A DNA stretch of 64,000 nucleotides from Akkermansia muciniphila (lineage in GTDB: Bacteria > Verrucomicrobiota > Verrucomicrobiia > Verrucomicrobiales > Akkermansiaceae), in contig NZ_CP156688.1 in assembly GCF_040616545.1 (NCBI RefSeq), positions 2,046,001-2,110,000 on the forward strand. Reading direction: 5' to 3'. Under the pieces are notes generated by a model that was not told where the DNA came from, did not search any database, and saw only the letters and a program-made list of their open reading frames with translations. Of the stretch, positions 1-64,000 are shown one piece after another; the stretch's first letter is position 1; the number at the start of each line of letters is the position of its first letter. The position numbers and the translations under genes are program-made.

Positions 1-1
1 A

Positions 2-550
2 TTTCTGCTGGTTGTGGCGGTGGCCGCCCTGGCTCTGCTGACGTGGAGGAGAGGGTGGAGCTGGTGGAAGGGAGCTTCCGGACGGCGCATGTGCGTTTCC
101 CTGCTGTTGATGCTGGTGGCGCATGCCATGGCGGTCAGCTTTTTTGTGCGCGTCATTCCCGCCTGGCATGCCATGTTCTCCGCCACCGTACTGATGATGA
201 CGGGCATTCTGGGGCTGTACGGAGTGTGGCTGGATACCGTGCGGCGGCGCTGGATTCCGGCCTGCCTCCTGGCCGCTGCGGGGAGTCTGGCCTTGTGGGT
301 ATGCTCCGGGTATCTGGACGCCTTCCCGCGCATCCACCGCCAGTGCGGGGAACGGATAATCTTCATCCGCCATGAACTGGAAAAGGGCGAGAAGAACATT
401 GTGGTTCCCCCTTATGAGCCCGTGCCGCTGGCTCCTTATGTCTCCGTCATGTGGCGCATGGGCAGGGGTGACCCTGATGAATTCATCAACCGTTCCGTTG
501 CCCGCTATCTGGGGATTGAAAGTATCCGGGTAGCTGTTTCGGAGCATTGA
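2..550 (+). CDS. Multi-pass membrane protein, C-terminal part
   Basis: The reading frame is already open at the left edge of the window, so the N-terminus lies outside. About 182 residues are visible. Four hydrophobic segments occur in the first ~115 residues (LLVVAVAALALL, the MCVSLLLMLVAHAM region, FSATVLMMTGILG and PACLLAAAGSLALWV), followed by a ~65-residue soluble tail containing VVPPYEPVPLAPY and ending AVSEH. This layout, a membrane bundle then a short exported tail, fits large GT-C-type or DUF6056-like membrane proteins seen in Bacteroidota and Verrucomicrobiota surface-polysaccharide loci. That family assignment is from memory and only moderately likely. The gene at 43623 is a complete protein of the same general style. 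Confidence 0.6.
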   Translation, partial: FLLVVAVAALALLTWRRGWSWWKGASGRRMCVSLLLMLVAHAMAVSFFVRVIPAWHAMFSATVLMMTGILGLYGVWLDTVRRRWIPACLLAAAGSLALWVCSGYLDAFPRIHRQCGERIIFIRHELEKGEKNIVVPPYEPVPLAPYVSVMWRMGRGDPDEFINRSVARYLGIESIRVAVSEH

Positions 551-906
551 TTATTCTTTCCCGGGAAGTCCGTTTTCCTGGAAGCTCCAGGCGAATATAA
601 TATCTGTTAATGCGGCGTTGTTTTTCTTACCCATCCATCTCCATGAAATTCCGGTTTTTAACCTTCTTTCTGAGATATATAACCCCAGATTGAAAACTCG
701 CGTTCAGAGAAGCTGCAAAGGTGCTTATCAACTTGAAATGGAACAATATATCCCTATCCCGAAAGATTGAGACAGGGCCGGCAAAGCATCCACAGGGAGA
801 GTTTTCCCTTTCCGGGGGAAGGCGGTCATCCTGTTTTTACTGAGGGGGGGAGGAACCCGGCTTTTGGAGTTCCTCAACATTCAATTTATCTGACGGGGAC
901 GTTTGC
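551..906. other. Intergenic region, no gene seen
   Basis: This 356-base stretch lies between two convergent genes. It has mixed composition, stop codons in all frames and no strong hairpin followed by a T run. I see no RNA gene here. Confidence 0.5.
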
Positions 907-1626
907 TTAACGATTGATTTTGTTAGCGGATTTCCTTGTATGCTTTTGAGTCCAGGGACAATGTACCAGGCACTTCAAACAGGTGCTGCATCCATATACA
1001 TCAACTATTTCATCTCTTGAAATGGCCGGGCTCCACGTTTTCCCTTTCAAAACCTGTTTCTCGCAAATTTTCCTGCAAATATTGCAATTGCCGCACTTAG
1101 GTAAAAAAGGTTCGTGCAGTACGGTTTCCAACGGCGCATCGGTTAAAACCGTGCCAAGACATTGCGCCGCTCCGTATTCAGGAGTAATCAACAAGTTGTT
1201 TCTCCCAATCCACCCTAATCCGCCAAGCAAGGCAACTTTTTTATGAGGCAAAACAGATTCTTTTACCTCAAAATTGAATACTTCTTCAGCCGCCAATCCT
1301 GCATCGGATTGGGATTTGGCTTGATAACCTCTTCCGGCAATGAACCTGGTTAATTCATCCGCAACTTCTCCCGCCTTATGTTCAGTTTGCGTATATTCAT
1401 CATCATCAAAATTATAATGATCCTCTATCCGCGCCTGTACGTAATCGGGAGTATCAACTACCTTCGTGACATAATCCGCGGTCAGCGGAAATGCAAAAAC
1501 AATGGCGTTAGGGAGTTTTCTGTTTTGCTTTTCGTCTAAATGCGCTATGCTGACAAAGCGTACGAGTTTTGCTCCCCGGCTTGTTAATTCATGTTCTATC
1601 TCTTGATTCAAGTATTTCATGTTCAT
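907..1626 (-). CDS. QueG-like double 4Fe-4S cluster protein
   Basis: This 239-residue protein has two ferredoxin-type cysteine sets near the C-terminus: C178, C181, C184, C188 and C213, C216, C219, C223, the last followed by Pro. The region LGGLGWIGRNNLLITPEYG resembles the segment before the clusters in epoxyqueuosine reductase (QueG) and its relatives. True QueG is usually longer (about 310-380 residues), with an N-terminal cobalamin-binding DUF1730 domain and HEAT repeats, so this is better called an epoxyqueuosine reductase-like or double-cluster protein that probably transfers electrons to an unknown partner. The gene is visibly richer in A+T than its neighbours, suggesting transfer, perhaps from Firmicutes. 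Two possible starts (M1 and M3) are adjacent. It has no operon partner. Confidence 0.75.
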   Translation of the reverse strand: MNMKYLNQEIEHELTSRGAKLVRFVSIAHLDEKQNRKLPNAIVFAFPLTADYVTKVVDTPDYVQARIEDHYNFDDDEYTQTEHKAGEVADELTRFIAGRGYQAKSQSDAGLAAEEVFNFEVKESVLPHKKVALLGGLGWIGRNNLLITPEYGAAQCLGTVLTDAPLETVLHEPFLPKCGNCNICRKICEKQVLKGKTWSPAISRDEIVDVYGCSTCLKCLVHCPWTQKHTRKSANKINR

Positions 1627-2293
1627 TTTTTGTAACAGAGACGCAAATATCTGTTATCAACTCGGAAGACGGAGCTTCCTCCGGGTGTTGATATAAATCC
1701 CGAATGTAAATTGCTCTTCAATGTAATTGCCTGTCCGCGGCCAATCAAGATAAATATGGCGGATACACGCTATTTGGTTCATGGAATAATCCTTTAAACG
1801 CAAGGCGGCATATTCGCCCCAAGGGATTCTCATAAATGCCGGAGCCTTCAGGCTGCAAGGCGGTATGAGCGGCAACGCAGGGTGCAGGGAACAACGGTAT
1901 GGAGCGGATTTTCATTTTTCGTTGTGGTAACGTAGTGGCGGCGGAAGCTTGGCTTCTTATCGGAGGGCTGCCATTCCACGGCTCAAACGCCCCATGAAGA
2001 AAACGGGCGGCGGAACGTTTCGGGCGGCGCATGCCTTTCTCCCCCGGAGACAACTTCCGGCACGGCTTGTTGACCCTGGCGTTAACTGCTCCGGTTCTTT
2101 TATCGTGACGTCCGGCACCCCTTTCAGCGGAGAATGCATCTGTCCCTGTTGGGCGGTTTTTCAGGCAAGGATGTCTTCGGGGTGCCTGTTTTCCATTCCG
2201 GTTCGCCAGGCTGCGCGAGGTTTTTTCCCGTACGGATTAACACAGGAACGCAGGCGGAGCGGCAGGGGAAGTGTGCGGAGGGGGCCGGAGTCC
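1627..2293. other. Intergenic region with probable decayed coding remnants
   Basis: This 667-base gap between two genes on the minus strand has no convincing complete gene. On the minus strand, around 1660-1870, two overlapping frames carry protein-like but short segments, for example WGEYAALRLKDYSMNQ and HIYLDWPRTGNY. Stops and frame changes interrupt both. This looks like the end of a broken gene, but I cannot name it. The part at 1880-2290 shows nothing clear. Confidence 0.35.
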
Positions 2294-5200
2294 TTAAACG
2301 CGGATGGTTTCCTTCAAGTGAGTGGAAACGATGATGCACGTGATATGTTCCGGTGGTATTCCGGTAATTCTGGATACGATGCGGGCATAGGCGTTCAACT
2401 GGCCGGAGTGGCGTTCCTTCAGTTGTTCAGGGGATTCCGCGTGGTCCGTTTTGAAGTCCACGATGCAGGCGCTTCCTTCATGAAGGATCAGCCTGTCAAT
2501 CACGCCGGAAATCCAGCTGTTCCCGTCAATGGCCTCAATGCGCTGTTCCTTCATGATGCACGCCGTTTCAGGGGGGGTGAAGAGCTCCCGGATGGAGGGC
2601 GCCTCCAGGCAGGCGGCTACGGTGCGTTCCGCTTCCGTGGCGGGATGAAGGGCCCATTCCGGCTTATTCTCCTCATTCCAGCGGGTGATCCGCTCAAAGA
2701 CGGCGTGAACGGCTGAACCGAACGCGGCGGATTCCACATCCGCGGCATGCTTCCCTTCATGGGCCGCATTTTCTGACGCAGCCGGACCGGAGGGGGATAT
2801 CCGTTCCCTGATAACCGGCTGTTGCATGGGCCATTCGGGCATCTCTTCTTCCGTCCGCTCCCGTACCGTTTCCGTGAACTCCCCGTACCATTCGGGATGG
2901 CCGCAGGAATACAGGCATTCCGCTCCGGATTCCGGAAGGGTTTCCTCCGTGCCTTTTTCACAGGCCCGTGCCGCAGAACGGACAACCTTCCACATGGAGT
3001 CCGCAACCGTTTCCCCCTTGTCTTCCTTGTACGGGAGAATGACATAAGTAGCCCGTTTGGCGCGGGTGAGCGCCACGTACAGCTTGCAGAATCCGTCAAA
3101 CTGCTGCCGGGCGCGCCATTCCCGGTAAAGCGTCTCAAGCTGCGGAACGTTCGTGTAAACGTGCCTGGCAGGAGCCAGCACAATGCCCTCTATTTCTCCT
3201 TCCCGGTTCTTTTTGACAAAGTGGGTCAGGTGCCTTCCATCCGCAAAAGGGGCGTCCCTGCCGATCTGCGGCAGAATGACGATGTCAAATCCCAGGCCCT
3301 TGGATTTGTGAATGGTCATGATGCGGACGATGCCGCCGGCGGGGTCTTCCCGGCGGGTCAGGTCTTCCATGTGCCTGATCCATTCATCCAGGGAAATGCC
3401 CTTTTCATCCACCTGTTCCGCCTCATTCTTCCAGACGGCCAGGCGGTCCCGGTGGAATTCCGTCAGGACCGCCCCTCCCAGGGCCAGCCTGCGTTCCACC
3501 TCTTCCATGACGGTGGCGTAGCCGTCCCGTTCCAGCAGAAGGCGCCAGCCCTGCCAGCCCATGCCTTCCCGCCGTTCCAGCGTGACCAGGGGCTGGAGGG
3601 GGGAATGGGTGAGCAGCCCCGCGGTAAAAGGGTCTCCAGGCATGAGCAGCCAACGGAAAAAGTACAGCAGGTTTTTCCCCAGGGGGGAGTCCACGCCCAC
3701 GGGAACGTCGTCGCATACCTCCGCGGGAATGCCGTGGTCCGCCAGCCAGGTTTTAATGGCCAGAGCCTGGTTTTTCGTGCTGACCAGAATGGCGGTCTCC
3801 AGGCCGCGGCGCAGGGCTCCCGTGCGTTCCAGAATGTCTGCCGCCGCCTGGCACACCAGGTCGTTGGCCGTGGAAGCCTCCGCCTTGGGCGTCTGCCAGA
3901 TTTGGGCGGCTCCCGGCTTCCCCTCCAGGTGCGGCGCGCTCTGGTGCTCCGGATATTCCCCCCATTGCTCCAGGGCGGCGGGTTCGCAGTCCGGGGCTGT
4001 CCGGGCGTAGTCGCAAACATCGTTTACCAGGTCCAGTACGGGCTGCACGGAGCGGTAGGAGGTGGACATGCCGCGTTCTTCCAGGTCAAGCTGGATGGAG
4101 ACGGAGCGGAAAAGCTCCGGGTCCCCGCCGCGCCACTGGTACACGCTCTGCTTGATGTCCCCCACCACAAAGATGCTGCCTTCATTCCCGGCCTTGGATT
4201 CCGTCAGGTCTTCCAGAAAGGGCTTGATGACGCGCCACTGGGACTGGGACGTGTCCTGGAATTCATCCAGCATCCAATGGTCATACCGGCAGTACATGCG
4301 GTATTGCAGGTCTCTTTTCAGCTCCGGCGTCATGACTCCGTCCCCCAGCATGCGCGTGACGTCGTGGAACAGGAATCTCCCCTTGCTGCGGACCAGGGAG
4401 GAATATTTGCCTTCAAAGAGGCTTATCAGCCCGTGCGTGGCGCGGGTGCGGTGCAGCGCCTGCAGCACCTCCATGCGCAGCCAGCTCTGGATGAGCTCTT
4501 CCAATGGGGGGGACCAGAAATCCCGGAATTTCTCACGCGCCTCTTCCATGGTGATGTTCCAGGCGGAACCTCCCTCCGTGCGGAAGCGCACGCGGCCCAG
4601 CCTGGCGTACCGGGAGAAGCCGTTCAGGAAGCGCAGGAACATCTCCTTGCTTTTGGCTCCGTTTTTTCCTTCCGGCGCGGGGGCTTCCTGCGCCCTGAAG
4701 GCCAGGGCATGCAGGAGGGCGTCAAACTGTTCCAGGGGAACGGGGGGGGCCAGTTCTTCCGGCGTAAAGCCCAGCGCGGCGGGGTTTCCCCAGGTTCCGG
4801 CGTCCGGTTCATCCAGAAAAAGTTCGTGGTAGGTATGGAGACGCCGCATCATGGAATCCTCCGCATCCGCGGCTTCCGCATCGGAATCCGCTCCGGAGAG
4901 GAAGGCGTCTTCAAAGTTCTGCCTCCGTTCCCGGTCCCCGGAACATTCCCGGTACAGGGAGAGCAGGGCTTCGCGGCGCGCCAGTTTTTCCGCCGTGGGG
5001 TCAATCATGCTGAATCCGCTGACGCCCAGTTCAAAGGTGCTGGCGGAGGCGATCTGGGCGAACAGGCTGTCAATGGTGCAGAGGTTGAGGCGCGCCAGAT
5101 TCTGCACCAGGATGCGGAGCAGGTGGCGGAAACGCTCGCGGTGAAGGTTCTCTGCCCGCCATGAATCCGGCGCTCCGGGCCAGATGCCGGGTTCCCCGGG

Positions 5201-5455
5201 CGTTCCCTTGATGACCGTCCATAGCTGTTCTTTCAGCCGTGCCGCTCCCGCCTCATCCGTGGCGCCCGCCGCCAGGTCCGTCAGGATGCGGTCCTTGAAT
5301 TCTCCCGCCGCCTTCCGGGTGAAGGTGATGGCGATGAGCCGTTCCGGATGGTTCCCGTGGTTCAGGGCCAGCAGCCCCAGAAAGCGCAGGGAAAGCTGGT
5401 AGGTTTTTCCCGTTCCGGCGGATGCGGAGATCAGCATGTTGGTCAGGGAGGACAT
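2294..5455 (-). CDS. addA: ATP-dependent helicase-nuclease subunit AddA (UvrD/RecB-like)
   Basis: This 1053-residue superfamily 1 helicase processes double-strand DNA ends for recombinational repair with its AddB partner. Visible motifs in order: Walker A SAGTGKT at residues 12-18, the Q/Ia region ITFTRKAAGEF, Walker B MLDEFQDTSQSQW (~390), motif III VVGDIKQSVYQWRGGDP, motif V MTIHKSKGLGFD, motif VI YVALTRAKRATYV, and a C-terminal PD-(D/E)XK nuclease with IVDFKTDHAE and a downstream QLNAYARI. The length is a little below the ~1200 typical of AddA. Its start follows the stop of the upstream addB gene by one base, so the two are surely translated together. AddA rather than RecB is favoured by the partner: a second nuclease protein, and no RecC or RecD nearby. 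Confidence 0.9.
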   Translation of the reverse strand: MSSLTNMLISASAGTGKTYQLSLRFLGLLALNHGNHPERLIAITFTRKAAGEFKDRILTDLAAGATDEAGAARLKEQLWTVIKGTPGEPGIWPGAPDSWRAENLHRERFRHLLRILVQNLARLNLCTIDSLFAQIASASTFELGVSGFSMIDPTAEKLARREALLSLYRECSGDRERRQNFEDAFLSGADSDAEAADAEDSMMRRLHTYHELFLDEPDAGTWGNPAALGFTPEELAPPVPLEQFDALLHALAFRAQEAPAPEGKNGAKSKEMFLRFLNGFSRYARLGRVRFRTEGGSAWNITMEEAREKFRDFWSPPLEELIQSWLRMEVLQALHRTRATHGLISLFEGKYSSLVRSKGRFLFHDVTRMLGDGVMTPELKRDLQYRMYCRYDHWMLDEFQDTSQSQWRVIKPFLEDLTESKAGNEGSIFVVGDIKQSVYQWRGGDPELFRSVSIQLDLEERGMSTSYRSVQPVLDLVNDVCDYARTAPDCEPAALEQWGEYPEHQSAPHLEGKPGAAQIWQTPKAEASTANDLVCQAAADILERTGALRRGLETAILVSTKNQALAIKTWLADHGIPAEVCDDVPVGVDSPLGKNLLYFFRWLLMPGDPFTAGLLTHSPLQPLVTLERREGMGWQGWRLLLERDGYATVMEEVERRLALGGAVLTEFHRDRLAVWKNEAEQVDEKGISLDEWIRHMEDLTRREDPAGGIVRIMTIHKSKGLGFDIVILPQIGRDAPFADGRHLTHFVKKNREGEIEGIVLAPARHVYTNVPQLETLYREWRARQQFDGFCKLYVALTRAKRATYVILPYKEDKGETVADSMWKVVRSAARACEKGTEETLPESGAECLYSCGHPEWYGEFTETVRERTEEEMPEWPMQQPVIRERISPSGPAASENAAHEGKHAADVESAAFGSAVHAVFERITRWNEENKPEWALHPATEAERTVAACLEAPSIRELFTPPETACIMKEQRIEAIDGNSWISGVIDRLILHEGSACIVDFKTDHAESPEQLKERHSGQLNAYARIVSRITGIPPEHITCIIVSTHLKETIRV

Positions 5456-5456
5456 T

Positions 5457-8330
5457 TCAGAAGGGAAGGTGGGGGGTGAAGTTAAGGCCCAGCAGGTCCT
5501 GAAGGGTTTCCCGCCGGGAGGCCATCAGGTCCTTAAACACGTCATAGGAGGGCGGGTTCCAGCCCAGCTCCTCCGCAGTGATGAGGCCGCGGCCTTCATG
5601 AAGAAGCTTCATCAGCTCCGCCGTCCAGGCGCGGGCGCTGTCCAGCGCGCATTCTTCATAGCCGGGCATGGGGTCGTGAAGCGTGTCCCAGGCGGAAAGG
5701 CCGATGTCCAGAGGGTTGGCGGGAAGGGCGTAATACGCCGCGGAAGGATGTCCGCCATAGGCTTCCGTGGCCCACAGCACGTAGACGGGCAGTTGGAGGT
5801 CCTTCCAGCGCGCGTGCACCAGCCTGCCGTTTTTCTGGCGTCTGGTATAAGGGCGCAGGGCGGGGGAAAGCAGGGACAGGGCATCCGGGCGTCCGATGGT
5901 TTCCAGATGCTTTCTTTCACAGGAGGCGGCCGCCCCCGTCTTGTAGTCAATGACGCGCACGCGGCCGTCCGCGTGGCGGTCAATGCGGTCAATGCGGAAC
6001 TTCATGGGGAAGCCGCCCAGGGACCAGTCTTCCACCTGGTGTTCAAAGGCGGCGCAGCACCAGCCGTCCTGAAGGTCCTGCAGGTGCTGGACCGCGTAAA
6101 CGGAAAGCCTCTGCTCCATGGAGCGCTTTTGCAGAAGCAGGGGCATGAGGGGATTGGAACCGTATTGCTTCCGGAAGGTTTCTTCCAGTACCTCCGTGAT
6201 GGCGTCCTGAAGGGCGGCGGCGCTCATGCCGTCTTTCAGGGAGGCGTGCTCCCGACAGAAGCATTCCAGCACGTCGTGAAGCATGGTGCCCAGTTCGTTG
6301 ACGGCCATGTCCTCCTTGTCCGGCAGGAACTCCTCCTCATTCATGTGCAGGGCTTCCCTCATCCAGAAGCGCATGGGACAGGCCAGGAACCTTTTAAGGA
6401 CGGAGGGGGAGAAGGGCAGGCCCTTCTCCTTCCAGGGATTTTTGTAACCGGGCGCCATTGTGCCTATGTCCGTGGCGGCTTTCCACCCTTCCGCGGGCTG
6501 GAGGTGCCAGTTGCCGCGGCGGTAGGGGAGCGGCGCGGGGGCCTCGCTGATTTCCCGGAAAAGCTGTTCCACGCGGCGCGGCAGTTCCGCCTCCGGGCAG
6601 CGCATGAGCAGGGAGGAGGGCGTCAGCGGATCATTTCTGCTGCTGGTGCGGGAGAGGACGATGGTGAGGCTTCCCTCCCGTTTGCGGGAATGGAGCAGGG
6701 CGGTCAGCAGGAAGCTGTCCCTGGCCTTTTTCCGGTTGAAGGAATCAATGCCCAGGGCTTCCCGGAGCTCCTCCGGCATGAACTGGTCGGAAACGCCGCC
6801 TTCCGGCACGGTCCCTTCATTCAGGCCCGTCAGGATGAGGTGTTTTTCCGGGCGGAAGTGGACTTCCATCCACCCCAGGGAATCCAGCACGGCGTGCGCC
6901 TTCCTCCTGTTTTTGACGCGCAGGGGCTGAAGGCACTTCATCAGCAGCTGGAGGGCCGTTTCCGGCCTGGAAAAGGCGGTTGAGCGCTGCTGCAGCCGCA
7001 CGAGGCCGGAAAGGCAGGAATGAAGCATTTCCATGGCCTCCGTTTCCGGCCCGTAGGCCTCCGCCAGGGCCGGGAACCATTCCAGCAGCCGTTCTCCCAG
7101 CATGCCGGGCTCCGTCATCCGGTCCCTCCATGCCAGAACAGCCCGGATGGAGGGGAGGGCGGCGGGATAAAATTCCTTCAGCCTGGAAAGCAGGTACTCT
7201 TCCGATTCCGGAAGAAACTTCTGCTGGATTTTATCCAGCGCGGCGCAGCAGTACTGCTGGTTATGGATGCCCAGGGAGGCGCACAGCAGGGAGGAACGCG
7301 CCAGGCTGAAGACGGGGCGGGCCGCCCCCTTTTCTTCCAGGGCCTGCCGGAGATGGCGGAGCAGGTCCATGACGCCGGTTCCGGCGAAGGGCTTTCCTTC
7401 CGGATTGTGGAGCCCCCAGCCGTACTCCCGCAGGCTGGCGTCCAGTGCCACGTTCATGTCCGGATCGCACACGCCCAGGGCCACGTCCGGCGTTCCTCCT
7501 GCCGCCGTGCCGGCGATGATCCGGCACGTTTCTCCGGCCAGCCGGGAGGGATTGGCCGTGATTCTGATCTGGGCGTCAAGGATGGGAATGGGGCAGTGGC
7601 TCCAGAATTCCGGAATGGGGGAGCCCCATGAATCAAAGGAGGCGGCTTCCTCCTCCGGCGCGTGGATCCATATCTCTACGGGAACTCCGTTTTGTTCCGC
7701 GTGCTGGAGGGCCTGGCGCAGGGGGCGCGGAACGTCCGCCACGCATGCCAGGATGATGCGGCCCCCCGTTTCACGCAGTGCGGCCACGAGATGGGCCGGA
7801 GCCCGGGCTTCCACGGCGGTTCTGTCCGCAAGCTGCCAGCCTTTCAACTGTTCCGCGCAGTATTCCGACAGGCGGTCCATGTCCGTCCAGCGTTCGTCGC
7901 GGCCCGCGCAGGATTCCTGCGCCATGCCGCAGGAAATGCCCTGGTTCGCCATGGCGTGTTTCAGGCATTGCAGGCTGCCGGCCATTTCCAGCATGCTGGA
8001 GAAATCCTCCGGCATGTTCCGGGGGAACAGGCGCGGATAAAGGCGGTGGGGAGAAGTACCGAGCGCTTGAAGGTACGCGGCCAGTTCTTCCAGGCCGGAG
8101 GCCGTTTCCTCCTTTTCCTCCATCCGGGGAAACTGGTCCGCCGGAATCACCTGGGGGGAGAAAACGGCCTGGCCGTCGGAAATGGAGGCAAGGTATTCCC
8201 TCAACTGCCTGCCGGATTCCCGCGTGGGAACCAGCACCAGATGCCGGTGAAAATGCTCTCCCAGGGAAAGCAGGCGCTCCGCTACGCTCCGGCAGGCCGG
8301 TTTGTCCCAGGATAAGAAAAGTCGGTTCAT
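5457..8330 (-). CDS. addB: AddB-like PD-(D/E)XK nuclease, partner of AddA
   Basis: This 957-residue protein is encoded immediately upstream of addA in the same transcript. The N-terminal part (RHLVLVPTRESGRQLREYL) has a helicase-like fold without a proper Walker A, as expected of an AddB-type second subunit that scans DNA rather than hydrolysing ATP. The C-terminal part holds FLACPMRFWMREAL and the nuclease motif VRVIDYKTGAA with acidic and lysine residues in place. I do not see the C-terminal CxxCxxC set that holds the 4Fe-4S cluster in Bacillus AddB, so this may be a cluster-free variant. Start 8330 gives MNRLFLSWDK; no stronger upstream start is seen. Confidence 0.85.
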   Translation of the reverse strand: MNRLFLSWDKPACRSVAERLLSLGEHFHRHLVLVPTRESGRQLREYLASISDGQAVFSPQVIPADQFPRMEEKEETASGLEELAAYLQALGTSPHRLYPRLFPRNMPEDFSSMLEMAGSLQCLKHAMANQGISCGMAQESCAGRDERWTDMDRLSEYCAEQLKGWQLADRTAVEARAPAHLVAALRETGGRIILACVADVPRPLRQALQHAEQNGVPVEIWIHAPEEEAASFDSWGSPIPEFWSHCPIPILDAQIRITANPSRLAGETCRIIAGTAAGGTPDVALGVCDPDMNVALDASLREYGWGLHNPEGKPFAGTGVMDLLRHLRQALEEKGAARPVFSLARSSLLCASLGIHNQQYCCAALDKIQQKFLPESEEYLLSRLKEFYPAALPSIRAVLAWRDRMTEPGMLGERLLEWFPALAEAYGPETEAMEMLHSCLSGLVRLQQRSTAFSRPETALQLLMKCLQPLRVKNRRKAHAVLDSLGWMEVHFRPEKHLILTGLNEGTVPEGGVSDQFMPEELREALGIDSFNRKKARDSFLLTALLHSRKREGSLTIVLSRTSSRNDPLTPSSLLMRCPEAELPRRVEQLFREISEAPAPLPYRRGNWHLQPAEGWKAATDIGTMAPGYKNPWKEKGLPFSPSVLKRFLACPMRFWMREALHMNEEEFLPDKEDMAVNELGTMLHDVLECFCREHASLKDGMSAAALQDAITEVLEETFRKQYGSNPLMPLLLQKRSMEQRLSVYAVQHLQDLQDGWCCAAFEHQVEDWSLGGFPMKFRIDRIDRHADGRVRVIDYKTGAAASCERKHLETIGRPDALSLLSPALRPYTRRQKNGRLVHARWKDLQLPVYVLWATEAYGGHPSAAYYALPANPLDIGLSAWDTLHDPMPGYEECALDSARAWTAELMKLLHEGRGLITAEELGWNPPSYDVFKDLMASRRETLQDLLGLNFTPHLPF

Positions 8331-8526
8331 GGTATAAAAGCTGAACTCCCCGGAGACCGGGGAAAGAGCGGAGAATACGGGAGCATGCTACATCACCGGG
8401 ACGGATTTTCCCATACATTTTTTCATGACTGCCGGGGATGGGGCATGGCGGCATCCGGATTCAGCACGATGGAAGCGGCGGCATACGGGGAACAGCTCTT
8501 TCTCCTCATGCTCTTATGCCTGTAAC

Positions 8527-9387
8527 TTATTTCCCGGAAAGAGCGGAATCCAGCAATCTGAACATCCAGTCCCTGACGTGGGAGAACCGGAATCCGGATT
8601 TTTCTGCACGGTCCAGGCAGAGGCTGTAATCTCCTATTCCATTGTAGGGCGCCGGGTCTCCTCTCTCGTCAAGAACAGGCGCCTTTCCCGTCCGCGCCTC
8701 CATATAAGCCAGCATTTCCCTCAGGGAAACGGTTCCTTCACTGGCGGCATTGAGGGTTCCCTGCGCCTGGTTTTCCGCCGCAAAGGCCAGCAGGCGCGCT
8801 GCTTCCTCCACGGGAATGAAGCTCATTCGGCTGTCCGGGTTGTCAATCATCATGGGACGTTCCGCCAGCAGGTGCTCCACATAAAATTGCAGCCTGCGGG
8901 TGTTGTCTTCCGGTCCCATGATGACCGGGAAGCGCACGGCGAGGGTTTTCCGGGAGGCGTATTCCCGCGCCAGGACGCTTTCTGCGGCGCGTTTCCCCTC
9001 CGCGTAAGAGATGTTTTCATGCCCGGTCCGGGAGGGTGAGTATGTTTCTGCACGGAAATCCTCTTCCCGGAGACCGGGGCGGAGCGTGTAAACGGCGGCG
9101 GAAGACGCCATCACGTAAAGGCCGCAGGAGACAGCATCCAGAACTGTGGAAACGTCCCGGGCACCATAAGCCAAGTTGTCGTAAACCACATCATAGCTTG
9201 TTTCCCGGAGTGCCGCAGCCATGGAACATGGGGCCGTCCGGTCAACCCGTATACGGTGCACGCGGTTCCCAAAGGCGTCACGGGTAATCCCCCGTGCGGC
9301 GATGGAAACCCGGTGGCCGTTTTTCAGCAGGGCGTTCACCAGACGGGTTCCCAGAAATCCCGTTCCTCCCAAAACAAGCGCATTCAT
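8527..9387 (-). CDS. NAD(P)-dependent sugar epimerase/dehydratase-like protein
   Basis: This extended short-chain dehydrogenase (286 residues from this start) begins with the Rossmann motif MNALVLGGTGFLGTRL (GxxGxxG). Later come YDVVYDNLAYGARDV, the serine region ASSAAVYTL, and SYAEGKRAAE, in which Y and K stand in the catalytic YxxxK pattern. Such proteins oxidise or epimerise nucleotide sugars; the substrate is unknown. Start choice: ATG at 9387 places the nucleotide-binding strand at the usual N-terminus. A second ATG at 9441 adds 18 residues, overlaps the stop of the upstream transporter gene as TAATG and has an AGGA upstream, so translational coupling from 9441 is a real alternative. Confidence 0.82.
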   Translation of the reverse strand: MNALVLGGTGFLGTRLVNALLKNGHRVSIAARGITRDAFGNRVHRIRVDRTAPCSMAAALRETSYDVVYDNLAYGARDVSTVLDAVSCGLYVMASSAAVYTLRPGLREEDFRAETYSPSRTGHENISYAEGKRAAESVLAREYASRKTLAVRFPVIMGPEDNTRRLQFYVEHLLAERPMMIDNPDSRMSFIPVEEAARLLAFAAENQAQGTLNAASEGTVSLREMLAYMEARTGKAPVLDERGDPAPYNGIGDYSLCLDRAEKSGFRFSHVRDWMFRLLDSALSGK

Positions 9388-9440
9388 TTCTGTGTGCTGG
9401 CGGACGGTTGCGGAAGGCTGTTTTCCGGCCTTCCCGATCA

Positions 9441-10358
9441 TTACGGTTCCTGAACGGCGGCTTTTTTCCCGGTTCTGGTAACCAGAAGCACGCCCGTGAA
9501 TACGAGCAGGACGGAGAGGGCCTTCATCCACCCGAAGTGGTCCATGCCCCACAGCACCGCCACGGAGGAGGCAATCACCGGCTGGCAGTAGTTATACATG
9601 CTGACGGCGGTGGGTTTCAGCCGCTGCTGGGCGAAGGACAGGCAGATGTAACTGACGAACGTAGCCAGCGCCACCACATAGGCGATGCCCAGCCACGTCT
9701 GCGCGGGCAGGGCGGAATAATGGATGGACGCCACCTCCCGGAAAGTGAAAGGGAGGCAGACGGCCACGGCATACGTGAACATCCATTTCATCAGGGTGAC
9801 GGGAGAGTACTTGCCAATCAGGTTTTTAAAGAAGACGAAGTACACGGCCACACTGCATTGGGAGGCCAGGCAAAGAATGTCCCCCAGCAGGTTGTTGTCT
9901 CCCGGAAAGGCCGCCGCCCGCGCCCCGCTGCCGGAAATCAGCAGAATGGCTCCGACGGCGCTGGCGCAGACGCCGATGATTTTTTTCCCGGTGATCATTT
10001 CCCGGAGGACGAAGGCCGCCAGAATCATGGTCAGCACCGGGGTGATGGTGGTGATGATGGCCGCATCCGCCGGGGAGGTGAAGCCCACGCCCACCGTGAA
10101 GGCCATTTGGTTGAAGATGATGCCGAACAGGGAGGCGTAAAACAGGGTGATCCGGTCCTTCCGTTCAATGGTTTCCGCGGGCACGAAGGCGGAAGCCAGC
10201 CAGAACAGGATGGCCGCGCCCAGCAGGCGGAATGTAGCCAGTGAGGCGGAGCTTACTTCCCCCAGCTGCATCACCAGTTTGCTGACGGGAGACATGAGGC
10301 CCCAGATGACGGCCGCCGTCCCCATGGCAATATGTCCCTTCAAGGTTCCGGATTCCAT
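9441..10358 (-). CDS. DMT-family EamA transporter
   Basis: This protein of about 305 residues has roughly ten hydrophobic helices in two EamA halves. The first half starts GTAAVIWGLMSPVSKLVMQ and the second contains ILCLASQCSVAVYFVFFKNLIG. The family exports or imports small metabolites in the inner membrane; the substrate cannot be read from sequence. ATG 10358 (MESGTLKGHIAMG) fits the family N-terminus better than the upstream in-frame ATG at 10415. Its stop overlaps a possible start of the downstream epimerase gene, so the two are probably one operon. Confidence 0.85.
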   Translation of the reverse strand: MESGTLKGHIAMGTAAVIWGLMSPVSKLVMQLGEVSSASLATFRLLGAAILFWLASAFVPAETIERKDRITLFYASLFGIIFNQMAFTVGVGFTSPADAAIITTITPVLTMILAAFVLREMITGKKIIGVCASAVGAILLISGSGARAAAFPGDNNLLGDILCLASQCSVAVYFVFFKNLIGKYSPVTLMKWMFTYAVAVCLPFTFREVASIHYSALPAQTWLGIAYVVALATFVSYICLSFAQQRLKPTAVSMYNYCQPVIASSVAVLWGMDHFGWMKALSVLLVFTGVLLVTRTGKKAAVQEP

Positions 10359-10503
10359 GGCATGGCCCGCTGCGCGGCGGGCAACGCATTCTCCGCTTCC
10401 GCAAACGGATTGCAAGCGTTTTTCATGTGCGGACGGGGGGTGGAAATGAGGAGCCAGGGAATATTTTTCAGGAAGGGTTCCCGGGAATGCCGTAATCCGG
10501 AGG

Positions 10504-10538
10504 AATTAAAAAACGCCCGGAACAGTTCGTTCCGGGCG
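10504..10538 (-). terminator. Rho-independent terminator after the alpha-2-macroglobulin gene
   Basis: A perfect 10-bp stem (CGCCCGGAAC / GTTCCGGGCG, 10514-10538) with a five-base loop is followed on the minus strand by TTTTTTAATTCC. It lies 30 bases after the stop of the gene at 10569. Confidence 0.85.
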
Positions 10539-10568
10539 CCGGGGTAAAAGGCGGGACGGACGGGATTG

Positions 10569-13500
10569 CTATTCGGCAGGCATGGAGATGCCTATCTTGT
10601 GTTCCCGGCTGTTGCCGCGGAGTTCCGGAGCGTACATGGCTTCAATCACCGCGGGAAGGGCGCTGAAACGCCCCGGGCGTTCCGCGCGGAGGCGGTGGCT
10701 GATTTGGTAGCTCCCCATCGGCAGGGAGGAGAGGAAGATGCGTATTTCCTCATCCCCTATTTCCTTGTAGCCGGAGACGGTTCCCATCCAGGCGTATCCG
10801 CTGGCGGTTTCCTGTGATTCGCACCCTGCGGGCTTGGGGTCCAGGAGCATGAGGTATTCCACGTCGTTCTTCGTCTTCACGGTCATCACCACTTCAATGA
10901 TGTCGCCGCTGGCGATGACGTCTCCATGTTGCAGCAGGGTGCGGCGGGTCACGTCCTTCCCCTGGGAGACGAGTTCCCCGCTGTCCGTCTGGGTATCCCT
11001 GACCGCGCCGTCCTTCACGGTTTCCTTTTGGATGCGGTAGTAGGCGCGCTCCACGGTAACGGCATTCCCGGCGGCGGGGATGGGGTCTTCCAGGGAAAAG
11101 TAGGTGAGCGTGGAGTTGGCGTAAATGTTGCCCTTGCCTTGCTTCCTGCGGATGGTGATGGCGTGTTTGCCGTCCGCCAGGTCTTTTCCGCTCATGCGGA
11201 AGACGTTGTCAAAGGTGAACAGGGTTTCCTTAGTGCTTGCAATCGTTTTGACCGGGACGCCGTCGTAAAGGATTTCCGCTTCCATGTCCTCCATGCCTTC
11301 CCTGGTTTGGAAAAGATAGGCTGACAGGGCTTCCAGGCAGTCCGCCGTGTCCTTGGTGGAGTTCCAGTAGGAGCCGTTGGAGCGGTTGTTGAGCAGCCAT
11401 TTGGCCAGGCGCGCCGTGACGGGATTGTTGGGGTCGCTTTTGGCCATCAGCTTCAGGTAGGCCGCCTGCGTGGCTACGTCGCTTCCGTACCAGCGCCACC
11501 AGTAACCTTCGTTCGGGAGGCGCAGCCAGGCGGTTTGCAGGGAGTCGTCCTGCTGAAGGAACTGGGAGATGATGGGCATCACCTTTTTGAAATCGTCCAT
11601 GCGGTGGGCGTCCAGCAGGATTTCCGCCAGTTGGATCTGGCTGATGACGGGGAGCTCCAGCCTGTCACGGAAGAGGTAGCGTTCCATGGGAAGGTTGATG
11701 ACGCCTCCTTCCACCAGCACGGAATAAACCAGGGCGTCCGTTGCTGAAGCCGTCAGGCGGTAATCCCCCAGTTTGCGGATGGCCTCCTTCTTCCCGGGGC
11801 CGTCCGGCAGTTGTTCCAGCTTCCGGTACTCGTCTCCCTTCGCCAGAAGGCTTGCCTGGGCCGCTTGGTAGTTTTCCAGCCAGCGGACGGCGCCGGAAAG
11901 CATGCCCTCCGGTACCTTGACCGTGTTTGAGGCCAGCTTGAGGCCATGGGCCACATGGGCCGTCATGACGGGGTCTCCCTCATTGGCTCCTCCAAACCAT
12001 CCCCAGGAACCGTTGGAGAGCTGTTTCTCCCGGAGGGAGGCAATTCCCTTGGCGGCCAGCTTCTTCAGAGCGGCTTCATCATACACGGGGTTGCGTTCCA
12101 GCCTCTTCATGACGCCGTCATAAAAGGCCTTGTCCCGGATTGTCTGGGGATTCAGGTTGCGGTGGCTTTCCAGCGCCGCGCCGGGGTTCAGCCCCAGCTG
12201 CTTGAGCGTGTTCGTCACCACGAGGGCGGGCAGGAAGCGGTTGAGCGTCTGCTCCACGCAGCCATAGGGATATTCCGCCAGGTAGGGCAGGGCCTCCACC
12301 ATGCTCAGGGCGATGCTGGGGGAGACCTTGACGACCAGTTCGCTTTCTTCCCTGCGCCGCTGCTGCGGCAGGGTGATGGAGAGCTGCTGTTCCTGTTCTC
12401 CGGGCAGCACCACGGCGCTGTCCGCGTGGAGCTGCTTCATGCCGTGCACCAGCACGGGGAAGTTCATCTGCATGGCGTCCCCGGCGGAACCCGCCGCCGC
12501 TTCCATGGCGACGGTAGCGGTTCCCTCCCGGATGGCGGCGGTCCACCAGTTGACGACTGCCTGGCCCTGGGCGGGCACATCCACTTCCCGCACCGCGGAG
12601 TTGTCCGTGTCCGCGGCAAGCCCCTTCACCGCCGGAGCGTCAGCCGGGAGAAGTTCCAGGCAGCCGTCTTTCAGGGAAATGGAAACACGGGCGCGGACGG
12701 CTTTGTCCGTCCGGTTGCGGACCAGGGCGCTGAGCATGACCACGTCTTTTTCCACAAAGAAGCGCGGGGCCTGCATGCTGACCATGAAATCCTTCGTCGT
12801 CAGGAATTCAGCAGAGGCCTGCCCCACCTGCAGGCTGGAAGTGATGACCCAGGCGGCGGCCTTCCAGGTGGTCAGGTTGTCCGGCATTTCCACGGGTACG
12901 GTGACGTTCCCCTCCCCATCTGTCTTGAGCGTGCCGCACCACTTGATGCAGTCCGCAAAGTTGGTGCGCAGTTGAATGGCAGGGGAGGCGTTTTCCGGTG
13001 CATCCGTGTTCCCTTGTCCGGCGGCAAAGGAATCATTCTCCATGCTTTCTTCGTCTGCGGCCTTGGACTGCATTACCGGAGCCGGCGCTGCGGCCGGGGC
13101 TGCTCCTTCAGCCAGGACGCGGCTCTTCGACTTGCTGAGGATGGCAGAATTTCCGGACGGAGGGCCTCCCCAAGCGAACGCGCTAGTCTGCGTCATATAT
13201 CCATATCTGCCGTAAAACAGCAGGGATTGGAAATAAGGCTGGTCCGGCCCCCTGTCCTGTGAGGTTCCCGAGGCCGTCATTTTTTTCAGGTTGAGGAAGG
13301 TGGTTCCATTCAGTCTGCCCCAAACGGTTTTGGCTATATCCGTGATGTTGGGGCGGGCGATGTATTCCAGCGCCTTGTCATAAACGGCCAGGGTCACGAT
13401 GCCGTTTTTCACGGGCTTGCCGTCCGGGCCTTTCACCTGGACCGTTACGCTTCCCTGTTCCGCGGGCTGGTATTGGGGTTTGCCCGGCGTGACGGAAGGA

Positions 13501-16500
13501 GAAAGTATCTGGCTGTCCGGAGGCAGCAGCAGCTCCGCAGAGGCCTGGTGAAGTTCCCCGTTCCTGACGGTGAAGGCGTTCACGCCTATGTTGGGCATGT
13601 CTTCACGGGAGAGCGGGCACTCCACCAGGGCAGTCTGCCTGTCCAGGGAAACCAGGCGGCGGGACTCGTTTTTCCAGGAGTTGCGCAGGAAGGTCCAGAC
13701 GCGGGCGTCCGGGTAGTCCGACGTAACGAGCAATTTGGCCGTATCTCCCGGAGCGTATTCCCTCTTATCCGGAGTGATGTCAAGAGGGTTGATTTTAAAT
13801 GGATTATGTTTTCCTTTTCCGTAGGAAAGGAACTGGAAGGATTCCTGCACCTTGTTCCCTTGCCCGTCCTCCAGCGTGGTGGAGAGGGCGTACAGCCCTG
13901 ATTCCCTGGTCTGGAAGGAAAGGGAGGCCTCCCCTTCCTTTCCGGTGGTGATGTTCCAGGTTTCCAGAGCCTGGCGGCTGCCGTCCGCCTTGATATGCTG
14001 CAACACCGTCGTTCCCGTGGCGGCGTTTATCTTGACTCCGTCCGCCGTGGCCGCGGTGATGGTGGCCTGCACCGACGTTCCGGTAGGCGCGTAGCCGCGG
14101 TTCAGGGAGGTGAAGATGTTGAACGGGCGGGAAGTGGCGATTACCTGGCCGGAAGCGGAAATTTCCCGCAGGGAAGCGTCCGTAACACTGGCGGAGACGC
14201 GGTAAGTGATGTTCCGGGAGGCGAAATCCCGTGCATCCTGCGCCGTGGAAAGTTCCACGGATGCTTTTCCATCCTTGTCCAGCGGCACTGTTTTTTCCAG
14301 GACGGTGAGGGGTGCGTCAAGGGAGAAGGGGATGTAATACGGGCTGAAGGAGCGGTCATACAGCCAGCCCCATTTCCAATAAGGCGTCCAGACGTCCGCT
14401 CCCAGCGTCCGGGTAATGGTGATGGTGGCCTTCCCTTCACTCACGGGGCCGCCCGCATAATAATCCGCCTGGATGGAGACGGGGATGGACTGTCCCAGGC
14501 GGATGGGCTTGGAGGGCGCGTCCATCTTGACGGAAAATTCCGGTTTCTTGTACTCTTCCATCCGGAAAAGCGGGGCGTACAGCCTGAAATCAGGGTCGGC
14601 GGAATCTTGCAGCTGCAGGCTGGCGGAATACTGTCCCAGCTGGGCTCCTGCCGGGATGAGCAGTTCCAGTTCAAAGCAGCCCGTGGAATCCGTAGTGACA
14701 GTTTTTGGCGGAAAAACACTCTTGTCTCCCGTGGGGTCCGTGATGGTCAGCGTCAGTTTTTTCCCGGCGCAATCCTGCGTTCCGGGATTCGCGATGTCCG
14801 GACGGAAGAGAACGCCCTTAAAGCGGGCCGTCTGCCCGGGGCGGTACACGGGCTGGCTTTCCAGGAAAAAGCAGGAATAGGGATCGGAGGCTTTGTTGTC
14901 AGTGCCCATGAGCTGGTTGCCGGATTCCCAGCCATAACCCTCCAGCCCCGCGATCACGTAGCTGTTCCCCCTGGAGGCGATGCCCAGGAACATGGAATAA
15001 AAGGGATTTTGCCTGTCCGGGGACAGAATGGTTTCAATCAGGGCTCCGTCCTTGTCCGTGGTCCCTTTCACCTGATGCTTTTTAAGCGTTTTATCTTCCC
15101 GGTAGCGCAGCAGGCGCAGGTCAGCCCCTTCCACGGGCGTTCCTGTTTTGGCGTCCGCCAGGAACCAGAGGTTGCCTTCCGGAACGGAACGGCGCACCAG
15201 CACCATGTCCGACAGGGTGAGGAAGCGGTGGAAGCGGTAACCGTTGTCCAGCGTAACGGTAAGCAGGTACCAGCCGGGCTGCTCCGTAGGAACGGGAATC
15301 TGGGCGATCCGGTTCAGGTGCCGGTCTCCCGGGTCCAGAGCTGCATCCGGCCCCTTGATTTCTTCCCCCAGGTAGTCCGCGTATGACTTGTCATGCAATA
15401 AATTGAAAAGAAGAGTCCCCATACTGGAATACTTCTTCCTGTACGCCTTGCCCAGCGTACTGGAGGACTGCACCTTGTTCATCCGTTCCTGCTGCCACCG
15501 CCGCATATCCACGGAACGGGCCGTAACGCGGGCACGGGCGGCGTTACGGTAGGAGAAGGAAACCGTAACGGGTTCTCCGGATAACAGGATTCTCTTGTCC
15601 GCGTCAAAAGTTCCGTTGGGTTCCGTGATGGCGGCAATGCGTTTCTTCAGGTTATCAGCCATGCGCAGGAATCCTTCCTTGTCCTGTTGATCCCAGGACT
15701 GCGCGTTCCAGTTTTTCAAGGCCGTTGCCAGTGTTTCCGCTGCGTGCGGCCTCTGGTTGCGTGACAGGAATTCATCGGCGGCCAGATTGGAAGCGGTAAT
15801 GTAATACTTCGGATAGGGGGCGGGCGTGACGGTGGAGGCAATCCTGATGAAATCGTAATCCGGGGGAAGGGTGACGAGCATGAATTTACCCTTGCCTGTG
15901 CGGTCCGTTTTAACCACGGTCTGGTTCGTCTTCAATTCCGCCGGATTGATGCCCGCCACGGCGCCCGCGTTGCCGGGGCCGTACACGAATTCCTGGTCGG
16001 GAGCCGTATTGGAATAGGAAAACAGCTGCTGGCACCAGGACGCCGTATAACAGTTGATCTGGTTGGCCATTTCCGGGTCTGCCTGAATGGCGGCATCCAG
16101 CAGCCAGCGCATGCGCTCCCCGTCATTCTTCGCTGTCTCCCAGGAGGAAGAGGCATGGTAGAAAACCACCTCCGGTTTTCCCGTCTCCGGATTAACCGTG
16201 ACGGGCACCGTTCCGACGTTCCGGAAGGGGGAGGCTTCCTCCCTGGAAACGTAATCCGGCAGTTCCTTCAGGCTGGTCAGGTTGCCCAGGGCGGCGTAAG
16301 CCTGGAAGGGGGAAGGGGAATTGTAGCGGCTGCTTCTGATCAATAAAGCCTGCGCCGTCAGGAAGCGCAGTTGCCCCAGAAGCTTCATATCCCCGCCCTT
16401 CTGCGCCAGCTGCATGGCCTTGAAAAGGCACCGGAGGGCCTGCACCCGGTCCCGCGCCTCTCCGGAATATTCCCCGTCCCATGGCTCACTGCCGCGGATA

Positions 16501-16943
16501 TAGGCCCCGTCCACCAGCTTGAACGTATGGAAGGCGTCCTGATACAGGAGGGCGGCATCCATCAGGAACTGCGGATTATTCCCGTGGCGCTTCATCTGCT
16601 CTTGCAGGATGGTATCCAGGTTCAGGGAATCGTCCAGGGCGTTCAGTCGCTTGAGCGCCTGGTAGTAGAGAAGTAAATCCGCTCCGCTGTACTGGTCATC
16701 GTATTCGTTAAGCTGTTTTAAGGACTGTTCGGCAGCCTGTTTGAACAGCCTTTTCTCCAAAAGCTTTTCGATCGCCTCCGTGGACTGCTTCCTCTGTTGT
16801 CCGGCAGGGGAGGAAGCCTTGTCCGCATCCCTGGCGGCTTGTCCCTCCTGTTCCTGCGGGGAGGTGCCGGAGGATGCTGCGGAAGCCATTCCGGAAGCCA
16901 GCATGCCCGCCGCCAGAAAAAGCGCGGAAAAGATTCTGTTCAT
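10569..16943 (-). CDS. Bacterial alpha-2-macroglobulin with thioester
   Basis: This 2124-residue secreted giant starts with a signal peptide (MNRIFSALFLAAGMLASG, cleavage after SMASA or so). No lipobox is visible, so the mature protein is probably periplasmic. An MG2-type domain region occurs at about residues 700-800 (FFLESQPVYRPGQTARFKGV). The thioester motif YPYGCVEQTLNRFLP (CVEQ) is near residue 1560 and is followed by the alpha-alpha toroid complement-like domain. Known members trap proteases through the Cys-Gln thioester and protect the cell wall or envelope. It is longer than the typical 1500-1900. Many bacterial copies are encoded beside pbpC (PBP1C); none is present here, which points to the stand-alone class. 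The gene is monocistronic with its own terminator. Confidence 0.93.
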   Translation of the reverse strand: MNRIFSALFLAAGMLASGMASAASSGTSPQEQEGQAARDADKASSPAGQQRKQSTEAIEKLLEKRLFKQAAEQSLKQLNEYDDQYSGADLLLYYQALKRLNALDDSLNLDTILQEQMKRHGNNPQFLMDAALLYQDAFHTFKLVDGAYIRGSEPWDGEYSGEARDRVQALRCLFKAMQLAQKGGDMKLLGQLRFLTAQALLIRSSRYNSPSPFQAYAALGNLTSLKELPDYVSREEASPFRNVGTVPVTVNPETGKPEVVFYHASSSWETAKNDGERMRWLLDAAIQADPEMANQINCYTASWCQQLFSYSNTAPDQEFVYGPGNAGAVAGINPAELKTNQTVVKTDRTGKGKFMLVTLPPDYDFIRIASTVTPAPYPKYYITASNLAADEFLSRNQRPHAAETLATALKNWNAQSWDQQDKEGFLRMADNLKKRIAAITEPNGTFDADKRILLSGEPVTVSFSYRNAARARVTARSVDMRRWQQERMNKVQSSSTLGKAYRKKYSSMGTLLFNLLHDKSYADYLGEEIKGPDAALDPGDRHLNRIAQIPVPTEQPGWYLLTVTLDNGYRFHRFLTLSDMVLVRRSVPEGNLWFLADAKTGTPVEGADLRLLRYREDKTLKKHQVKGTTDKDGALIETILSPDRQNPFYSMFLGIASRGNSYVIAGLEGYGWESGNQLMGTDNKASDPYSCFFLESQPVYRPGQTARFKGVLFRPDIANPGTQDCAGKKLTLTITDPTGDKSVFPPKTVTTDSTGCFELELLIPAGAQLGQYSASLQLQDSADPDFRLYAPLFRMEEYKKPEFSVKMDAPSKPIRLGQSIPVSIQADYYAGGPVSEGKATITITRTLGADVWTPYWKWGWLYDRSFSPYYIPFSLDAPLTVLEKTVPLDKDGKASVELSTAQDARDFASRNITYRVSASVTDASLREISASGQVIATSRPFNIFTSLNRGYAPTGTSVQATITAATADGVKINAATGTTVLQHIKADGSRQALETWNITTGKEGEASLSFQTRESGLYALSTTLEDGQGNKVQESFQFLSYGKGKHNPFKINPLDITPDKREYAPGDTAKLLVTSDYPDARVWTFLRNSWKNESRRLVSLDRQTALVECPLSREDMPNIGVNAFTVRNGELHQASAELLLPPDSQILSPSVTPGKPQYQPAEQGSVTVQVKGPDGKPVKNGIVTLAVYDKALEYIARPNITDIAKTVWGRLNGTTFLNLKKMTASGTSQDRGPDQPYFQSLLFYGRYGYMTQTSAFAWGGPPSGNSAILSKSKSRVLAEGAAPAAAPAPVMQSKAADEESMENDSFAAGQGNTDAPENASPAIQLRTNFADCIKWCGTLKTDGEGNVTVPVEMPDNLTTWKAAAWVITSSLQVGQASAEFLTTKDFMVSMQAPRFFVEKDVVMLSALVRNRTDKAVRARVSISLKDGCLELLPADAPAVKGLAADTDNSAVREVDVPAQGQAVVNWWTAAIREGTATVAMEAAAGSAGDAMQMNFPVLVHGMKQLHADSAVVLPGEQEQQLSITLPQQRRREESELVVKVSPSIALSMVEALPYLAEYPYGCVEQTLNRFLPALVVTNTLKQLGLNPGAALESHRNLNPQTIRDKAFYDGVMKRLERNPVYDEAALKKLAAKGIASLREKQLSNGSWGWFGGANEGDPVMTAHVAHGLKLASNTVKVPEGMLSGAVRWLENYQAAQASLLAKGDEYRKLEQLPDGPGKKEAIRKLGDYRLTASATDALVYSVLVEGGVINLPMERYLFRDRLELPVISQIQLAEILLDAHRMDDFKKVMPIISQFLQQDDSLQTAWLRLPNEGYWWRWYGSDVATQAAYLKLMAKSDPNNPVTARLAKWLLNNRSNGSYWNSTKDTADCLEALSAYLFQTREGMEDMEAEILYDGVPVKTIASTKETLFTFDNVFRMSGKDLADGKHAITIRRKQGKGNIYANSTLTYFSLEDPIPAAGNAVTVERAYYRIQKETVKDGAVRDTQTDSGELVSQGKDVTRRTLLQHGDVIASGDIIEVVMTVKTKNDVEYLMLLDPKPAGCESQETASGYAWMGTVSGYKEIGDEEIRIFLSSLPMGSYQISHRLRAERPGRFSALPAVIEAMYAPELRGNSREHKIGISMPAE

Positions 16944-17041
16944 TCAGCCAGAATACTTCCCCGGAAAATATTTGGCAAGTTACAAGTAGGTTACAAAATG
17001 CGGGAAATTGTCTTAATGCCTGTAAATGGACGGGGCTTCCG

Positions 17042-18229
17042 TCACTCAGGCAGCCTGTCTTTACACGCCAGGCGGTAAATGGCTTCTACATCCCGGGCGT
17101 CCAGCTTTTCCAACCCGCCGATGGGGCCGCGCACGCTGATGGCCTGTTCCGCCATCAGGGGGAAGTCTTCGGGCCGGATGCCCAGCTCTTCCATGGCTGT
17201 TGGAAGCCCCAGCTCCCGGTAAAAACGTTCCAGGCGGGAAATGCCTTCCCGGATGAGGGCATCCGGTTCCCGGAAGGAGCCTTCCGCGCCCATCACATTC
17301 ACGGAGAACTGCACGAACATCTCCCGGTGCTTGGGGGAAACATACTTCATCCATGCCGGGGTGACGACGGCCAGGCCCGCGCCGTGGTCCACATGATACA
17401 GGGCGCTCAATTCGTGCTCCATGGCATGGCATCCCCAATCCTGTTCACGGCCCACGCCCAGCAGGTTGTTATGGGCGATGTTGCCGGAAAAGGCGATCTC
17501 CGCCCAGGCGTCGTAATCATGCAGGTTCCCGTTCAGGATGCGGGCGTTTCTCATGATGGTGCGCAGGGTGGCTTCACACAGGCCGTCGGACAGGTCCGTA
17601 TGCAGGGTTCTGGTGAAATAGCGCTCAAAAATATGGCTCATCATATCGCTGACGCCGTTGGCCATCTGGCGGTGCGGGAGCGTGAAAAACAATTCCGGAT
17701 TGATGATGCTGAATACGGGGCGCAGCTGGGGGGCGCCGTACCCCAGTTTGCGCCTGGTCTCTTCATTGGTAATGACGGTATTCGGGCTGCTCTCGCTGCC
17801 TGCGGCGGGAATGGTCAGCACGGTGGCGACGGGAAGTGGGTCCGCCTGCGGCTGTTTCTTGGAAAGATAAAGATCCCATACGTCTCCTTCATGAGGAACG
17901 CCCAGGGCAATCGCCTTGGCGGAATCAATCACGCTTCCTCCCCCCACGGCCAGCACGAGGCCCAAGCCGTGTTCCCGGCAGAGGCGGATGCCTTCATACA
18001 CCAGGGGAAGCGTGGGGTTCGGCTGGACGCCGCCCAGTTCCTCATACTCCACCCCGGCGGCTTTCAGGGAAGCTGTGACGGCGTCATAAAGGCCGGAACG
18101 CTTGATGCTGCCGCCCCCGTAGTGGAGCAGGACTTTTTTGCCGAACGGTTTGAGAAGGGCGCCCGCTTCATGCTGGGTGCCTTTTCCGAAAATGAGCGTG
18201 GTCTTGTTGTCGTAAACGAAATTGAGCAT
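17042..18229 (-). CDS. Iron-containing alcohol dehydrogenase (butanol dehydrogenase type)
   Basis: This 395-residue group III alcohol dehydrogenase matches the family's usual length. The NAD(P)-binding part contains LAVGGGSVIDSAKAIALG. The metal site is seen in the C-terminal half, around GCHAMEHELSALYHVDHG, which gives the spaced histidines that bind Fe or Zn. YqhD/BdhA-type enzymes reduce aldehydes to alcohols with NADPH and serve in fermentation or aldehyde detoxification. The physiological substrate is not deducible. It is a single gene between two secreted-protein genes on the same strand. Confidence 0.92.
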   Translation of the reverse strand: MLNFVYDNKTTLIFGKGTQHEAGALLKPFGKKVLLHYGGGSIKRSGLYDAVTASLKAAGVEYEELGGVQPNPTLPLVYEGIRLCREHGLGLVLAVGGGSVIDSAKAIALGVPHEGDVWDLYLSKKQPQADPLPVATVLTIPAAGSESSPNTVITNEETRRKLGYGAPQLRPVFSIINPELFFTLPHRQMANGVSDMMSHIFERYFTRTLHTDLSDGLCEATLRTIMRNARILNGNLHDYDAWAEIAFSGNIAHNNLLGVGREQDWGCHAMEHELSALYHVDHGAGLAVVTPAWMKYVSPKHREMFVQFSVNVMGAEGSFREPDALIREGISRLERFYRELGLPTAMEELGIRPEDFPLMAEQAISVRGPIGGLEKLDARDVEAIYRLACKDRLPE

Positions 18230-18324
18230 GGCTGGAAGACGGGGATGGTGCCTTTAACGCTACGGCCCTTCCGTTCCCGGCTCAAGGCTTTTGTGCGCCC
18301 AGTTCCGCTTACGGAAGAGCGGAT

Positions 18325-19950
18325 TTACTGTTCCGCAGGATGTTTTTCCATATACCGTTCCAATTCCTCCCTGTCTTTCCGGAGCTGATTCAATTGGTCG
18401 GAGCCTTCCTGAAGATAGTTGACGTCTCCCGAAGTCCAGAACGAATAAACGTGGTCGAGCACGGATGACTGAACGGGGGGACAGGAATCCTCATCTTCCA
18501 TGAATTCTTCTCTAAGAGCTTGCAAAATCAGGTCTTTGTGGCCCAGGTCCGTGCTGAACAGCAGGCCGGAGAAGGCTTCCTGATGATTCGTGCCGCCCCG
18601 GAAGCGGGAAAGCAAATGGAGATATTCCTTTAATTCCCGTTCCGCGGCAGGTTCCAGTTTCAAAAAGGAACGCCGGACTCTCATCTCTTCCCCGTCCCAC
18701 CACAAGTCATAGGGCGTCATGGCGGGCGGATGGTCCATCCGGCTGAAATCGTACAGGAGGCGGGAATGCCGTCCCAGATACGTGGTGGCCGTGTGGAGGA
18801 ATCCCTGGTGGATATAGGCGCCCCCGCACTGGCCGTCCGAATAAATGTTCATCCAGGCTGTGGCGTGTTCCGGAGCGTTGGGGAACAAATCCTTCCAGAC
18901 CGGATTTGTTGAAAGGGGCAGCATCATGCATTCTTTCCGAAGGTATGCTTCAACGGACTTGTCCGGGCGTAAAGAGGGCTTTTTCCCTTCCCAAAAGTTA
19001 TTTGCCGAGTCGGGAAGTGAAGAATAAAATTTCGCGTTCAACTCTCGCCAGTAAAAACTGCGTGGGGGAACTATTTTCATTTCTCCGGCTATTCTGCGGG
19101 TATCGGAACATAACTCATTAATCATGAATTGAGTTTCGGGCGTAAAATCATTCATGCTCGCCGCGTCCACAAGAAGATGGAAAATGTGGAACATTCGGCG
19201 TTTCAGGGGTAAAGGACCGCGGTAATAATGCAATTCCGTGGCAATCAGGCCGGGAGTTGTGGAGTAAAAGGAATATCCCTGGTCACAGCACGCAAACATC
19301 TCCGCAGGAATGTCCAGCACGGCGGTTTCCAGGCACTTCTTCCAGGTGGTTTTAAGTTCCTGCGCCAGAGCATGCGGCAGGATGGCAACGCCGCGGCGAA
19401 CGTAATTCCTGCTATACTCCTGCCAATGCAGACGGCGGATTTTTTGATCCTTCCATGCATTCAGCAGAGCGGCAGAGTGGTGCAGCCATGCAGGGAATGT
19501 ATTTTCCGGAAAATAATCCGGAAGATACTTTTCAAGAAGGGAGGCCCACCAGCTCTTCCAGAGGGGAGTGCTGCTGATAAAATAATCCGTTTTGTTGCCT
19601 TCTGCCGCTACCGCCCAGTGGAGTTCGTTTCCTATGAGGGCGACTGCGCGTTCCGGCTCCCATGAAGGACAGTCCACAGCGGCCATTTCATAATTCTGGG
19701 CCGCTTCCGGCAAAAGCAGGGACAGGATCCGGGGAGTATGCCGTTCCCATTCCCAGTAAAGGCGGAGTGGGTAATACTTCACTTTTTCCGGACCTAATTC
19801 TATTTGATCCGGGGTAGGAGCGGGCTGGTAAATGGCACGTATGGCCGGCCTTGCATCCGGCAGGCTGTCCCTTCCCTGGCCGCATGCGGCCAGGGAAGGG
19901 TGGAGAAGAGAAAGAAGGCAGGCAGCGGGAAAGAATCTCACAAAAAACAT
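18325..19950 (-). CDS. Secreted lipoprotein of unknown function
   Basis: About 541 residues from ATG 19950, which opens MFFVRFFPAACLLSLLHPSL and is followed by a lipobox-like LAAC, so it is probably an envelope lipoprotein. An upstream in-frame ATG at 19983 would add 11 residues. The mature part is rich in Trp, Tyr and His (FPAWLHHSAALLN, HWMNIYSDG-like stretches) and lacks any motif I recognise. The DNA coding the lipobox is a 32-base perfect palindrome (see findings), so the mRNA must fold tightly about 20 codons into the gene. No operon partner is evident. Confidence 0.7.
   Translation of the reverse strand: MFFVRFFPAACLLSLLHPSLAACGQGRDSLPDARPAIRAIYQPAPTPDQIELGPEKVKYYPLRLYWEWERHTPRILSLLLPEAAQNYEMAAVDCPSWEPERAVALIGNELHWAVAAEGNKTDYFISSTPLWKSWWASLLEKYLPDYFPENTFPAWLHHSAALLNAWKDQKIRRLHWQEYSRNYVRRGVAILPHALAQELKTTWKKCLETAVLDIPAEMFACCDQGYSFYSTTPGLIATELHYYRGPLPLKRRMFHIFHLLVDAASMNDFTPETQFMINELCSDTRRIAGEMKIVPPRSFYWRELNAKFYSSLPDSANNFWEGKKPSLRPDKSVEAYLRKECMMLPLSTNPVWKDLFPNAPEHATAWMNIYSDGQCGGAYIHQGFLHTATTYLGRHSRLLYDFSRMDHPPAMTPYDLWWDGEEMRVRRSFLKLEPAAERELKEYLHLLSRFRGGTNHQEAFSGLLFSTDLGHKDLILQALREEFMEDEDSCPPVQSSVLDHVYSFWTSGDVNYLQEGSDQLNQLRKDREELERYMEKHPAEQ
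19869..19900. repeat. 32-base perfect palindrome inside the lipoprotein signal-peptide region
   Basis: The left arm 19869-19884 begins CCCTTCCCTGG and the right arm 19885-19900 is its exact reverse complement, with no loop. It encodes part of the signal-peptide end and lipobox of the gene at 18325. Confidence 0.9.
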
Positions 19951-20054
19951 CCTAGGAAAAAACGCTTTAAAATCAAGGTCCATGGCGCAATCGCCCCGCT
20001 TTTTGCTTGAGCGGAGGAATCTTCCCGTTTATTGTCCTGCACGGACAATGTCCG

Positions 20055-20129
20055 GTCCCCGTAGTTCAATGGATAGAACGGGTCTCTCCTAAAGACTAGA
20101 TGTAGGTTCGATTCCTACCGGGGACGCCA
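20055..20129 (+). tRNA. tRNA-Arg (anticodon CCT)
   Basis: The cloverleaf can be drawn by eye. Acceptor GTCCCCG (20055-20061) pairs with CGGGGAC (20119-20125), and the D stem is GTTC/GAAC. Anticodon stem GGTCT/AGACT encloses the loop CTCCTAA, giving anticodon CCT, which reads AGG. The T stem GTAGG/CCTAC holds the loop TTCGATT. The discriminator is G and CCA is encoded. An A+T-rich accessory stretch begins right after it. Confidence 0.95.
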
Positions 20130-20481
20130 CTTATAAAGCCTTACAAGTTAAATGCTTGTGAGGATTTTCTATTTATTGCATTCCCCTAATGCATCATCAT
20201 GATCTGCTAGGTTGAGCTACATTCAAGGGTACATTTTGTACTTTTCACAAGGTATGCCCGTTGACGGCTGAGTGGAAGAAGACAAACCATGCTTGGCTTG
20301 TCTCGTTGTACGTTGCAGGGAACAGCAGGTAAAAACGGAGAGAATACCCGCTATTCTCAATGGTGGCCCATCCGAAAAACGAAAGCTTTCGTAATGAATT
20401 GATTTAGGAAAGTAAGTTGATGCTAACTCCGGATTGATTTTAGTTTCGAGTGCCAAGTGTTCTATTGAGCAATTTGGCCTT
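20130..20481. other. tRNA-proximal intergenic stretch with a possible gene remnant
   Basis: These 352 bases are between the tRNA and the first island gene. On the minus strand around 20230-20370 one frame reads like protein (SGYSLRFYLLFPATYNETSQ), but it is short and disrupted by stops and frame changes. This could be the last trace of a mobile-element gene, though I cannot identify it. I do not see a second copy of the tRNA 3' end that would mark an att site in the window. Confidence 0.35.
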
Positions 20482-21390
20482 TCAATCTTTTTCCAAGGTG
20501 CGCTCGATAAATTTACGAATCTCTTGGTCCGAATATCCTGCCATCTTAATATATTTTCGAATCTCTGTTTTTTTGCCGGGAAATAAATCAGTAAGAAGAA
20601 TCATGAAATTCTTCTCCGAGCGTTCAATAATATTCTTTAGCAGAAGGTTTCGGGAGGTTTGCGTGTTGACCATAACGGTGTGATCTTGGAATTGTTGGCC
20701 GTTGTCGTTAATCCGTTTGTTCATGTCTCCAGAGACGTCATTTATCTTTTTGTCTGTTTCCGCCCCCGTTCCTTTTTTTTGGATTTGAGCAATTTCAGAA
20801 AATGTGTTTTCCATGATCTTGATGTCTCTCTTCAGCATGGCTTTTACTTCTTCATCGGAAACGAATATCGGCTTGTCCGAGTAGGATTTTGATTTGGTGC
20901 CGTTGAGGAAGCTGCGCATGATGGCAGCTCCGTAGGATGCCATCAATTCTCTTGATGCTTTACCATCGGGAAAAAGGTCACGATAAGTTGAAATGGTGAG
21001 CATTTCCAGGGCTTCCTCCTTAAGATAAAGATCTACGTCATGGTTGTTGATGGCGCTCCTTGCCTGCTCGGCTGAATCTATGACAACAAGAGGAGTATTG
21101 GCGATGAAATAAAAAATCCAGGGAGTGTTTTTACGGGTTTCTTCACTTGGGAATTCATTCTCTGCCGCAAGCTCCCTGATGCGTTCGAGTTCTACAGCTG
21201 CTTCCTTGAAAAATTTTCCTGATTGACCGTCATCAAGAAGTTTTTTTAATGTTGACGCAGGTGCTTGAATGTTTTTTAAAACATCGGGATAATCGGGTTT
21301 GACGAGGCTGGAGTCAAATAATTGTATTTTTGCCATGGCGGGATAGATGGAAAAAATGAGGAATCCAACCGATATTAATAGCTTCATCAT
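20482..21390 (-). CDS. Secreted protein of unknown function (accessory segment)
   Basis: 302 residues from ATG 21390 (MMKLLISVGFLIFSIYPAMA), which gives a clean signal peptide cut after AMA; upstream ATGs in the frame lack a signal sequence. The mature part is charged and mostly helical (EEVKAMLKRDIKIMENTFSE, GDMNKRINDNGQQ) with a C-terminus rich in Lys and Glu. No known domain is recognised. It follows the gene at 21405 by 14 bases, so the two are one operon. Both genes are strongly A+T-rich against the flanking genes, a sign of recent acquisition. It could be a partner or processing factor for the upstream product, but that is a guess from position only. Confidence 0.7.
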   Translation of the reverse strand: MMKLLISVGFLIFSIYPAMAKIQLFDSSLVKPDYPDVLKNIQAPASTLKKLLDDGQSGKFFKEAAVELERIRELAAENEFPSEETRKNTPWIFYFIANTPLVVIDSAEQARSAINNHDVDLYLKEEALEMLTISTYRDLFPDGKASRELMASYGAAIMRSFLNGTKSKSYSDKPIFVSDEEVKAMLKRDIKIMENTFSEIAQIQKKGTGAETDKKINDVSGDMNKRINDNGQQFQDHTVMVNTQTSRNLLLKNIIERSEKNFMILLTDLFPGKKTEIRKYIKMAGYSDQEIRKFIERTLEKD

Positions 21391-21404
21391 CTTATGATAA
21401 AAAT

Positions 21405-22280
21405 TTATAATGTTTGTTCTGTAGCTTTTACCGAAAAAAGAACTTTGAATTTTGTAATGGTGCCGGAACAATTTTTCTGTTTTGGGAATTTAGGATCATT
21501 TGTCCGTGTGACGGCAAATGTCTGCTGGATTTGTTCAATGCGTTTCTTGATTTGAGTTGCTTCATAATTGCATAACCATGTCCATCTGCACGTTCCGTTT
21601 AATTTAGAAATGGTGTTAAAGAACATAACCAAAGTTACTTTATCAAAGATTTCGTTGCGCGCATTGGGCGGATTGCCGTTATTGCCCGGATCATGATCGT
21701 TAACGTCAAATGGTGGACGAGCTTTCGGATCAATGACGGTACCGCCATCTTTTTCGATGATGCCACACCTGGCAAAACTGACCGAAGTTGGATGCACAGT
21801 AATAATAATGCTTCCAATAATGCCAAAGCCAATATTTGATTGCTTGCCGGATTCTTCTCCCTTTTTTCCTGTTAAGTGAGTAGGTTTTTTAATGTTAAAA
21901 GTGATTTCTGCTGGAGGAAAATCATCAGCTTCTGCTTTGACGGTAACATTATTATTTTCCATGATCAAGTCAGCCGTCAAGGTTGCAGTAGTTCCTCGGC
22001 CCTTTAACGTTGCGCCATTACCTTTTTTAGTCCAGGTAACCTTCGTATTTTTATTTAAGGGCTTGCCTCCTTTGCGGGTTAATGTCAGTGTTACGATTTC
22101 TCCTATTCCGATTTCTTTTCGTGCCTTATCCTTTTTTTTATTTAATTTTTTAATGATACAATCAGCTGATGGGTTTTCTGTTTGGGATGTGATTTCCAAC
22201 ATTCTGTTCTCCGCATGAGCATCTGTGACATTCATCATGGCGCATGCAAAAATAAATATAAAATATTTTCCCCTTCCCAT
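21405..22280 (-). CDS. Secreted protein with an Ig-like N-terminal half, unknown function
   Basis: This 291-residue protein has a signal peptide (MGRGKYFIFIFACAMMNVTDAHA). The N-terminal half is beta-rich (IGIGEIVTLTLTRKGGKPL, VTWTKKGNGATLKG, NNNVTVKAEADD), like a bacterial Ig-like domain. The second half (GSIIITVHPTSVSFARCGI, NEIFDKVTLVMFF) resembles, from memory, small proteins encoded near contractile-injection or toxin loci in myxobacteria and planctomycetes. I could not test that. Several cysteines in the mature part suggest disulfides. It is first gene of a two-gene A+T-rich operon beside a tRNA. Confidence 0.65.
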   Translation of the reverse strand: MGRGKYFIFIFACAMMNVTDAHAENRMLEITSQTENPSADCIIKKLNKKKDKARKEIGIGEIVTLTLTRKGGKPLNKNTKVTWTKKGNGATLKGRGTTATLTADLIMENNNVTVKAEADDFPPAEITFNIKKPTHLTGKKGEESGKQSNIGFGIIGSIIITVHPTSVSFARCGIIEKDGGTVIDPKARPPFDVNDHDPGNNGNPPNARNEIFDKVTLVMFFNTISKLNGTCRWTWLCNYEATQIKKRIEQIQQTFAVTRTNDPKFPKQKNCSGTITKFKVLFSVKATEQTL

Positions 22281-22702
22281 TGGTTTTGCGTCTGGTTGTT
22301 GCTTAAATATTCTAAAATTCAGATAGTAAGTGAATTATGAAACTCAAACCCATAGCATCAACCGTGGCTATGCTGAACTTTGTTTCGGAGCTACATTTGC
22401 CTGTAATGACCGGAGTCTTATAACTGCTATGCAACAGAAAATAGATTACTGTCTGGAATTAGCAAGTTTTTATAAATTTTTTAGTTCATTTGGATGGAGA
22501 ATGCCTCATATCAACGATTTTGGTTGCTGCCAAAAAGGGCGATCGGGAATGTTGACCTTTATCTGAAAGATTCAACAGTCCAGGAACGCTGGAATGAGGC
22601 TGTTTCTCGAAACTCAAGGTGGGATTTTATCGCCTGAACAGGGAAAGTTTTGATTTTACGGAAAAGTGGATGCTCCTTTGTTATTGTGGACCGAAAGTTA
22701 TT
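22281..22702. other. Intergenic region with possible broken coding sequence
   Basis: This lies between the divergent operon at 21405 and the nuclease gene. On the plus strand, protein-like pieces appear in different frames, for example YLKDSTVQERWNEAVSRNSR (~22560-22620) and then LLLWTESYYVTIHAHEI (~22670-22725) one frame over. That suggests a frameshifted remnant running into the nuclease start, but it is too damaged to name. Confidence 0.3.
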
Positions 22703-23209
22703 ATGTTACCATTCATGCTCATGAGATTGCTCCTTCTTTTTCTGCTAGGCATGGGCGTCACGTATGCGGAAACCCTCCGGGGAATTGTCATCAATGTTGT
22801 TGACGGTGACACGGTCATTCTTTTGGAGAAGGGGCCGGAGGGAAAGCGCACGCACCGGGTGCAGCTTAAAGGGATTGACGCTCCGGAATACGGACAGGCC
22901 GGAGGGGAAGAGGCAAAGGCTTATCTGGAAAAGCTTGTTTGGGGAGAAACGGTTACGGTCCAATATGCCGGGGTTGACCAGTATGGCCGCATCCTGGGGC
23001 TGGTCCTGTGTGGAGCATCGCGCGTGAATGATGAGATGGTGAAGGAAGGGTGGGCATGGCGTTATAAATATTCAACCAGTAAAAAGCTGGCCGCTTATGA
23101 ATCAGAAGCCAAAGCCGGAAAAAAGGGCTTATGGGCTGAACCGTATCCCATTTCACCATGGGAGTGGAGAGACAGGAAGAGAGGCAAGGAAAAGAGCGGG
23201 AGTTTTTGA
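22703..23209 (+). CDS. Exported thermonuclease (SNase family)
   Basis: About 168 residues from ATG 22703 (MLPFMLMRLLLLFLLGMGVTYA, a signal peptide). ATGs at 22715 and 22721 are also possible, and an open frame extends back to 22619. The staphylococcal nuclease fold is clear: VVDGDTVIL, then RVQLKGIDAPEYGQ carrying the catalytic Arg, the Asp and the Glu, and YGRILGLV with the second catalytic Arg. The family cuts DNA and RNA with calcium outside the cytoplasm. The C-terminus is basic. It sits at the right end of the A+T-rich accessory segment. Confidence 0.9.
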   Translation: MLPFMLMRLLLLFLLGMGVTYAETLRGIVINVVDGDTVILLEKGPEGKRTHRVQLKGIDAPEYGQAGGEEAKAYLEKLVWGETVTVQYAGVDQYGRILGLVLCGASRVNDEMVKEGWAWRYKYSTSKKLAAYESEAKAGKKGLWAEPYPISPWEWRDRKRGKEKSGSF

Positions 23210-23381
23210 AAACGCCAAGGTGGAACATATGGGGTGTCCTATAAGTTATTTTATAATAATATGGGTTTTTGTGTATATGGAAACGTAATAAAATAATTCA
23301 TTGAAGAGATTCCATGGCAATCATGATTATTTTTCTTGTATGAATGGAATTATTTGTTAGATTTTCTCCGTAACTAACTCC

Positions 23382-24173
23382 ATGAATTGTTTTTCTGCCT
23401 GTTTCCTGCTTGCGTGTGCAGCCATTCAGCCCGTTGCTGCGTCAACGGATGTTCCGTTGCTCCGTGAGGCGGTGTTGAATTTGTCCTTCCTGAGAGTCCT
23501 GATTGAGGATTCTGTGGACAGTGTTATTCCCCAGTTGCTGGTGGGGCTTTCGTGCTCGTATGAGGATCAGTTGGGAGGCCCCGTTTTTTATGAAGAGGTT
23601 CCGAAGGAGCTTTTCTGTACGGATTCAACGGGAAAGGTTCTGAAAATATACAGGGTTTCTGCTGATGCAGACAGGGCGTTTGACGTGGGGCATGGTGATC
23701 CCGTCTGGATCACTATGGCCATCCAGCGTCCCAATCCCGGTGCGGAGTGGGTCCGCATCCGGGGATTTTTGCTGTGCGCTTTTGCGGATGACCTGGTGGA
23801 GCTGTCCCCCGTGGTTCTTCCGTTGCGGGAGAAAGAGGCTACGGTGGAACTGCCTCTTGAAAAGCCGCGTAAGGACAAGGTGGCCCTTACCCTGAAAAAG
23901 TCCTATGAACTTTGGAAGTTGCAGGTGGAGGGGAGGAGTGATTTCTATTTCAATTCCTTCCATGTCAGGGATGAAAACGGACAGGCCCTGAAGGGCCAGG
24001 GCACGTTGAGCCGCCGGGGCAGGAAGATGCGGCTGTGGGGGAGGAGCTACCGTGTCTCCCCCCGCAGCCGTTCCGTGCGCGTGGTGGTCTCCTACTGGAA
24101 TAAACGCATGTTCCGCAAAGTGCCTGTGGATATGAAAATCGGCCTGGGAGGTTCTGCCTTTCCCGGCTGCTAA
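23382..24173 (+). CDS. Secreted protein of unknown function, paralogue A
   Basis: This 263-residue protein has a signal peptide MNCFSACFLLACAAIQPVAAS. The mature part is beta-rich and has no known motif. It shares its layout with the next gene: GAEWVRIRGFLLCAFADDL matches GARWIQVSGTLFLPLCRGL, and both end with VPVD(M/I)KIG(L/V)GG. The two are therefore tandem paralogues from an old duplication, separated by 14 bases and co-transcribed. Envelope location is inferred from the signal peptide. Confidence 0.75.
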   Translation: MNCFSACFLLACAAIQPVAASTDVPLLREAVLNLSFLRVLIEDSVDSVIPQLLVGLSCSYEDQLGGPVFYEEVPKELFCTDSTGKVLKIYRVSADADRAFDVGHGDPVWITMAIQRPNPGAEWVRIRGFLLCAFADDLVELSPVVLPLREKEATVELPLEKPRKDKVALTLKKSYELWKLQVEGRSDFYFNSFHVRDENGQALKGQGTLSRRGRKMRLWGRSYRVSPRSRSVRVVVSYWNKRMFRKVPVDMKIGLGGSAFPGC

Positions 24174-24187
24174 TCCGGAATAAGTTG

Positions 24188-25114
24188 ATGAAAAGGTTTG
24201 TTATAACCTCCTGCTGCTGTGCGGGAGTGCTGATGGGGGCGGATATTCCCGTGAAGAATGTCCCTTATGCCGGAACCGGTTTGAAGGAGCCGATTATCGG
24301 GTTGTCTTCCATGTCTCTGGTGATGGGGGAGCCTTTTAATTTTCTCAAGACGCATATTGACCTGTACTGCGTGTTTCCCGGTCCGGAGATGCTGGTGCCG
24401 GAGCAGCCTGAACAGGAATTGACAGTTACTGATTCCAATGGCGTCCGCCTGAGAATCCGTTCCGTCCGGCTGGAGGAGAAGCGGATCAGGGACAAGCGCT
24501 TGAGGAAGGCGGCCATCCACATTAATTTAAAGGACGTTCCGTCCCGCGGCGCCCGCTGGATTCAGGTGAGCGGTACTCTTTTTCTTCCCCTGTGTCGTGG
24601 ACTGGAGTCCCTGGATTTCGGAAGAGTGGAGCTGAAGGAGAGCGGCGTGTCCATTCCTGCGCCGGACCCCATTGCCGTGCGGAGGGCTCTGGAAAATAAC
24701 CGGGTGGAGATAGCGGACATGGCCCAGATGGAGACGGTGACGCTGAAAGTGACCAGGCTGGAAGGGCGCAAGCGCCATGCCCCGGCGAACGAACCGGGGG
24801 AGGAATGGAAGTTCATGGTTTATTCCGAGGTGTATGCGGAGAATATGTTCCGCGCGCAGGATTTTGTGTTTCACGATATGAAGGGCAACAGGGTGAAGCC
24901 CCTTCTTACCTGCGACTACGCCCATAATGAAGACAGGGGGAAGTCTTTTCTGTTCAAGGGAGCGCCCAGGTTCATGGAGGTGGCTGTCCTGTATCAGGGG
25001 CCTTCCCGCATCAGGCCGGTTCCCGTGGATATTAAAATAGGGGTGGGCGGCGTGATGCCCGCGGCCCTTCCGGCTCCGCAGGGGGAACCCCGGCAGGATT
25101 CCAGTTCCCGCTGA
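24188..25114 (+). CDS. Secreted protein of unknown function, paralogue B
   Basis: 308 residues from ATG 24188; an in-frame TTG lies just before it. The signal peptide is MKRFVITSCCCAGVLMGA. It is a paralogue of the preceding gene (see that entry for the shared motifs), with an extra ~45 residues in the middle (NNRVEIADMAQMETVTLKV). The C-terminus is proline-rich (MPAALPAPQGEP). It is probably made together with paralogue A; their biochemical role is unknown. Confidence 0.75.
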   Translation: MKRFVITSCCCAGVLMGADIPVKNVPYAGTGLKEPIIGLSSMSLVMGEPFNFLKTHIDLYCVFPGPEMLVPEQPEQELTVTDSNGVRLRIRSVRLEEKRIRDKRLRKAAIHINLKDVPSRGARWIQVSGTLFLPLCRGLESLDFGRVELKESGVSIPAPDPIAVRRALENNRVEIADMAQMETVTLKVTRLEGRKRHAPANEPGEEWKFMVYSEVYAENMFRAQDFVFHDMKGNRVKPLLTCDYAHNEDRGKSFLFKGAPRFMEVAVLYQGPSRIRPVPVDIKIGVGGVMPAALPAPQGEPRQDSSSR

Positions 25115-25141
25115 TTTGTCTCCGGCTGCGGTAGGGCCGCA

Positions 25142-25621
25142 TTACCATTTCAGCAGGGTATTGGCTCCCTGGGCAAAGCCGGAAAGCAGGGTGCCTGCCG
25201 CCGCGGTTTTCTGGGCTCTTGCGTTGGCGCGGCCCAGGTACTGCTCCATGTTTGCGCGGTTGTGCAGGGATTGCGCGTTTCTCATGGCTTCCGCGGCTTC
25301 ATCCTGAATCCGGGTTTGCAGGCGCGTGGCCAGTGCCTGTTCCGTGACGGGCACGGATCCCTCCCTCAGCAGGGAAGACCGGGCGGCGTCCAGACGGGCG
25401 TCCCCCATCTGCCGGGCGGCGTCCTGCTGCATGCGCCTGGCGTTTTCCATGCCCGCCTGTTTCTGGAGTTCCGCCTCATTCCTGAGGGTGGCCGCATTGG
25501 CCTCCGCTGCTTTTCCGGTAGCGTCCGCGCTTTTTTTCTGGGCGGAGGCGGAGGCAGCGCCCGCTGCCGCCGACGTGGCGGCCAGCGCTATCATTCCCAA
25601 AGATGCTGGATCAAATCCCAT
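25142..25621 (-). CDS. Ala-rich helical protein, phage-structural-like
   Basis: 159 residues from ATG 25621 (MGFDPASLGMIALAATSAAAG). A longer frame begins at 25678, but its first codons lie inside the terminator of the upstream gene, so 25621 is preferred. A short hydrophobic Ala/Ser segment is followed by a long Ala-, Gln- and Arg-rich amphipathic helix (EANAATLRNEAELQKQAGME, RRMQQDAARQMGDARLDAAR). Composition and layout are like small internal-virion or tail-associated phage proteins, but no other phage gene is nearby. It could be a domesticated or orphan phage gene. Confidence in the function is low. Confidence 0.55.
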   Translation of the reverse strand: MGFDPASLGMIALAATSAAAGAASASAQKKSADATGKAAEANAATLRNEAELQKQAGMENARRMQQDAARQMGDARLDAARSSLLREGSVPVTEQALATRLQTRIQDEAAEAMRNAQSLHNRANMEQYLGRANARAQKTAAAGTLLSGFAQGANTLLKW

Positions 25622-25634
25622 GCGCGCATCCTGG

Positions 25635-25673
25635 TATGAAAAACGGTTCAGGCGCAAAACGCCTGAACCGTTT
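25635..25673 (-). terminator. Rho-independent terminator
   Basis: A perfect 14-bp stem with a five-base loop (25641-25673), arm AAACGGTTCAGGCG, is followed on the minus strand by TTTTTCATA. It ends the lipoprotein gene at 25706 and lies across the alternative start of the gene at 25142. Confidence 0.85.
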
Positions 25674-25705
25674 GACATGAATCAGGGTTTGGCACAGAAG
25701 AGGTA

Positions 25706-26227
25706 TTATTCCACCACGATGCTTTCAATGTTCAGCACCGGGTTTTCCGGGGTGGAATGGGGGTCAATGGTCCCGGTAATGATGACGGCGTCACGTTCCT
25801 TCAGCCCGTTCACGCCTTTGGCGGAGTGTTTGATGGGCTGTCCCTGGTCATCCACAAACTGGACGGTCATCGTATTGTTTTTCCGTATTTCCACCGGTAC
25901 CGTACCTGTGGACCAAACTCCCCGCTCCTTCATGTTGGTCAGGAGCTGGGCCGGATCCCCGATGGTGAAGGAGGCAATATTTTTTGAGAAAACCGGCTCG
26001 TCGCCAATCACCGCCCCCTTGACGGTGACTTTGTCCCCCGGGGCCGCTTTTCTGGCGTCTGAAACGACGAGGGCCCGCGGCAGGCCGACCATGTTCTCCG
26101 CAAATCTCACGGCCATTTGCTGGGTGACGTTTTGATCGGAGGTTAGAGCGTTCACGGTTTCCTTGGGGTTGCAGCCCATCAGGGAAATTGCTGCTATGGT
26201 CAGGGTAATCAAATGTGCGGTGTGCAT
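25706..26227 (-). CDS. Small lipoprotein, OB-fold-like, unknown function
   Basis: 173 residues from ATG 26227, chosen because AAAGGAG sits six bases upstream and the product begins with a lipoprotein signal MHTAHLITLTIAAISLMGC. The lipobox is LMGC, and Asn after Cys suggests outer-membrane sorting. The mature part reads GDKVTVKGAVIGDEP and ERDAVIITGTIDPHSTPEN, alternating strands typical of OB-fold (tRNA_anti-like/BOF) domains. It is transcribed downstream of the HELTH membrane protease gene and ended by a strong terminator. Confidence 0.75.
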   Translation of the reverse strand: MHTAHLITLTIAAISLMGCNPKETVNALTSDQNVTQQMAVRFAENMVGLPRALVVSDARKAAPGDKVTVKGAVIGDEPVFSKNIASFTIGDPAQLLTNMKERGVWSTGTVPVEIRKNNTMTVQFVDDQGQPIKHSAKGVNGLKERDAVIITGTIDPHSTPENPVLNIESIVVE

Positions 26228-26307
26228 GGGAACTCCTTTTTGCTGAAAGGTTGGATTCCTTTCCACCTTCTGCCGTTCATCATTCCCGGTAAGGAAAAGA
26301 ATATTTT

Positions 26308-27216
26308 TCACAGGAACAGCCCGGCAGCCAGCATGACCAGGTCCCTGAGCGCATCCCAAAGCCTTTCCGCGTTCTGGACGCAGTCCGCCAGAAAGCGGTG
26401 AAGGCTTACGGCGTTGAACAGGCGCAGCAGCACCAGGAACAGAAGCAGGTTGGCAAAGTAAACCAGGATAAGGGAGAAGAAGGTTCCATTGTCCGCCAGG
26501 TCCGGCTGGTCCTTGGGGATGATCCATGCCGTCCAGAACAGGTGGAAGCACCACCAGAAGCCCAGGCCGGAGTAAAGCAGGGCCTGGCAGGTAACCGTGG
26601 GCCAGAAGATGTACGCCAGCCCCCATGCCAGGCCCCACAGCATTGCCCAGAGAGGCAGGAAATACGGGGAAAGGGAGATGAACAGGTTGTTTTTATCCGT
26701 CTGGATGTAGCCCCCGTCCAGGTCCGCCTTGAAGTGATGGACGGAGCCGCGGCTGCAAAGGACCGCCAGCACGTGCGTCAGTTCATGGCCCAGCACATAC
26801 AGGTACAGCAGGGAGGAGGTGAACAGCCTGCTGCTGCCAAGCACCACCCATACGGACGCTCCCAGCAGGGCATACCAGACAGGGATGGAGAACAGGATGT
26901 TGAGGCTGCCGGAGGCGTGGGCCAGCTGGTCGCACAGGGACATGGCCGTAATCAGGGCCAGAGGAAGGAGAAGGAAGGTGGCCACCGCATGCCTGATGAA
27001 CCGGGTCTTGCGCGGAAGGTCCATGAAGGTGAATTCCTGGCATTCATCCTCCCAGCATTCGGAGGAAACCTGGGCGCGGTAGGTCTTGTCCCAGGCGTCG
27101 CGGTTGCATTGCCTCATCATGTCGCCCAGGCTTGCCGCGGAGCGCGGCTTCCGGGCGGTTTCTGCATACCGGCGCCAGTCCTGGCGCGGCGGTGTGTGTT
27201 TGGGTGCCTTGGGCAT
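26308..27216 (-). CDS. Membrane protein with HELTH zinc-protease motif
   Basis: This 302-residue protein has a basic cytosolic N-terminus of ~75 residues and then about six hydrophobic helices. In the second or third helix is LGHELTHVLAVLCSRG, an HExxH zinc site embedded in the membrane as in M50 site-2 proteases. A following region GYIQTDKNNLFISLSPYFLP could supply further active-site contacts; I do not see a clear NPDG motif. It may be an M50-like intramembrane protease or a membrane protein related to that fold. It is divergent from tsaB. Confidence 0.7.
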   Translation of the reverse strand: MPKAPKHTPPRQDWRRYAETARKPRSAASLGDMMRQCNRDAWDKTYRAQVSSECWEDECQEFTFMDLPRKTRFIRHAVATFLLLPLALITAMSLCDQLAHASGSLNILFSIPVWYALLGASVWVVLGSSRLFTSSLLYLYVLGHELTHVLAVLCSRGSVHHFKADLDGGYIQTDKNNLFISLSPYFLPLWAMLWGLAWGLAYIFWPTVTCQALLYSGLGFWWCFHLFWTAWIIPKDQPDLADNGTFFSLILVYFANLLLFLVLLRLFNAVSLHRFLADCVQNAERLWDALRDLVMLAAGLFL

Positions 27217-27305
27217 GCGGTGGGGAGGTGCGGGACCAGCATAAGGGGGCTTTTGGAGAAATGCGAACCAAATTTGCTCCTTCCGGGAACCGGAGGAAAA
27301 AATGT

Positions 27306-27334
27306 TTTATGCGCGCCGGAACTTTCTGTATAAT
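27306..27334 (+). promoter_or_regulatory. tsaB promoter, near-leaderless
   Basis: A perfect TATAAT lies at 27329-27334, only seven bases before the tsaB ATG at 27342. The -35 is weak (TTTATG at about 27306). Transcription would start at or within a base or two of the start codon. Confidence 0.55.
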
Positions 27335-27341
27335 CCGCCGC

Positions 27342-28010
27342 ATGCAAGATGCTCTGCTGGTTCTGGAAACTTCCTGTGCGCAGTCTTCCGCCGCGGCTTG
27401 GAGCGGAGGGGAACTGCTGCGCCGCGTGGAATGGAGAGCTGAGCGCAACCATTCCTCCGCCATTTTTGAGGCGGTCCGGCAGGTTCTGGATTCCCTGGAA
27501 GGCCGGCTTTTGAAGGAAATAGCGGTGGGGGCTGGTCCGGGCGCCTACGGCGGAATCCGCGTGGCGCTTGCCGTGGCGGACGGCCTTTCCCTGGTGCACG
27601 GCTCCCGCGTGGCGGCGTTCAGCTCCTGGAACGGCCTGGGCATTCATGATGATGAGGCTTTCGTGATGTCCGACGCCCGGCGGGGCGGGTGGACATGGGG
27701 CAGGCTGGAGCGCGGTTTTCTGACGGCGCCCCCGGAGGTGCTTCTCGCGGAACAGGTCCGTAACCGTGTGGCGGAATGCCTGAAAAACGGCATCCCCGTT
27801 TATTCCACGGAAACGGCGGAAACCCTGGCTGCCAGGGAGATGGCGGGCACCGTTCCGGCGGTTCCCGACGCGGAGGCGCTGGGGACCGCATGGCAGGCCC
27901 TGGCCCCGGACCACCGGGAGAAATTTCTGAAAGGGCCGGCGGAGCCGTTGTATGTAAGGGCTCCCCACATCACTTGCGCCAAACGTCCCGCCTGGGCTGT
28001 GAAGGCGTAA
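27342..28010 (+). CDS. tsaB: tRNA threonylcarbamoyladenosine biosynthesis protein TsaB
   Basis: 222 residues from ATG 27342 (MQDALLVLETSCAQSSAAAW). The open frame extends upstream to 27132, but the perfect -10 box and the family N-terminus fix this start. It has the ASKHA fold of TsaB: LVLETS near the N-terminus and the diagnostic segment VGAGPGAYGGIRVALAVADG (family pattern GPGSFTGLRIG, here with Y-G-G). TsaB is the inactive partner that supports TsaD in making the t6A37 modification of ANN-decoding tRNAs. tsaD and tsaE are not in the window. Confidence 0.88.
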   Translation: MQDALLVLETSCAQSSAAAWSGGELLRRVEWRAERNHSSAIFEAVRQVLDSLEGRLLKEIAVGAGPGAYGGIRVALAVADGLSLVHGSRVAAFSSWNGLGIHDDEAFVMSDARRGGWTWGRLERGFLTAPPEVLLAEQVRNRVAECLKNGIPVYSTETAETLAAREMAGTVPAVPDAEALGTAWQALAPDHREKFLKGPAEPLYVRAPHITCAKRPAWAVKA

Positions 28011-28083
28011 TTAAGGTTTGACTTTCTGGAAGATTGTTAGACTTTTAATCGGTAATCTTCATCCCCAGTAGCATTTTTTTAAC

Positions 28084-29226
28084 ATGAGTAATGACACTTC
28101 TTCGCAACAGCCCACATATCCCAAAGGTTTAAAAGGAATCATCGCCAATGAATCCGCCTTGAGTGATGTGCGCGGTGAGGAAGGACGGTTGCTGTATCTG
28201 GGCTACGATATTGATGATCTGGTGGAGATGTGCTGTTTTGAGGAAGTGGTTTACCTGCTTCTCAACAAGCGTCTGCCCAACCGGCAGGAGCTGGAGGCCA
28301 TCAAGAAGCGCCTGCGTTCCGACCGCGACCTTCCCCAGCCCATTCTGGATTTCTTTAAAACGGCCACCAAATCCGCACGGCCCATGTCCGCCCTCCGTAC
28401 GGCGGTGTCCATGCTCGGCATGTATGACGACCGGACGAAGGACGCCGGACAGTTGAAGGAAATAGGCCTCAGCCTGATTGCCAAGGTTCCCGTGATGGTG
28501 GCGTACTATTACCGTTTGTGCCAGGGGCTGGACCTTCCGCCCGTGCGGGAGGATCTGAGCGAGTCGGAACATTTCCTGTGGCTGCTGAAAGGGGAAGAGC
28601 CCAACCCGGATGAAGCCCATATCCTGGACGTGGCCTACATCCTGCATGCGGACCACGGCATGAACGCCTCCACCTTTGCGGCGCGCGTCTGCATCGCCAC
28701 TCTTTCAGACATGTATTCCGCCATTACGGCGGCTATCGGCACGCTGAAGGGGCCGCTTCACGGGGGCGCCAATGAAGGCGTGATTGAAATGCTCAAGGAA
28801 ATAGGCACGGAGGACAAGGTGGACCCCTACATTGAGGACAAGCTGGCGCGGAGGGAAAAAATCATGGGCATGGGGCACCGCGTGTACCGCGTGCTGGACC
28901 CCCGCGCTCCGCACCTGCGCCGCATGGCCATCCGCCTTTCCTCCAGAATCGGGGAGCCCAAGTGGATTCGCATGTCGGAACGCATCGCCAAGCTCGTCCG
29001 CGAGCGGAAGGGACTTAATGCGAACGTGGATTTTTATTCCGCCACGGTTTATTACAGCATCGGCATTCCCACCAGGCTGTTCACGGCCATTTTCTCCATC
29101 GCCCGCTGCTGCGGCTGGGTGGCCCAGGTGCTGGAGCAGATGGAGGACAACACGCTGTACAGGCCGCTGACCCTCTACACGGGGCCCAAGGACCGCATTC
29201 CTGTTCCTACTATTGATATGCGGTAA
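28084..29226 (+). CDS. gltA: Citrate synthase
   Basis: 380 residues, like the short bacterial type II enzymes. Catalytic elements are visible: HADHGMNASTFAARV (first His), GPLHGGANEGVIEML (second His), MGHRVYRVLDPRAPHL and NVDFYSATVYYSIGIP (catalytic Asp). It condenses acetyl-CoA with oxaloacetate, the entry step of the TCA cycle. A 2-methylcitrate synthase role cannot be excluded by sequence, but no prp genes are nearby. It is a single gene with its own downstream terminator. Confidence 0.93.
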   Translation: MSNDTSSQQPTYPKGLKGIIANESALSDVRGEEGRLLYLGYDIDDLVEMCCFEEVVYLLLNKRLPNRQELEAIKKRLRSDRDLPQPILDFFKTATKSARPMSALRTAVSMLGMYDDRTKDAGQLKEIGLSLIAKVPVMVAYYYRLCQGLDLPPVREDLSESEHFLWLLKGEEPNPDEAHILDVAYILHADHGMNASTFAARVCIATLSDMYSAITAAIGTLKGPLHGGANEGVIEMLKEIGTEDKVDPYIEDKLARREKIMGMGHRVYRVLDPRAPHLRRMAIRLSSRIGEPKWIRMSERIAKLVRERKGLNANVDFYSATVYYSIGIPTRLFTAIFSIARCCGWVAQVLEQMEDNTLYRPLTLYTGPKDRIPVPTIDMR

Positions 29227-29244
29227 CAAGGTTTTTTAACGGAA

Positions 29245-29279
29245 AAGGCGCTGGATGTTCATCTCCGGCGCCTTTTTTG
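29245..29279 (+). terminator. Rho-independent terminator after citrate synthase
   Basis: Stem AAGGCGC / GCGCCTT (29245-29251 with 29268-29274) with a 16-base loop, followed by TTTT. It lies between gltA and the next gene on the same strand. Confidence 0.75.
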
Positions 29280-29305
29280 CATCATTCCCGCTCCCTTTCT
29301 CTCTC

Positions 29306-29914
29306 ATGAAAAACTATCCATTCTACCTGCTGTCCGTATTCGCCCTGTTGTTCATAGCTCTGGGGATTTCACCCAGCTCCCGTTCCGTCTGGGTGGCGGA
29401 GGTGATTCCCGTGGCGCTGGTGGTGGTTTTCCTGGCGGCGGGATTCCGGAAATTCCGCTTCAGCAACTGGTCCTATACGCTGATGTTTTTCTGGCTGGCG
29501 TGCCACACGGTGGGCGCGCATTACACCTTTGCGGAAGTGCCTTTCGAATGGTTCCGGGAACTTGTCGGGGCGCACCGGAACCCTTTTGACCGCGTGGCTC
29601 ACTTCACGGTGGGGTTTTATGCTTTTCCCGTGGCGGAATACCTGGTGCGCAGGCAATATGCGGGGAAGGTGCTTGCGGGGATATTCGGCCTCTTCTTCGT
29701 GATGGCCGTGGCGGCTGCCTATGAGATCATTGAATGGCAGTACGCGGTTATGGTGGGCGGGAATGACGCCAATGACTTTCTCGGCTCCCAGGGAGACATT
29801 TGGGATGCCCAGAAGGACATGTTCTGCGATACCTGCGGGGCCGTGGCCTCCCTGGTTCTCTTTTACCTGGTGCGCCCCTGGCGCCGGAAAGGCGCGGATT
29901 CCGCTTCTTCCTGA
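29306..29914 (+). CDS. DUF2238 (YjdF-like) membrane protein
   Basis: 202 residues from ATG 29306 (MKNYPFYLLSVFALLFI); the frame is open from 29255, but that part overlaps the gltA terminator region. Five or six hydrophobic helices are visible. Motifs of the family: ACHTVGAHYTFAEVPF, NPFDRVAHFTVGFYAFP and YEIIEWQYAVMVGG, then DFLGSQGDIWDAQKDM, with conserved acidic, His and Asp residues at membrane edges. The E. coli relative is YjdF, whose function is not settled. Confidence 0.85.
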   Translation: MKNYPFYLLSVFALLFIALGISPSSRSVWVAEVIPVALVVVFLAAGFRKFRFSNWSYTLMFFWLACHTVGAHYTFAEVPFEWFRELVGAHRNPFDRVAHFTVGFYAFPVAEYLVRRQYAGKVLAGIFGLFFVMAVAAAYEIIEWQYAVMVGGNDANDFLGSQGDIWDAQKDMFCDTCGAVASLVLFYLVRPWRRKGADSASS

Positions 29915-29983
29915 CCGGGATATTCATGTTCCCAGCCTGCCGGAATGGAACGGGCAATAGGGAGGCCCCCGGTGTTTTCCGTA

Positions 29984-30448
29984 TTAAATGCCCGCCTGGC
30001 GCAGCCCTTCGTAAAGGACAATGGCTACGGCAGTGGAGAGGTTCAGGCTGCGAGAGCCTTCCCCGGGCATGGGAATGGTCAGGGCCGTGTCAGCGTGTTC
30101 TTTCAGCAGGCTTTCCGGCAGCCCGCGGGATTCCGGGCCAAAGACCAGGTAATCCCCCTCCCGGAGCTCCGCATCCCAGTGGGAGCGGCGCGCCTTGGTG
30201 GTCAGGTACCAGAACCGCGCGCCGGGGGCCGCCGCCCGTTGCAGCTCCTCCAGGCTTTCCCATACGCGGAGGTCCACTTTGGCCCAGTAGTCCAGGCCCG
30301 TGCGGCGCACGTGCTTTTCATCCAGGCTGAACCCCAGCGGTCTGATCAGGTGCAGCCTGGACCCCGTAGCCAGCGCCAGCCGCCCGGCCGCTCCCGTGTT
30401 ATGCGGAATTTCCGGATGGAACATGACGATGTGGAAACGGGGGTGCAT
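29984..30448 (-). CDS. trmL: tRNA (cytidine(34)-2'-O)-methyltransferase TrmL
   Basis: 154 residues from ATG 30448 (MHPRFHIVMFHPEIPHNTG), the usual length for this SPOUT enzyme. Signature motifs: PEIPHNTGAAGRLALATG, LVFGPESRGLPESLL (motif 2) and IPMPGEGSRSLNLSTAVAIV (motif 3, knot). TrmL methylates the wobble ribose of tRNA-Leu isoacceptors. An in-frame ATG at 30508 would overlap the divergent exonuclease-like gene and lacks family homology. Confidence 0.93.
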   Translation of the reverse strand: MHPRFHIVMFHPEIPHNTGAAGRLALATGSRLHLIRPLGFSLDEKHVRRTGLDYWAKVDLRVWESLEELQRAAAPGARFWYLTTKARRSHWDAELREGDYLVFGPESRGLPESLLKEHADTALTIPMPGEGSRSLNLSTAVAIVLYEGLRQAGI

Positions 30449-30528
30449 GCACCTATTCTCACCACAAACGCGCCTTCCGTTCAAGTGAGACTTGTCCAAA
30501 AGTGGCAAATCATGTACGTTTCCTTCCG

Positions 30529-31092
30529 ATGAGAGATATCGTGTATTTTGACTTGGAAACCCGTCATTCCGCGGCGGAGGTGGGCGGCTGGCACAATACG
30601 GCGGACATGCGCGTTTCCGTGGGAGTGACTTATTCCACGGCCTCCGGCAAGTACACGATTTATTCCGAGGAGATGGTTGATGACCTGATCCTCCAGCTCC
30701 GCCAGGCCGACCTGGTGGTGGGGTACAATCACGAGCATTTCGACTACGGCGTGCTTCAGCGCTATACGATGTGGAACTTGGTGGACATCACCAACAATCT
30801 GGACCTTTGCAGGGACATCGAACAGCGGGGAGGCGTGCGCGTGAAGCTGGATTCCGTAGCGGCCGCCTCCATCGGTTCTTCAAAAACGGCCGTAGGCACC
30901 CAGGCCCTCAAGTGGTGGGCGGAGTACGTGCAGACGGGCAATACGGATGTACTGATGGAGATTGCCCGCTACTGCTGCTTTGATGTGAAGGTGACGCGGG
31001 ACGTGCACTGGTACGGGGCAGAGCACGGCTTCATCCGTTATGACGACAAGAAAGGTGGTACGGTGGAACTGCCTGTGGACTGGAAGCTCTAA
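30529..31092 (+). CDS. RNase H-fold 3'-5' exonuclease-like protein
   Basis: 187 residues from ATG 30529 (MRDIVYFDLETRHSA). The DEDD exonuclease motifs can be followed: exo I FDLETR near the start, exo II around VVGYNHEHFDYGVL, and exo III near YCCFDVKVTRDVHW. This fits the YprB/RNase_H_2-like branch of DnaQ-type nucleases. Target is unknown. It is divergent from trmL and not clearly in an operon. Confidence 0.75.
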   Translation: MRDIVYFDLETRHSAAEVGGWHNTADMRVSVGVTYSTASGKYTIYSEEMVDDLILQLRQADLVVGYNHEHFDYGVLQRYTMWNLVDITNNLDLCRDIEQRGGVRVKLDSVAAASIGSSKTAVGTQALKWWAEYVQTGNTDVLMEIARYCCFDVKVTRDVHWYGAEHGFIRYDDKKGGTVELPVDWKL

Positions 31093-31134
31093 AGGACGCT
31101 TCCGGAAAGAGGGGCCGTTTGGGCGCCATTTGAA

Positions 31135-31593
31135 TCAGCGGCGGTTGATGCGCGCCACTTCCCGCTGGGCCTCCCGCATTTCCACGCGGGCTTTCAGGTC
31201 ATAGCGCTGGTCGCGGTGGGTCTTGCCCTTGCCCAGGCCCAGGGCCAGTTTTACCTTGCCGTTTTTCCAGTACAGTTTCAGGGCTACCAGGGAGCACCCT
31301 TTCTGGGAGGTCTGTTGCTCCAGCTTGAAAATTTCCCGTTTGTGGAGCAGCAGGCGGCGCGGGCGGCGGGACTGGTGCTGGAAGAATTCTCCGGCGGTTT
31401 CCCACGGCTGGATGTCGCAGCCGTACAGGAGCATCTGGCCGTTTTCCACCCTGGCGAAGGAATCCGCTATGTTCACCTTGCCGGAGCGGATGGATTTGAC
31501 CTCCGTTCCCTTGAGCTCCATGCCGCATTCGTAGGTGTCCAGGATTTCATAATCCCGGCGGGCTTTCTTGTTGGTGGAGATGTCGGAACTCAT
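31135..31593 (-). CDS. smpB: SsrA-binding protein SmpB
   Basis: 152 residues, normal length. Family features: ARRDYEILDTYECGMELKGTEVKSIR-type N-terminus, NIADSFARVENGQMLLYG, and a C-terminal basic segment (ALGLGKGKTHRDQRYDLKAR) that binds tmRNA and enters the decoding site. It delivers tmRNA to stalled ribosomes. The tmRNA gene itself is not visible in the window. It lies downstream of rpoZ with a terminator between. Confidence 0.96.
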   Translation of the reverse strand: MSSDISTNKKARRDYEILDTYECGMELKGTEVKSIRSGKVNIADSFARVENGQMLLYGCDIQPWETAGEFFQHQSRRPRRLLLHKREIFKLEQQTSQKGCSLVALKLYWKNGKVKLALGLGKGKTHRDQRYDLKARVEMREAQREVARINRR

Positions 31594-31610
31594 GGCGGAG
31601 AGGGGGAGGG

Positions 31611-31644
31611 ATGAAAAGGCCCCGGGCTGGAAGAGCCGGGGCCT
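31611..31644 (-). terminator. Terminator between rpoZ and smpB
   Basis: Stem AGGCCCCGG / CCGGGGCCT (31617-31644, ten-base loop), followed on the minus strand by TTTCATCC. It would end or attenuate the rpoZ transcript before smpB. Confidence 0.7.
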
Positions 31645-31707
31645 GGTTGAAATGGAATGCTCCGTGCGGAAATCCGGGCCGGAACGGCAGTAGGGAGGGT
31701 ATGCTTT

Positions 31708-31929
31708 TTACTGGTTGCCTTCTTCAAGGCTGTCTGACTCTGCATGGTAGACAAGCTTGCCTTCAACGATTTCCGTCAGGGCAATGTTCGCGTTACCCAT
31801 GTGGGGGGTGGTGGGGACCAAGGGAGCGCGGCCATTATTGAGCTGGGCGACGCGGCGGGAAACCACGTTGATCAGCATCTGGGGCTCGGAAATGATTTTG
31901 GAGGCTTGTTCGACGAGTTCGGCTTTCAT
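31708..31929 (-). CDS. rpoZ: RNA polymerase omega subunit
   Basis: 73 residues, MKAELVEQASKIISEPQMLI then NVVSRRVAQLNNGRAPLV and IALTEIVEGKLVY. The order of the omega motifs (NxxSxRxxQLxxG, then AxxEIxxGK) fits RpoZ, which helps assemble and stabilise the beta' subunit. It is small but within the family range. Confidence 0.88.
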   Translation of the reverse strand: MKAELVEQASKIISEPQMLINVVSRRVAQLNNGRAPLVPTTPHMGNANIALTEIVEGKLVYHAESDSLEEGNQ

Positions 31930-32004
31930 GTAAAAATGTTTGGATAGGATCTCCTGATGCGGAAAGACATATAAAGGCTCCCCCTGTCCATAAGCAAGCC
32001 TATA

Positions 32005-32571
32005 TTACGGCATGAGCTCCCTTCGTTCACGGGAAGTCAGCTCCTTCCATGAGCCGGGTTCCAAGCCGTCCAGCGGGAACCTGCCTATCCTGGCGCGCAG
32101 GAGCCGGAGCGTAGGAAAGCCGATGACGGCAGTCATGCGCCGCACCTGGCGGTTTTTACCTTCCACCAGAGTCAGCTCCAGCCAGGAGGTAGGGATGGCG
32201 GCGCGGTAGCGCACGGGGGGATTCCGTGGCGGCACGTCCGGTTCCCTGCCCATGAGGCGCACCCGGCAGGGGAGCGTGCGGTACCCCTGGATGGAGAGCC
32301 CCCCGCGTTCCAGCGGGAGCAGGTCCGCGGCGGAAGGGGTGCCTTCCACCTGGCTCCAGTAAGTTCGGGGGTGCCGGTTGGCGGGGTTCAGGAGGCGGTC
32401 CACCAGGGATTTCTCATCGGACAAAAGGAGAAGGCCTTCAGAATCTGCGTCCAGCCTGCCGACGGGATACACGCCGGAGGGGAAGCCGAATTCCGCCAGT
32501 GTCCGGTGGTGGGGCGCCTCCCGCGTGAATTGGGAAAGGACTCCGTAAGGTTTGTTGAACGCCAGAATCAT
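32005..32571 (-). CDS. rluE: 23S rRNA pseudouridine synthase, RluE type
   Basis: 188 residues from ATG 32571 (MILAFNKPYGVLSQFTRE). Catalytic Asp is in VGRLDADSEGLLLLSDE. The stretch PRNPPVRYRAAIPTSWLEL then GKNRQVRRMTAVIGFPTLRL closely follows E. coli RluE. RluE makes pseudouridine 2457 in 23S rRNA. There is no N-terminal S4 domain, as in RluE. A longer open frame upstream is antisense to the next gene and is not used. Confidence 0.92.
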   Translation of the reverse strand: MILAFNKPYGVLSQFTREAPHHRTLAEFGFPSGVYPVGRLDADSEGLLLLSDEKSLVDRLLNPANRHPRTYWSQVEGTPSAADLLPLERGGLSIQGYRTLPCRVRLMGREPDVPPRNPPVRYRAAIPTSWLELTLVEGKNRQVRRMTAVIGFPTLRLLRARIGRFPLDGLEPGSWKELTSRERRELMP

Positions 32572-32664
32572 GCCGTGCGGAGCAAGTATAGCATGAGCCT
32601 CCGTCCTTGGCACGAGAAATTGAAGCGGCTTGACTTGTCCCCGCCGGGGAAGGAAAGTACCTCC

Positions 32665-33453
32665 ATGCATGGAAAAATGGCAGGCGGTATTCTGATGCTG
32701 GCGTGCTGCTTGCCCGGCTGGGTGCAGGCAGCTCCGGACGCGGGGGAAGTGAAGGCGAAAATCGCGCGGAAAATCTGGCAGAACGAATGTGCCGGAACCG
32801 TCAGGGGGCTGGTCTCCTGGAACCGGGGGGAGGCGTTCCCCTCGCTGGGCATCGGGCATTTCATCTGGTTCCCCGCCGGAGTCAGGGAAAGGTTTGAGGA
32901 AAGCTTCCCTTCCTTTGTCCGGTTTTGCCGGAAAAGGGGCGCCCGCGTGCCGGAATGGTTTTCCGGCGCGGCCCCGTGGCGCACCAGGGGGGAGTTTGAA
33001 GCGGCGGACGTCCGCGGCGGCCTGCCCGAACGGATGCGGCAGTGGCTGTCCAGTCCCGCGGCCCTTCAGATGCAGGCGGATTTTATCATCAGCAGGTCCG
33101 TGGCCGCCCTGGGGCGCATCAAGAGCCAGTCCCGGCGTCCGGCGGAGATGGCGGCGCGGTACAATGCCGTGGCGATGGCGCCCAACGGCATGTATGCGCT
33201 GATTGACTACGTGAATTTCAAGGGGGAGGGGACCAATCCCGCAGAAAGGTACCGCGGCCAGGGCTGGGGGCTCATGCAGGTGCTGGAAGAGATGCGCCCC
33301 GCTGCTCCCGGACAGCCTGCTGCTGCGGAGTTTGCGGAGGCGGCTAAAAGGGTGCTTCAGCGGCGCGTGGACAACAGTCCGGCAGGGCGCGGGGAGGCCC
33401 GCTGGCTTGCCGGATGGAAGAACCGGTGCGATTCCTACAAGAGAAGCCTGTGA
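32665..33453 (+). CDS. Secreted lysozyme-like protein of a conserved unknown family
   Basis: 262 residues from ATG 32665, which has AAGGAA nine bases upstream and gives the signal peptide MHGKMAGGILMLACCLPGWV (cut near QAA). Glu41 (QNECAG) followed by GIGH at 62-65 is the spacing seen in T4-lysozyme-type muramidases, where the catalytic Glu precedes GIGH. Other conserved-looking blocks are IDYVNFKGEG and RYRGQGWGLMQVLEEM. I infer a peptidoglycan-active fold; catalysis is not proven. It is divergent from rluE. Confidence 0.7.
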   Translation: MHGKMAGGILMLACCLPGWVQAAPDAGEVKAKIARKIWQNECAGTVRGLVSWNRGEAFPSLGIGHFIWFPAGVRERFEESFPSFVRFCRKRGARVPEWFSGAAPWRTRGEFEAADVRGGLPERMRQWLSSPAALQMQADFIISRSVAALGRIKSQSRRPAEMAARYNAVAMAPNGMYALIDYVNFKGEGTNPAERYRGQGWGLMQVLEEMRPAAPGQPAAAEFAEAAKRVLQRRVDNSPAGRGEARWLAGWKNRCDSYKRSL

Positions 33454-33496
33454 CGAATTCCCCGCCCGGCGGAGAAGACCAGTTGCGCAATTATCC

Positions 33497-33525
33497 TTGA
33501 CCTGCCGGGGATTAGGGTGTAATTC
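33497..33525 (+). promoter_or_regulatory. ndk promoter
   Basis: A -35 TTGACC at 33497-33502 and a -10-like TAATTC at 33520-33525 (17-base spacer; TGTAAT at 33518 is the alternative) lie 31 bases before the ndk ATG. Confidence 0.5.
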
Positions 33526-33556
33526 CCTCACTTCATCCTGAAACTTCGCTAATTTT

Positions 33557-34012
33557 ATGCCAAACACTCAAGAAGAAACAACGCTGGTTCTGCTCAAACC
33601 CGATTGCGTGCGGAAAAACCTTTCCGGCACCATTTTAAAACGTTTTTTGTCCGAGGGGTTTCGCCTGCGCGGCATTAAGATGATCCAGCTTGACGAGCCT
33701 ATTCTCCGGGAACATTACTCCCATATTCTGGACCTTGTGGTCAACGGGGAACTGCTGTTCCCGAAACTGCTTGATTTCATGACCAGCTCCCCGGTTATCG
33801 CCATCGCCCTGAAGGGACCGGGCGTGATCGTGCGCGTGCGTGAGCTGCTGGGGCCCACCAACTCCCAGAAGGCGCAGAAGGGCACCATCCGCGGGGATTA
33901 CGGAACGGACAGCATGATGAATATCTGCCATGCTTCCGACAGCCGCGAATCCGCCGCCGTGGAACTGGTACGGTTCTTCCGTGAAGAAGAGCTGTTTGAC
34001 AGCCTTAACTGA
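33557..34012 (+). CDS. ndk: Nucleoside diphosphate kinase
   Basis: 151 residues. LVLLKPDCVRKNLSG at the N-terminus, RELLGPTNSQKAQKGTIRG in the nucleotide site, and the active-site His in NICHASDSRESA. It balances NTP pools through a phosphohistidine. A single gene. Confidence 0.96.
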   Translation: MPNTQEETTLVLLKPDCVRKNLSGTILKRFLSEGFRLRGIKMIQLDEPILREHYSHILDLVVNGELLFPKLLDFMTSSPVIAIALKGPGVIVRVRELLGPTNSQKAQKGTIRGDYGTDSMMNICHASDSRESAAVELVRFFREEELFDSLN

Positions 34013-34041
34013 GGCGTTGCCCTTTTTACCTCCGGTTTGCC

Positions 34042-34073
34042 AGAGCCGCGGCTTGTGATAAGGCTGCGGCTCT
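34042..34073 (+). terminator. Hairpin after ndk, weak terminator
   Basis: Stem AGAGCCGC / GCGGCTCT with a 16-base loop, 29 bases after ndk. The T tract is poor (TGCCTTG). Confidence 0.45.
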
Positions 34074-34170
34074 TGCCTTGCCTGGGGTATGCCCCGCAGA
34101 AGGATGAGCCTCCATGGGGCAGGCATGCCCCGCGGCCGCAGGGAAGGGAGGAAAACCGGGAAAAGGCAAA

Positions 34171-34992
34171 TTATTTTTCCCAGGGAGTGGTCAGGTACAG
34201 GAAGGCTTTTTTCATCCGGTAGGCCTCGCGCATCAGGCCGTCCAGGATATTGTTGCAGCTGTGCCTGGAAAAGGAATAACCGTAAATGCGCTTGATGGCG
34301 GCGTCCTCGCTGTGCTGCTTCTGGCGCTTTAATTCGGCGTCCATGTCCCGGAGCTCCACATTGGGGGCGCTCAGGTTGTCGCCGTGCCAGCGGAAATCCG
34401 CCAGCAGCCTGTTGTAATGGACGAACTTTTTTCCGGCACGGCCCAGGCGGGCGTAATACTCCCCGTCCATGTCGTACCGGAACCGTTCGTCCAGCAGGAA
34501 TCCTTCCTCAATCGTGGTGCTCCTGCGCAGGAACAGCGCGGTGGAGGCCAGGTACGTGCCGTACCAGATGTGCATGCGGAGGCTGTAGGGCAGGGCTTTC
34601 ATGGGCCGCTGGACGGCCCCGTCCGCATCAATGAAGTTCCAGGCCCCGTGCACGATGTCCGCATCCGGGCGGGAATCCGCAAAGGCCTTGACGGCTGCCA
34701 GAGCCCCAGGCAGCAGCCTGTCGTCCGTATTCAGCCACATGACCCACTTGCCGCGCGCCCTCCGGAAGCCGCGGTTGATGCCCTCAGACATGCCGGAATC
34801 CTTCTCCACATGCAATTTCAGGTGCGGGTAGGAGTTCAGGATGTCCAGCGTTCCGTCCGTGGAGCCGGCGTCCTGGATGATGTGCTCAAACGTGGCGCCT
34901 TCCTGGTTCCTGACGCTTTCAATGCACTCCCGCACGTAGCTGGCGTAATTATAGCTGGGCGTAACGATGCTGAAATCAGGCTCGGTATCCAT
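34171..34992 (-). CDS. Family 2 glycosyltransferase
   Basis: 273 residues. The GT-A fold is clear: FSIVTPSYNYASYVRECIES, then DAGSTDGTLDIL and the metal site WLNTDDRLLPGAL. Acts at the cytoplasmic face on a nucleotide sugar; acceptor unknown. It starts seven bases after the preceding gtrB-like gene, so both belong to one polysaccharide-modifying operon. Confidence 0.9.
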   Translation of the reverse strand: MDTEPDFSIVTPSYNYASYVRECIESVRNQEGATFEHIIQDAGSTDGTLDILNSYPHLKLHVEKDSGMSEGINRGFRRARGKWVMWLNTDDRLLPGALAAVKAFADSRPDADIVHGAWNFIDADGAVQRPMKALPYSLRMHIWYGTYLASTALFLRRSTTIEEGFLLDERFRYDMDGEYYARLGRAGKKFVHYNRLLADFRWHGDNLSAPNVELRDMDAELKRQKQHSEDAAIKRIYGYSFSRHSCNNILDGLMREAYRMKKAFLYLTTPWEK

Positions 34993-34999
34993 GGAAATT

Positions 35000-35944
35000 T
35001 TATTTGGAGGGACTGATGGAGCGTTCCCTGGCGATGTAGATGGGGCGTTTTTTGACCTCCGTATAGGTCTTGGCCAGGTACTGGCCCAGGATGCCCAGGC
35101 ACAGCAGGACGATGCCGCCCATCAGGCAGAAAACGCAGACCATGGAAGTCCAGCCATAGGCGGAATGGGGCCAGATCAACTCCCGGACCGTCAGCGCGAT
35201 GATGGCAAGAAAGGAAATGAAGGAAAGCATCACCCCCATGATGGAGGCCAGGGCCAGGGGGGCTGTGGAGAAGGCCACAATGCCTTCAATGGAGTAAAGG
35301 AACAGTTTGAAGAAGGACCATTTGGTTTCTCCCGCCACCCGCTCCACATTCTCATACTCAAACCATTTGGTGCGGAAGCCCACCCATTCATACAGGCCTT
35401 TGGAAAAGCGGTTGTACTCCTTCAGGGAAAGCAGGGCCTCCAGCACGGGGCGCGTCATTAGCTTGTAATCCCGGGCGCCGTCCACGATGTGGGTGTCCGA
35501 TATCCGGTGAATCGTCTTGTAAAAGGCGCGCGCAAAGAAAGAACGCAGCGGCGGTTCCCCCTTCCGGGTGACGCGGCGCGTTCCGGCGCAGTCGTACCCT
35601 TCCTCGTCAATGGCTTTCACCATCTGCGGCAGCAGGGAGGGCGGGTCCTGAAGGTCCACGTCCATGACGGCTGCATAATCACCCGTGGCCGCTTCCAGCC
35701 CCGCGTAAATGGCCGCTTCCTTCCCGAAGTTGCGGGAAAAGGAAATAAACTTCACCTCCGGGGAATGTTCCGCCAGCTCCTTGATTATCTCCAGGGTGCG
35801 GTCTGTGGAGCCGTCATCCACAAAGATAAGTTCCAGGGCGTATCCCTCCAGGTGTTCCTTGAAAACCCGGTCCACCTCTTGTTTGAACGCCGGAATGGCC
35901 TGCTCTTCATTCAGGCAGGGAACGATCAGGGAAATTCGTTTCAT
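35000..35944 (-). CDS. GtrB/DPM1-like polyprenyl-phosphate glycosyltransferase
   Basis: 314 residues. N-terminal GT2 domain: ISLIVPCLNEEQAIPAF, FVDDGSTDRTLEI, FSRNFGKEAAIYAG and MDVDLQDPPSLLP. C-terminal part has two hydrophobic helices (ALASIMGVMLSFISFLAI and MVCVFCLMGGIVLLCLGILG), the layout of GtrB, which moves a sugar from UDP onto undecaprenyl phosphate. The usual flippase GtrA is not beside it. Confidence 0.93.
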   Translation of the reverse strand: MKRISLIVPCLNEEQAIPAFKQEVDRVFKEHLEGYALELIFVDDGSTDRTLEIIKELAEHSPEVKFISFSRNFGKEAAIYAGLEAATGDYAAVMDVDLQDPPSLLPQMVKAIDEEGYDCAGTRRVTRKGEPPLRSFFARAFYKTIHRISDTHIVDGARDYKLMTRPVLEALLSLKEYNRFSKGLYEWVGFRTKWFEYENVERVAGETKWSFFKLFLYSIEGIVAFSTAPLALASIMGVMLSFISFLAIIALTVRELIWPHSAYGWTSMVCVFCLMGGIVLLCLGILGQYLAKTYTEVKKRPIYIARERSISPSK

Positions 35945-36007
35945 GGCAGTGCCCGCATCATACGCCAGGGGCTTTCCGGATGCCAGAAAATAGTGCCCTG
36001 TACGCAG

Positions 36008-36045
36008 AGCGGCCTTCCCTCCGCAGGGCGGAAGGGAAGGCCGCT
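36008..36045. repeat. GC-rich inverted repeat between gspG and the glycosyltransferase operon
   Basis: AGCGGCCTTCCC and its complement GGGAAGGCCGCT form a long stem with an inner GC-rich part. There is no T run on either strand, so it may slow or end transcription only weakly. Confidence 0.5.
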
Positions 36046-36079
36046 GAAAAAGGCGCTGCGCGTGGAAAAAACGGAAGAA

Positions 36080-36748
36080 TCAGAATTTCGGCAGGTTGCC
36101 GATGTCATCCTCGTTTTCAGGGGCGTGCGGGTCTTTCAGGTCACTGTCTCCGTCCTTGCCGAAGGACCAGAAATCGTAATCCGGATTCATGCCGTTGCCC
36201 ATTTTCAGGTTCTTTGCGCTGGCGGATTTGGAGGGGATGGCCTGCTCGCTGCCCAGGCGGTAGCGGTAGGGGGAGCCCCACGGGTCCGCCAGGATGTAAA
36301 GCGTGACGGGCCTGCCGTCCTTGCCCTTCACATGGACTTCCCGGACGGTCGGGTTGCTCTTGGGCTGGGTGGCGGGATTCAGCTCATCATTGTAAATGGT
36401 GGTATCCCTGGAAGGCATGCCTTCATTCTTGTGGTCGCCGAAGAGGGCCATGTATACCACGTTGGAGCTGTACTCCTCGCCGTTCGCCACGGCTACTCCG
36501 TGGTTGTTGAAGGGGGCTTCCGTACCGTAGGGGTAGCGGTCATGGTCGCTGTGGTAGCTCTCCAGCCCCATTTCAATCTTGCGGACGATGGATTCCGTGG
36601 CCTGTTCGTTCTTCCGGGTTTCAAGCCAGGTGTAGATGGAGATGGTCAGCGTGGCAAGCACCACGATGATGACCATCACCACCAGGATTTCCATGAGGGT
36701 GAAGCCCTGTGCCGCCCGGAGGCGGCTGTATGCGGAGCGAATCTTCAT
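36080..36748 (-). CDS. gspG: Type II secretion major pseudopilin GspG-like
   Basis: 222 residues from ATG 36748. A prepilin peptidase site QGFTLMEILVVMV with Glu at +5 lies after a 15-residue basic leader. The C-terminus has the GspG pattern DPWGSPYRYRLGSEQ and YDFWSFGKDGDSDL, ending in DDIGNLPKF; this region binds calcium in known GspG. It is longer than common GspG (~145), owing to an insertion in the middle. Last gene of the gspE-gspE-gspF-gspG set. Confidence 0.88.
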   Translation of the reverse strand: MKIRSAYSRLRAAQGFTLMEILVVMVIIVVLATLTISIYTWLETRKNEQATESIVRKIEMGLESYHSDHDRYPYGTEAPFNNHGVAVANGEEYSSNVVYMALFGDHKNEGMPSRDTTIYNDELNPATQPKSNPTVREVHVKGKDGRPVTLYILADPWGSPYRYRLGSEQAIPSKSASAKNLKMGNGMNPDYDFWSFGKDGDSDLKDPHAPENEDDIGNLPKF

Positions 36749-36770
36749 CTGGTCTGCTTCTGGAGGAGGG

Positions 36771-38039
36771 TTAACCCATTTTCTCAATGACCTGCAGAAG
36801 GGGCAGGAACATGGCGAACACGATGCCGCCCACAACCACGGCCAGGAACACGATCATGATGGGTTCCAGCATGGAGGTCATGGCCCCCACGGCGTTGTCC
36901 ACTTCATCATCGTAAACGTCCGCAATCTTGAGGAGCATGTCCGGAAGCTGCCCGGTTTCTTCACCCACGTCCACCATGGAGATCACCATGGGCGGGAAAA
37001 GCTTGGAGGAAGACATGGGCGTAACCACGGATTCACCTTCCTTCACGGAATCATGGATAAGGCCGATGGCGTCTCCCACGATCATGTTCCCGGCAGTGTC
37101 CTTGGTGATGGTGAGCGCCTGGAGAATGGGAACGCCGGAAGTGACCAGCGTGCCGAAGGTACGGGCGAAGCGGGCGATGGCGCTTTTGCTCTGCACGTTA
37201 CCGATGACGGGCATGGTCAGCAGGGCCGTGTCAATCTTGCGGCGTCCGTTGGGCGTCTTGCTCATGGCCGTGAAGACGGCGTACAGGATGGCGATGACGG
37301 CGGCCAGAATAACGGCATTCGGCACAAAGAACGGAGCGGCCATGAACCAGTCACTGATGCCGAACACGAACTCGGAAATGGCGGGAAGCTCACTGCCTTG
37401 TTCCGCGAACATGGCCTTGAACTTGGGAACGATGACCAGCATCAGGAAGATCACGATGCCTACCGCAATGAACAGGACGATGGAGGGGTACACCATGGCG
37501 GTGATTACCTTGCTCTTCAGTTTCTGCGCCTTTTCCTGGTATTCCGCCAGGCGGTTCAGCACGACTTCCAGCACACCGCCCAGTTCACCGGCCTTCACCA
37601 TGTTCACGAACAGGCGGTCAAAGATTTTGGGGTGCTGGGCCAGGGCTTCCGAGAAGGTGGAGCCGCCCTGAACGGAATCCCCCAGGGCTTCAATGGTCAC
37701 ACGCAGGTTGGGGTTGGCTTCCTGCTTGGCCAGCACGTTCAAGCTCTGGAGCAGGGGCAGCCCGGCGTCAATCAGGGTGGCCAGCTGGCGGGTGAAAATC
37801 ATCAGGGCCTTCGCCTTGATCCTGGCGCCTACCCTGCCTTTCTGTTTTTTGGCTCCCGTGGCCTTCTTCTTGGCGGCGGCTGTTTGCTGGATCTTGCCCT
37901 TGCCCGCTTCTACGATTTGGGTGGGGTACAGGCCATGCGCCCGGATGGATTCCATGGCCTCCGCTTCGGAATTGGCCTCCAGGGTACCCGTTTTCTGGTC
38001 GCCTTTATGGTCAAGTGCTGTATATTGATATTTAGGCAT
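36771..38039 (-). CDS. gspF: Type II secretion/type IV pilus inner-membrane protein GspF/PilC
   Basis: 422 residues. Starts MPKYQYTALDHKGDQKTG, the typical GspF opening. Two T2SSF domains: the first contains FTRQLATLIDAGLPLLQSL, the second FARTFGTLVTSGVPILQAL. Three membrane helices are visible (AMVYPSIVLFIAVGIVIFLM, the AVILAAVIAILYAVF region, and IMIVFLAVVVGGIVFAMFL). It anchors the assembly ATPase and platform. Confidence 0.94.
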   Translation of the reverse strand: MPKYQYTALDHKGDQKTGTLEANSEAEAMESIRAHGLYPTQIVEAGKGKIQQTAAAKKKATGAKKQKGRVGARIKAKALMIFTRQLATLIDAGLPLLQSLNVLAKQEANPNLRVTIEALGDSVQGGSTFSEALAQHPKIFDRLFVNMVKAGELGGVLEVVLNRLAEYQEKAQKLKSKVITAMVYPSIVLFIAVGIVIFLMLVIVPKFKAMFAEQGSELPAISEFVFGISDWFMAAPFFVPNAVILAAVIAILYAVFTAMSKTPNGRRKIDTALLTMPVIGNVQSKSAIARFARTFGTLVTSGVPILQALTITKDTAGNMIVGDAIGLIHDSVKEGESVVTPMSSSKLFPPMVISMVDVGEETGQLPDMLLKIADVYDDEVDNAVGAMTSMLEPIMIVFLAVVVGGIVFAMFLPLLQVIEKMG

Positions 38040-38104
38040 ATATGTGGTGTTTTAAGTGTTTTCTGCTTGGTGGTTGAAATGGGAGTGCGGTGTCCGGCTG
38101 TCCA

Positions 38105-39763
38105 TTAAGTGTACTTCAGCACTTCTTCAATGGTGGTATTGCCGTTGTAAATGTTTCTCAAACCGTCTTCACGCAGGGTGGACATGCCCATTTCAATGGC
38201 CTTCTGCTTCAGCACCACGGAGGGAGCGCGGTCCGTGATCATGTCCCGCAGGGTGTCGTTGATATCCAGCAGCTCATAAATCCCCTGCCGGCCCTTGTAA
38301 CCGGAATTGGAGCACTTGTCACAGCCCCGGCCCGTGTAAAAGTGCTTGTCTCCCAGTTCATAGGGAGATACGCCAAGCTGGGAGAGGATGGAGGAGGAGG
38401 GTTCGTACGGCGTGCGGCAGTCCGGGCAGATGGTACGCACCAGGCGCTGGGCCAGCACCCCTTCCAGGGAGGCCGCCACCAGGAAAGGTTCACAGCCCAT
38501 GTCCACCAGTCGTGTAATGGCGCCTGCGGAGTCGTTCGTGTGCAGGGTGGAGAGCACCAAGTGGCCCGTCAGGGATGCCTGGATGGCAATTTGGGCGGTC
38601 GCCATGTCTCGCATTTCCCCCACCAGAATGCGGTCCGGGTCCTGTCGCAGGAAGGCACGGAGGACCATCGGGAAATCCAGGCCGATGGCTTCATTGATCG
38701 GGATCTGGATAATGCCGTCAATGTCATATTCCACGGGGTCTTCCGCCGTCAGCACCTTGGAATCAATAGTATTGATTTCCCGCAGGGCGGCGTACAGCGT
38801 GGTGGTCTTGCCAGCGCCGGTAGGACCGGTGACAATGAAAATACCGTTAGGCTTGCGAACCGTGTCCAGAATATATTCGTGAATGTGGGTGGGCAGCCCC
38901 AGGTTATCCAGGTTCAGGTTGACGGAAGAGCGGTCCAGTACGCGGAGCACCACGGATTCCCCGTACTGGGTGGGGAGGGAGGAAACACGCATGTCCACCG
39001 AGCGGTTCCCTATCTGCTTGACGATTCGGCCGTCCTGTGGAACGCGGCGTTCCGCGATGTTCATGTTCGCCATGACCTTGACGCGGGAAATGACCGGCAC
39101 GGACAGGTGCACGGGGGGAGGCTGCATTTCATACAGGGAGCCGTCCACGCGGTAGCGGATTTTGAATTCCTTTTCAAAAGGCTCAAAGTGAATGTCGGAG
39201 GCTTTTTCCTTAATGGCCTGCGTGATGACCAGGTCCACAAAGCGGATAACGGGCGCTGCGGCGGAATCCTCCGTCTCGTTGCTGACTTCCAGATTGTTGA
39301 GTTCCTGCATCAGGTCTTTCATGGCGGCGGTTTCTCCGCCGTACAGCTCATTGATGCGTTCGGAAATCTGGTAATCCGGAGCTATGAGAACGTGGATGTT
39401 CTGGCCCAGGGCGAAGCGCAGGTCTTCCACCGTTTGCGGGTTCAGGGGGTCCACCAGGCAAACGTACAGGCCTTCCGGGCCGTGCCGCACGGGCAGGGCG
39501 CCGTGCAGGCGCACGAGTGTGGCCGGCATCATATTCTGCACGTTCGGGTCCGGTTTGAAATTGTCCAGGGTGATGAATTCCGTGCCCAGGTCGCTGGCGA
39601 TCATCTGCCAGATATCGTCCTTGCTGCCAATGATGCCGAAATCCGCGAGCACTTCCGGCAACTCCTTGCCGGAGACGGTCATTTCCTCCTTGATATCCTT
39701 CGCCAGGGATTTGTCGATCATTCCCCGGCCGATGAAAAGTTCCAGTGTAAGATTGGTGTCCAT
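38105..39763 (-). CDS. gspE: GspE/PilB assembly ATPase, copy 1
   Basis: 552 residues from ATG 39763 (MDTNLTLELFIGRGMID); an upstream in-frame ATG lies inside the preceding gene. N-terminal MshEN-type region, then Walker A ITGPTGAGKTTTLYAAL, Asp box TAEDPVEYDIDG, Walker B ILVGEMRDMATAQ, His box LSTLHTNDSAGAI, and a zinc tetracysteine (CPDC … CDKC) near the C-terminus. The ATPase drives pseudopilus assembly in the cytoplasm. Confidence 0.93.
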   Translation of the reverse strand: MDTNLTLELFIGRGMIDKSLAKDIKEEMTVSGKELPEVLADFGIIGSKDDIWQMIASDLGTEFITLDNFKPDPNVQNMMPATLVRLHGALPVRHGPEGLYVCLVDPLNPQTVEDLRFALGQNIHVLIAPDYQISERINELYGGETAAMKDLMQELNNLEVSNETEDSAAAPVIRFVDLVITQAIKEKASDIHFEPFEKEFKIRYRVDGSLYEMQPPPVHLSVPVISRVKVMANMNIAERRVPQDGRIVKQIGNRSVDMRVSSLPTQYGESVVLRVLDRSSVNLNLDNLGLPTHIHEYILDTVRKPNGIFIVTGPTGAGKTTTLYAALREINTIDSKVLTAEDPVEYDIDGIIQIPINEAIGLDFPMVLRAFLRQDPDRILVGEMRDMATAQIAIQASLTGHLVLSTLHTNDSAGAITRLVDMGCEPFLVAASLEGVLAQRLVRTICPDCRTPYEPSSSILSQLGVSPYELGDKHFYTGRGCDKCSNSGYKGRQGIYELLDINDTLRDMITDRAPSVVLKQKAIEMGMSTLREDGLRNIYNGNTTIEEVLKYT

Positions 39764-39791
39764 AATAATCAGAATGAATTGCGGGGAAAAA

Positions 39792-41438
39792 TCAGTTGGC
39801 GTCTCCCATGGTGACATTGAGGACTTCTTCCGGAGAGGTCAGCCCGGCCAGCACCTTGCGCACGCCGTCCTCTCTCAGGGTTCTCATGCCGAGTTCCCGG
39901 GCGCGCTTGCGCAGCTGGGGGGAGGTCAGGTTCTCGTTGATCATGCGGCGCACTTCGTCGTCGATCTCAAAAATTTCAAAGAGACCCATTCGTCCCTTGA
40001 ACCCGCCGCCGCGGCAGAAGTCGCAGCCGTGGGGGGCCTTGATCTGTCCCGGAGTAAGGCGTGACATGTCAATGTTCAGCGTATGCGCCTGCTTCTCCGT
40101 CAGCACGCCGTCCACCTTGCAGCGGTCGCACAGCTTGCGGACAAGGCGCTGGGCCATGATGGCGCGGACGGATGAGGCGATCAGGAAGCGCTTGATGCCG
40201 ATGTCCGCCAGACGGGCCACGGCGCTGGGAGCGTCATTGGTGTGAAGGGTGGAGAACACCAGGTGGCCCGTCAGGGAGGCGTTGATGGCGATGCTGGCCG
40301 TTTCCATGTCTCGAATTTCCCCGATCATGATGATATTGGGGGCCTGGCGGAGCATGGCGCGCAGGGCGGCGGCGAAGGTCATGCCGATGTCCGCCTTCAC
40401 CATCACCTGGTTGATGCCGGAGAGCTCGTATTCCACGGGGTCTTCCACCGTGATGATCTTTTTATCCGGACGGTTGATGTGGTTCAAGCACGCGTAAAGG
40501 GTGGTGGTCTTACCGGACCCGGTGGGGCCCGTCACCAGGATGATGCCGTCCGGCAGGGTGATGAGGCGGTCAAACACGGCTTCATCATCAGAGAAGAAGC
40601 CGAGCTGGGGCAGGCCCAGCACCAGGGCTGACTTGTCCAGAATACGCATGACGATGCTTTCCCCGTGGTTGCTGGGGACGGAAGACACACGAAGGTCAAC
40701 CTGCTTGCCGCCGATGTTCATCTGGATTCGGCCGTCCTGGGGCATGCGCTTTTCCGCAATGCTCATGGTGGTGCTCATCACCTTCAGGCGGGCGATGATG
40801 GGGCTGAGCAGCTTCTTGGGGTGGGTGGCTACTTCCACCAGCTTGCCGTCTACGCGGTAGCGGATGCGGAGCCGGTTTTCCATGGGCTCAATGTGAATGT
40901 CTGACGCGCGCATCTTGAAGGCGTCCGTCAGCATCTGCTGCACCAGGCGGATGATGGGGGCGTCTCCGTCTTCCCCCTCACTGCCGGCGGCGTCCGCCGG
41001 AACGGTCAGGTCGCGGTAAAACTCCTTCAGGCGGCTTTCCACCGCGCTGTGGGTGGCTACGCTGAAAATAATGTCGCGCCCCATCAGCTGGGGCAGGCTG
41101 TCCATGGTCTCCAGGTTCAGCGGATCGTCAATGGCGATGTTGATGGAAAAACCGTCGTCGGAAATGGGAATGGCCCGGAAGCGCCGCGCCAGCTCCGGCG
41201 TGATCAGTTCGCGCACTTCCTGGGGAATGTGCATGGGCCCCAGATCCACGACGGGCAGCAGGGAATTGGACGCCGCCACCTGGGCGATGACATCTTCCGT
41301 AAGATAATTGGCCTGGATAAGGAAATCAACCAGATCCTGGGTGGGAGATTTTTGACTGCGCGCATATTGAAGAATCTCTTCATTCAGATAGCCGGCCTGC
41401 GTAAGAAGTTCGATGAGATATGATTCGTTGGAGTACAC
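39792..41438 (-). CDS. gspE: GspE/PilB assembly ATPase, copy 2
   Basis: 548 residues. Same architecture as the downstream copy: VTGPTGSGKTTTLYACL (Walker A), TVEDPVEYELSG, IIMIGEIRDMETASIA (Walker B), STLHTNDAPSAV, and tetracysteine CDRC … CDFC. Sequence differs throughout, so the duplication is old. First gene of the cluster, 28 bases before copy 1. Two full assembly ATPases with a single GspF may serve two fibres, or form a hetero-oligomer. Confidence 0.93.
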   Translation of the reverse strand: MYSNESYLIELLTQAGYLNEEILQYARSQKSPTQDLVDFLIQANYLTEDVIAQVAASNSLLPVVDLGPMHIPQEVRELITPELARRFRAIPISDDGFSINIAIDDPLNLETMDSLPQLMGRDIIFSVATHSAVESRLKEFYRDLTVPADAAGSEGEDGDAPIIRLVQQMLTDAFKMRASDIHIEPMENRLRIRYRVDGKLVEVATHPKKLLSPIIARLKVMSTTMSIAEKRMPQDGRIQMNIGGKQVDLRVSSVPSNHGESIVMRILDKSALVLGLPQLGFFSDDEAVFDRLITLPDGIILVTGPTGSGKTTTLYACLNHINRPDKKIITVEDPVEYELSGINQVMVKADIGMTFAAALRAMLRQAPNIIMIGEIRDMETASIAINASLTGHLVFSTLHTNDAPSAVARLADIGIKRFLIASSVRAIMAQRLVRKLCDRCKVDGVLTEKQAHTLNIDMSRLTPGQIKAPHGCDFCRGGGFKGRMGLFEIFEIDDEVRRMINENLTSPQLRKRARELGMRTLREDGVRKVLAGLTSPEEVLNVTMGDAN

Positions 41439-41649
41439 GTCGATCTCTGGAGTCTATGGTTGGAAGTCTGCCGAAACGGAGCGGCAGGATACTCCCCTAT
41501 TTCTGACAGGTTCGCGCCGTAAAGTCAACTTAGCTTCCCTCAAAAGGGCATTTTTTTTCAGGAGGAAGAGGAGTAGGGGAAAAGGAAATTCCATGCGCGC
41601 CGCTTTCCGGGCCTGTAGAATATCCTGGCGTGCGGGAGTTCTCCTTCTC

Positions 41650-42654
41650 TCAGGACCGCTGGCGCGGCATGGCGGAGAGCAGGTCTTCCAGTTCCGCCAT
41701 GCTGGAGACGCGCACCAGGCGCGCGCGCATTTCCTTGGCGCCGGGAAAGCCCTTGGTATAAGCCAGAATTCGTGACCTCATGTGGCGCATGGTGTGGAGC
41801 TCATCCCCGTAATGGCCGGAATCCAGGGCCATGCGGGTATGGCGCAGGATCAGGGCCGTCTTTTCCTGCGGGTCCCTAGCCGGGGGCATGGCCCTGTGCA
41901 GCAGGTAATACCTGGCGTCTCCGAAAATCCATGGGTTCTCCATGGCCGCCCGGCCAATCATCACGCCGCTCACGGCTGTATTTTCCTTCACATAGGCCAC
42001 CCCCTGCGGGGTGGAAATATCCCCGTTTCCGATGACGGGAACGGAGATGGCCCGCGCGCATTCGTCAATAATGTCCCAGTTGGCCGTGCCGGAATACTGC
42101 TGGGAGCGGGTGCGCCCATGGATGGTAATCATGGAAATGCCCTCTTCCTCCAGCAGGTGGCACGCGTCCATGGCGCACAAATTCTGGAAATCCCAGCCAA
42201 TGCGTATTTTGGCCGTGACGGGAATGCGGTCCCCTACCGCTTTCACCACCCCTGCCGCTACGGAGGCCAGCAGGGGCAGGTCCTTCAGCAGGGAGGAGCC
42301 GCCATTCTTGCCCACGACCTTGGGAACCGGGCAGCCGAAATTGATGTCAATGAAATCCGGCTTATCATGGTCCAGAATAATCCGGGCGGCTTCTCCCATG
42401 TGCTCTCCGTCCGCGCCGAAAAGCTGAATCCCTATGGGGCGGTGGGCGTCTTCTATCTTCGTGTACCGGCGGTTTCTTTCCCATGCCTGGAGAATGCCTT
42501 CCGCGGAGACGAACTCCGTGACCATCACGTCAGCCCCCAGTTCCTTGCAGATGGTGCGGAAAACAGGGTCCGTCACCCCGGCCATCGGGGCCAGGAACAA
42601 GGGAAAATCCGTCTTAAAAAACGGAAGGGAAGTTGTGCGGTTGGAGAAAGTCAT
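41650..42654 (-). CDS. dusB: tRNA-dihydrouridine synthase DusB
   Basis: 334 residues. FMN enzyme: FLAPMAGVTDPVFRTIC at the start, INFGCPVPKVVGKNGGSSLL with the catalytic Cys, the substrate/FMN region ITIHGRTRSQQYSG, and VIGNGDI for phosphate binding. The C-terminal helical tRNA-binding domain is present. It reduces uridines in the D-loop. Confidence 0.94.
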   Translation of the reverse strand: MTFSNRTTSLPFFKTDFPLFLAPMAGVTDPVFRTICKELGADVMVTEFVSAEGILQAWERNRRYTKIEDAHRPIGIQLFGADGEHMGEAARIILDHDKPDFIDINFGCPVPKVVGKNGGSSLLKDLPLLASVAAGVVKAVGDRIPVTAKIRIGWDFQNLCAMDACHLLEEEGISMITIHGRTRSQQYSGTANWDIIDECARAISVPVIGNGDISTPQGVAYVKENTAVSGVMIGRAAMENPWIFGDARYYLLHRAMPPARDPQEKTALILRHTRMALDSGHYGDELHTMRHMRSRILAYTKGFPGAKEMRARLVRVSSMAELEDLLSAMPRQRS

Positions 42655-42751
42655 GATTCCTTAGAATGAGGCTAACATGCCCCCGTATCCCGTTCAAGCG
42701 TCTTGGCCGCCCTGACAGAAAAGGAAGGGTGTTCTCTGGCGGCTCCGGAAA

Positions 42752-42787
42752 TAGAAAAACGGCTTCACTCCGGGAGTGAAGCCGTTT
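42752..42787 (-). terminator. Rho-independent terminator after the YlbF-like gene
   Basis: A 14-bp stem (AAACGGCTTCACTC / complement, 42757-42787) with a three-base loop, followed on the minus strand by TTTTTCTATTTCC. Confidence 0.8.
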
Positions 42788-42812
42788 GGCGTCAAATGGA
42801 AAGAGCGTCGTT

Positions 42813-43328
42813 TTAGTGGTGGCCGCACCCGCAGCCGCCGTCCTTGTGATCGTGGTCATGATCGCAATTGCCGTCACAGTCGCAGCTATCCTTGTCGCAG
42901 CTGCCGCCGCAGGAGCAGGAAGACTCGGAACTCATCGCGCGCTGGCGGGCTTCTTCAATTTCTTCCGGAGTGGGGGCATGGCCAAGATCAATGGACATGC
43001 CCAGGTACTGGTTGATGGTGTTCAGGAGTTCGTCAATGGTCTGGCGCGCTTCCAGGAAGCCGCGTGCCGCGTCGTTCTTGATCACGTTTTCACGCAGGGA
43101 ATCAAACTTGGCAATTTCTTCTTCCGTGGGGGGCATGCCGGCCAGGTGCTTGTTGCGCAGTTCTTCGCCGTAGGCATTCACTTCTTCAAAAAGCTTGGTT
43201 GCCTCGGGGTTCTGGAAAAAGAGGCCGATTTTCGCCTTGGCGGCCACAACCTGGTCTTCCTTGGCAAGCATGTTGCAGAGGGCTTCCGTGGCAGTGCGCA
43301 GGTTGTCATTGAGAACGGGGGTATTCAT
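42813..43328 (-). CDS. YlbF/YmcA-like helical protein with Cys/His-rich tail
   Basis: 171 residues. The first ~130 are all-helical (VVAAKAKIGLFFQNPEATKL, FEEVNAYGEELRNK, LEARQTIDELLNTINQYLGM), the pattern of the YlbF/YmcA family, which in Bacillus supports mRNA maturation with RNase Y. From about residue 135 the protein changes into a metal-binding tail (CSCGGSCDKDSCDCDGNC, then HDHDH and CGCGHH). The tail is unusual for the family and suggests metal storage, sensing or an Fe-S site. Upstream (to the right) lies the first inverted-repeat segment. Confidence 0.8.
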   Translation of the reverse strand: MNTPVLNDNLRTATEALCNMLAKEDQVVAAKAKIGLFFQNPEATKLFEEVNAYGEELRNKHLAGMPPTEEEIAKFDSLRENVIKNDAARGFLEARQTIDELLNTINQYLGMSIDLGHAPTPEEIEEARQRAMSSESSCSCGGSCDKDSCDCDGNCDHDHDHKDGGCGCGHH

Positions 43329-43409
43329 ATGAAATCCATTTAATCATGGCTTTCAACGCAGGGCAACCCGGTTGCGAGGCATGGCGTGCATTTTCGTGTC
43401 AGGGTGTTC

Positions 43410-43427
43410 GCGGATTAGGAATCCGAA
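43410..43427 (+). repeat. Inverton 1, left 18-bp inverted repeat
   Basis: GCGGATTAGGAATCCGAA. Exact reverse complement of 43581-43598. Contains the inner palindrome CGGATT-AGG-AATCCG. Confidence 0.95.
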
Positions 43428-43575
43428 TGCGATAACCAACAACGCAAAAAGTAAACAAAAATATATTATAATCAAGAGTATATGATACTTCTCTAACAAA
43501 TATTTTCTTCAACGGCAATATACGGGAAAATAATGGATAGTATTGGAGAAATGTATTTGTGATGAAAAAGTAATA

Positions 43576-43603
43576 TTGACTTCGGATTCCTAATCCGCAC
43601 AAT
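43576..43603 (+). promoter_or_regulatory. Promoter across the inverton 1 boundary
   Basis: A -35 TTGACT at 43576-43581 (five of its six bases inside the invertible core) and a -10-like CACAAT at 43598-43603, 16-base spacer filled by the repeat. The predicted start is near 43610, about 13 bases before the ATG at 43623. Confidence 0.5.
43581..43598 (-). repeat. Inverton 1, right 18-bp inverted repeat
   Basis: TTCGGATTCCTAATCCGC, exact reverse complement of 43410-43427; ends 24 bases before the start codon of the next gene. Confidence 0.95.
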
Positions 43604-43622
43604 CCCGTTTGTTGTTCAGCCT

Positions 43623-45128
43623 ATGGCAGGAAAAAATAATCCCTTAGCTCCCTTGGGGTGGAAAATTCCGTTAGCGCTCCTTATTTGGTCTGTTATGGTG
43701 GTGGGTGCGTGTTCGGATACGTCCCCCTTGTATTCCTTTTATCCTTCTCCGGACCCTTCCATTTTCTTCATGTTCGGACGCGGACTCCTTCATGGCCTTC
43801 TCCCCTATGTGGAAATGGCGGACAGCAAGGGTCCCCTGCTGGTGTGGATTTATTACGCCGCCGCCTGGATTGACGGACATTCATTTGCCGGAATATTCCT
43901 CATTCAGTGCGTAACCCTTTTTACGACGCTTTTACTGGCTTGCAGGACGGCGCGCTTTTATCTGTCACGGCGCGGCAGCCTGCTGGCTTCCATGCTGCTG
44001 TGCCTGTTTCTGTTTGATTCATTCCCCTTCCAGCGCGGGGGCGGGGTGGAGGAACTGTGCTGGCCAGGGATGGCGGCCGTGGTTTACGGGCTGGTGCGGT
44101 ATTTCCGGATGCGGGACAGGCGCAGCCTGCTGTTCCTGTCCGGAGTAGCCGGGGTATTTGCCGGGGCTGCCTTCATGATGAAGTTTTCCATAGCCTTTCC
44201 CGTGTGCGCCTTAAGCGGGGTTCTGTGCCTGTGGCTGTGGTGGAACGGATGGAAAAAAGAGGCGGCGGCGGCTCTGGGGATGACGGCAGCCGGGCTCCTG
44301 GCCGTGGTGGTTCCCTGTTCGGCTTGGCTGGTATTCCACGGCGTTTGGAAAGAAGCGATGAATGAATACCTGTTGTGCTCCGTGCGTTATGGAACGGTGG
44401 CCCAGGAGGCTACGTGGTGGGCCAAACTCCTGAGGCCGGCTCCGGTCCGCTGCCTGTCCGACATATTGATGTGGGCGGCTGTCATCTGGGCTCTGGCAAT
44501 AGCGGGATGGCGTCAGTTAAAAACGCAAAAAGCGCTCCTGTTCACGGCCCTGTTGTATATCTTCTTCAAGGTGGAGATGTTCAGCGTGTACAACTACTAT
44601 TACAACTCCATCCTTTCACCCATGATGATCTGGGTGACCATCTTCTTCGTGGCCCAGGCGGAACGGCGCTTTTCCCTGCGCCTGCCGCGGATGGCGGCCG
44701 GAACGCTGGCCATTGTCTGCCTCACGGGAGCCGGAATGGCTGCCGGGCTGACGGGGGCCGTCCGGAAAGGAGATTTTGTCTGGAACGGCAGGGATCTTCA
44801 TTCCCCCGCCGTCCGGGAACGGCTGGCCCCGTTTTCCGGAGCCTCCGTCCTGTATCTGGGCTGGCTGGACAGGGGCTTCGGCATTACCTGGGACTGGAAG
44901 CCCTGCGGAAGATATTGGTTCCTCCAGAATTTCCCGTCGGAAGAAATGGTCAGGGAGCAATATAATTACATTGAGCAGGGTCTGCCGGATATCATCCACA
45001 CCAGTTCACGGGATGATGATTCTTTTCTGCGGCAGCACGGCTATAAGCCCTTGATGCCGGGGCTGGACAAGGGGGAATTCTGGTGCCGGGTGTCGGAAGC
45101 GGAAAACAGGCCGTCCTCTGAAGAATAA
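43623..45128 (+). CDS. Multi-pass membrane glycosyltransferase-like protein (GT-C type)
   Basis: 501 residues with about ten to eleven hydrophobic helices and a soluble tail of ~110 residues. Early in the protein is MADSKGPLLVWIYYAAAW; an acidic residue plus DSKGPL in the first external loop is typical of GT39/GT83-like transferases that use lipid-linked sugars. The tail reads SGASVLYLGWLDRGFGITWD. Predicted role: sugar transfer at the outer face of the inner membrane, for surface glycan or protein glycosylation. Its only plausible promoter lies on the edge of inverton 1, so expression is probably phase-variable. Confidence 0.8.
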   Translation: MAGKNNPLAPLGWKIPLALLIWSVMVVGACSDTSPLYSFYPSPDPSIFFMFGRGLLHGLLPYVEMADSKGPLLVWIYYAAAWIDGHSFAGIFLIQCVTLFTTLLLACRTARFYLSRRGSLLASMLLCLFLFDSFPFQRGGGVEELCWPGMAAVVYGLVRYFRMRDRRSLLFLSGVAGVFAGAAFMMKFSIAFPVCALSGVLCLWLWWNGWKKEAAAALGMTAAGLLAVVVPCSAWLVFHGVWKEAMNEYLLCSVRYGTVAQEATWWAKLLRPAPVRCLSDILMWAAVIWALAIAGWRQLKTQKALLFTALLYIFFKVEMFSVYNYYYNSILSPMMIWVTIFFVAQAERRFSLRLPRMAAGTLAIVCLTGAGMAAGLTGAVRKGDFVWNGRDLHSPAVRERLAPFSGASVLYLGWLDRGFGITWDWKPCGRYWFLQNFPSEEMVREQYNYIEQGLPDIIHTSSRDDDSFLRQHGYKPLMPGLDKGEFWCRVSEAENRPSSEE

Positions 45129-45903
45129 AAGGACCGCCCCATGGATGGGCCTCTCCTGGGAATGAAATACGGCTTACTTCACCGTTCCATGCTTTTGGCA
45201 TCCCGGTACAAATTCTTCAGGGAGGAAAGCTCTCATGTTGCGGGGTGAGGACGTTCTTTTTCCGGCAGTGTCCGGCTTCTTTCCGTATCTTGTCTGCGTT
45301 TTGGTAGAACGGGATAATCAGGCCTTCGTCCCACAGTTTTTTGAGCCGGGAAAGTTCCGGTGCTGCCAAGAACCGTCTGCCTGAATATGCCGAATGGGGA
45401 ATGGCATTTCTGCCAAAAGGCACTTTAAGAATAGAGGCGTATTGACCGCTGTTTAACTTTTATAGAGTTTCATGACCCTGTATCTTGAGCAGTCGCCCGT
45501 TGCTGTATCTTGATCCGCGCCCGGGGTGATTTTTCAGGTATCCCTTTGAATTCCTTCCGCAGGAAGAGATGCGTTCATGACGGGCCAATGACTTTTCTTC
45601 CCCTGCTTCAAAAGAGGCTTTGCTCCGGAGATAATAGGTATTTTGTGGATTGTCCCCAGAGCGAGCCTGATGCCATGATTCAAGGGAAGTCCACATTGAG
45701 CCGCCGGGTTCCAGTGTTGCTAATTCTTCGGAGCTCCATAACCAGTTTGGAGAGTTCTGCGCTGATTTTACGCTTGGGACTATGGCGCGGGGGTTTGTTC
45801 TGCAGGTTCTTCTTTCCCTTTTGCTTTCATTTTCATTGTTTCTTTCTACCTCCGTGTTGAAACGATGTCTATGCATCTCAAAATCAATTATTTGTGTCAA
45901 AAT
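45129..45903. other. Region without a convincing gene
   Basis: 775 bases between the membrane protein and inverton 2. On the minus strand a 68-codon frame at 45217-45423 has a protein-like piece (LKKLWDEGLIIPFYQNADKI) and a 162-codon frame at 45460-45948 covers the left inverton repeat, but neither has a start signal, a signal peptide or a familiar motif. They may be remnants. A TTGACA directed leftward lies at 45895-45900, just outside the left repeat of inverton 2. Confidence 0.4.
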
Positions 45904-45924
45904 CGGATTTCCAATCCGGAGACA
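45904..45924 (+). repeat. Inverton 2, left 21-bp inverted repeat
   Basis: Begins CGGATTTCCAATCCGG and ends AGACA; exact reverse complement of 46168-46188. Inner palindrome CGGATT-TCC-AATCCG, the same core as inverton 1. Confidence 0.95.
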
Positions 45925-46109
45925 AGCTATAAATTTGAAAAAAAGCATTTAATACAAAATTCTTTCCGCCATAGACAGAAAATTTGAATAGCCGGAAGAC
46001 GTGCCTCCGGGAAAGAAACAGATGGGAATTTTCCTATCCTTCCTGTTGGCATCAGGATTTTTCAAGGAACAAAAAAGCTTGTCCTCAAAATGTTGTGGGT
46101 TAGTTGCAT

Positions 46110-46118
46110 TGATATTAT
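46110..46118 (+). promoter_or_regulatory. Possible extended -10 promoter inside inverton 2
   Basis: TGATATTAT fits the TGnTAtnnT form of an extended -10. A TTGTGG at 46093 is too close (14-base spacer) to be a good -35. It would read right towards 46219 and 46451. Confidence 0.35.
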
Positions 46119-46167
46119 CTCCCGTTCCAGGGACGATTCTTCTTTCAGGCTGTTGGCGTATGGGCCC

Positions 46168-46188
46168 TGTCTCCGGATTGGAAATCCG
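46168..46188 (-). repeat. Inverton 2, right 21-bp inverted repeat
   Basis: Begins TGTCTCCGGATTGG and ends AAATCCG; exact reverse complement of 45904-45924. Confidence 0.95.
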
Positions 46189-46218
46189 CTAATTTGCATT
46201 CATTCCTTACTGGAAAAC

Positions 46219-46398
46219 ATGACATTTGTATCCATGAACAACTCAGCGTCAATATTTTTCCTCATGCTAAACTTATCCTGTTTTGCTGCGCTTGCAGTTC
46301 CCCTCCCTGAAGAACATTCATCCTCCATGACCACTTCCTCTCCGCGTGCCGCTGCCGATTCCCCGGCCATAGCCGAATATAGCCTTTCACGCGTATAA
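46219..46398 (+). CDS. Small secreted protein upstream of the autotransporter
   Basis: 59 residues from ATG 46219, with GGAAA just upstream; ATG 46234 is a second choice. NNSASIFFLMLNLSCFAALA is a convincing signal peptide, followed by a short Ser/Ala/Pro-rich mature part (PLPEEHSSSMTTSSPRAAAD) ending SLSRV. No known domain. It lies between inverton 2 and the autotransporter on the same strand, 52 bases before the latter, so both should share the switch. It could also be a remnant of a former secreted gene. Confidence 0.45.
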   Translation: MTFVSMNNSASIFFLMLNLSCFAALAVPLPEEHSSSMTTSSPRAAADSPAIAEYSLSRV

Positions 46399-46450
46399 CT
46401 TCTGAAAATTGCTCCAAATCGACTCATCCGTTCCACATCCATTCAATACC

Positions 46451-49400
46451 ATGAGACCACACCTTCCTTCCTCTTTGCTCCGCTACTTGCTTGCCGGCCT
46501 GTTCATCTGCACCTTCCCGGCCGCATCCGGTGCGGACTACTCTGTGAACAACACCCAGTCCACCATGCCGGGCAGCAACCTGTACGGCACGTTTGAAGAA
46601 TTGAGGGCATCCGGTTTGCTGCGTGCCGAAGACACGGTTGTCCTGCATAACGACGACTCCACGCTGACCGGAGGCTTGAATCTTCTCATTAGCGTTCAGT
46701 CCGGCAACGCGGCGGTAGCGCGCACGCTGGATCTGGCTGGACTGGGAACAACTCCCATGTTTTTCCTGAAGAAAGGAGACCATAGCGCGAACATGAATTC
46801 CATCATCTGGGAGAATGCGGGCAACCGGGTTCTGCGTGTGGAGGGATTCGGCAGCAATGCCACCCTGAATCTTACCGGAGCGGTCACGTTCCGCAACAAT
46901 ACGGGAATCTACGATGGTTCCACCGCTCCGGGCGGCGGCGCGATTGCCGTTCAGGGCCAGGGTCTCGCTTCAGTCACGCTGGCTGATCATATTGTCTTCA
47001 CTGGAAATTACGCATCTTCCTCAAGCGGAACCGTCACAGGAGGCGCGATTCTGGCGTTCTCCAACGACGCCCGCATCACTCTGGGCAACGGCGCCGTTTT
47101 CCATGCCAACTATGTTTTGGCTTCAGCCACGGCAGGCGGCTGTGGCGGCGCAATATTCACCAAGGGCGGTTCCTCCTCCATTGAAATAGGCGATGATGCC
47201 ACGTTTACCGACAACTACGTCCAGGCCGGCAAGTCCAGCTACGGAGGAGCGATAGGAGCCGACAGAAACGCCACTTCCATTACCCTGGGAGACCGCGCGA
47301 CTTTCAGCGGCAACCATATTTCCACCTCGGCGGACGGAGCTGCCAGCGAAGGGGGAGCGGTCAGTACCTACATCACGATCGGAGACGCCTCCGTCACGCT
47401 GGGAGACAGGGCCTCCTTCACCGGGAATTACATCTCGGCCGCCGGAACGGGAAAAGGGGCCGGAGGAGCGATTGCGGTGCGGGCAAATGCGGGGCCTGCG
47501 TCCCTCACCGTTGGTGCTGATGCAAGCTTTACGGGCAATTACATCTCCGCATCATCCGGTGACGGAGGCGCAATCTGGATGTCTTCAGGTGGCACCTGCA
47601 TTCTGGGAGCCAACGTTTCCTTCATCGGGAATTACATTCAGGCGTCTTCCGGCCGCGGCGGCGCGATTTACCTGGGAAATCAACAGCTGACCATTGAGGA
47701 CGGGGCGAATTTCACGGACAATTACGCGCCCACGGCAGGGGGAGCCATCCTGATCAAAAATACGTCCAACCCCACCCACCAATTCCTGGCGCAGACCCGC
47801 GACGTGCTTTTCAGCGGCAACATGACAGGGGGAACCTTCACGCGCAGCGATAACGGAACATTTACCGTAGACGGAGGAACAGCCAACGCCATTCATTTTG
47901 AAACGCAAGGCTCTTTGCAGTTGGCGGCCGGAGAAGGACGGAACATCCAATTTGACGACCCGATCACCGCAGGGAATTATTCGATCATGCTCACGATCAA
48001 CCGGTATACGGATGACGGAGGGGCTGATCAAGACACCTCCGGAACAGTCGTCTTCAGCGGAACACGCTATCAGGGTACGGATGCCCATCTGGTCGCCAGC
48101 CGTTACAACGACTTCCGGGGAAAGACCACTGTCTGCGGAGGTATGCTGGAACTCAGGGACGGAGTCATTTTCGGACGCACGGGGAGCATGACGGATATGG
48201 TAACCTCCTTTACGCTCAATACCGGAGCCACCCTTCGAAGCAAAGGCGCCGCCAGTGAGATCAACGCCGCCTCTATCGTCCTCAACGGCACGGTAGATAC
48301 CGGTGGCACACTTGTTCTGAATGGAAACGTCACAGCCGCCGACACGACGCTCAAAACCGGACAGGGAGCCCTCGACCTGAGGAATACCGGAACCAATCTG
48401 TTCACGAACGGAGTGGCTCTCAACGAAGGCAGCATCCTGATTAACGGCATGGAACAGATACGGACCGGCTCTGGCGCGTACATCACTGGTTCCGGCACGC
48501 TGGACATTCAGTCCGCCGGCGTCGTAGCCCTCTCGGATTCGCTGACCGGATTTGCCGGAACCATCTCCTTGACCGATACCCGGCTCCGTCCGGACGCCAC
48601 GGGGCAGGCCGTGCTCGGCACCGCAACTTTGCGCCTTGGAAGCGGCTCCGAACTCTCCGTCACGGAAAACTTCTCCATCAGCAAGCTGCATCTGGCCGGA
48701 GGAACGCTTACTGTCCATGTAGACGGTGACGCCTCCCGGCTGGAACACCAGCTTTCCGTCTCCGGCAGTCTTGACATCACGTCGGCATCCACGCTGGCCG
48801 TCTCCGGCCTGAAAGACAGTCTGGACAGCATCACTCCTCAGCCGGGCTTCCTGGACCGCGATCTTCAGGAACTGGCCCTGGACGGCACCATCAACGCAGA
48901 CGCCCTGCTGGTGGTACAAGCCGGAAATGTCGCGAACACAACTATTCTGGACCTGGTGGACGCTGATACGGGCGAAGCCATCACCAGTGGAGAGGAACGC
49001 GAAGTCGCCTATCAGGATACCGTTACCGCGACCTACGGCTATATTGCCGTAGCCGGCACCAACGAGCACAGCGGCCAGACGGGGATCCACCTCACCTACG
49101 GGCTCAAGGAATTGAGTATCCACGATGGGAAAACCTGGATTCTGGCCGCTCCGGCCGATCCGAACAGCGACCGGACGCTCAGCGCCCGGATCACAGGCAG
49201 CGGCGCGCTGCAACTGAACAGCGACGCGACCGGCATCACCATCACCTCCGCCGCGAACCACACGGGGGGGACCCTCATCAACTCCGGCCTGGTTACTGCC
49301 GGTGCGGACAACCTCTTCAGCGCCGGAATCCTGGAGGTCAAAGAAGGCGCAGCGTTCGACACGGGCGCCACCGCACAAACCAACAGCGAAGGGTTTATTC

Positions 49401-50881
49401 TGCAAGGTTTGCTCAAGGGCGACCAGGCGTTCTCCAACACGGGCGCCATGCATGTCTCCACCAGCGCACAGGTGGAATCGGCACTAGCCAACACCGGAAC
49501 GCTCCGATTGACCAATACCTCGAATTCAGGGAAGGATTTCCTGCTTTCGGGAGGCCTGAACGGCGACGGAGGACATGTGGCCTTTGAAGGAACCGGACGT
49601 GACACATTGAAGCTCGGCTCCCTCTCCGGCTCGCAGGCCTTTACAATGAACATCAATCTGGTCGCCGGGACAAGCGACCGCATCGCCATAGCCGGGGAGG
49701 CTTCCGGCACGCACACGGTTCATTTCGTCCTGCAAGGCGACATTCCCTCCTCCCCGTCCTTCATATCCGACATGGTCACATGGGGCAGCCTGGCGGAAGG
49801 CAGTGATGCGGCAACGCTCTTCACCGGAACGCTGGATGCGGGTTTCTACTCCTACGGTCTTAAAATCAACGCTACAGGCAATGGGTACGACCTGTCGCCG
49901 CAGGGATATAACAACCTGGGCGGTGTGCTGCTCAATGTGCTTGGGTGCATGAGTACGGGATGGTTCGAACAGCTTGACACTCTTTCCAAACGCATGGGAG
50001 ACCTGCGCATGGGAGCGGACTTTTACAGGCAGCAGGCCCAACAGGACAAGAATGCCGGAGAGGCTCCCAGGGGGCACTACTGGGCGCGCACGGCTTCCGG
50101 GCGCACGGATACGGACCTGGGCATTGCCGGAGTCTGCGGCTTTACGGAATACCATTATGGGGCAGACAGCGGCGCGGACTGGATTGTTGCGTCCGGAAGA
50201 AACAGCATGCTGGCCGCCGGCCTCTTCGGAGGCTATCGTCGAAGTGACCGCAGCTTCCATGATGGCTGGGGAAGCAAGGGCAGCACGGACAGCGGCTACG
50301 GAGGCCTTTACGCCTCATGGCTGCACAGCAGGGGGTGGTTTGCGGACGCGGTTCTCAAAGGGACGGGTTACAACGCTTCATGGACCGCGGTCCAGCCCGG
50401 AGGCACGGAACGGGGCAGCTACGACAACTGGGGGTTGGGAATGAGCCTGGAAGCCGGGCGGCAGTGGAGCTGCGCCAAAGGATGGTTCCTGGAACCCTCC
50501 GTGCAAATCGCATGGCTCCACTCCGGTTCTACGCATGTCGTCACGAACGCAGGCCTGGATGTGACGGGAAGCGCAGCTGACATCTGGCAATTTGCCGGAC
50601 GTCTGCGGGCCGGACGCACATGGAGCGTCAACGGAGGCTGCCAGTTGGTGCAGGGCTACGTGAAAACCGGCGTTGCGCAGCAAGCAAGCAATGGCGGTGA
50701 AGTAAAGGCCGCCGGCAACCAGTGGCGTCCGAATACGGATGGAATCCGCGGCATGGCCGGTTGCGGCGTGGCATGGCAGCTCAGCGCCCGCGATCAGGTG
50801 CACCTGGATTACGAATACGTCTACGGGGACAAATACGATCGTCCCTGGACGATCAATCTGGGGTACACGCGGAGCTTTTAA
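46451..50881 (+). CDS. Pmp-like autotransporter adhesin
   Basis: 1476 residues from ATG 46451 (MRPHLPSSLLRYLLAGLFIC), a signal peptide cut near ASGA. Residues ~146-456 carry ten FxxN motifs (FRNN, FTGN, FHAN, FTDN, FSGN) alternating with nine GGA(I/V) motifs, the two tetrapeptides that define chlamydial polymorphic membrane protein repeats. The middle (to ~1150) is a beta-helical passenger with autotransporter-associated strand repeats (ITGSGALQLNSDATGITITS). The last ~290 residues, from PRGHYWARTASGRTD, form the outer-membrane beta-barrel and end in the expected aromatic TRSF. Type V secretion; probably surface-exposed adhesin. Long G+C-rich antisense frames inside it are shadows. Confidence 0.92.
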   Translation: MRPHLPSSLLRYLLAGLFICTFPAASGADYSVNNTQSTMPGSNLYGTFEELRASGLLRAEDTVVLHNDDSTLTGGLNLLISVQSGNAAVARTLDLAGLGTTPMFFLKKGDHSANMNSIIWENAGNRVLRVEGFGSNATLNLTGAVTFRNNTGIYDGSTAPGGGAIAVQGQGLASVTLADHIVFTGNYASSSSGTVTGGAILAFSNDARITLGNGAVFHANYVLASATAGGCGGAIFTKGGSSSIEIGDDATFTDNYVQAGKSSYGGAIGADRNATSITLGDRATFSGNHISTSADGAASEGGAVSTYITIGDASVTLGDRASFTGNYISAAGTGKGAGGAIAVRANAGPASLTVGADASFTGNYISASSGDGGAIWMSSGGTCILGANVSFIGNYIQASSGRGGAIYLGNQQLTIEDGANFTDNYAPTAGGAILIKNTSNPTHQFLAQTRDVLFSGNMTGGTFTRSDNGTFTVDGGTANAIHFETQGSLQLAAGEGRNIQFDDPITAGNYSIMLTINRYTDDGGADQDTSGTVVFSGTRYQGTDAHLVASRYNDFRGKTTVCGGMLELRDGVIFGRTGSMTDMVTSFTLNTGATLRSKGAASEINAASIVLNGTVDTGGTLVLNGNVTAADTTLKTGQGALDLRNTGTNLFTNGVALNEGSILINGMEQIRTGSGAYITGSGTLDIQSAGVVALSDSLTGFAGTISLTDTRLRPDATGQAVLGTATLRLGSGSELSVTENFSISKLHLAGGTLTVHVDGDASRLEHQLSVSGSLDITSASTLAVSGLKDSLDSITPQPGFLDRDLQELALDGTINADALLVVQAGNVANTTILDLVDADTGEAITSGEEREVAYQDTVTATYGYIAVAGTNEHSGQTGIHLTYGLKELSIHDGKTWILAAPADPNSDRTLSARITGSGALQLNSDATGITITSAANHTGGTLINSGLVTAGADNLFSAGILEVKEGAAFDTGATAQTNSEGFILQGLLKGDQAFSNTGAMHVSTSAQVESALANTGTLRLTNTSNSGKDFLLSGGLNGDGGHVAFEGTGRDTLKLGSLSGSQAFTMNINLVAGTSDRIAIAGEASGTHTVHFVLQGDIPSSPSFISDMVTWGSLAEGSDAATLFTGTLDAGFYSYGLKINATGNGYDLSPQGYNNLGGVLLNVLGCMSTGWFEQLDTLSKRMGDLRMGADFYRQQAQQDKNAGEAPRGHYWARTASGRTDTDLGIAGVCGFTEYHYGADSGADWIVASGRNSMLAAGLFGGYRRSDRSFHDGWGSKGSTDSGYGGLYASWLHSRGWFADAVLKGTGYNASWTAVQPGGTERGSYDNWGLGMSLEAGRQWSCAKGWFLEPSVQIAWLHSGSTHVVTNAGLDVTGSAADIWQFAGRLRAGRTWSVNGGCQLVQGYVKTGVAQQASNGGEVKAAGNQWRPNTDGIRGMAGCGVAWQLSARDQVHLDYEYVYGDKYDRPWTINLGYTRSF
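46889..47821 (+). repeat. Pmp-type FxxN / GGA(I/V) repeat block
   Basis: Ten FxxN and nine GGA(I/V) tetrapeptides alternate with a spacing of about 25-40 residues, from FRNN (46889) to the last FSGN (47810-47821). The spacers share IxLGDxAxFxGNYIxA-like wording, so the block grew by internal duplication. Confidence 0.9.
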
Positions 50882-50909
50882 GCACAAAAGACTTCATCTC
50901 TCTTCTTCC

Positions 50910-50940
50910 ACCCGGCAAGTTTCCGCTTGCCGGGTGTTCC
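50910..50940 (+). terminator. Hairpin after the autotransporter
   Basis: Stem ACCCGGCAAG / CTTGCCGGGT (50910-50935) with a six-base loop, followed by GTTCCGTTTC; a moderate terminator 28 bases after the stop. Confidence 0.6.
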
Positions 50941-51241
50941 GTTTCTGCTGGTCCTCCCGGAAAGGCTTTCCTGCTTATTCATTTACCCTGGTAGGGGAAT
51001 CCATTCCAGGAAACAGGGGGACCGTAAAAATAGGCGGCTTTTTCCGCGGACCGGTCGCGAACGGCACATGTCTCCGGGTTTTTACGGTAAACGTGGGGGA
51101 CGTAGCTGGCGGACGCGGAATGGGGCCATGCCATCCCGTTGCCGACGGGTCCCCCCCTTGCTGGCGCCGAGCCGGGATGCCTCCTGTTGGAGTGAGAGTT
51201 CCGGTTTCTCATGGATGGGCGGAAAGCCTTCTCATGAGGAA

Positions 51242-51275
51242 TAAAAAAGGACCGCTTCATTCATGAAGCGGTCCT
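51242..51275 (-). terminator. Rho-independent terminator after the aminotransferase gene
   Basis: A 13-bp stem AGGACCGCTTCAT / ATGAAGCGGTCCT (51248-51275) with a two-base centre, then TTTTTTATTCC on the minus strand. Confidence 0.85.
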
Positions 51276-51303
51276 GAAGGTTGGAAAGGTTAGTATTTGA
51301 AGC

Positions 51304-52470
51304 TTAGTGTGCCTTGCAGAATTCTTCAAAGCGGTCCAGCGCTTCCTTCAGAATGTCCAGCGTGGTGCAGTAGCTGATGCGGATGGCCTTGTCATTGCCG
51401 AAGGCGATGCCGGGGACGGCCGCCACCTTGTAGCGTTCCAGAAGCTTGTCACACAGGTTCAGGGAGGTGAGTCCCAGCTTGCTGGTGTCCACAAAGAAGT
51501 AGAAGGCTCCCTGCGGTTCCACGACGCTGACGTTGGGAATGGCGTTGAGGCGGGAGAGGACGTACTGGCGGCGCATGTCGTATTCGTCACGCATGTCGCT
51601 GATGAAGCTCTGGTCTCCCGTGAGGGCTTCAATGCCTCCGTACTGCGCGAAGGTGCAGACGTTGGAGGTGGTGTGGTCCTGAATCATCTGGATGGCCTTG
51701 GCAATGGGGGCCGGAGCGGCGGAGTAGCCCATGCGCCAGCCGGTCATGGCATAGCCCTTGGAGAAGCCGTTGATGGTGATGGTCAGGTCGTACAGTTCCG
51801 GGCTCAGGGAAGCGATGCTGACGTGCCTGGTGTCCCCGTACACGAGGTGTTCGTAAATTTCGTCGGCCAGGATGAGGATGTCTTCGCTCAGGGCCACTTC
51901 ACCTAGGGCGCGCAGTTCTTCTTCTGAATAAACGGCTCCGGTCGGGTTGTTCGGCGTGGTGAGGATCACCATCTTGGTGCGGGGGGTCATGGCTTCCTCA
52001 AACTGTTCCGCAGTGAGCTTCCAGCCGTTTTCCGGCGTGGTTTCCACAATGACGGGGATGCCGCCGCACATGCGGACCATTTCCGGATAGCTGACCCAGT
52101 ACGGGGAGGGAATGATGACTTCGTCCCCTTCGGAGACGGTCGCCATGATGGCGTTGAAGCAGGCGTGCTTGGCTCCGGCGCCCACGGTGATCTGGCTGGG
52201 ATCGTATTCCAGGTTGTTTTCCCTCTTGAGCTTGTCGGCAATGGCCTGGCGGAGTGCGGGCAGGCCGGCGGAAGGAGTGTACTTGGTAGCTCCGTTATTC
52301 AGGGCCGTGATGGCTGCCTGCTTGATGTTTTCAGGGGTGTCCATTTCCGGTTCACCGCCTGCCAAACCGTAAACTTCTTCACCGGCGGCCTTCATAGCCT
52401 TGGCCCGGTTGGTCACCTTGAGGGTCAGGGAAGGGGTCAATGCAGCAATGCTGGGGGAAATCATGTCCAT
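51304..52470 (-). CDS. Class I PLP aminotransferase (aspartate/aromatic type)
   Basis: 388 residues from ATG 52470 (MDMISPSIAALTPSLTLKV), fitting the family N-terminus better than the frame-opening ATG at 52569. Motifs: GGEPEMDTPENI, YTPSAGLPALRQAI, TTPNNPTGAVYSEEE, ILADEIYEHL and NGFSKGYAMTGWRMGY, in which Lys binds PLP and Arg holds the substrate carboxylate. This is the Bacillus AspC/YugH-like subgroup. It most likely makes aspartate from oxaloacetate and glutamate; prephenate or other keto-acids are possible. Confidence 0.9.
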   Translation of the reverse strand: MDMISPSIAALTPSLTLKVTNRAKAMKAAGEEVYGLAGGEPEMDTPENIKQAAITALNNGATKYTPSAGLPALRQAIADKLKRENNLEYDPSQITVGAGAKHACFNAIMATVSEGDEVIIPSPYWVSYPEMVRMCGGIPVIVETTPENGWKLTAEQFEEAMTPRTKMVILTTPNNPTGAVYSEEELRALGEVALSEDILILADEIYEHLVYGDTRHVSIASLSPELYDLTITINGFSKGYAMTGWRMGYSAAPAPIAKAIQMIQDHTTSNVCTFAQYGGIEALTGDQSFISDMRDEYDMRRQYVLSRLNAIPNVSVVEPQGAFYFFVDTSKLGLTSLNLCDKLLERYKVAAVPGIAFGNDKAIRISYCTTLDILKEALDRFEEFCKAH

Positions 52471-52641
52471 TGTTGTGGTGCGATCGTAGAATTTTGAATG
52501 CCCTGGCGGAAAACAGGCTATTCCCCGCACAGGCGGAAAAACTTTACTAAGTGAGCGCACCCCTGGCAAGGAGAATGCTTGATGAGGCCATTCTTTTTCT
52601 TGCTGGGAGGGTGCCTCCTTTCACGGAAGGGAAGTTTCCCG

Positions 52642-54207
52642 TCAGCGTTTCATGAATTTGGCGCGCACGGCGTCCAGTTCCGGCGTTTTCAGCAGGAAGG
52701 CCGTCGCCAGGTAAACAATTCCGGCGCAGCCGCAGACCAGGGAGATGCCTAGGAGCCTGGCCGGGAAGGACCAGTCCAGGAAACCCTGGAGGAACCACGT
52801 TTTACCCACCCAGCACACGGCTCCCAGCAGGGCTCCCGCCGCCAGGATGCGGCCCAGGCCGGAAACCAGCGTCCGGCCGTCCACCCCGCCCAGCTGGCGG
52901 CGCAGGTAAAGGAAGTAAAAGAGGAAGTTGAAGGTGGTTACCACGGAGGTGGTCAGCGCCAGCCACGCCGCGTTTTTATGCAGGCCGTAGACAAACCAGT
53001 AGTTGAGGCCGATGCTGATGGCCAGCGCCACGGCGGCGGCAATCAGGGGAACCCAGCGTTTTTCCAGAGCCAGGAAGACGGGCTGCACCACCTTGGTTCC
53101 GGCATAGCCCAGCAGGCCCAGGGAGTAGGCGCCCAGTACCTCCCCGGTGTAGCGCACGGCCTCCTGGTTGAAGCGGCCCCACTGGTACACGGAGGAGACG
53201 AATTCCGTTCCCAGGATGAAGAGGATCAGGAAGGCGGGCACCGCAAAAAACGCCACCAGCCGCAGCCCCTTGGCGATGTGGACGGCCACTTCCTTTCTGC
53301 CGTCCCCCACCATCATGCGGGAAACGGCGGGGAGAACCACCATGCCCGTAGCCACGCCGAAGAGGCCCACGGGAAGCTGCCAGAGGCGGAACGCCGTGGT
53401 CAGGGCGGTGACGGAGCCTTTCTGGAGGTCCAGGGCGAAGCCCGTATTGATGAAGATGGTGAATTGCGTAACGCCGGAAGCCAGCACGGAGGGGAGCATG
53501 AGCCCCCAGATTTTACGCACGCGCGGATCGTCCCAATGGAAATTGGGCTTCCACCGGAAGCCGGTTTTGCGCAGTTTGGGAAGCTGCACGGCAATCTGGG
53601 CCGCCCCACCGATCGTGACGCCGCAGGCAAAACCGTACAAAGCCCTGGGGCCGAAAGTGGGGTCAATGAAGTACCCGATCAGCAGGCCGAACAGGATGGA
53701 GGTGACGTTGAAGGCGGCGGAGGCCAGCATGGGCAATCCGAACACCCCAACCATGTTCAGCGCCCCCATGACGAGGGCGGACAGGGAGGCGAAGCCGATG
53801 AAGGGCCACATGATGCGGCTCAAGTCCGTGGCAAACAGCTGGTCCGTCAGGGAATGGTCCCCGCTGTAAAGGGCCTCCATGACGGGCCCGGCAAACAGGA
53901 TGCCCAGCGTCACGATGGCGACCATCAGCGTGGAAAGCTGGGTGGCCACCTTGTTGGTCAGTTCCCAGGCGGCCGAGTCCCCTTCCGCCTCCCGTGTTTT
54001 GGAGGCCACGCTGGTGTAGGACTGGGACAGGGCTCCTTCCGCAAACAGGTCCCTCAACAGGTTGGGGATTCGGAAGGCCGTGTAAAAGGCGTCCAGCACT
54101 CCCGTGGCGCCGAACAGGGAAGTATACACGATTTCCCTGGCCATGCCAGTCAGACGGCAGGCGAAAATGGCGCCGGAGGCTACCAGGCTGTTCCGCATCA
54201 GGGACAT
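52642..54207 (-). CDS. murJ: Lipid II flippase MurJ
   Basis: 521 residues, 14 hydrophobic helices. N-terminal MRNSLVASGAIFACRLTGMA and the conserved loop VLDAFYTAFRIPNLLRDLFAEGALSQ with family Arg and Glu residues. It flips lipid II across the inner membrane for peptidoglycan synthesis. It begins 13 bases after the stop of the gene at 54221 on the same strand, so it is probably the second gene of that transcript. Confidence 0.94.
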   Translation of the reverse strand: MSLMRNSLVASGAIFACRLTGMAREIVYTSLFGATGVLDAFYTAFRIPNLLRDLFAEGALSQSYTSVASKTREAEGDSAAWELTNKVATQLSTLMVAIVTLGILFAGPVMEALYSGDHSLTDQLFATDLSRIMWPFIGFASLSALVMGALNMVGVFGLPMLASAAFNVTSILFGLLIGYFIDPTFGPRALYGFACGVTIGGAAQIAVQLPKLRKTGFRWKPNFHWDDPRVRKIWGLMLPSVLASGVTQFTIFINTGFALDLQKGSVTALTTAFRLWQLPVGLFGVATGMVVLPAVSRMMVGDGRKEVAVHIAKGLRLVAFFAVPAFLILFILGTEFVSSVYQWGRFNQEAVRYTGEVLGAYSLGLLGYAGTKVVQPVFLALEKRWVPLIAAAVALAISIGLNYWFVYGLHKNAAWLALTTSVVTTFNFLFYFLYLRRQLGGVDGRTLVSGLGRILAAGALLGAVCWVGKTWFLQGFLDWSFPARLLGISLVCGCAGIVYLATAFLLKTPELDAVRAKFMKR

Positions 54208-54220
54208 GAAGAAAGACGGC

Positions 54221-55312
54221 TTACTTGAACAGTTGGCGGCAGTACGGCTCCACGCGCTTCATGGCCGGGTGGTCCTTGACGGCCTGGTCGCGGTCGTCCC
54301 GGCAGGAGAAGAGGTACAGGGCGTAGCCTCCGTAGCCGCCGCCCAGGTATTTTTTGGCAAGGGCGTTCGGGATGTCCGGCAGGGGCTGCATTCCTTCGTC
54401 AAGCTGAACGCTGTAGTACAGGGCCACGCCTGCGGCCAGGGTGTTGATGTTGCGTTCCAGCACGCCGGTGCGGGCAATGAGGGAGGATTGGGAGATGCGC
54501 ACGTAGTCCCGCTGTTCGTCCGCCATTCTGGGCGTGTCATGTTCCTCGCCCGTGTACAGAATGGCCATTCTCCCTTCCAGGAAGTCGCCCGTGCCCTTCA
54601 CGTCCAGCACGGGGGAACTGCCGGAGCGCCACACGCACAGACCCGTTTCCGCAATGACGGCGGGGTCCTGCCAGCCGACGCCCAGGGCGAGCTCGGAAGC
54701 GACCGGGTCGCGCCCCTCCAGCATGGCCCACGCGCCGCTGCCGCCCAGCCCGGAACGTTTTTCATACGGCCATTCGCAGAGGGAGACCATGGGGGTGATG
54801 GCGCAGTTGACCACATAGGAGCCTTTTCTGGCGTAGCGGGGAACGTCCAGCCAGCCTCCGGCGAAGTCCACGCGGAGCGGGACGGAGGAAGGGGCCTTGA
54901 TCCGGTTCACCAGCATGGTGGTGGAAACGGGGGCGAATTTGGGAGGCGTCTTGGGAAGCACCACGTAATTCGCGCCCACGCGGGCGCACAGCTCCTTCTT
55001 GATGCCGCTGTAAAGGTCGTCCTCCGTCACGGCCAGGACGTCCGGTTTTTCCTGAAGAAATTCCTCTTCAAAATCCAGGCCCTTCTTCATGCCCGTGCCC
55101 AGAATGACCTTGTCCACCATGCGCAGGCTCTCCAGCAGCACCTTCTTGTGCTCGTCCGGAATGGACGGCTTGCGCTGTTTGTGGTGCCACAGCACGGGTT
55201 CCGAGGCGAAGGAGACGATCAGGTAGTCCCCCAGGGCGCGGGCTTCTTCAAAAAACTGGATGTGACCGGCGTGGACGATGTCATAACAGCCCGAGACGAA
55301 AACTTTTTTCAT
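54221..55312 (-). CDS. Nucleotidyltransferase-GHMP kinase-like fusion protein
   Basis: 363 residues. N-terminal ~125 residues are a cytidylyltransferase-type domain (FVSGCYDIVHAGHIQFFEEA with HxGH, as in RfaE2/TagD). From about residue 138 a GHMP-kinase-like region follows: SVPLRVDFAGGWLDVPRY, then the ATP loop GLGGSGAWA and a C-terminal GGGYGGYALYLF. This resembles heptose- or fucose-kinase fusions that activate a sugar in two steps (kinase then nucleotidyl transfer). The kinase domain is short for the family, so its activity is uncertain. Upstream partner of murJ. Confidence 0.75.
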   Translation of the reverse strand: MKKVFVSGCYDIVHAGHIQFFEEARALGDYLIVSFASEPVLWHHKQRKPSIPDEHKKVLLESLRMVDKVILGTGMKKGLDFEEEFLQEKPDVLAVTEDDLYSGIKKELCARVGANYVVLPKTPPKFAPVSTTMLVNRIKAPSSVPLRVDFAGGWLDVPRYARKGSYVVNCAITPMVSLCEWPYEKRSGLGGSGAWAMLEGRDPVASELALGVGWQDPAVIAETGLCVWRSGSSPVLDVKGTGDFLEGRMAILYTGEEHDTPRMADEQRDYVRISQSSLIARTGVLERNINTLAAGVALYYSVQLDEGMQPLPDIPNALAKKYLGGGYGGYALYLFSCRDDRDQAVKDHPAMKRVEPYCRQLFK

Positions 55313-55388
55313 GCGCGTGGTGATAGATAATTAGTCCACGGCAGTATGCCCTATTGCTCCGCCGGATGCAAGAGCCGGGTGGAAGTAC

Positions 55389-55427
55389 GCTAAAAAACGG
55401 CACGGACCGCAGAAGGCCCGTGCCGTT
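55389..55427 (-). terminator. Rho-independent terminator after superoxide dismutase
   Basis: Stem AACGGCACGG / CCGTGCCGTT (55396-55427), followed on the minus strand by TTTTAGCG, continuing the stem's last T pair into a six-T run. Confidence 0.85.
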
Positions 55428-55461
55428 GGGAAAAAGAAAAATCAATGTCTGCCGGAACCGG

Positions 55462-56205
55462 TCAGGAAGCCATGGCTTCCTGGTAGCGGCGTTCCACGTC
55501 GTCCCAGTTGATGAGGCGGCAGAAGTCTTCAATATAGTCCGCCCGGAGGTTCTGGTGCTTCAGGTAATAGGCGTGTTCCCAGACGTCGCAGACGAGGATG
55601 GGGACAAGGCCGGGAATTTCCAGGTTCTGGTGCTTTTCCGCGCCGCAGATCACCAGCGTCTTGCTGATGGGGTCCACGCCCAGGATGCCCCAGCCGGAGC
55701 CTTCCACTCCCTGGGAGGCGGCCTTGAATTCCTTCATCATGGCTTCCAGGGAACCGAATTTTTCCTTGATGGCGTCCACCAGGGGGCCCTGCGGCTCCTT
55801 CTTGGGGTCCGGCGTCATGTTGGTCCAGTAAATGGTGTGAAGAACGTGGCCGGAAACGTTGAAGGACAGGTTGCGCACCCAGTTGGTGGTGGCGGAAGCG
55901 TCCAGCTTGCCGTCCGCAATTTCACGGAGTTTTTCGGCCGCGGCGTTGGCGCCGGCGACATAGGCCGCATGGTGCTTGTCATGATGGATGCGCACGGTCT
56001 TTTCATCCAGCATGGGTTCAAGCGCGTCGTAGGCGTACGGAAGGGGCGGTAACACGTACTTGCCGTCGGCATAGCCGACCGTGGAGGGATCTTGCTTTTT
56101 AGTCATCTTGTGCTGTGGTTGTATGGATGGCCCTGTTGCCCGGGCCTGGCTGATTGTTCCCAGCGCCGCCAGTGAGGAAAGGGCGATGAAACGCCTTCTG
56201 TTCAT
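55462..56205 (-). CDS. Exported Fe/Mn superoxide dismutase with Tat signal
   Basis: 247 residues from ATG 56205 (MNRRRFIALSSLAALGT). RRRF at 3-6 followed by a weakly hydrophobic stretch is a twin-arginine signal, so the folded enzyme is probably exported with its metal. Metal ligands: His in RIHHDKHHAAYV, His in GHVLHTIYWTN, and Asp/His in VCDVWEHAYYLKHQN. GGDP-free Gln/His signatures do not settle Fe against Mn. Upstream in-frame ATGs at 56226 and 56283 are possible but add no signal. Confidence 0.92.
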   Translation of the reverse strand: MNRRRFIALSSLAALGTISQARATGPSIQPQHKMTKKQDPSTVGYADGKYVLPPLPYAYDALEPMLDEKTVRIHHDKHHAAYVAGANAAAEKLREIADGKLDASATTNWVRNLSFNVSGHVLHTIYWTNMTPDPKKEPQGPLVDAIKEKFGSLEAMMKEFKAASQGVEGSGWGILGVDPISKTLVICGAEKHQNLEIPGLVPILVCDVWEHAYYLKHQNLRADYIEDFCRLINWDDVERRYQEAMAS

Positions 56206-56317
56206 GTCCGCGCCACGGGAATTCATGGAAGTTTGGACATGGATGGATTTGGAGTTGTTCAAAAAACCTGGAGCATCGGGCATTTTTTACTCTTTTTCAC
56301 CGGAGGGGGGAAGTTTT

Positions 56318-57778
56318 CTACCTTCTGGCGGCCGCGGCGGGGCCCTGGGCCCCGTAGGCGCTGATGCCCCTGACGGCGACGGACCCCGCATCCCCCAGGA
56401 AGGATTTGGGCAATGTCACCCGGGTCTGGCTGCCCGGCAGCAGGATGCGCGTGGCCCACTGGCTGCCGTAGCGCGCCTGGACGGCCCATTTCCGGGAAGG
56501 ACTGCCGGACGGCTGCCAGGAAAGGGTGACGGTGGAGCCGTTGTCCGCCACGTAAAAGTTCCGCGGCTGTCCCGGAGCGCCGGTCCCGCACCAGGGCATG
56601 GCGGGCGGAACGGCCATGGAGGGGTACAGCCTGTTCAGGTATTTCTGGATGCCTCCGGCATTCCGCATGATGGATTTGACGCTCCAGAAGCACTGCCCGG
56701 GGGCGCTTCTGGCCAGGGAGCGGGAATAGTTGACCTGAGCGGCGATCTCAGAGGCGGGGCGCCCCGGGTCCTCGCTGCTCATGATGCGCGCGGTGGCGAT
56801 GCCGGGCCACACCGGGCGGCTCGTGTTCTGGGCGGCCCACCACTGCATCAGGGCCGGAAAACTCTGCTTGGACGGGCTGCACCGCCAGTAAAGCTGCGGG
56901 GCAAGGTAATCCACCCAGCCTTTGGAAAGCCACTTGCGGGCGTCGCAGGCAAGGTGTTCGTAGGCGTCCACTCCGGCCTCAATGCCGCCGGGAACGCCGG
57001 GGCGCCAGATGCCGAACGGGCTGATGCCCACGCGCACCCAGGGCTTGGAGGATTTGACGGACTTGTACATGTCCTCCACGAAGTCATCAATATAAGCCCG
57101 CCGCTGGGAGGGTGTCTTCCCGTCACTGAAACTGCGGGGGGACCAGGGATGGCCGGGAGAAGGATAAGGATAGAAATAGTCGTCCAGGTGTACGCCGTCA
57201 ACATCGTAGCGGCGCACGACGTCCAGGATGACCTTCAGCGCGTGGTCCCGTGAGGCGGAGGCGCTGGGATTCATCAGCAGCACGGAGCCGTGGCGCTTCA
57301 TCAGGTCCGGGCGCGTGAGGGAAATGTGGTTGCGCCCCACGGCGTGCTTCACATTGGCCTTCGCCCGGAAGGGGTTGAACCAGGCGTGCAGTTCAATGCC
57401 GCGGCGGTGGGCCTCCTGGATGGCGAAAGCAAGAGGGTCATACCCCGGATTGACGCCGGGACCGGAGAGCCACTGGCTCCACGGCTCCAGGGAGGATTGG
57501 TACAGGGCGTCCGCGTTCGGCCGCACCTGGAGGAACACGGCATTCAGCTTCAACTGCGCGCAGGTATTCAGGATCGTCAGCAGTTCCGCACGCTGGGCCG
57601 CTCCGGAAAGTCCGGAACGGGAGGGCCAGTCAATATTGTGGACGGTGGAAATCCACGCGGCGCGGAATTCCTGGGGAGCGGCGGGCACGGCCTCTCCGGA
57701 TGGCTGCCACCCCAGCGCCTGGGAAGCCAGGGCCAGCAGGGAGCAGGAAAGGGCGTGGAAAAGGGGAAATCTGGTCAT
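56318..57778 (-). CDS. GHL10 (DUF187) glycoside hydrolase-like secreted protein
   Basis: 486 residues from ATG 57778 (MTRFPLFHALSCSLLALASQ, signal peptide). The GHL10 TIM barrel shows EFRAAWISTVHNIDWPSRSG, NAVFLQVRPNADALY, AWFNPFRAK, DVDGVHLDDYFYPYP and GISPFGIW, matching YngK of Bacillus. The C-terminal ~85 residues form an Fn3-like beta sandwich (STVTLSWQPSGSPSRK). Family members cleave peptidoglycan-like or other polysaccharides (some cut denuded glycan strands). Acts outside the cytoplasm. Confidence 0.9.
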   Translation of the reverse strand: MTRFPLFHALSCSLLALASQALGWQPSGEAVPAAPQEFRAAWISTVHNIDWPSRSGLSGAAQRAELLTILNTCAQLKLNAVFLQVRPNADALYQSSLEPWSQWLSGPGVNPGYDPLAFAIQEAHRRGIELHAWFNPFRAKANVKHAVGRNHISLTRPDLMKRHGSVLLMNPSASASRDHALKVILDVVRRYDVDGVHLDDYFYPYPSPGHPWSPRSFSDGKTPSQRRAYIDDFVEDMYKSVKSSKPWVRVGISPFGIWRPGVPGGIEAGVDAYEHLACDARKWLSKGWVDYLAPQLYWRCSPSKQSFPALMQWWAAQNTSRPVWPGIATARIMSSEDPGRPASEIAAQVNYSRSLARSAPGQCFWSVKSIMRNAGGIQKYLNRLYPSMAVPPAMPWCGTGAPGQPRNFYVADNGSTVTLSWQPSGSPSRKWAVQARYGSQWATRILLPGSQTRVTLPKSFLGDAGSVAVRGISAYGAQGPAAAARR

Positions 57779-57883
57779 GACGGGATGGTAGGGATGCTTC
57801 CGGGCCATTTAACCCCTATTGGGGGATTCTGTCCATGGCGGATACCGGAGGTTCCGTCATGGAAGGGTGCCCAGGTGCGGCAT

Positions 57884-58639
57884 TCAGCGGGAAGGGGACG
57901 CGAGGCTGTTCACCAGGTGGGCGTTGAACCCGGCGCCGAAGCCGTTGTCTATGTTGACCACGGACACGCCGTTGGCGCAGGAATTCATCATGGCGAGCAG
58001 GGTGGTGACTCCGCGGAAATTGGCTCCGTACCCCACGCTGGTGGGCACGGCGATTACGGGGGACTTCACCAGGCCCGCAAGCACGCTGGGGAGCGCCCCC
58101 TCCATGCCCGCCACGGCTACCAGCACGGTGGCCCGGCGGATGGAATCCAGGTGGGAAACCAGGCGGTGCAGCCCCGCCACGCCGCAGTCCCGGTACCGGA
58201 GCACGCGGCTGCCCAGGAACTCCGCCGTCAGCGCGGCTTCCTCCGCCACGGACTGGTCAGAGGTGCCCGCGCTGACGATGCCGATGAAGCCTGCCGTCTG
58301 CGGTGCAGGCCGCAGGATGATGCGCATGAGGCGCGCTTCCGGGCGCATGTCCGCCTCCGGAAAGGCGCGGCGCAGATGGTCCTGGGCTTCCCCGTCCAGG
58401 CGCGTGGCCAGCACGTTCTGCCCGGCGGCAAGCAGGCTGCGGGCTATCTCTTCAATCTGGCCCGGAGTCTTTCCGGCGCCGTAAATCACTTCCGGGCATC
58501 CGGTGCGCGCCAGCCGGTCATAATCAATATCCGTATGGGCGGCGGCGGGGGCTGTGGCGCTCCGGATTCTTTCCGCCGCTTCCTCCATGGAAAGGCGTCC
58601 TTCCTTAAGCTGATGCAGGATGTCGGTAATCTCGTTCAT
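57884..58639 (-). CDS. larB: Nickel-pincer cofactor synthesis protein LarB
   Basis: 251 residues. Catalytic region: GYGANFRGVTTLLAMMNSCANGV near the C-terminus, GIVSAGTSDQSVAEEAALTA, and ARTGCPEVIYGAGKT in the N-terminal part. LarB carboxylates nicotinic acid adenine dinucleotide and hydrolyses it to P2CMN, the first step of the pincer cofactor. The start overlaps the end of larE by four bases (ATGA). Confidence 0.94.
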   Translation of the reverse strand: MNEITDILHQLKEGRLSMEEAAERIRSATAPAAAHTDIDYDRLARTGCPEVIYGAGKTPGQIEEIARSLLAAGQNVLATRLDGEAQDHLRRAFPEADMRPEARLMRIILRPAPQTAGFIGIVSAGTSDQSVAEEAALTAEFLGSRVLRYRDCGVAGLHRLVSHLDSIRRATVLVAVAGMEGALPSVLAGLVKSPVIAVPTSVGYGANFRGVTTLLAMMNSCANGVSVVNIDNGFGAGFNAHLVNSLASPSR

Positions 58640-59451
58640 GACGGTTCATTCATGCTGCCTCTGGAATACCCTTCCAGGTCCAGGGTAATGTGGCGGAAGC
58701 CCAGTTCCCGCAGGCGGCGGGCTACGGGCCCGGCAAGCTCCGTGTCCAGGAACAGGCGGCGTTCCGCCTCCGGAAGTTCAATGCGCGCCAGGTCATCCCC
58801 GTGGACTCGGACTCGGCAGCCTTTCAGCCCCAGGGAACGGAGGAACGTTTCCGCCTTGTCCACGCGTCTCAGCATGGCTTCAGTGACGGGACGGTTGTGC
58901 TCCAGCCGGGTCAGCAGGCAGGCGTAGGCCGGCTTTCCGCTGACGGACTCCGGCAGGCCCAGTTCCCGTGCCAGCTGGCGGATGTCCGCCTTGCCCATGG
59001 CGGCTTCCAGAAAAGGATTCAGGATGCCCAGCTCCTGCAGGGCCTTGCGCCCGGGGCGGTAGTCGCCCAGGTCATCCATGTTGGAGCCGTCCGCCAGCAG
59101 GGGGAAGCCCGCTTCCCCGGCTCTGGCCTTCAGGGCGGAAAACAGGGCGTGCTTGCACAGGTAGCAGCGCAGGGGAGGATTGTCCGCAATGGAGGCGGGG
59201 ATGGGGAAGGTGAGCTTTTCCTGCCTGACCTTCAGGCTGCGGCACAGCTCCGTGCCGTCCCGCATTTCCTCTTCCATTACGTAAGGCGTTTGTGCGGTCA
59301 GGGCCAGGCAGCGGTCCGGCCCCAGCACCTTTGCGGCGGCGGCCAGAAGTACGCTGCTGTCCAGCCCGCCGGACAGGGCCACGGCGATGCGCTCCCTGGG
59401 AAGCAGGACGGAGCGCAGCCGTTCAAACGGGGTCTGTGGAGGCGTCGTCAT
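58636..59451 (-). CDS. larE: Sacrificial sulfur transferase LarE
   Basis: 271 residues. PP-loop SGGLDSS at 27-33 adenylates the pyridinium carboxylate. CYLC at 96-99 and Cys178 in KPAYACLLTR, the position of the sacrificial cysteine of Lactiplantibacillus LarE, are both present, so the Cys-consuming mechanism is expected. The start overlaps the end of larC by 29 bases; the end overlaps larB. Confidence 0.94.
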   Translation of the reverse strand: MTTPPQTPFERLRSVLLPRERIAVALSGGLDSSVLLAAAAKVLGPDRCLALTAQTPYVMEEEMRDGTELCRSLKVRQEKLTFPIPASIADNPPLRCYLCKHALFSALKARAGEAGFPLLADGSNMDDLGDYRPGRKALQELGILNPFLEAAMGKADIRQLARELGLPESVSGKPAYACLLTRLEHNRPVTEAMLRRVDKAETFLRSLGLKGCRVRVHGDDLARIELPEAERRLFLDTELAGPVARRLRELGFRHITLDLEGYSRGSMNEPS

Positions 59452-60643
59452 GGGAGGGAGGGGGAAAAAGCCCCATCAATTGGCACTGTTCCAGGGACAA
59501 CCCGGTGGCTTCCGCCAGAGTCCGGCAATCTTCAAATTCCGCCTTCCTGTGATGGGGGCGTCCGTTCATGAACGAGGTCTTTACGTGGACTGTTCCGTGC
59601 GGAGTGCCCACGGGGGCGCTCTCCCTCCGCAGAATGTGGCGGCTTGCCGCGTGCTGGCGTATCCCCGGCGTGCTGCTGTGCAGGAAGAATGTCTCCCGCA
59701 CGCGGTCCGCCTGTTCCGGCAGGCACAGGGCGCAGACCTTCACCGCCAGGCGTCCCTTCTTCATGCAGATGGACTCCTGCCAGGCGTCCAGCGCGCCGGC
59801 GTCGATCAGCTTTTCCGCCAGGTAGGCGGTCTGTTCCGGCGTCATGTCGTCTATATTGGCGCACAGCTCCGTCAGCAATTCCGGAGCGGGTTCCGCTTCT
59901 TCCGTTTCCACCAGCATTACCCGGAGAATATTCGGCAGGGGGAGCCCCTCGCGGTGGCCTATGCCGTAGCCGGTTCCGGTGATGCGGCCAGCCAGCGGGG
60001 CGGGGACGGGCTGTGCCATGGCGGCGATGAAAGCGGCTCCGGTGGGGGTGGTGGCCTCATGGGCGGTTCCGTTCAGGGTGGCCTGGAAATGGCGTGCCAG
60101 CAGGGCCGTGGCGGGGGCCGGAACCGGCATTGTCCCGTGCTGGCACCTTACGGTGCCGGAGCCCAGCTCCACCGGGCCGGTGAAGATGGCGTCCGCCCGG
60201 AGCAGCTCCAGGCAGATGGCGGCGCCCGTGATGTCAATGATGGAATCCACCGCACCCACTTCATGAAAATGGACTTCCTCCGGCGTGGTGCCGTGCACCT
60301 GGGCTTCCGCCTCCGCCAGCAGGGTGAAAATGGAAAGGGCCGTCCGCTTCACGGCGTCTGAAAGGCCGCTTGACTCAATAAGTTTGCGGATATCTGCCAT
60401 GGTCCGGTGATGATGTGCGTGCCCGTGGCCGGAATGGCTTTCCTCCTCCGTCACCACGTCAACCCGCGTTCCCTGGATGCCGGACTGCGCGGCCCGCCTG
60501 CACTCCAGTCTCCATTCCCCGTGCACGTGCAGTTTGGACAGCTCCCGTTCCAGGTTTTCCCGGTCCACGCCCAGATCAATCAGGGCGGCCAGGTTCATGT
60601 CTCCGCTGATGCCTGCGCTGCAATCATAGACCAAGGCTTTCAT
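59423..60643 (-). CDS. larC: Nickel insertase LarC (single-frame form)
   Basis: 406 residues in one frame. N-terminal MKALVYDCSAGISGDMNLAAL, the His-rich SHSGHGHAHHHRTMADI (nickel binding), VHFHEVGAVDSIIDI and the C-terminal domain with ELCANIDDMTPEQTAYLAEK. In Lactiplantibacillus larC is split into larC1 and larC2, joined by a programmed frameshift; here no shift is needed. First gene of larC-larE-larB. The lactate racemase larA and the transporter larD are not in the window. Confidence 0.93.
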   Translation of the reverse strand: MKALVYDCSAGISGDMNLAALIDLGVDRENLERELSKLHVHGEWRLECRRAAQSGIQGTRVDVVTEEESHSGHGHAHHHRTMADIRKLIESSGLSDAVKRTALSIFTLLAEAEAQVHGTTPEEVHFHEVGAVDSIIDITGAAICLELLRADAIFTGPVELGSGTVRCQHGTMPVPAPATALLARHFQATLNGTAHEATTPTGAAFIAAMAQPVPAPLAGRITGTGYGIGHREGLPLPNILRVMLVETEEAEPAPELLTELCANIDDMTPEQTAYLAEKLIDAGALDAWQESICMKKGRLAVKVCALCLPEQADRVRETFFLHSSTPGIRQHAASRHILRRESAPVGTPHGTVHVKTSFMNGRPHHRKAEFEDCRTLAEATGLSLEQCQLMGLFPPPSHDDASTDPV

Positions 60644-60844
60644 GATGGGCAGTGTAGGAGGAAAACCTCCCGGCTCAAGGCCAAAGTGAGCCCTATCTCC
60701 GGAGACTTCCCTGCATCCGGCGGCGCTGCTTTAATGGCCTGGCGCGCAGCCATGCAGAGATGACCTGTGAAATACATTGCTAGAGAACTCCAAATATGTC
60801 ACAATCCGTGCGGCGCTGACCAGCGCCGGCCCTCGTCCCATATC

Positions 60845-61855
60845 ATGTCTATCCCGTTCTTTTCCAAATTACGATCCCAGAAGCACTATCTTCAACTGGT
60901 CAAACCGGAATTGAAGCAGGTTTCTGAGTTTGTGGAAGCCCAGGCATCCTGTTTTGACCCGGAAGTCACCGACTACATGGAAACAGTGTGCCAATCCAAG
61001 GGGAAAATGCTCCGGCCTGCCCTGGTTCTGCTGGTAGCCGGCGCCACGGGCGGCGTCAAGGAAGCCCACATCCGGCTGGGAGCCCTGCTGGAAATGGTGC
61101 ATCTGGCCTCACTCGTGCACGATGACGTGATTGACGAGGCCGACAAGCGCCGTGACGAGGCCACCGCCAATGCCCTGTGGGGCAACAGCCTGGCCGTACT
61201 GCTGGGGGACGTGCTCTTTTCCCATGCCATGGTGCTGGGCACCGAATTCGGCAGCACGGAATTCTGCCGCAGGCTGGCGAACACCGTCAGGGACGTGTGC
61301 CAGGGGGAAGTGGCCCAGTCCAGCCGCCTGTATGACCTGAGCATGACCCGCGATGAATACTTTGAAATCATCCGGAAAAAAACCGCCTCCCTGTTCTCCG
61401 CCGCTACGGGCGGCGCGGCCTGGATCTCCGGAGTGGCCCCGGAAGTGGAAAAATCCCTGTACCAGCTGGGAGACCTGCTGGGCGTGTCCTACCAGATTTA
61501 CGACGACTGCCTGGACATGGTGGGCGATGAAGACGACGCCGGCAAAACGCTCCACACGGACGCCACCAAGGGCAAGCTGACTCTCCCCATCTTCAATCTG
61601 CTGGAATGCGGGGACAGGAACGTGGAAGCCACCCTCAGGGACGCCATTGAAAACCGTGAAGTGATTGATTACTCCGCCTTTCAGGACAACCCCGTTTTTG
61701 CAGAGGCCCTGGACAAGGCGATCCAGGTGGCCCTGGAGAAAAACGAGGCTGCCCGTGAAATCCTGTGGCTCCTCCCCCAGACGGAATACCGTGAGGCCCT
61801 GGCGGAAATGACCTTCTACATGGACGAGCTGCTCAACGACTGCCGTATCTCCTGA
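60845..61855 (+). CDS. ispB: Polyprenyl diphosphate synthase (octaprenyl type)
   Basis: 336 residues from ATG 60845 (MSIPFFSKLRSQKHYLQLV). First Asp-rich motif HLASLVHDDVIDEADKRR and second YQIYDDCLDMVGDEDD bind magnesium for the isoprenyl donor, and GKMLRPALVLL is conserved. It makes the C40-C50 side chain of quinones. An in-frame ATG at 60767 has no family support. Monocistronic. Confidence 0.9.
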   Translation: MSIPFFSKLRSQKHYLQLVKPELKQVSEFVEAQASCFDPEVTDYMETVCQSKGKMLRPALVLLVAGATGGVKEAHIRLGALLEMVHLASLVHDDVIDEADKRRDEATANALWGNSLAVLLGDVLFSHAMVLGTEFGSTEFCRRLANTVRDVCQGEVAQSSRLYDLSMTRDEYFEIIRKKTASLFSAATGGAAWISGVAPEVEKSLYQLGDLLGVSYQIYDDCLDMVGDEDDAGKTLHTDATKGKLTLPIFNLLECGDRNVEATLRDAIENREVIDYSAFQDNPVFAEALDKAIQVALEKNEAAREILWLLPQTEYREALAEMTFYMDELLNDCRIS

Positions 61856-61976
61856 CCTTCGTCCATATCCTTTCCTTCTATGGAAGGGGGGGCAGTGTCC
61901 GGAAATGGCCTTCGGCAACCTGTCTGGAATCCAGAACGCTGTTCACGAAGGCAGGCGCCGTGGCATTTTTTAAACC

Positions 61977-62016
61977 GGGACCGTTTCCCAGGGCTCCTTC
62001 CTCATGAAACGGTCCC
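61977..62016 (+). terminator. Hairpin downstream of ispB
   Basis: Stem GGGACCGTTTC / GAAACGGTCCC with an 18-base loop, about 120 bases after the stop. The T tract is poor, so it is a weak candidate. A smaller TGGAAA/TTTCCA stem with a downstream T run follows at about 62053-62090. Confidence 0.4.
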
Positions 62017-62116
62017 TCTATCCGGGCCTGCATGCCCCCCTGCTTCACTGGATGGAAAATCCGTTTCCATGGGCTGGCTTTTTTAGAGCGGGAGACCGAT
62101 GAAGATGCCTTGCAGG

Positions 62117-62830
62117 TCAGCAGGCGCAGCCTCTCTGGCGGCTTGGCGAAGCTTGTGCGGGCAGGATGGTGATGATTTGGCTCTGCAGCAAATGCACTTT
62201 GGAGGCACGCTGTGGTGTGATGTTATTGGTTTGCTGGGGGGGATAACACCCTTGATTGCTGTTACCGAGTTCATCTATATCAAATAACCGGTTTTCTCCC
62301 CAGTGCTTGGCGAGCAGTTTGGAGTTATCCGTTGTTGCATATCCGGCAATAACGCACCAATGTGCATGCGGAAGGTCCGTCCACTGGACGCCAGTTTTGG
62401 GGAAACCGTGTTTTTCGTTTTGCTTATCATTGATAACTTGAAAAGGAACGAGTGCATACCCTCCCTGATTAATGGTGCCCCAGATGGTTTGTTCATGAAA
62501 TAACTGGCAGGCGGCGGAGCAGGTTCCTTTGGCTCTCTTATTGATGAAACGGGCAAAATCGTGGGGATGGAAAACTTCCCCTACCTCGCTTAAACAGCCC
62601 TCTGCACGATTGGTGAGGGGATATTGAACGGCCAATTTAAAAAGCTCCATATTTGTCCATGCGGCATCAGGATTGAAGCAATTAAGGACGTAGGAAGCTG
62701 CGTAAAACCCGCAGGAGGGGTGGGACGTTTGCCTGTCCATCTCATCCCGATAGGTATTGGGAACGGTACACATGACGTAACCTCCGTAATGGGCTGAGGA
62801 GTAGGCGAGTATATTTTGGTTCTGTGTCAT
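62117..62830 (-). CDS. Papain-like cysteine protease-fold protein
   Basis: 237 residues, no signal peptide. SCGFYAASYVLNCF gives a nucleophile Cys at the head of a helix, as in papain-fold enzymes, and HAHWCVIAGYATTDN gives the catalytic His; the Asn or Asp partner may lie in KHWGENRLFDIDELGNSN. The order Cys…AHW…AKxG…FDxDELxxSN resembles the actin-maturation protease family (ACTMAP/UPF0692) and, more loosely, C39-like peptidases. That comparison is from memory. The gene is visibly less G+C-rich than the neighbours, suggesting transfer. Convergent with ispB. Confidence 0.5.
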   Translation of the reverse strand: MTQNQNILAYSSAHYGGYVMCTVPNTYRDEMDRQTSHPSCGFYAASYVLNCFNPDAAWTNMELFKLAVQYPLTNRAEGCLSEVGEVFHPHDFARFINKRAKGTCSAACQLFHEQTIWGTINQGGYALVPFQVINDKQNEKHGFPKTGVQWTDLPHAHWCVIAGYATTDNSKLLAKHWGENRLFDIDELGNSNQGCYPPQQTNNITPQRASKVHLLQSQIITILPAQASPSRQRGCAC

Positions 62831-63253
62831 ATTTATTACCGGGGTTCATGAAGCCGGTGAATGAAGATATACGGCTGGAGGAGAATTCCGGAAAGGCTGT
62901 CTTGGCGGGAGGAGGCATCCGGTTTTTAAAGGCGCCTAAACCATGTTGGAAAAGGGCGCCGTATTCAAGATTCGGGGTGTAGCGGTGGCTTGTTTGGAAC
63001 TATACGGATGGGAACAGGTGGATAGCAAATGGATAGGGCAACGCGTGTTTTGGCGGCGGCAGGGAGCATCCGGAATGGTTTTACCTTTTTCCGCAGGGCG
63101 TCAGCCGAACCTGCATTCATACGCGGAGGCGGGACCGCTTGCGGGCAGGCAGTTTTTCTGCTAAAAAGCAGGAAGAAAACTGAAGTAATGCGGAAAGGCG
63201 TGGAGGAATGATTCTCCTGCCTTTTGCTTCCCGGAAACTGGAGATTACGGAAC
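62831..63253. other. Intergenic region, no gene seen
   Basis: 423 bases between divergent genes. Short open frames on both strands (62943-63164 plus, 62965-63276 minus) lack ribosome sites and protein-like composition. I see nothing else. Confidence 0.5.
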
Positions 63254-63850
63254 ATGGAAACAACATGGCGCGGCAACTCCCATCAACATGATATGACTGA
63301 AAACGAGACCTTTGAAAAAGTGGATTTCCATGAGATGGAGCTGGATGATGAATATTATGATTGCATATTCATTGCGTGTGACTTTTCAAAGCTGGTCATC
63401 CGGAATACCGATTTTGAGAAGTGCGAGTTCAGGGCGTGCAATTTCACGTTGGCCTGCTTCAAGGAAGCCCTCCGGGATGTTGCCTTTACGGATTGCAAGA
63501 TGACCGGCGCAGACTTTACGGACATTGACAGGTTTTCGGACAGCCTGGTCTTTGAAAACTCGCGTCTTGATTATGCCAGCTTTGTAGAGGCCAGATTGCG
63601 GAAAACCGTTTTCCGCGGCTGCAAGATGTATGAGGGGTACTTTAATGACGCCGACATGGCGGAATCCGTTTTTGACCGCTGTGACCTGGAACGGGTTTCT
63701 TTTGTCGGAACCAATTTGGAGAAAGCCGATTTTACAACCTCCTTCAATTTTTCGATCAATCCCTCCATGTGCAAGCTGAAAAAGGCGGTCTTTTCCCGGC
63801 ATGGTCTGGAAGGGCTGCTCGCCCATCTGGACATTGACATCAGGGGGTAG
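63254..63850 (+). CDS. Pentapeptide-repeat protein
   Basis: 198 residues from ATG 63254. From about residue 20 the sequence follows the A(D/N)LxF-like five-residue beat (FEKCEFRACNFTLACF, CKMTGADFTDIDRF, FNDADMAESVFDRCDLERVS FVGTNLEKADF), folding as a right-handed quadrilateral helix like Qnr and McbG. Those mimic DNA and protect gyrase, but most members have unknown roles. The C-terminus (LEGLLAHLDIDIRG) matches the end of Qnr-type repeats in style only. Confidence 0.85.
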   Translation: METTWRGNSHQHDMTENETFEKVDFHEMELDDEYYDCIFIACDFSKLVIRNTDFEKCEFRACNFTLACFKEALRDVAFTDCKMTGADFTDIDRFSDSLVFENSRLDYASFVEARLRKTVFRGCKMYEGYFNDADMAESVFDRCDLERVSFVGTNLEKADFTTSFNFSINPSMCKLKKAVFSRHGLEGLLAHLDIDIRG

Positions 63851-63910
63851 GCCCGCGGGAGCTGTTTAATGGAATATTGGTTTGACCGCCATTGCGGGTA
63901 AAACAAGGAG

Positions 63911-63941
63911 TGCAGGCATTCCCGTTTCAGGAATGCCTGCA
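63911..63941 (-). terminator. Hairpin between convergent genes
   Basis: A perfect 12-bp stem (TGCAGGCATTCC / GGAATGCCTGCA) with a seven-base loop. Placed between the pentapeptide-repeat gene and the convergent partial gene, it may serve both; the T tract is weak on both strands. Confidence 0.6.
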
Positions 63942-63956
63942 CCGTTCCAGTGGAAG

Positions 63957-64000
63957 TTAGAATTTGGGTTTCCGCTTCTTCACTTCCTCTACCAGTTTGG
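63957..64000 (-). CDS. C-terminus of an unidentified gene (partial)
   Basis: Minus-strand frame open to the window edge reads KLVEEVKKRKPKF then TAA. A basic C-terminal helix of a larger protein; too short to name. The hairpin 16 bases downstream supports a real gene end. Confidence 0.5.
   Translation of the reverse strand, partial: KLVEEVKKRKPKF

Follow-up and report, generated by a model that had tools for sequence, protein, structure and literature searches.

A 153-base, A+T-rich segment enclosed by inverted repeats between two divergent genes raises the question of whether it is a promoter switch and, if so, which enzyme would turn it. It lies in the window, the whole stretch of 64,000 nucleotides analysed here, which corresponds to G000:C1:2046001-2110000 of a one-contig Akkermansia genome of 3,055,113 bases. 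The perfect 18-bp inverted repeats described in the initial annotation are present at 43410-43427 (+) and 43581-43598 (-), 153 bases apart, and a repeat finder lengthens both arms to 25 nt at 88%. Repeat and motif searches place the putative recombination sites, whose three central bases (NNN) are complementary, within these arms: CGGATT-AGG-AATCCG at 43411-43425 on the left and CGGATT-CCT-AATCCG, which would double as a promoter spacer, at 43583-43597 on the right. The cassette between them (43428-43580), delimited by an own-genome homology search, contains no gene, and inspection of the flanks found no direct duplication, both as originally described. A -35 hexamer, TTGACT (43576-43581, +), lies within the invertible DNA, a -10-like CACAAT (43598-43603, +) in the fixed flanking DNA, and an ATG at 43623, all at the positions first assigned to them. 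The ATG opens a gene (43623-45128, +) for a 501-aa protein whose match to PMT_2 (PF13231, E 3.3e-9) upholds its earlier description as a membrane glycosyltransferase-type protein and which we infer to be the regulated gene. On the other side, the best -10 candidate in the left flank matches at 2/6, so that the divergent gene (42813-43328, -), assigned to Com_YlbF by domain search, is probably not under control of the switch.

The initial annotation had suggested comparing related assemblies for the inverted form, and this form is found in two related species, G049 and G017. In both genomes, the cassette is reversed relative to both flanks, which are 94 and 97% identical to those of G000 in G049 and 89 and 90% identical in G017; thus both orientations of the 43410-43598 segment are seen between species. 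In G057, a genome of the same species, the contigs break at the element. The window element is one of 7 loci that are inverted in at least one comparison among 21 loci with homologous cassettes, defined by any BLAST cassette homology (32-100% covered) together with two conserved flanks, each matching over 150 bp or more at 75% or higher; the 7 include one locus, 2592966, at which paralogues were compared.

The sites at the window element belong to a large family. The 15-mer CGGATTNNNAATCCG, present in both arms, has 74 exact sites in G000 and the reversed control pattern has 0, so the repeats at 43410-43598 are not a product of chance. All 74 sites were located in the window and 38 other G000 stretches that we examined, giving 30 pairs with both arms exact, 12 with one mismatch in one arm and a doubtful one (1712800), plus a single additional site in tandem. 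Elements vary in the central NNN, which is complementary within the pair in 42/43 G000 pairs, and 72 of the 74 exact sites belong to the 42 pairs with complementary NNN. In G004, where pairing was ranked by arm mismatches first and 49/56 sites were examined, the NNN is complementary in 31/31 pairs. It also matches in 42/42 pairs of G017 and G049 (29 and 13, drawn from 50/65 and 25/63 sites), for which the pairing favoured matched NNN and discarded pairs with two or more NNN mismatches. Seven exact sites are unpaired (three in G017, one in G049 and three in G004). We take the matched centre to reflect a requirement of the crossover region. At one element (G000:C1:1359426-1359453), the right site is tandemly duplicated, as it is in G017 at C2:344785-344812. 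The loci G000:C1:1998618 and 2592966 are paralogous (77% over 1.2 kb); their cassettes, 94% identical, face opposite ways and have different NNN. A search of the genome with 43380-43640 found two further full-length copies (86% and 74%) and one partial copy, and the homology of the 43428-43580 cassette to these other cassettes (86%, 74%) stops at the arms. Among the 141 genomes drawn from the order, those outside Akkermansia hold 0-8 motif sites each, with two exceptions: G064 and G110, both of genus g15, have 16 and 17 CGGATTNNNAATCCG sites and lack any close relative of the recombinase discussed below.

The anatomy of these elements is conserved. TTGAC lies 7 or 8 bases inside the arm at 34 of the 86 ends of G000 elements and occurs elsewhere in the 40 inner bases of these ends only twice; a -35 of at least 5/6 is present at one end in 35/43 elements and at both ends in none. 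In the outer flank, TA is found at offset +1, which corresponds to a 17-bp spacing, at 27/86 ends compared with a mean of 5.3 at 19 other offsets. This combination of TTGAC inside the arm and TA outside it at a 17-bp spacing points to a split promoter, in which the -35 box would lie within the cassette, the -10 in the fixed flank, and the 15-bp recombination site would serve as the spacer. With the crude ORF calling used, TA flanks show only a weak link to the orientation of the nearest ORF (23/27 vs 39/59, p = 0.076). TA flank and -35 end are not associated (10 ON vs 17 not), as expected if the switches were caught in either state. For the window element, the assignment of CACAAT as the -10 stands in part: its position and its 16-base spacing from TTGACT are right and its letters are identical at the counterpart of 43598-43603 in G049 and G017, but it matches at only 4/6 and lies off the TA-enriched +1 offset of the sister elements. 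Inversion of the cassette in G049 and G017, and recurrence of the -35-inside, -10-outside layout in the sister elements, support the original reading of an invertible promoter and, at the level of sequence, that of 43410-43598 as a flippable on/off switch, one of about forty in the genome.

Dispersed copies whose homology ends at the arms, and the inverted repeats themselves, might be expected of a static MITE-like repeat spread by a transposase, with the resemblance to a promoter accidental. Such a repeat does not account for a cassette inverted between orthologous flanks in relatives or for the fixed -35 position at 34/86 ends, and the target-site duplication that is the hallmark of MITEs was not seen on inspection of the 43410-43598 flanks. 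Moreover, PMC13343947 describes flipping of sister elements. We regard the MITE explanation as extremely improbable.

The window contains a second inverton of 285 bp (45904-46188), absent from the initial annotation, with the sites CGGATTTCCAATCCG and CGGATTGGAAATCCG. Its -35-like TTGTCT (45920-45925) lies on the - strand, while a -10-like TAATTT (46190-46195, +) lies outside the element and an autotransporter gene (46409-50881, +) lies downstream, so that by this reading the second inverton would be OFF in this genome. Relative to G000, it is inverted in G049 and has the same orientation in G017.

Which enzyme might act on these sites? Four G000 proteins match Phage_integrase at E<=0.001: one is XerC-like, one XerD-like, and the other two are 377 and 363 aa long. 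At this threshold the genome also has a single serine recombinase, which is of the Mpi family. The 363-aa protein is encoded at G000:C1:2196297-2197385, 107 kb from the 43410-43598 element, next to a gene that by eye resembles speA. It matches PF00589 at 9.5e-10, over the cut-off, and scores over no NCBIfam cut-off. Inspection suggests R206, K233, R296, H319 and the Tyr after R328 as candidate catalytic residues; across the family, R, K, R, H and Tyr fall where they are expected, and Asp replaces the second His that many tyrosine recombinases have. An identical (100%) protein is present in A. muciniphila strain CSUN-56 AmIII. A one-sequence search found no PDB relative at E<=0.01, no relatives were found on plasmids, and four were found in phage records, three of them from Akkermansia. 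No CGGATTNNNAATCCG site lies within 1.5 kb on either side of the gene.

The distribution of this recombinase parallels that of the sites. An even sample of 59 genus genomes from a larger group includes 9 with an orthologue (at least 90% identical), whose site counts are 37-84. The remaining 50 comprise 48 genomes with 0-11 sites and two, G028 (88) and G013 (22), that have only relatives of 44-46%. Set as a prediction, the association held in newly drawn genomes: G100 and G121 (44 and 48 sites) have orthologues of 91% and 92%, and five others lack one, their best matches reaching at most 44%, with none at all in one. Altogether, orthologues are present in 11/13 site-rich Akkermansia genomes searched and in 0/51 site-poor ones, a distribution that may simply track one clade.

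The serine recombinase, a 206-aa invertase at G000:C1:2343210-2343827, matches NCBIfam NF009949 at 3.1e-101, over the cut-off, and has a 77% homologue in the site-rich G028; as a master enzyme of the kind found in Bacteroides, it would be a natural candidate. Yet at E<=0.001 no homologue is present in G057, of the same species and with 56 sites, or in the site-rich G049, G017, G047, G053, G004 and G013; merely 27-28% matches occur in G037 and G054, and a 77% homologue is found in G030, a genome with 1 site. The odd 3-bp centre of the sites is also ill-suited to the 2-bp overlap that serine recombinases use. With a homologue absent from seven of 11 site-rich genomes, we rejected the Mpi invertase as the cognate enzyme and hold the chance that it is the master as negligible; the Mpi-type analogy drawn in the initial annotation thus gives way to a likely tyrosine recombinase. 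By eye, the Mpi invertase gene adjoins an ORF resembling part of a DNA-modification enzyme. IS110/Piv-type (DEDD) inversion was likewise rejected, because PF01548 has no match in 10/11 orthologue-bearing genomes, G000 included.

A second line of evidence comes from relatives of the 363-aa recombinase, many of which have a switch of their own. We examined the neighbourhoods of 54 relatives (38-49% identical), 11 from a search, part of which had been inspected earlier, and 43 picked. The picks were mostly the best-listed copy per genome, supplemented by further copies from G011, G015, G036, G038, G050 and G054 and, where genomes are site-rich, by second copies; for L199 and L200, the adjacent sites were already known at the time of choice. 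An inverted 17-mer pair with at most 2 mismatches is present in the 500 bp upstream of 34/52 family genes with enough sequence, compared with 2/53 downstream and 0/52 in shuffled upstream sequence; by this criterion 18/52 lack an upstream pair, and one of the 34 matches, L092, is unlike the motif. An earlier exact-repeat test gave 15/31 among the first family loci vs 1/21 at other loci. The pairs at L084, L192, L199 and L200 have exact CGGATTNNNAATCCG in both arms; elsewhere the outer bases vary (CGGATT, CGCATT, AGGATT, CGAATT) and the TT-NNN-AA core mostly recurs. At the 33 loci other than L092, TA at offset 0/1 is found on the far flank in 32 and on the recombinase-side flank in 4, a TATAAT-like sequence (4/6 or better) on the far flank in 24 vs 1 on the recombinase side, and an inner -35 (at least 4/6) on the recombinase side in 25 compared with 7 on the far side. 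Far-flank TA together with a recombinase-side -35 suggests that the split promoter faces the far gene and was mostly caught OFF. The longest far ORFs, judged by eye at 18 loci, include autotransporter-like, outer-membrane and PEP-CTERM-like proteins and membrane enzymes, as well as nuclease-like, cytidylyltransferase-like and small proteins; some begin over 600 bp off. Akkermansia genomes poor in the motif (e.g. those of the L087, L123 and L126 loci) can hold as many as 22 recombinase-family matches, and many of their inspected recombinase loci have their own upstream inverted pair.

The housekeeping XerC/XerD pair might flip the sites instead, two of the four Phage_integrase matches of G000 being XerC/XerD-like, but this would leave the site pairs upstream of the other recombinase family unexplained, and we consider it very unlikely. 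The 363-aa tyrosine recombinase is thus the probable enzyme acting on the CGGATT..AATCCG sites. In our model, it would act in trans on about 42 site pairs, recombining two CGGATT-NNN-AATCCG sites and inverting the cassette between them. The -35 box would move with the cassette, the site would form a 16-17-bp spacer, and the -10 and start would remain outside; because the -35 is mobile and the -10 and start are fixed, inversion would assemble or dismantle the promoter of the 43623 membrane glycosyltransferase gene, for which the orientation in this genome would be the ON arrangement. On present evidence, we consider it very probable that the window element belongs, as a phase-variable promoter, to the published class of Akkermansia invertons and is flipped by this enzyme.

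Comparison of cassettes between loci suggests that they have also been swapped over evolution. Within G000, cassettes 1915159 and 2015901 are 97% identical over 331 bp, and the window cassette is 86% identical to that at 2185428; in both cases the homology ends at the arms and the flanks are unrelated. Conversely, in 9 comparisons between genomes, at 7 loci, conserved flanks enclose cassettes without detectable homology. The NNN differs in 8/9 of these comparisons (6/7 loci) vs 6/36 comparisons (5/21 loci) with homologous cassettes (Fisher p = 1e-4 by comparison, the comparisons being partly dependent, and 0.007 by locus). Wherever it differs, both arms change together, a count that covers paired sites, leaves the seven unpaired sites aside and follows a pairing step that would have removed any G017 and G049 pairs whose NNN are badly unmatched. 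At homologous cassettes, conservation of the NNN above the interior rate is not significant (16/21 loci the same vs 12.4 expected, P = 0.066).

Non-homologous cassettes at conserved loci could also have arisen by independent gain or rapid divergence, with no exchange by a recombinase. In line with this, conservation averages 83% in homologous cassettes vs 88% in their flanks, and the cassettes at G000 938954 and its G004 counterpart, of 171 and 174 bp, have no detectable homology. On the other hand, at five of the seven replaced G017 loci the cassettes, of 458-525 bp, are of one related type (61-74% alike), in contrast to 184-341 bp in G000; one locus among these five, and a further one among the seven, was assigned by a single flank. 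Moreover, the 97% identical cassettes at G000 1915159 and 2015901 have the same NNN while the orthologous loci differ (AGG in G049, and TGT in G017 at a locus assigned by one flank). Gain or divergence remains in our judgement a real contender, if short of probable. We tentatively propose, as a possibility to which we give rather less than even weight, that fixed pairs of attachment sites share exchangeable cassettes and that one tyrosine recombinase flips and rarely swaps them, while the NNN travels along with its cassette and limits cross-recombination; the set might have originated from self-contained recombinase-plus-switch modules, such as other Akkermansia species retain, once one recombinase turned into a trans-acting master.

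How much of this was known? The CGGATT..AATCCG motif of Akkermansia invertons is attributed to Jiang 2019 in PMC13343947, and the 43410-43598 element, whose arms carry this motif, is a new member of that published class. The same paper reports a cps1 inverton in both orientations. From the available part of PMC11892184, 32 A. muciniphila invertons are placed in group 138, members of which are reported to flip; nine links between invertons and invertases are given there, in Clostridia and Bacteroidia, with none named for group 138. A method searching within 5 kb would miss an enzyme distant from its sites, as here. PMC9241678 describes additional genes annotated as xerD in a single lineage of A. 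muciniphila, and our guess is that these may belong to the family of the 363-aa recombinase. In the accessible texts on invertons and phase variation in Akkermansia and Verrucomicrobiota, supplements aside, none named an enzyme or cassette exchange; the 43410-43598 locus may already be listed in the tables of Jiang 2019 or in figures or supplements of later papers. Relative to the literature searched, the inverton kind itself is known, and the probable enzyme, the split-promoter rule and the putative cassette exchange are new. Akkermansia, a mucus dweller of the gut, has been widely studied, and about forty switches, some of them preceding surface genes, are present in this genome. With one gene as the candidate, the question of who flips the invertons is reduced to one knockout, and cassette exchange, if true, would explain how such a network spreads and is rewired without a transposase.

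The published Akkermansia invertons share with the window element the motif, the genus and a position before surface genes, but the accessible accounts of the group describe no recombinase, split promoter or cassette exchange. The integrases of the Akkermansia prophages Chambord, Moulinsart and Chantilly are 26-39% identical to the 363-aa recombinase, and their 3.9-kb stretches lack an inverted 15-mer pair, unlike the loci of the recombinase family; among the matches listed, the window cassette gave only short matches in phage records, at E 0.05 or worse. The Mpi system of Bacteroides resembles the arrangement proposed here in that one trans-acting master enzyme controls many dispersed switches, but Mpi is a serine recombinase and each of its promoters lies wholly within the invertible segment, whereas here the enzyme is probably a tyrosine recombinase and the promoter would be split. 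Finally, integron gene cassettes and recombinase-mediated cassette exchange, like the system suggested here, combine fixed sites, exchangeable cassettes and a tyrosine recombinase; integrons differ in that their cassettes carry genes, while the Akkermansia sites form inverted pairs and what they would exchange are pieces of promoters.
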